Positions 1 to 18,816 of a DNA stretch of 18,816 bases are shown one piece after another; the stretch's first letter is position 1, and the number at the start of each line of letters is the position of its first letter. The DNA is from Actinomortierella ambigua (taxonomy: Eukaryota; Mortierellomycota; Mortierellomycetes; Mortierellales; Mortierellaceae). Made by a program: the position numbers and the translations under genes. The notes under the pieces are model-generated. The model searched no databases and was not told the DNA's origin. It saw only the letters and a program-made list of their open reading frames with translations. The stretch covers positions 1 to 18,816 of the forward strand of contig JAAAJB010000654.1 in the NCBI GenBank assembly GCA_016098155.1. The letters run 5' to 3'.

Positions 1-1523
1 CAACAATCTTTGGAGCGCGGTGTCGGGGCGCACGTTGGCGTCTTGTGGCCCCTTCCCCTTCAGTCTAGTTATGTAGAAGCCGTCAGATATGTTCCTTGCA
101 GTTGAAAAAAAAAAAAAAAAAGTTGGCGTCCGAAAAGGGCCTCTGTTGGGTGAAAGGTAAGCCTTGTTGTGATTAGTAGTGGTGGAAACTACTGGGACTA
201 GTGGGAGCGACTCCCTGTACTTCGTAGATGTGATCGATGAAGCGTGCTCGGCTCACCAGCGATGGTGATCACCACGATTATACCTACCGTGTGCTCGTGA
301 TGCGTACGTAGCTTGCTTAAATCACATAGCCGCTTGCTCTTAAACGTGGCAGGATAATGATTCTATCGATAGGATGAATAGAAGGCCATTGTCTTTTTGT
401 TTTTATTTTCGGTCTTGATGTTGGAGGGCGAAGAGAGAAAGGTGGAGCCATCTCAACAATCCAAGAAGTGGCATGGCTAGATGTTCCGACGTCAAGATAG
501 AGATTTTTACTATGTTGCGTAAAGTATGGAGAGGGGCCAAAGGTGCATGCTTTTCGTATGTGTAGATGTGTCTGCGGAATGATTGTCTACCTTCCTCTCT
601 CGTGCCTAGAGTGCAGTCCTGAAAGACCCTACAAGCGCCGGAGAACCGGAGATCCATGGAAGGCCGACTTCGATGGCAATTCAGGCGACTTTGAACCATG
701 GTGACTAGCTGATGCTCCCCTTCTTTTACTCCTCATGGGTACTGGTGCCGTTTCCGCAAACAAAAGGAGACAGACAGACAGACTCACTCTTGCTTGCATC
801 TCGGGACACCCTCCGGGCCAGAAGGTGTACAATAAAATGAGAAGCCATTGTTTCCTTTCATCTCTGACGGGGATCCGCGGGAATTCCAACGGTCCCAGCT
901 GATGATGAGCCTCACAAGACTCTGTGCACGTCGTCTGGGCACACGCCAAGCACGCGAGCAACATCCGTGATGGCAGCATGTTACCGCCTTCAGATTTTTT
1001 TCTTTGGCCGCTGTCAGACAAGACCTGCAAGGGATAAGCCCTTCCCCCTGGTCAACCTAAGTACACTGTGGCTGCCTGGCTGTGATTCGCCCTCGAATGG
1101 GTTCTTGAAGCTTGAACATGGATGGTTCGGATGATGAAGCGTGTCTCTCCCACATGGTGTTGAAGGTATGTCACGCATTGTCCGTGCTTAAGCACCCTTC
1201 CCTTCCTCATACACACACATACCTCTTGCGCCTTAGCGATGGAGCGGTGGTAAGGGGAGAAGAGGGAGATGAGCAAGCGGGCAATGATCAACTGTGGTAG
1301 TAGCAGACTTGCGTAAGTGCCATCTGAATTGGATGCACTCGTAAGCGCGATTGTTCAGGCTTGCGCAAAGTTCTTTGCAGGTGCTCACATCTTTTCTCTG
1401 TTCACTCTCTCTCTCTCTCTCACTCTCTCTATCTCTCTCTCGCACTCCTTTTGCTCACCCCCACCTCACCCACCCCTTGCGGTCCATTCTAATCATTGCA
1501 TCCTCTCTTCGGCGAACAGTATT
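1..1523. other. Gene-free 5' region / upstream spacer
   Basis: I see no supportable gene in these 1.5 kb. Short open frames exist on both strands (the longest is about 130 codons on the minus strand near 629-1030), but none has recognisable domain character and they overlap one another. The region holds an A17 run (105-121), a perfect 12-bp palindrome TGGTGATCACCA (263-274), a short (GACA)n-like stretch near 769-783 and a CT-rich tract just before the ECM29 start. It may contain the 3' end of an upstream transcript plus the ECM29 promoter. I found no tRNA B-box-like sequence. Confidence 0.5.
1405..1441. repeat. CT-dinucleotide microsatellite in the ECM29 leader
   Basis: Near-perfect (CT)n interrupted by two A-containing units, ending about 80 bp before the ECM29 start codon. 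Pyrimidine-rich tracts just upstream of the start are common in compact fungal promoters and 5' leaders. It may mark the core promoter or transcription start region, but no TATA element is clear here. Confidence 0.75.
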
Positions 1524-4500
1524 ATGGCCTCTGCCAATGAGCTAGAACTCCTCGAGAATGTCGAACTTCGGTTCGCATTGGCAGAGACGGATGCTCAGCT
1601 GGAAAGAACTCTCACAACTTTCCTGTGCCCTGTCCTTCTGAAGCTTGCCTCGGATCAGGAAGTTGTTCGCAACAAAGTATGTGATGCCTTTGTCTGTCTA
1701 CCGAACCCTTAGTCTTGTCTGCTGAGCCCCTGCCTGTCTACTATATCAGACCCATGTCAGACCCGCAACCCGTATTGGTCGATTGACGCGTGTTTCCTGT
1801 TGTTGTTGAACGTAGGTGATTGGCATTCTCACCCATATAAATAAGCGCATCCGCTCCAAGCCCGAGATCAAGCTGCCGCTGCCAGGACTATTACAACAGT
1901 TTACAGACAGTCCGTCTGTGCTAGTCAGGAACTTTTCGCTCATGTATATCGAGATGGGGTTCCCGCGCATCACGCAAGAGGTAGCTTTCAGGCACTCCGC
2001 TGGCATATCCTTCACGTCAGATCCGCTGATCCACCGCTTCACTAATCTTTAACAACGCGTTTGTCCTCTCAACCCTTCGTTAGGAGAAGAGCGGACATTT
2101 GCCACGGCTCGTCAAGGGTATTTCTAAGCGACCTGCTGCCCAGCAAGTCACTCTTCTTCACATTATCCTGCCGGTAATCACGCCCTTTTTTTTTTTTTTT
2201 TTTTTCTCTCTCTCTTTCTCTCTCTCTCATGCCACGTTTGCTCAAAACACAATGGTTTTACCTTTGTAACGATTTCACAACTAGATCCTGGCGAACATCC
2301 GAAATACCGAGGACGACGCCACTGCAGATCCCTTTGATTTCACCATCAACCCTGCTGATGCGCTAGTGACTCTGTCTCGTTTCCTTGATGTTATCTTGTA
2401 TCGCCCTCCAACAACAGCACTCTCGTCACCATCGACCTCTGCGACAACCAGCGTAAGCATCGACTCTTCTCCGGCGTCAATGACGCACCCTGTTGTGCCA
2501 AATGGAATGAGCCCACAGGCCGTCAAGTTTGTATCCAATGACGGGAAAGCAGTCTGGGCGAATTCTTCGGGCCTCAAAGACATCAAGGTATGAAGACGGA
2601 AGGTGCCATATGCTGGCCTATGCAACGACGCTGTTTGATTGTATGTGCGTGATGCTTACACAAACAATGTTGTAGCTTGGTGTTTTGCGGTTCGTACTCT
2701 CGACATCAACCTTCCCTGATGACCTGGCGCCCAAGATCCACACTGCTCGATTCATCCTTCTTCTTGCCGCCACTGGTGACGTGTACAATGAAGTGTCTAG
2801 TCTAGGCGACGATGGACTGAAGCGTATCAAGCAGCCGGATCTGGAGCAAAAGGGCGTGGTGGATCAACTCTTTGAATTGTACCAGGGCAGCAACAATGGA
2901 ACGCGTATCCCAGGTCACGAAGACATGTTCCGCACCCCATGCTCCAACTCGGTCAAGCTCAAAATTATGGGCTATTTGATGAAATCGAAAAGAGCGACAA
3001 TGACTTTCCCATCGGCACTCCAAGTGTCTTTCGACTGCTTGTATGGACAATCGACAACCAGCAAACTGATCATGGCTGGAATGGCGTTCGTGCAGTGGAT
3101 GGCTCGAATGAGTGACCAGGCTGCTCTTGAACCCATTGCGCACGTCTTGGTTTCGGGTCTTCTCAAGTACACGCGCGTGAATGAAGATGCCGTCGGCATT
3201 GAGAGTGAATCATCCAAAGGCTTTGCCTACGTTGCAACGAGCTTGATTGCCAAGCGCGTGCCGAAGGTGGTCCGTCAAGACCTTTCAATTGTGAGCGGAT
3301 TCTTTGAGCAGATTGGAACCCAGCCAAGTAGCGTCAGGACGTATATCCAAGAGGCTTTGTGCACAATGCTCGAAGCTCTTGATCAGCCGAGGGACTGGGC
3401 GACGGCCGACGATATGGATGCCCTTGTCAAGATTGTCGAGTCGAACATTGATAAGGTAATTATGATTAGCTTGTAACTCGGGAAATGCGAAGCTTTTATG
3501 AAGTGATGTATGGACACATGGGTCTCACCAACTGTTCCTTTCTCATTCGAGTAGGAGCAGCATCAAGCTCGTTTCTGTGCCATCAAGTACGCCACCACTC
3601 TGTTCCCATTCTCAGACCTGTCCTCGAAGTACGTGTGTTTGATGAGCATTGTGGACGAGAAACTCGAGATCCGCGAAGAAGCCAAGAAGGGCCTCACGTT
3701 TCCTACCAACAGCAAGGAGCTTCAGCCCCAGCAACTCCCAGACTTTGCCAACCTCATCCAGCTCCTACTTGAAAAGTCACGACAATTGCGCAAAAGAGAC
3801 GAGACTTTCACCAACCGTCCTACATTTGGGAAATCTTTCATCCTAGGGTACCCGGCTGAGGTGTTCATTCATATACTACAGTTTCTGCGGCAGCTGCTGG
3901 TGATGAGCGCGGATCTTAATGTGATCACGGAAGAGTTGTCGTCCAATGAGTTTGAGTTGCAGCAATTTGTTTTCACGCCTTCCACGCGGCAAAAAGTTAA
4001 ACTGTGGCTCCGGAGTCTTTGGGACAAGGAAGAGAGTGCTCTGGACGATGGTGAGGTCAAGAGCCTCGCCAGCTACATTTCGCTGTTGGAAACAGGACTG
4101 GACTATCAAGGAACCCTTGGTTTGTTACAATGGCCTTATGAACAATGTCACTGCTGATTACCACGCTAAGGCAGTAGAGGTATTAATTAGGTGGATGTCT
4201 CAATCTCTTCACTGTAGACAAAAGCCTTCAGACGACGGCGCTGACATGCTTGCTTGAGCTTGTCTCTCTTGCACCTAGTGGACTCTCTATTCAATATTCG
4301 GATCGTCTTGGCTGGTTTAAGGTACATCTAATGTCAAGATAGGATCATACCCAAGTATTTCGTTGTAGAGTTCTGACTAACTTTTGGCTTGTCTCCTTCG
4401 TGTTCTTGTGCGTATGTTTGTGTGTATTGGGGGGGGGGATCAGCCTTATATTGCATCACCCAAGTCGGAGTCACGCCAAGCTGTTGCTCATATCATTGGC

Positions 4501-7500
4501 ATTGTTTCGACTGACGGGCTCCTTGAGCAGGGTCCTCGCCGAGAAGCATTCGCAAAGTTCATTAGCGAGCTTTTAGATGCCATTTACGACAGTTCGAAGC
4601 AGGTACACGTGTTCTGCCTTTTTTTGTCCTCGTGAAGGAATGTATCAAGTGTATTGGCGAATCATGCAGTTCCTTACTGTCTTACCATTTATGTTGCCCC
4701 TCCCCCTACCATGCAAAGACATCGGCCGAACTGAAGCATGGTAGCATCCTCGCCATCGGCTACATTCTCGGCCGCATCCTGTATCGCTACCCAGAAAATG
4801 GGCAGATCCAGTCCATCATAGCACAGAGCGATCTCGACAAGTGTATTTTGGCGATTGCCGATAATCTCGATGTGGCACAGAACATGTTCATCTCGGGAGC
4901 CTCGATGGCATTGGGTGAGATGGGTCGCTACGGCCCACTGCCGCTTTCCACGCCTGAGCACCGCGAGGATGTGTTGAAGCGCTTGATCCGTGTTGCAAGT
5001 ACAGCAAAGGACACCAAAGTGCAGGAGACAGCTATCACAGCCTTAGGTCATGTGGGTGTGGGAAACCCTGAGCTTGCCCAGCATATCTTGCAGCTATTTT
5101 ATGACTTGGCAGCAAAGAATCTCAAGCAAGCTGAAGTCAACTTTACGATCGGAGAGGCGATGGCGTGCATTGGCGGTGGCTGGACATGCACCGCCATGGA
5201 TGTTCATGTCGACTTGGCGGACGTGGAGCCTAGCTCAAGCAAACGGGTGCATGAAAACGGAGACATGCCATCTGGATCGTTGCTAATGGACAATATCCTC
5301 AACAAGATACTCGATGAGATGGCGCCGTCGCTAAAGGCTGGCATGAAGAAGGCTGCCTGCATTTGGCTACTCTCTATGGTCAAGTTTTGTTCGAGTCACC
5401 CGAGCGTCAAAAACCAACTACCGCGTCTACACCGTGTCTTCTCAAGCATGCTCTCTGATCGCGACGGTATGAATCTTGAGTCTTCCCTTCTACACTCCAT
5501 GTTCCATGTCAGGATAGTGTCTTTATCCATTAACCCCCCTTTTTTTTCTTCCTCTCTATTTCCATGCATCCAGAGATGACTCAGGAGGTGGCATCCAAAG
5601 GTATTGGTCTCGTGTACGACCTAGGCGATCAAAAGATGCGGACCCAATTGGTCGAGTCACTGGTCGGCATGTTTGGCGAGAACAGGCGTGCAAACCAGAA
5701 GGTCACGGGTGAGACCGAGATATTCGAAAGCAACGCGCTGGGCCAAGCTCCAGATGGCTCTTCGCTGTCCACCTACCAATCCATCCTCTCTCTGGCCAGC
5801 GACATGAACCAACCGGAGCTGGTCTACAAGTTTATGCACCTTGCCAGCCACAATGCCATGTGGCAGTCTCGCAAGGGCGCCGCTTTTGGATTTTCGTCTA
5901 TTCTCGCGCAGGCCGAGCAGGAGCTCAAACCCTACATGGCGACCTTGATCCCAAAACTCTACCGTTACCAGTATGATCCGAACCCTAAGGTCAATGAGGC
6001 CATGACGAGCATCTGGCGATCACTGGTCAAGGAGCCCAAGAAGGCTGTTCAAGAGTACTTTGACGTTATCATCCAAGACTTGCTCACCGGCATGGGTGCC
6101 CGCGCCTGGCGCTCGCGCGAGTCTAGGTACACTTTACCATGATAATGTCAATAGTGTTTTTGCGCAGAGCTGTATCGAGTCAAAGTAAGAACTCAAAATG
6201 CACGAAACGTCTAACGCTCGCGGGGAATTTTTCCACTTCATCTTTGTTTAGCTGTCTGGCGATGGCAGACCTGTTGCAAGGGCGCACGGTCGAGGAGATT
6301 GCAAAGTACTTGGAGCAGATCTGGAACATGTCCTTCCGCGCTCTGGACGACATCAAGGAAAGTGTTCGCGTGGCAGCATTCAAGACATGCCGCGCCATGA
6401 CGCTGATGACGGTCAAGTATTGCGACCCAAAGCATGTCAAGGTGGCGGAGGGTGAGCGTGTGCTGTCGATTGTTATCCCCTTCTTGCTTCACAAGGGCCT
6501 TGTCTCCAGTGCGGAGGATGTGTGCAAGTTTAGCCTGACGACTCTTCTCAAGATTTGCAAACAGGCTGGTCCGCTGCTGAAAAAGCATATTCCAGAAATT
6601 GTGGTGGCGTTATTGGAAGGGCTGACATCCATGGAGCCGCAAATGATGAACTACCTGTCATTTCACACGGACAAGTACCAGGTGTCACAGGAGCAGCTCG
6701 AGTCGAGTCGTTTGAATGCCGCCAAATTGTCGCCGATGATGGAGGGCATTGAAGCTTGCATTGAAACTATGGACGAATCAGTGTTGGCCGAGCTGGCGCC
6801 CATGTTGCACACAGCGATGCGCAAGGCTGTCGGCCTGCCAACCAAGGCTGGCTCGGCCCACCTGTTGGTTTCGCTCTGTATCAAGAAACCAGCGATAATG
6901 CGCCCACATGCCGATTCGCTCTTGAAGCTGTTGGGGGCCTTGGTCAAGGACAAGTCCCCCGCTGTTCGCAAGTCGTATTCCGTCTCTGCAGGGTACATGG
7001 CGCGGCTTGTCTCGGACGAGGCCCTTGTCCGGTTCCTGAGTCTCATGAGCACGCGTTATGTTGAATCAGAAGAGGAAGAGGACATTCGCTCCGTGTCGGC
7101 GATTGTGGTGCGCGAGATCTCCAAGAATGCTACGGATCGGTTCAAAAGTGTTGCATCGTGTATTTTGCCGACTGTATTTTATGGGACTGTGGATGCACAC
7201 AAGCAAATTGCCGAGATCTGGAAAGAGGTCTGGGAAGAGCACACGGCAGGATCATCGGCCACCATTAAGCTGTATGCCAACGAGATTCTCGACCTCTTGG
7301 CAAAGCAGCTTACCTCACCTTCTTGGAACGCCAAGAAGCAGTCGGCACTGGCCATCAAGGTGGTCGCCGAGACTATGGGTATGTAGAAAGCCCCATGGTG
7401 AAGATTCTTGGAATGCTCTCGACTCCAAAACTGGCACTTTTTACTAACCAACTCTTCCCAATGTCTTCTTTCCTACTCATTTATGTAGATCTGGCCGTAT

Positions 7501-8588
7501 ATTTGAACAAGCTCATGCCGTTGATACTAGACAGTCTTTCTGGTCGTACCTGGCAAGGAAAAGAGGCTGTTGTTCAGCTTTTGTCGATAGTGCCAAATTC
7601 TTCAAAGGCTTTCTTTGAAGCTCCTGACAACCAAAAGCAGCTTCATGAGATTGCGAAAGTAAGTTTTTTTTTTCTTATTCCATGCTCAACGAACGTCCTC
7701 ATTTTGTTTCCAGTCTCCGAATGAACTCTATTATACCGTCTACTTACCAGTCGTCATGTATGAAAAAATAGGTGCTCCTCCGTGAATCCAAGAAGGTGAA
7801 TAAGCAGTATCGTAGGTTTGCCATCGACGCCCTGGGTGCCTTCCTGGATGGTTTCTCGGGCTATGTCGGCTATTATCAGGAGGCTAAGCCGATCTTGTTC
7901 AAGATCCTTCACCCCAACACGGACGACGACAGTGACATGGATGTGGACGACGAACATGCAAAGCCGCTGCAGTTGATGGTGTTGGCCAGTGCTGCCAAGT
8001 GTCTTGGGCTGGCGTGGTCGGTTGACGCAGCTGTGCAGCGTGTGGAGTCGGTTGAGCTGGCAACGCAAGTGCTAGCCGAAGGGGTGGCCCGTAATGTATG
8101 GAATGTGCGCAATGCGTTTTTGGAGTCCATCGACAAGTTCTTGACCAAGCTCCAGCTGGACAGTAGCCAGGAGCAGGTGGCGAAGGAGATTCTGCCACCA
8201 CAGGTGGTTTCTGCCTTGGTTGATGGGCTGATTGAAGGTGCCCTGAGAGACTTTAAGTATCTTGGACTACGTACCCTGGGACTGCAGGTTATCAAGACGC
8301 TTGTTGCACGATTGGCAGGTAAGATGAGATTTGAGGTTGGAAACTAGGAGGTGGCAATGTCTTTCGGGTGTGGATCATTCATCGGTGGAAGTGGGCGGTT
8401 GTTGCCGGAGAAGAAAAAAAAACAATCTCTAATGGGGCTGTTCATTGTCTTCCTTGCGATCCTTAGACCATCGACATCTGGTGTTGCCAGAGGTGAAGGC
8501 CAAGGTCGAAGAGGCGCTGGCGATCCTCTCCAAGGACCCTGTCCCCAAAATTGCGGAAGAGGCAGCACTGATGCAGGGAAAGCTATGA
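1524..8588 (+). CDS. ECM29: Proteasome adaptor/scaffold protein ECM29 (14 exons)
   Basis: Huge HEAT-like repeat protein that in yeast and animals ties the 19S regulatory particle to the 20S core of the 26S proteasome and takes part in its quality control. My exons are 1524-1676, 1816-1980, 2084-2173, 2285-2587, 2676-3455, 3555-4119, 4218-4321, 4444-4602, 4719-5466, 5574-6126, 6252-7378, 7489-7658, 7772-8318 and 8467-8588. All junctions are GT-AG and phase-consistent, totalling 1,861 residues, close to yeast (about 1,868) and human (about 1,845). Family-like blocks include HINKRIRSKPEIKLP near residue 60, HGSILAIGYILGR in exon 9, TQEVASKGIGLVYDLG at the exon 9/10 join, SCLAMADLLQGR at the exon 10/11 join and LSGRTWQGKEAV in exon 12. 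The ATG at 1524 is the first in frame and is followed by an acidic, leucine-rich N-terminus. The least certain junction is exon 6/7 (4119/4218). Confidence 0.93.
2186..2228. repeat. T20 plus CT tract inside ECM29 intron 3
   Basis: Twenty T (2186-2205) followed by a CT/TTCTCT-rich stretch to 2228, all within intron 3 (2174-2284). It provides a very strong polypyrimidine tract but lies about 55 nt upstream of the acceptor AG at 2283-2284. It is likely length-polymorphic. Confidence 0.8.
4120..4217 (+). other. ECM29 intron 6 (least certain splice choice)
   Basis: Donor GTTTGT at 4120 and acceptor CACTGTAG ending at 4217. The exon 6 frame runs into a stop at 4155-4157, so an intron is required. 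Joining 4119 to 4218 makes the split codon G|AC and restores the ECM29 frame (SLQTTALTCLLELV), with a 98-nt intron typical of this gene. Part of the intron (about 4132-4179) reads protein-like in another frame, which keeps an alternative exon possible. Confidence 0.7.
4429..4438 (+). repeat. G10 run beside the ECM29 intron 7 acceptor
   Basis: Ten consecutive G end only 5 nt before the acceptor CAG of intron 7 (4322-4443), where a pyrimidine tract would normally sit. A branch-like CTAAC occurs at 4376-4380 followed by a T/C-rich stretch, and ATCAG is the first AG after it, so splicing there is still plausible. Confidence 0.8.
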
Positions 8589-8939
8589 ATACAAGGCCAC
8601 AGCTCTTTGTCTGCAGCACCGTCTTCTGTTCCACAGCTAATGGCTAGAAAGCGGAAAGTCGACGATGAATGAAATATAGTTAGTCTTTCCTTTGTGTGTT
8701 TGAGCGTATGCATGTGTGTACATGTGTGAGAAGGCCCCGCAGCAAGTAAGGTTCGCCTTGAGGGCTGAGCACTTTTGCATTCATTCCTTTTGTTTACCCT
8801 CCCTCCCCCTCGTCCCCATTTGCCACTCTTTTGTTCTTCCCCTTTGCATTTGACACCCATTGCACCTCCCCTCCCATTCCACATTAACTTGCCGCCGTGG
8901 TCCATCAAGGCCTGCTCGCAACCGCTCGCTTTCAACTCC
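8589..8939 (+). promoter_or_regulatory. Spacer between ECM29 and the PARP-RING-DTC gene
   Basis: 351 bp holding the ECM29 3' UTR and the promoter/leader of the next co-oriented gene. The right half (about 8789-8880) is strongly pyrimidine-rich on the + strand. I see no canonical AATAAA or TATA box. The frame of the downstream protein is open upstream to about 8775 but has no ATG before 8940. Confidence 0.5.
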
Positions 8940-11900
8940 ATGGCCGCAACCACCTTCGACAATCGACCCATGCCAGCTTGGAGCAAAAGCAATCCTCGCC
9001 GCTTTTTGGGCGATGACGACCGCCTCCGAGAGTTCTCTTCATTCTTCGCGCGTTATTTCGATAGCACTCATCCACAGCATGACCCGGCCGACACCGGCGC
9101 CACACATTTCATGCACATTGACGAGCCACAACACCCCGACGTGTTCAATCGCGTGGCAGCGGAGTTTCGCCAGCACTGCCGCGCACCAGACGACTTTGAG
9201 ATTGTCAAGGTGGAGCTTTTGAGAAACAAGGTCGTGTGGAAGCGCTATCAGGCTGACAAGGCCGCCCGTCGTGAGCTAGAGGCCGAAAAGTACGCTCAGC
9301 GCCGAATGGCTCGCATGTCTGGCAGGCCGAGTGCGAAGAAGACACAACAAGGGGACGCGGTCACCACTTCTTCGCCCACACCTGCGACTCCACACGCGTG
9401 CAACCCTTGGTATGACGCCGCCTTGAAACGTGAGCATGAGGAGGCATGCCGACCCTCCGACCCTAGCAACATCGGCTTTGGTGGAGGCAGCCATCCCGCA
9501 GCAAACATCAAGGATCCCCCAAAAACAGCATTCTTTGACGCCATTCTCTTCCATGGAACATCGACTTGCGCTCTCCCATCTATCCTGGAGAACGGCTTGG
9601 ATCCGCGCACAACATTCCGAAGCTGTTACGGCCAAGGCCTCTATTTCTCGGATACAGTGGAGAAGTGTATGCACTATGTTGACATCCAGGACACTTTCGT
9701 CCAGGTGTACTCCATCCTCCTATGCTGCGTGGTGCTCGGCAACGTACTAGTCAACCCATTTGCGAAGGATCAACGCCAAGTGAATTCAGACACGCTCTTT
9801 TTGCCTCCTGGCTTCGACTCTGTCTGTGAAATGAATCCTCTCAAGGAGTTTGTCGTGTAAGAACGATCAGAAATACTGTACCCGTTTTATCAGTTATCAA
9901 TCACTGTGTCCTGCTATGGTATCCCATGTACCTCCCCTACCTTTCATTCGCTGACATCGATTTTTTTTTTCACCTACACTGTTCTCACTCTTTGATATAG
10001 GTTCGAAAAAACGCAGGTGCTCCCGCTATGTGTCATCTCGATCAAGGCATCCAACAGCCCATCGAGTTTCTGGCGCATCTGCAATCCATTGCTCCATACG
10101 TACCCGCGCGAATTGCAAACTGCGCACACGTTTATACATGTAACGGCTCCTGTAACTCAGAATCCAGTTCGTATAACTCAGCCTCTGGTATCCACCCTCC
10201 CTAGCCCTCCAGGAGCAGGACTATCTCCCGCCGGTGGGTCGCTGATGGCAGTATTTGGTGCAAAGCCTCTTCTAGCGGTCCCGCCCTTGGACACACTTGG
10301 CGTAACTTGGGCAAATATCTCGCTTGAGACCGAGCTCGCAACCATTGGGTCGCTCCTCAACCTGCAACCATTTGGAATTAAGAAGGCATCGTGCTATCTC
10401 TATGGTCTGCTGTACACTCTGATTGCTGGTACTGTTGCGTGGAGCGGAGAACAGCTGATCGTGCGCATTCCCCCACAACAGTACCAATCCATGCTCACCG
10501 AGACTGTGGAGAGAGACAGATTGGAGGAACACGAGAGTATCGAACGCAAGAGCAGACTCGTTCTAGAGGCTGCAACAGAGAGCCGTCTTCGGGCAGAGTT
10601 TGACAAAAACCCCGCCATGCACCAACTTTATCCGGTTGGCAAGACGATCCTCATGGACATGGACAAAATCAAGCAAGAACTCGCAAATTTTCCAGCTGCT
10701 CGCCAGGCTATTCTCGACGCCTCTACCAGTCAGTTTGCCCATATCACTCAGTGTCAGCTGCAGGATATTCAAAGACGCAATGATGACTTGCTCGCGCGCC
10801 AGCTCCTGCTGCTCGAGGATGCCAAAAAGTTTACTCTTGAGCAACAGCAGTGGATTATTGCCATGGTAGAGGAAGAGGCTAAACTTGCACGCATGAGACA
10901 AGCCCACATCGACGCCGGTGTTGCCGCCGATCACAAGCTGAGCCAGCTCGACAATAAGGCGCGGCAGGCCGCATCGACAATGGTCGAAATGACGCTGGAT
11001 GAGCTGGCAATACTCGTCCGGATTGCAGAAAACGCCAAAAATACTCCAGCAACCCCATTTGGAAATTTGACAACGCTCGCTTTTAACGTCAAATCCAGCA
11101 TCTTTGCCTCTGCAGCCAATCTACAGCCCTTCATGTGTCGCACATATCACATCACCTGTTGGGAGGCAGAGGCATGGCCTCAGATGCTAGCCGAGATGCT
11201 TATGAGCCGCGTACTCATTTCCAAGATCAAGCCTGCTACGTTTCAGTTGTTGCTCAGCCAGACCCGCAAAGTACTCTTTTATGATCCCCACTCTCAAGCC
11301 GTTCAATTTGACGGGGAAAGTGGACAGCGGTTTGTCGTCGCCAAAAATGGCTGGTGGTACGACGCGCCGCGACGACATTTTCAAACCCCAGTCGCTGCAA
11401 GTCGATTCTGGCCAGTCGACCCTCGGTCTCGCCTGCCCAACCGTTCGTTTCAGAAGCTTGAGGACTATCTGATCTGGGCAATCACGAAGACGGAGAAACG
11501 CAAGCTCACCTTGTCACGCAATCTCGAAGCTAATTCACCATCACACCCATCGTTGCTTCAAAGACCCCAGCCGCTCTCAATCGAAGAGACCTTGAAGCAA
11601 CTGGAGCATAAGATTCAGGATGGGATTGAAGCTTTGGATTCCTCTGTTCGGCTTGCCATTGCAGGATTATCGGCTGTTTCGGGCCGTGTTGTGTTTTCGC
11701 GGCAAGAGATGGATGGTTTCCTCGAGCAGCATGTGACCAGCGTAGTCAGCTCACTATTTGAACCGGCAACGCCAGATATGCTCCCCCAAGGATCTGAGTG
11801 TTCCGTTTGTCTGACGGCGTTTTCATCACCGGCCAGCTCTACATCGGCAAACCCCTCGATAACCTACAACAAGGCAAACGGTGTCGTTCAGTTGGATGCC

Positions 11901-13142
11901 GATTCACGCGCCGTCAAACTCAAGTGCTGCCGCCACTGCTTCCATGAGACTTGTATTACATCCTGGTTCCATGCACCGTCAACTATTCTCAAGTGCCCCG
12001 TTTGCAGCGAATCCTGTTTACCAACACTTGGACGGCGTCGCCCGCAACAAGGCGTTGGCAACGAGGATGAGGAACGCAGTGCAGTATTTCCCAAGCTTGG
12101 ACCAGCCCCTGACGGCGTGATGGGCTATTACTTTGATCCACGGATGTGTGCCTATTACGTTTGGTTCACAATGCCAGGCCATGATACCTGGAGCTCTACC
12201 ACCACTTCCGGGCCGATGCTTGCTCGAGTTCCTGGTGAAAATCGGTTTGCGATCATCCCCTTTTCTGCAAGACTGGGACCCATGCTACTTATTCGTATGA
12301 TTGTGGCATTCAAGTTTGGCCACATGTTCCGCGTAGGCCGATCGCTAAGCCGTAATATGGACAATGTCGTCACCTGGAACGGTATTCATTGTCGGACAGA
12401 TCTTACCAATCGTTTCGGATTCGGCTTTCCACAACCCAGCTATGAAGCCAATGCCTGGGACGAACTCAACCAGAAGCACATCGCGATGAGTCTGACATCT
12501 CTACTGGAGTTTTTCTTGGGCCCACAGAGAAAGGAGAGAACTCTACCTTTCTCCTATCCTCTCTCATCATCAACCACGACAAAAACTATAGGAAGCGATA
12601 TAGTGCCCACCACTGTCGTCGGCGTAGGGGCCACTAATGCTCAGAATGACATGTTCGATAGAGAGGACGACCATGAGGTTGAGATGGAGATGTTCGACTG
12701 TGAGTACGAAGAAGTCGGGGAAGTCGAATCTCTGGGAGCATCTGCCTCTTGCACAGGATTGTCAACTTCAGTCACCAGTGCCACCGTCTCCCAACAACCC
12801 GCCCAGCAGCCGCCGCAACCACAGTACTCTTTTCAACGCCAACATCAAAAGCCAGTAGACTTTTGGCTGGACACCAATTCAAATTATTTTCATTCTCAGG
12901 ACGAAACTAGGAGAGAATTCGATGCCTTAGCTTGTGAGCATTCAAAAAAGATTGAGGAGGCCGTTCGGGTGCGCATGAGTCGAGGCATGCCCGTTGAAAA
13001 GGCGATAGAGGATGTCATGAATGTTGTTACTGGTCATAATGGCTCGGCGTCTCGTGAAGATCAAGAGCGGGATGACGGGCTACTGGCGTACACGAATCAC
13101 CAAGGTTTCTTTGACCCCAAATGTCCACTCATGTTTGGATGA
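8940..13142 (+). CDS. PARP-type ADP-ribosyltransferase fused to RING-Deltex (DTC) ubiquitin ligase
   Basis: Two exons, 8940-9856 and 10001-13142, encode 1,352 residues. Residues about 85-325 form a PARP catalytic domain of macroPARP type. The entry segment is VELLRNKVVWKRY (91-103), and the triad is H205 (LFHGTS), Y235 (GQGLYFSD) and E303 (NPLKEFVV), with the closing strand QVLPLCVISI in exon 2. A roughly 75-residue low-complexity insert (about 120-195) precedes the LFHGTS strand. Residues 471-640 look coiled-coil. The RING is C906-x2-C909, C949-x-H951, H954, C957 and C971-x2-C974. It is followed by a divergent DTC domain, about 1009-1140: PDGVM, FRVGRS, VTWNGIH (H1102), FGFPQPSY and WDEL (E1127). 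An acidic, Q/P/S/T-rich tail ends in a charged helix. Expected roles: NAD+-dependent ADP-ribosylation plus RING E3 activity with ADP-ribose binding by DTC. The start is the first ATG (TCCATGGCC). Domain calls are from motif recognition; the combined function is inference. Confidence 0.9.
9857..10000 (+). other. Intron inside the ADP-ribosyltransferase fold
   Basis: 144-nt GT-AG intron (donor GTAAGA, acceptor TTTGATATAG, with a poly-T run before it at about 9961-9970). It splits a valine codon four residues after the catalytic glutamate E303. The closing strand of the same domain lies at the start of exon 2, which ties the two exons to one protein. If retained, translation stops at once (GTG TAA), giving a 306-residue product without the RING-DTC part. 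Confidence 0.9.
11799..11996 (+). other. RING finger (RING-H2 type) in the fusion protein
   Basis: Residues 906-974. Putative zinc ligands are C906, C909, C949, H951, H954, C957, C971 and C974, that is C-x2-C-x39-C-x-H-x2-H-x2-C-x13-C-x2-C. Order and spacing fit a RING-H2 E3 ligase core. The C909-C949 loop is long and serine/threonine-rich. An extra Cys (C948) and C952 flank the third and fourth ligands and could substitute for them. Confidence 0.88.
12105..12500 (+). other. Deltex C-terminal (DTC)-like domain
   Basis: Residues about 1009-1140, about 35 residues after the RING, as in Deltex ligases. Matching landmarks to the animal DTC domain are P-x-G-x-M at the start (PDGVM), a hydrophobic helix followed by F-x-[VI]-G-x-S (FRVGRS), VVTWNGIH for VVWNEIHH, GFGFPQPSY for GHGYPDxNY, and DEL for AEL. 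The N-terminal half is shorter than in animal DTX proteins. The second His of the IHH motif is Cys, and the His of GHGYP is Phe (F1113). The family call is confident; the ligand-binding state is not. Confidence 0.85.
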
Positions 13143-13546
13143 CCCAGGAACTATACGACAGTGCTGCACTCTCCGCTGAACGTTGCTTGGAACGATAAAA
13201 AAAACCCACTTCGCAGGAACTTTGCACCCCCCCCCCCCCCCCCAAAAAAAAAAAAGAAAACGCAGCCATCTGAGCAAAGTCTACTTTATCATTAGTTATT
13301 CATCGACTGTGAATGTTGCTGTTTAAACCATTTGCGTTTCAATCGGCTAAGGATCAAACGTGCGATATGCACAGCCAACGATGAAACGGAACCAATTTTT
13401 TTAGAGGCGATGCCAAAGTCATTCCAAAAAGCGATCGACTTTGACTGCGCCGACCATAGCATCTGTTGTATAAAACAGGTGCGTGATGCATTTCATATCC
13501 CTTTCTCCACCACCTCTCTATTCCTCAACCAACACAAACCCCATAC
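13143..13546 (+). promoter_or_regulatory. Spacer upstream of SEC9 with TATA-like box
   Basis: 404 bp without a supportable gene. It contains the C17-A12 junction (13227-13255), then an AT-mixed stretch, then TATAAAA at 13469-13475, 71 bp upstream of the SEC9 ATG. A CT/CA-rich leader (13496-13546) follows. TATA position and leader composition fit a conventional core promoter. Confidence 0.5.
13227..13255. repeat. C17-A12 homopolymer junction
   Basis: Seventeen C (13227-13243) directly followed by twelve A (13244-13255), then G and four A. It lies in the spacer about 85 bp after the stop of the PARP-RING-DTC gene. The run lengths are likely imprecise or polymorphic, and the G17 complement could form a quadruplex-like structure. 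Confidence 0.85.
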
Positions 13547-14479
13547 ATGAGCTACGGCGGCAACCTTCACCGACGGGACCAGGGCTTGTATTCAAGACCA
13601 GGTGCTTTGTACCCCGATCATTCCGCTGCGTTAGTGCCCAACCGGCAACAGGACAGTAATAACACCTCGATAAGCTTCATTCGCAATACCGGCGAGGTCT
13701 TCAGTAATCACGACGCCTCGTCCCAGCCCACTTCAACTTACCAAGGCGTGACTGAGAAGGACGTCGCTCAAGTGCAGCAGCAGACTCGGACTGTACGCAA
13801 CGATACAGTACAGTCCCTCGAGAACTCCTATCGGACTCTACTTGAAGCGCAAGCAAGTGCTGATCGATCCCTGGTTGTTCTCGATGAAGGTGGGCGATCA
13901 CTGGAGAGCACAGGGCAGAACATCCAACGAGGACAGCTCCTGACCGACGTCGCCCTAGACAAGACTGTGGCCCTCAAGAAGGCGCAACGATCCATTTTTT
14001 CAGTTTCGATCAACAACCCTTTGACAGCGAGCAAGCGCAAGAAGAAGGAGAAGGAGCTGCAAGATCAAGCAAGAGAGCGCGCCCTCCGCAAAGCTCAGGA
14101 CGACGCTTTGGAGCGCGATCGGATCCGACAGGGAGAGGGACAGAGAAGTTTGTATGCACAGCCACCTACACAGCCCACGCCAGACCCTTATGGCACGCGG
14201 TCGTTCTACCCAAGCGGATTCAACAGAGGCCACTTGACGGCGGAGCAGCAGCTCTACTCATTCGAGAACACCGCCGAGGACAACTTGAACGAGGAAAAGA
14301 TTGATTACATGATCACAGAGTGTATTCCTGGCGCCGTGTCGACTTTGCGTGAGAGAGCGCTTGCCATGCAAGCGGAGGTTCACCGGCAGAACGAGGTGAT
14401 CGATCGATTGCGGGACGACGTTACTTGTCTAACAGGAGAAGTGGAGCATACTACCAGGCAGCTACGACATGCCAAGTAA
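13547..14479 (+). CDS. SEC9: Sec9/SNAP-25-like Qbc-SNARE
   Basis: 310-residue, intronless t-SNARE light chain expected on the plasma membrane, pairing with a syntaxin (Sso) and a synaptobrevin (Snc) to drive exocytic fusion. The N-terminus (1-70) is polar and disordered. The first SNARE helix (Qb, about 75-145) contains RSLVVLDEGGRSL, then VALKKAQRSIFSV and a NNPL-K-R/K-rich segment, which aligns with yeast Sec9 (ELKKLNRSI, SNPF, RRRRE). A basic helical linker follows. The second helix (Qc, about 245-305) is introduced by YSFEN and has LRERALAMQAEVHRQNEVIDRL, with the ionic-layer glutamine Q281. In the first helix the position equivalent to the ionic-layer glutamine is G115. There are no palmitoylatable cysteine cluster and no membrane segment, as in Sec9. 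The ATG at 13547 follows a TATA box at 13469. Confidence 0.9.
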   Translation: MSYGGNLHRRDQGLYSRPGALYPDHSAALVPNRQQDSNNTSISFIRNTGEVFSNHDASSQPTSTYQGVTEKDVAQVQQQTRTVRNDTVQSLENSYRTLLEAQASADRSLVVLDEGGRSLESTGQNIQRGQLLTDVALDKTVALKKAQRSIFSVSINNPLTASKRKKKEKELQDQARERALRKAQDDALERDRIRQGEGQRSLYAQPPTQPTPDPYGTRSFYPSGFNRGHLTAEQQLYSFENTAEDNLNEEKIDYMITECIPGAVSTLRERALAMQAEVHRQNEVIDRLRDDVTCLTGEVEHTTRQLRHAK

Positions 14480-14603
14480 ACTTTATATTATTAATAATGT
14501 TTTTATTTTTTCTTGGGAAGGGTAAAGGAAACACACCACGAAAGAATAAAGACTGTATGGAGTGACAATATAAGAAAAAAAAAACAAAGCAGAGCTATTG
14601 TGT
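14480..14603. terminator. Convergent 3' ends of SEC9 and the lyase gene
   Basis: 124-bp spacer between two converging genes. An AATAAA signal at about 14545 could serve SEC9, and TTTATT near 14502 is an AATAAA on the minus strand for the lyase. A perfect AT palindrome ATTATTAATAAT occurs at about 14486-14497. The 3' ends of the two transcripts probably overlap. Confidence 0.55.
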
Positions 14604-15669
14604 CTAGAGTTTCACCACAACCGGGTATTCTTTACGCACAGAGTTGAAACACTTGACACGCTGTTGATTGTGAACAGCCTTCCTCAGGTCGTCGACCGAA
14701 ATGACTTGCTCCTTGAGTTTGCCTTCCGCCAGCAGTTTGCGACGCATCGTTCCCGCAAGTAAACCTGACGACAAAGGCGGTGTGATCCATAGGCCTTCCT
14801 CGGTCTCGATAGCAATGTTGGCGATTGTCGTCTCCGTGATCTCATTGTCTTCATTGAACAACAACACATCCATGGGGGTGCTGGGGTCTGCACTGGGTGT
14901 CCCAACTGGCGGTAGTTTGGTTCGCTCGCGTGCTTCATCGTACACAGCCCGTTGTGTTGTTTTGTGACGCAGAAAGATGTTTTCTCGCGGCGTTGGAACA
15001 GAGTCCAACACAATGACCTTGCAAGTCTCTAGAGAGCGTCAGACGAAGGAGTTAATAAGCAGGAAGTTCTTTCGCGCCACCGCTGAAGAAACACGCAAAG
15101 CACCCATTCCCTACCAGAAAAAGAAGTCGTCTCAGATGGCATACGGCTCGACTGAATAGTGATAGCACCATCGAAATCGAGTAAAACTCTGAGCTGTAAA
15201 AGTTGAAAAAAGAAATGCGGCGCTCAGTCATTACGAGAAGCACAAGGTGTGCATCCTCAAGATTCTCCTTCTCTTTCTGCGTCTCTGTCTTGTTGATTCA
15301 TACCCTCTGGCGACTTTCTTTGCCAGCGCGATGGATAGCCGCATCCAGCTTTGTGGAAATTTCCGATCTTGTTGGTATCAAGTCCTGCAGAAATACATCT
15401 GGCTTTGAAGCAAAAAATGGTGCCAGCTCCTTTGCTGACCCGATCATGCGGTCACAGTGGTAGTCGAGCAAGAACACGCCACCTAGCGGAGAGTAGATAA
15501 CCATTGGATGGTTTAGAGAGTTGCTACGGTATGGCTGCCTGATATCGTGGGAAGCAGCCACTACACATGGCCCTCACGAGGGAAGGAGCAGCAACAAGAA
15601 AAAGGTGTCCTTGCCTTGCGGGTCATACAGAATGGTCTCGAGCAGTTGCACTTCCGTCATTGTGGCCAT
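14604..15669 (-). CDS. ABZ2: 4-amino-4-deoxychorismate lyase (class IV aminotransferase fold)
   Basis: PLP enzyme that converts aminodeoxychorismate to p-aminobenzoate and pyruvate in folate synthesis. Minus-strand exons are 15669-15615, 15482-15304, 15193-15115 and 15028-14604, giving 245 residues, near the PabC/Abz2 size. The first join makes ETILYDPQGGVFLLDYHCDRM-like sequence, the canonical N-terminal strand and H-x2-R/M element. The third exon gives RVLLDFDGAITI. The last exon has LRHKTTQRAVYDEAR (probable PLP lysine in HKTT), EITETTIANIAI, WITPPLSSGLLAGTMR and a C-terminal KCFNSVRKEYPVVV, all family landmarks. Intron 1 (15483-15614) is GC-AG; the other two (15194-15303 and 15029-15114) are GT-AG. 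Branched-chain or D-amino-acid transaminase is a less likely alternative, since KCFNSVR near the C-terminus is typical of the lyase. Confidence 0.87.
15483..15614 (-). other. GC-AG intron in the lyase gene
   Basis: Read on the minus strand, exon 1 ends CCGCAAG and the intron begins GCAAGG, the strong consensus of non-canonical GC donors; it ends CCGCTAG. Splicing joins DPQ-G to GVFLLDYH exactly as the family requires. I found no GT donor in a usable phase that preserves the ILYDP segment. Confidence 0.78.
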
Positions 15670-15798
15670 CGTTATATAAAAGAAAAAAGTGAATAAGGAA
15701 CCTTGAGAAGATTGCGCCCAGAAAACAAGTCACGATGCCTGCTTTCTTAAAAACACGCATTCCACACCCAACCCACATCTCTCGAAACTCCAACCAAG
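15670..15798. promoter_or_regulatory. Bidirectional promoter (lyase / THO1)
   Basis: 129 bp separate the divergent start codons. TATATAAAAG at 15673-15682 reads toward THO1, about 116 bp before its ATG; it lies almost at the lyase start codon, so it probably serves only the + strand gene. The right half is C/A-rich and pyrimidine-rich (CCACACCCAACCCACATCTC), a typical leader. Both genes must share or overlap control elements. Confidence 0.65.
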
Positions 15799-18154
15799 AT
15801 GCAGACTGACTCGCCATTCATCCCGTTGCAGCAAGCAAGCAGCACCATCGCCACTATCGTCGAACAGGCCAAGGACAGTGTGCTTCCTTCGGATGCTGCA
15901 TCTGGTGACGCCTCACACACAAGCATCAACACCGCGTTTGCCTCTCTACCGACCACCTTCTATGACAGAGCTGTCAATATTCAGCTGAAGCCTGTCCTGG
16001 AAGGCTTTCCCAGTCTGGAGCTTGCATACTTCTTGGAGGTCGCATTCCGACTGCATCTACTCGCCGCACAGGTAGTGCTTTCCCCCCCCCTCAGTTGCTA
16101 TCTTCATGTTTACTGTTGTGCATGTTCTCGTGCTTAACAATTTTTTTATTGTTATCATTGTTTTTGGCTGGACTCGTGTAGAGCAAATTGGTATCCCGTT
16201 CGATAGAGCTCAAAGTCCACCTCTTTCAGACTCTTGACCTCTTGCTTCGTTGCCAAGAACTTGGCCTCTGTGAAGACGGGGTGCCATTGGCACTGATGGG
16301 AGAAGTCCTGGATCTTCAAGCTATCGACAACTGCGAGTCCGTCTATGAGTACCTAGAGCTGCGGAAGGAGCGGTTGACAGTGGTACGTTGAAAGGAGGCA
16401 TGGCATGCACCAATGGTCGAGATCATTACCATGTACAGGAGATGGAGGCTGTTTGTTTGAGCTATGATGTTTCTGCGACACCTTATCACTCGCTCTAGAG
16501 ATAACCCTTCGAAGCCTAACATCCCGTCTGTCCATGCTTTCGACTTGTCTATTAGGGCATGGAACCAAATAGAGGGAAAGGACTGACGTTACTTCGGCTG
16601 TGTAATGAGCTTTTGAAACGTTTGTCAAGGGCGAAGAATACAGTGTTCTGCGGCCGCATCCTAGTCTTCTTGGCAGGCGCGTTTCCTCCCAGCGAACAGT
16701 CCGGCGTCAACAAGCGAGGCGAATACAACACTGAGAACGTTACCGTCATCGAGGACGAAGAGACATGTGTCGTGCCAGAGATTTCAGAATCTGCCATGGA
16801 CATCGATGATGGTAAGTGGGCAAGGACAGTTGTAACAATGATCAGGACTTAAGTGAATAATGAAGACTGAAGGCTAAATCAACTCCCTTCTTTGTATGGA
16901 CATTGTCAAACAATCCAACAAACAAAAAATACAGGTAAACGCCCACCGACTACCTCAGAGATGACAACGCCAACCCGTGCGGACTGGGAGTTCTACCGGC
17001 AGTTTTGGGGACTTCAAGAGTTTTTCAGCAACCCCGCTGTCCTGGCCAACTCTTCGGAAAAGCAGGCAGCTCTGCTCAAGGGCATGGAGGACGCATTGGC
17101 TCGCTTCACCGAAGTGAACGATGAAAGAAGACGCTTAGCGGCCAAAGGCGAAGTCGTAGCAGCAGGAGTGGCAGCAGGAGTGATGTCCAGCGACGCAAAG
17201 GAGGACTCGAAGGAGGACGCCAGGGATGCTGTGGTACCAAAGTCTAAGCGGAGGCATGCTACTGCATTTGGATCGAGGGCAGCTGCGGAGGCGACCTCGA
17301 GCACCTACTTTCCAAAGTTTCTGACCAGCCCAGCTCTACTCAAGCTCGAGATTTCGGACCCATATTTCCGGCGACATATTTTGCTGCAGTTTCTGATCAT
17401 GATCGACTTCCTGCTTGATCATGCAGAAGACCCACAAAAAGACTGGAGCGCGACTCTGAACAAGGCGATGATCCCTGCCTGGACCGTAGACACTGGAATG
17501 ACAACATGGGCAGCAGATTTTCGCAGGCGCATTGGCAGAGAGCTGGCGGCAACGAGTATGTCGGCGAGTGGCAGTGGCCGTGGCTTCACGCTGACAGTCA
17601 AGAACACACTGATACACGAGAAGAGCTGGATCCAATGGAAGGCCGAAAACTGCAAGCCTTTCGAGAAGGCATGTATGGATTCGTCGAGTGTACATACCAA
17701 GACTGCGGCGCGGAAGAGGCAGGAGCAACGGATCGAGCCCGTTGAGTTCAAGCGATCGATGGGCTGTGCGTCATTGACCGAGTTGTGGGAGACCAGCGTG
17801 GAATCCGATTTTTGGGGCGAGGTCACGATGACCAATGGTCACATGCCCAAGGACGTGGTCAGCGACTATCTCAACGGCGTCGATCGTATCAATCGGATCA
17901 TGCCCATTCAGAGGAAGAACATGGGCATGCGGCCGATGACTCCAGAAGAAAGTCAGGAGAGAGACAAGTCCCAGCTCTACAAGGCATTGCGTCTCGGCTC
18001 TGAGTTTAGTCTGCACTTGTACAATCAGGTTGTTAATGCCCCCAACGGCATCTTCACTATCAAAGACCTTACAGCGGCGATGAAGAAGGACGAGGAGCTG
18101 GAAAAGGAGATTGCCGCGAACGGAGGCAAGCTTCCGCCTCGACAGCCACCCCAG

Positions 18155-18186
<32 letters not shown>

Positions 18187-18565
18187 ACAACAACAACAAC
18201 AACAACTACAACAACAACAACAACAACAACAGCAACAACCTTCGTTGACGCAGCCAAGCTCCACACCAGACACCACCACAAGCAATGCCAATGCAGCTGT
18301 AGTCTCGATCACCATCGACAAGGCAGAGCCTGAGTCTCAAGCAGCTGAAGCGTCTGATCATGCAGGCGAAGGGTCGTCAGATCATGCACATACATCATCC
18401 TCTACACCTATTGGCGTCCTTTCTGACAACGATGAGCCTGAAGTCAAGGACTCCAGTGCGCCGCCAGAGGCTTCAGCAATGGAGGTTGACAAGGATCGCA
18501 CAGGTCTCGGAATCGTCGTTGTAAAGGACGAAAGCAATGACGGCAAAGGAGAAGCTCAGGCATAG
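15799..18565 (+). CDS. HPR1: THO complex subunit 1 (THOC1/Hpr1)
   Basis: Core subunit of the nuclear THO/TREX complex, which couples transcription elongation to mRNP assembly and export and limits R-loops. Exons are 15799-16071, 16182-16382, 16556-16811 and 16935-18565, all GT-AG and phase-consistent, giving 786 residues (human about 657, yeast about 752). THOC1 blocks appear in order: [13 protein letters not shown] (exon 2), [12 protein letters not shown] and NTVFCGRI and ENVTV (exon 3), [11 protein letters not shown] (about 267), FPKFLTSP and [10 protein letters not shown] (about 390), a W-x2-WK motif ([10 protein letters not shown]) and LTELWE. The usual human C-terminal death domain is not visible. 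Instead the C-terminus has a glutamine tract (650-678) and an acidic S/T/E-rich tail to 786. It diverges from the lyase gene across a short shared promoter. Confidence 0.92.
18152..18238 (+). repeat. Polyglutamine-coding tract in THO1
   Basis: 29 codons: 18 Gln, one Leu (CTA), 10 Gln. The 5' part mixes CAG and CAA while the 3' part is mostly CAA. It lies after the structured THO region (residues 650-678), directly following RQPP. Long antisense open frames of Val/Cys/Leu over it are repeat artefacts. Confidence 0.92.
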
Positions 18566-18599
18566 AAAAAATCTATACTATTAAAAAATTATTAGGAAA

Positions 18600-18638
18600 A
18601 TGACGTCATAAACCTGCAACCAGACAGGTGCTACGTCA
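18600..18638. promoter_or_regulatory. Two CRE/ATF-like sites
   Basis: A perfect 10-bp palindrome ATGACGTCAT (18600-18609) holds the full TGACGTCA bZIP (CREB/ATF) site, and TACGTCA follows at 18632-18638. They lie about 35 bp after the THO1 stop and just upstream of a candidate start at 18660. They may control the downstream gene; an AATAAA at about 18643 could end THO1 transcripts. Confidence 0.5.
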
Positions 18639-18659
18639 TTTAAATAAAGAAAAAATATA

Positions 18660-18816
18660 ATGACTGCTATCCGTCCCACATCGCAATCATCAACATGCCT
18701 CCATGCTCTGATCCTGAATGTCGTGTCTGCCGAGGATTGCCTTGCGCGTCTTCAGCAAGGTGTGTGTTTGATGTACGCTCTCCCCCGCTTCCTCTACCTG
18801 TTACCACCGACCCTGA
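18660..18816 (+). CDS. Possible 5' end of a further gene (partial, unknown)
   Basis: An ATG at 18660 opens a frame that stays open to the window end (52 codons). It begins MTAIRPTSQSS and continues with a helical-looking segment (LILNVVSAEDCLARLQQ). A possible donor, CAAG|GTGTGT, occurs at 18759/18760, so the first exon may be only about 33 codons. I do not recognise the family. A second frame from ATG 18694 is Cys-rich and ends at the last base; it is a less likely alternative. The two CRE-like sites upstream support a promoter here. Confidence 0.35.
   Translation, partial: MTAIRPTSQSSTCLHALILNVVSAEDCLARLQQGVCLMYALPRFLYLLPPTL

Follow-up and report, generated by a model that had tools for sequence, protein, structure and literature searches.

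Human cells were recently discovered to make a hybrid ADP-ribosyl-ubiquitin mark; their writer and ligase are separate proteins whose interplay is said to be not yet well understood (PMC13224862). Here we ask whether a single fungal gene could encode what human cells divide between proteins, as its sequence would suggest. The gene lies in the window, an 18,816-nucleotide stretch of DNA from Actinomortierella ambigua, and an earlier note on this DNA had read it as a fusion of a PARP transferase with a Deltex RING-DTC ubiquitin ligase. Both modules do lie in one reading frame, with their catalytic residues intact (Table 1).

Table 1. Features of the PARP-RING-DTC gene; positions are those of the window
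Feature	Position	Strand	Description	Basis
Gene span	8940..13142	+	Actinomortierella ambigua contig JAAAJB010000654.1; 2 exons	
Exon 1	8940..9856	+	Residues 1-305 and two bases of codon 306; start codon, most of PARP domain	Splice test, translation
PARP catalytic domain	9117..10064	+	Residues about 60-327, split by intron	Pfam PF00644, PARP12/PARP14 matches
Insertion inside PARP domain, before HGT motif	9267..9536	+	Roughly 80-90 residues	Gap between two stretches matched to PARP14/PARP12
PARP triad H205	9552..9554	+		Alignment
PARP triad Y235	9642..9644	+		Alignment
PARP triad E303	9846..9848	+	Isoleucine in PARP12	Alignment
Intron	9857..10000	+	144 bases; donor GTAAGA at 9857, AG acceptor ending at 10000	Sequence, splice test, PARP12 match gain
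Exon 2	10001..13142	+	PARP domain end, long middle region, RING, DTC, C-terminal tail, stop codon	Splicing, codon usage
Charged, helix-like stretch	10461..11048	+	Residues about 460-655; no Pfam family above cut-off	Composition
Middle region	11151..11573	+	Residues about 690-830; no Pfam match above cut-off	
RING finger	11796..12011	+	Residues 905-976, eight ligands, Deltex-like	Alignment
DTC domain	12090..12482	+	Residues about 1003-1133	Pfam PF18102 match at 1048-1132; DTX2, DTX3L, DTX1 matches
DTC predicted catalytic histidine H1102	12387..12389	+	Aligned with DTX2 H582	Role from PMC7615817
DTC predicted catalytic glutamate E1127	12462..12464	+	Aligned with DTX2 E608	Role from PMC7615817
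C-terminal tail past DTC	12483..13139	+	Residues 1134-1352; no Pfam family match	

Gene model

Joining 8940-9856, which starts at the first ATG of the open frame, to 10001-13142 yields one frame of 1,352 residues whose sole stop is terminal, so the single frame with one intron that the earlier note had proposed holds. Without splicing, the frame runs into a TAA at 9858-9860. Five splice pairs would leave the frame open, and 9857-10000, also the pair chosen in that note, is the one with a GTAAG donor; a branch-like site, CTGAC, can be read within it at 9951-9955. Splicing improves the match to a solved-structure sequence, PARP12 chain 2pqf_A, from E = 0.01 to E = 1.7e-6, and the predicted intron is thus well supported. 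It brings in the final strands of the PARP domain from exon 2, so that these strands and the RING-DTC module share one open frame within that exon. When codon usage was compared with that of the other genes of the window, 14 of the 16 segments of 240 bases examined over both exons favored the proposed frame (bases 9660-9856 and the last few bases were left out). At the level of sequence, these results confirm the predicted single-chain PARP-RING-DTC architecture.

The PARP domain

The Pfam PARP profile (PF00644; cut-off 26.7 bits) matches exon 1 alone with E = 9e-12 (45.4 bits) and the spliced N-terminal 333 residues with E = 1.2e-12 (48.2 bits), although the best stretch spans only profile positions 50-124 of 199. 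The solved-structure (PDB) sequences matched at E<=0.01 (n = 20) are PARP12, PARP14, PARP13 (ZAP), PARP10 and PARP15, suggesting that the PARP half is clade-3-like. H205, Y235 and E303 do not vary when the domain is aligned with the genome's two other PARPs, in agreement with the H-Y-E ADP-ribosyltransferase domain noted earlier. C243 stands in place of the nicotinamide-pocket serine (PARP1 S904). The presence of E303 departs from the glutamate loss typical of most clade 3 PARPs; a glutamate at this position has been linked to polymer formation (PMC2964712, PMC13224862), and in a 2010 survey a Tetrahymena protein was the sole clade 3 PARP to retain it (PMC2964712). A single-sequence AlphaFold model of residues 53-306 was of unusable quality (pLDDT 44.7), and a Foldseek search with it returned nothing at E<=0.001 (best E = 2.8; none of the 9 matches was a PARP).

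The RING-DTC module

The Pfam DTC profile (PF18102; cut-off 25 bits) matches exon 2 with E = 7.9e-11 (42.7 bits), over profile positions 48-132 of 133. When the RING-DTC region was compared with solved-structure sequences, all three matches at E<=0.001 were Deltex proteins: DTX2 (6.1e-9), DTX3L (1.9e-6) and DTX1 (2.7e-6). All eight RING ligands (C906, C909, C949, H951, H954, C957, C971 and C974) fall on RING ligands of DTX2 in the alignments, although RING profiles stay under their Pfam cut-offs, the best being zf-ANAPC11 (24.2 against 25 bits) and zf-RING_2 (22.8 against 27.3 bits). The profile check that had been suggested for the three domains is therefore passed by PARP and DTC, with the RING models below threshold, and both the complete RING and the DTC-like domain of the earlier reading stand, the latter with H1102 and E1127 kept. 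Substitution of their counterparts in DTX2, H582 and E608 (numbers counted from the chain positions printed in the alignments), impairs ubiquitin transfer to NAD+ (PMC7615817, PMC11460948). F1113 aligns with the ADP-ribose pocket residues DTX2 H594 and DTX3L Y719 (PMC11460948), and is neither His nor Tyr; since this column varies within the Deltex family, we do not take F1113 to exclude membership.

The PARP and RING-DTC modules are about 570 residues apart. Residues about 690-830 gave no match to solved-structure sequences at E<=10, and a single-sequence AlphaFold model of this region was likewise of unusable quality (pLDDT 36.0). Pfam searches of the protein gave no macrodomain, KH, RRM or WWE match.

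Genome content and relatives

Searches of the same genome, which looks fungal, gave one DTC match and three PARP matches, no second copy of the RING-DTC module and no macrodomain match. WWE, radial-spoke and HPF1 had no matches either, an absence that carries little weight because none of the control genomes gave matches for them. Searches with six exact peptides each confirmed none of 5 pattern stretches in viral contigs (exon 2) and none of 23 stretches in prokaryote genomes (RING-DTC), and so rule out close relatives only; in phages there were no relatives at E<=1e-5. Among the matches listed from the open-access literature, we found no published PARP-RING-DTC fusion.

Discussion

On balance, we favor the interpretation that the gene encodes a clade-3-like PARP and a Deltex RING-DTC ubiquitin ligase fused in a single chain, predicted to make ADP-ribosyl-ubiquitin in one molecule. 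The PARP half would move ADP-ribose from NAD+ onto a target, or onto its own protein, and the DTC half would bind this PARP-made ADP-ribose while the RING holds an E2-ubiquitin thioester. H1102 and E1127 could then activate the 3' hydroxyl of the ADP-ribose, to which ubiquitin would become ester-linked, producing the hybrid mark. In this scheme the fusion would stand in for the separate recruitment seen in PARP14 with DTX3L or PARP7 with DTX2. The ester need not be the main product here, as DTX2 self-ubiquitylation also runs through isopeptide bonds (PMC12000418). Other points that weigh against this interpretation are the partial coverage of the PARP and DTC profiles, the RING scores under their thresholds, F1113 in the ADP-ribose pocket, C243 in the nicotinamide pocket, the long spacer between the modules and the poor structure models. 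More tentatively, and with somewhat less than even confidence, we propose a one-molecule ADP-ribosyl-ubiquitin synthase outside Holozoa that would add the ubiquitin cap in cis, possibly on ADP-ribose chains because the triad is H-Y-E, in an organism without a detected macrodomain.

Several other explanations would account for parts of these data. The fusion could be a self-limiting switch, in which the main target of the PARP half is its own chain and the ADP-ribose placed there is ubiquitylated by the DTC half, with the result that the protein marks itself for turnover upon NAD+ use. Human PARP10, PARP7 and PARP14 themselves bear the hybrid mark in cells (PMC12000418), and the fusion sets self-modification next to the ligase; however, no self-modification site is signalled by the sequence and external targets fit equally well, and we regard such a switch as unlikely. 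A little less likely still is an ordinary ligase guided by ADP-ribose, whose PARP half makes mono- or poly-ADP-ribose that the DTC domain merely binds, with ubiquitin going to target lysines. That DTC domains bind poly-ADP-ribose and mediate its use in substrate ubiquitylation (Ahmed 2020, cited in PMC12000418) is consistent with this, as is E303, the residue tied to polymer formation (PMC2964712, PMC13224862), but the conservation of H1102 and E1127, whose DTX2 counterparts are required for NAD+ ubiquitylation (PMC7615817), argues against it.

It is improbable, in our estimate, that the PARP half is a scaffold lacking transferase activity, as in PARP9, leaving the RING-DTC alone to act on NAD+ or free ADP-ribose. 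An isolated RING-DTC does suffice for the ubiquitin/ADP-ribose reaction and PARP9 is inactive (PMC12687431), and the fungal PARP domain has diverged, bearing an insertion and C243; yet PARP9 has lost its triad (Q-Y/S-T/S; PMC2964712), whereas H205, Y235 and E303 are kept. Least probable of all, by a wide distance from even odds, is that a wrong gene model or assembly merged a PARP gene with a separate Deltex gene. An unspliced message would stop at the TAA just inside the intron and give a PARP-only product, but that product would lack the last strands of the domain, which lie in exon 2 in a 1,046-codon open frame shared with the RING-DTC; the codon usage of both exons also backs the proposed frame. 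We therefore reject the two-gene reading, because of the position of those strands beside the RING-DTC.

The single-chain fusion that we favor differs from each of the known systems to which it can be compared. The earlier note had drawn a parallel to the human PARP9-DTX3L heterodimer, and a PARP joined with a Deltex RING-DTC is indeed what we find; the parallel holds only in part. PARP9 is inactive, isolated RING-DTC carrying out the ubiquitin/ADP-ribose chemistry (PMC12687431, PMC13224862), whereas the triad is intact here. Moreover, the fungal gene has one frame rather than two chains, and a macrodomain is matched neither in the protein nor in the genome. Since PARP9 is inactive, an active PARP with a Deltex protein, as in PARP14/DTX3L or PARP7/DTX2, is the better split analogue. 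The human PARP14/PARP9/DTX3L system likewise brings PARPs of clade 3 together with a Deltex RING-DTC ligase, and the fungal protein finds its best PDB matches in PARP12/PARP14 and DTX2/DTX3L/DTX1; the human system comprises three chains, among which are KH domains, macrodomains, RRMs and a WWE (PMC13224862), in contrast to one chain without matches to these domains, and PARP14 has a leucine in place of the glutamate of the fungal H-Y-E triad (PMC13224862). PARP7 with DTX2 is also an active PARP and a Deltex protein producing the hybrid mark (PMC12687431), but as two proteins, and in the PARP7 subclade, 3E, isoleucine (valine in two members) replaces the glutamate (PMC2964712) that is E303 here.

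Within the Deltex family (DTX1-4 and DTX3L), the order of RING then DTC and the catalytic His and Glu are shared with the fungal protein. Drosophila Deltex and human DTX1, DTX2 and DTX4 are described with WWE-type N-termini (PMC8424196) and DTX3L with RRM and KH domains (PMC13224862), in neither case with a PARP domain. Fusions of PARPs to ubiquitin-pathway domains do have precedents: a fungal clade 6A PARP carries a C-terminal UBCc (E2-like) domain (PMC2964712, PMC4245714), although it belongs to another PARP clade and has this domain in place of a RING-DTC. The Dictyostelium protein DDB0232928 combines a clade 3 PARP with an E3-type domain, but the latter is an N-terminal U-box, accompanied by a macrodomain, and as no DTC is described in the cited account (PMC2964712), Deltex chemistry is not implied for it.

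A Deltex module in a fungus conflicts with a 2009 statement that Deltex, defined there by WWE plus RING, is holozoan-specific (PMC2770060). If our more tentative proposal of a synthase outside Holozoa is true, PARP and Deltex activity would have been coupled long before the interferon-linked animal system, or independently of it. That nature has fused the two activities suggests that they belong together, and the protein offers a self-contained system for asking whether PARP-made ADP-ribose is the substrate of the attached Deltex module. Finally, the same genome contains a PARG match and an ARH-type hydrolase match, possible erasers.

Gene structure

The fusion gene lies on C615, the contig that constitutes the entire window, in a genome of 33.8 Mb and 846 contigs, and its start is the first ATG of its frame. 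The earlier note had read here one frame of 1,352 residues interrupted by one intron, and this is borne out by splicing. Exon 1 by itself scores 18.6 bits (E 0.01) against the PARP12 chain 2pqf_A; with the first exon 2 residues added the score rises to 30.9 bits (E 1.7e-6), and the extended alignment reaches residue 327, including FVVFEKTQVLPLCVI against PARP12 FVIFEKHQVYPEYVI. Since the PARP12 match improves on splicing, exon 2 encodes the final strands of the PARP domain, with RING and DTC following in its 1,046-codon open frame. The PARP14 match, made of two short stretches, does not gain from splicing (26.7 to 26.2 bits). Using a codon-usage model trained on 2,032 codons from the other genes of the window, the fusion frame is favoured in 14 of 16 windows (the exceptions being 11202-11441 and 11922-12161), and at 10722-10961 it is ahead of one reverse frame by a small margin. 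We therefore consider the intron and the PARP/RING-DTC fusion believable.

In the unspliced reading, TAA (9858-9860) immediately follows V306. A retained intron would thus bring a stop at its second base and a 306-residue PARP-only product without the last strands and without the ligase. Intron retention could act as an off switch for the fusion protein.

Features of the fusion gene, its product and other loci
Feature	Position	Strand	Remarks
Ecm29 (proteasome scaffold)	2676-7383, probably to about 8670	+	several open frames, directly upstream
Fusion gene	8940-13142	+	single 1,352-residue frame once 9857-10000 is removed
Intron	9857-10000	+	read from sequence: donor GTAAGA, CTGAC branch-like site (9951-9955), T run, ATATAG acceptor
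Middle region	residues ~330-900		proline-rich stretch, charged helix-like stretch, region without recognised fold
C-terminal tail	~220 residues after DTC		
C/A run	13227-13255		17 C then 12 A, ~85 bases past the fusion-gene stop; possible assembly slip
Open frame	13547-14479		no Pfam match; looks like a SNAP-25/Sec9-type SNARE
Class IV aminotransferase			downstream of the fusion gene
THO complex subunit 1	16871-18562		downstream; efThoc1, E 3e-47; long polyglutamine stretch
L002, L003 (PARP genes)	C191, another contig, 25661-34896		~8 kb between them

The PARP and RING-DTC halves

Profile comparison, which the earlier note had named as a way of checking its reading, recovered both the PARP domain (45.4 bits for exon 1 and 48.2 bits for the spliced N-terminal piece; Pfam cut-off 26.7 bits) and the DTC domain (42.7 bits at residues 1048-1132 of the spliced protein; cut-off 25 bits). 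The PARP half matches 20 PDB sequences at E<=0.01, from PARP12, PARP14, PARP13 (zinc finger antiviral protein), PARP10 and PARP15, which a survey places in clade 3 (PMC2964712). From these PDB matches we provisionally assign the PARP half to that clade. The alignment with its two paralogues in this genome shows H205, G206, Y235, Y246 and E303 to be invariant, upholding the proposed H-Y-E ADP-ribosyltransferase domain. The nicotinamide-pocket serine (S904 in PARP1) is replaced by C243, and roughly 80-90 residues are inserted ahead of the HGT motif. In the same survey, a Tetrahymena protein is the sole clade 3 member to retain the glutamate, and the triad is lost in PARP9 (PMC2964712). Because the triad is kept here, the PARP half looks like a live transferase, unlike PARP9; the H-Y-E triad would be compatible with either chains or single units.

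The RING-DTC half matched three distinct sequences among solved structures at E<=0.001, all of them Deltex (DTX2, 6.1e-9; DTX3L, 1.9e-6; DTX1, 2.7e-6), in agreement with the DTC-like domain first suggested. H1102 and E1127 align with DTX2 H582 and E608 (DTX2 numbers counted from printed chain positions), a pair that has been proposed to activate the 3' hydroxyl of ADP-ribose so that ubiquitin can be transferred (PMC7615817; PMC11460948). A pocket position differs, being H594 in DTX2, Y719 in DTX3L and F1113 here. The eight RING ligands that had been claimed are all found (C906, C909, C949, H951, H954, C957, C971 and C974), with a long second-to-third spacing as in DTX2, although RING profiles scored below Pfam cut-offs.

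Residues 627-873 had no PDB sequence match at E<=10. Single-sequence structure predictions were poor (pLDDT 44.7 for residues 53-306, 36.0 for residues 649-1150), and Foldseek with the poor model of residues 53-306 returned nothing at E<=0.001.

Proposed mechanism

Two enzyme modules with intact catalytic residues share a single frame. Most likely, the PARP half would label a target, or itself, with ADP-ribose, the DTC half would take up that ADP-ribose, and ubiquitin held as E2-ubiquitin by the RING would be esterified onto it. In humans this hybrid mark is described as the work of distinct proteins, DTX2 pairing with PARP7 and, possibly, DTX3L with PARP14 (PMC12687431; PMC13224862), whereas here both modules are in one chain. 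The main rival is that the fusion protein puts the mark on its own chain, because human PARP10, PARP7 and PARP14 are themselves reported to bear it (PMC12000418).

PARP fusions to ubiquitin-pathway domains are already known: an E2-like domain, UBCc, is joined to a fungal clade 6A PARP, and a U-box to one from Dictyostelium (PMC2964712; PMC4245714). Clade 3 PARPs occur in all eukaryotic supergroups according to the 2014 survey (PMC4245714). The word Deltex is absent from the main text of both surveys, and a 2009 paper describes Deltex, defined by WWE plus RING, as holozoan-specific (PMC2770060). Among the open-access papers listed in our searches, none described a PARP-RING-DTC fusion. Other fungi may have the fusion protein as well, and public domain databases may already contain it without comment.

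Host genome and neighbouring genes

Zn2Cys6 and chitin synthase families mark fungi, and the host looks like a fungus because its genome gave 21 matches to Zn2Cys6 and, spread over five contigs, nine exon-level matches to chitin synthase. No radial-spoke proteins were matched in the genome, nor was any control. The window, with a GC of 0.508, is close in base composition to the loci for PARP, ARH and PARG elsewhere in the genome on other contigs (GC 0.502-0.536, with trinucleotide correlations of 0.744-0.909); two Zn2Cys6 loci have a higher GC (0.554-0.557) and are less alike (0.641-0.659). By this weak test, base composition gives no sign of a foreign contig.

The genome has one DTC match and PARP matches at three places, the fusion gene and two on C191. 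One C191 PARP is PARP1-like, its regulatory and PARP domains being accompanied by BRCT and WGR. The second is divergent, combining a regulatory and a PARP domain with runs of glycine, serine and asparagine. No macrodomain was matched in six frames, a search in which 8 of 14 control genomes matched, all prokaryotes, and which an intron-split gene could escape. PARG was matched, and a single contig has three stretches matching an ARH-type hydrolase (a TAG lies inside one of them), so ADP-ribose marks could be removed in this host. Ecm29, a proteasome scaffold, adjoins the ubiquitin ligase gene on the same strand, probably by coincidence.
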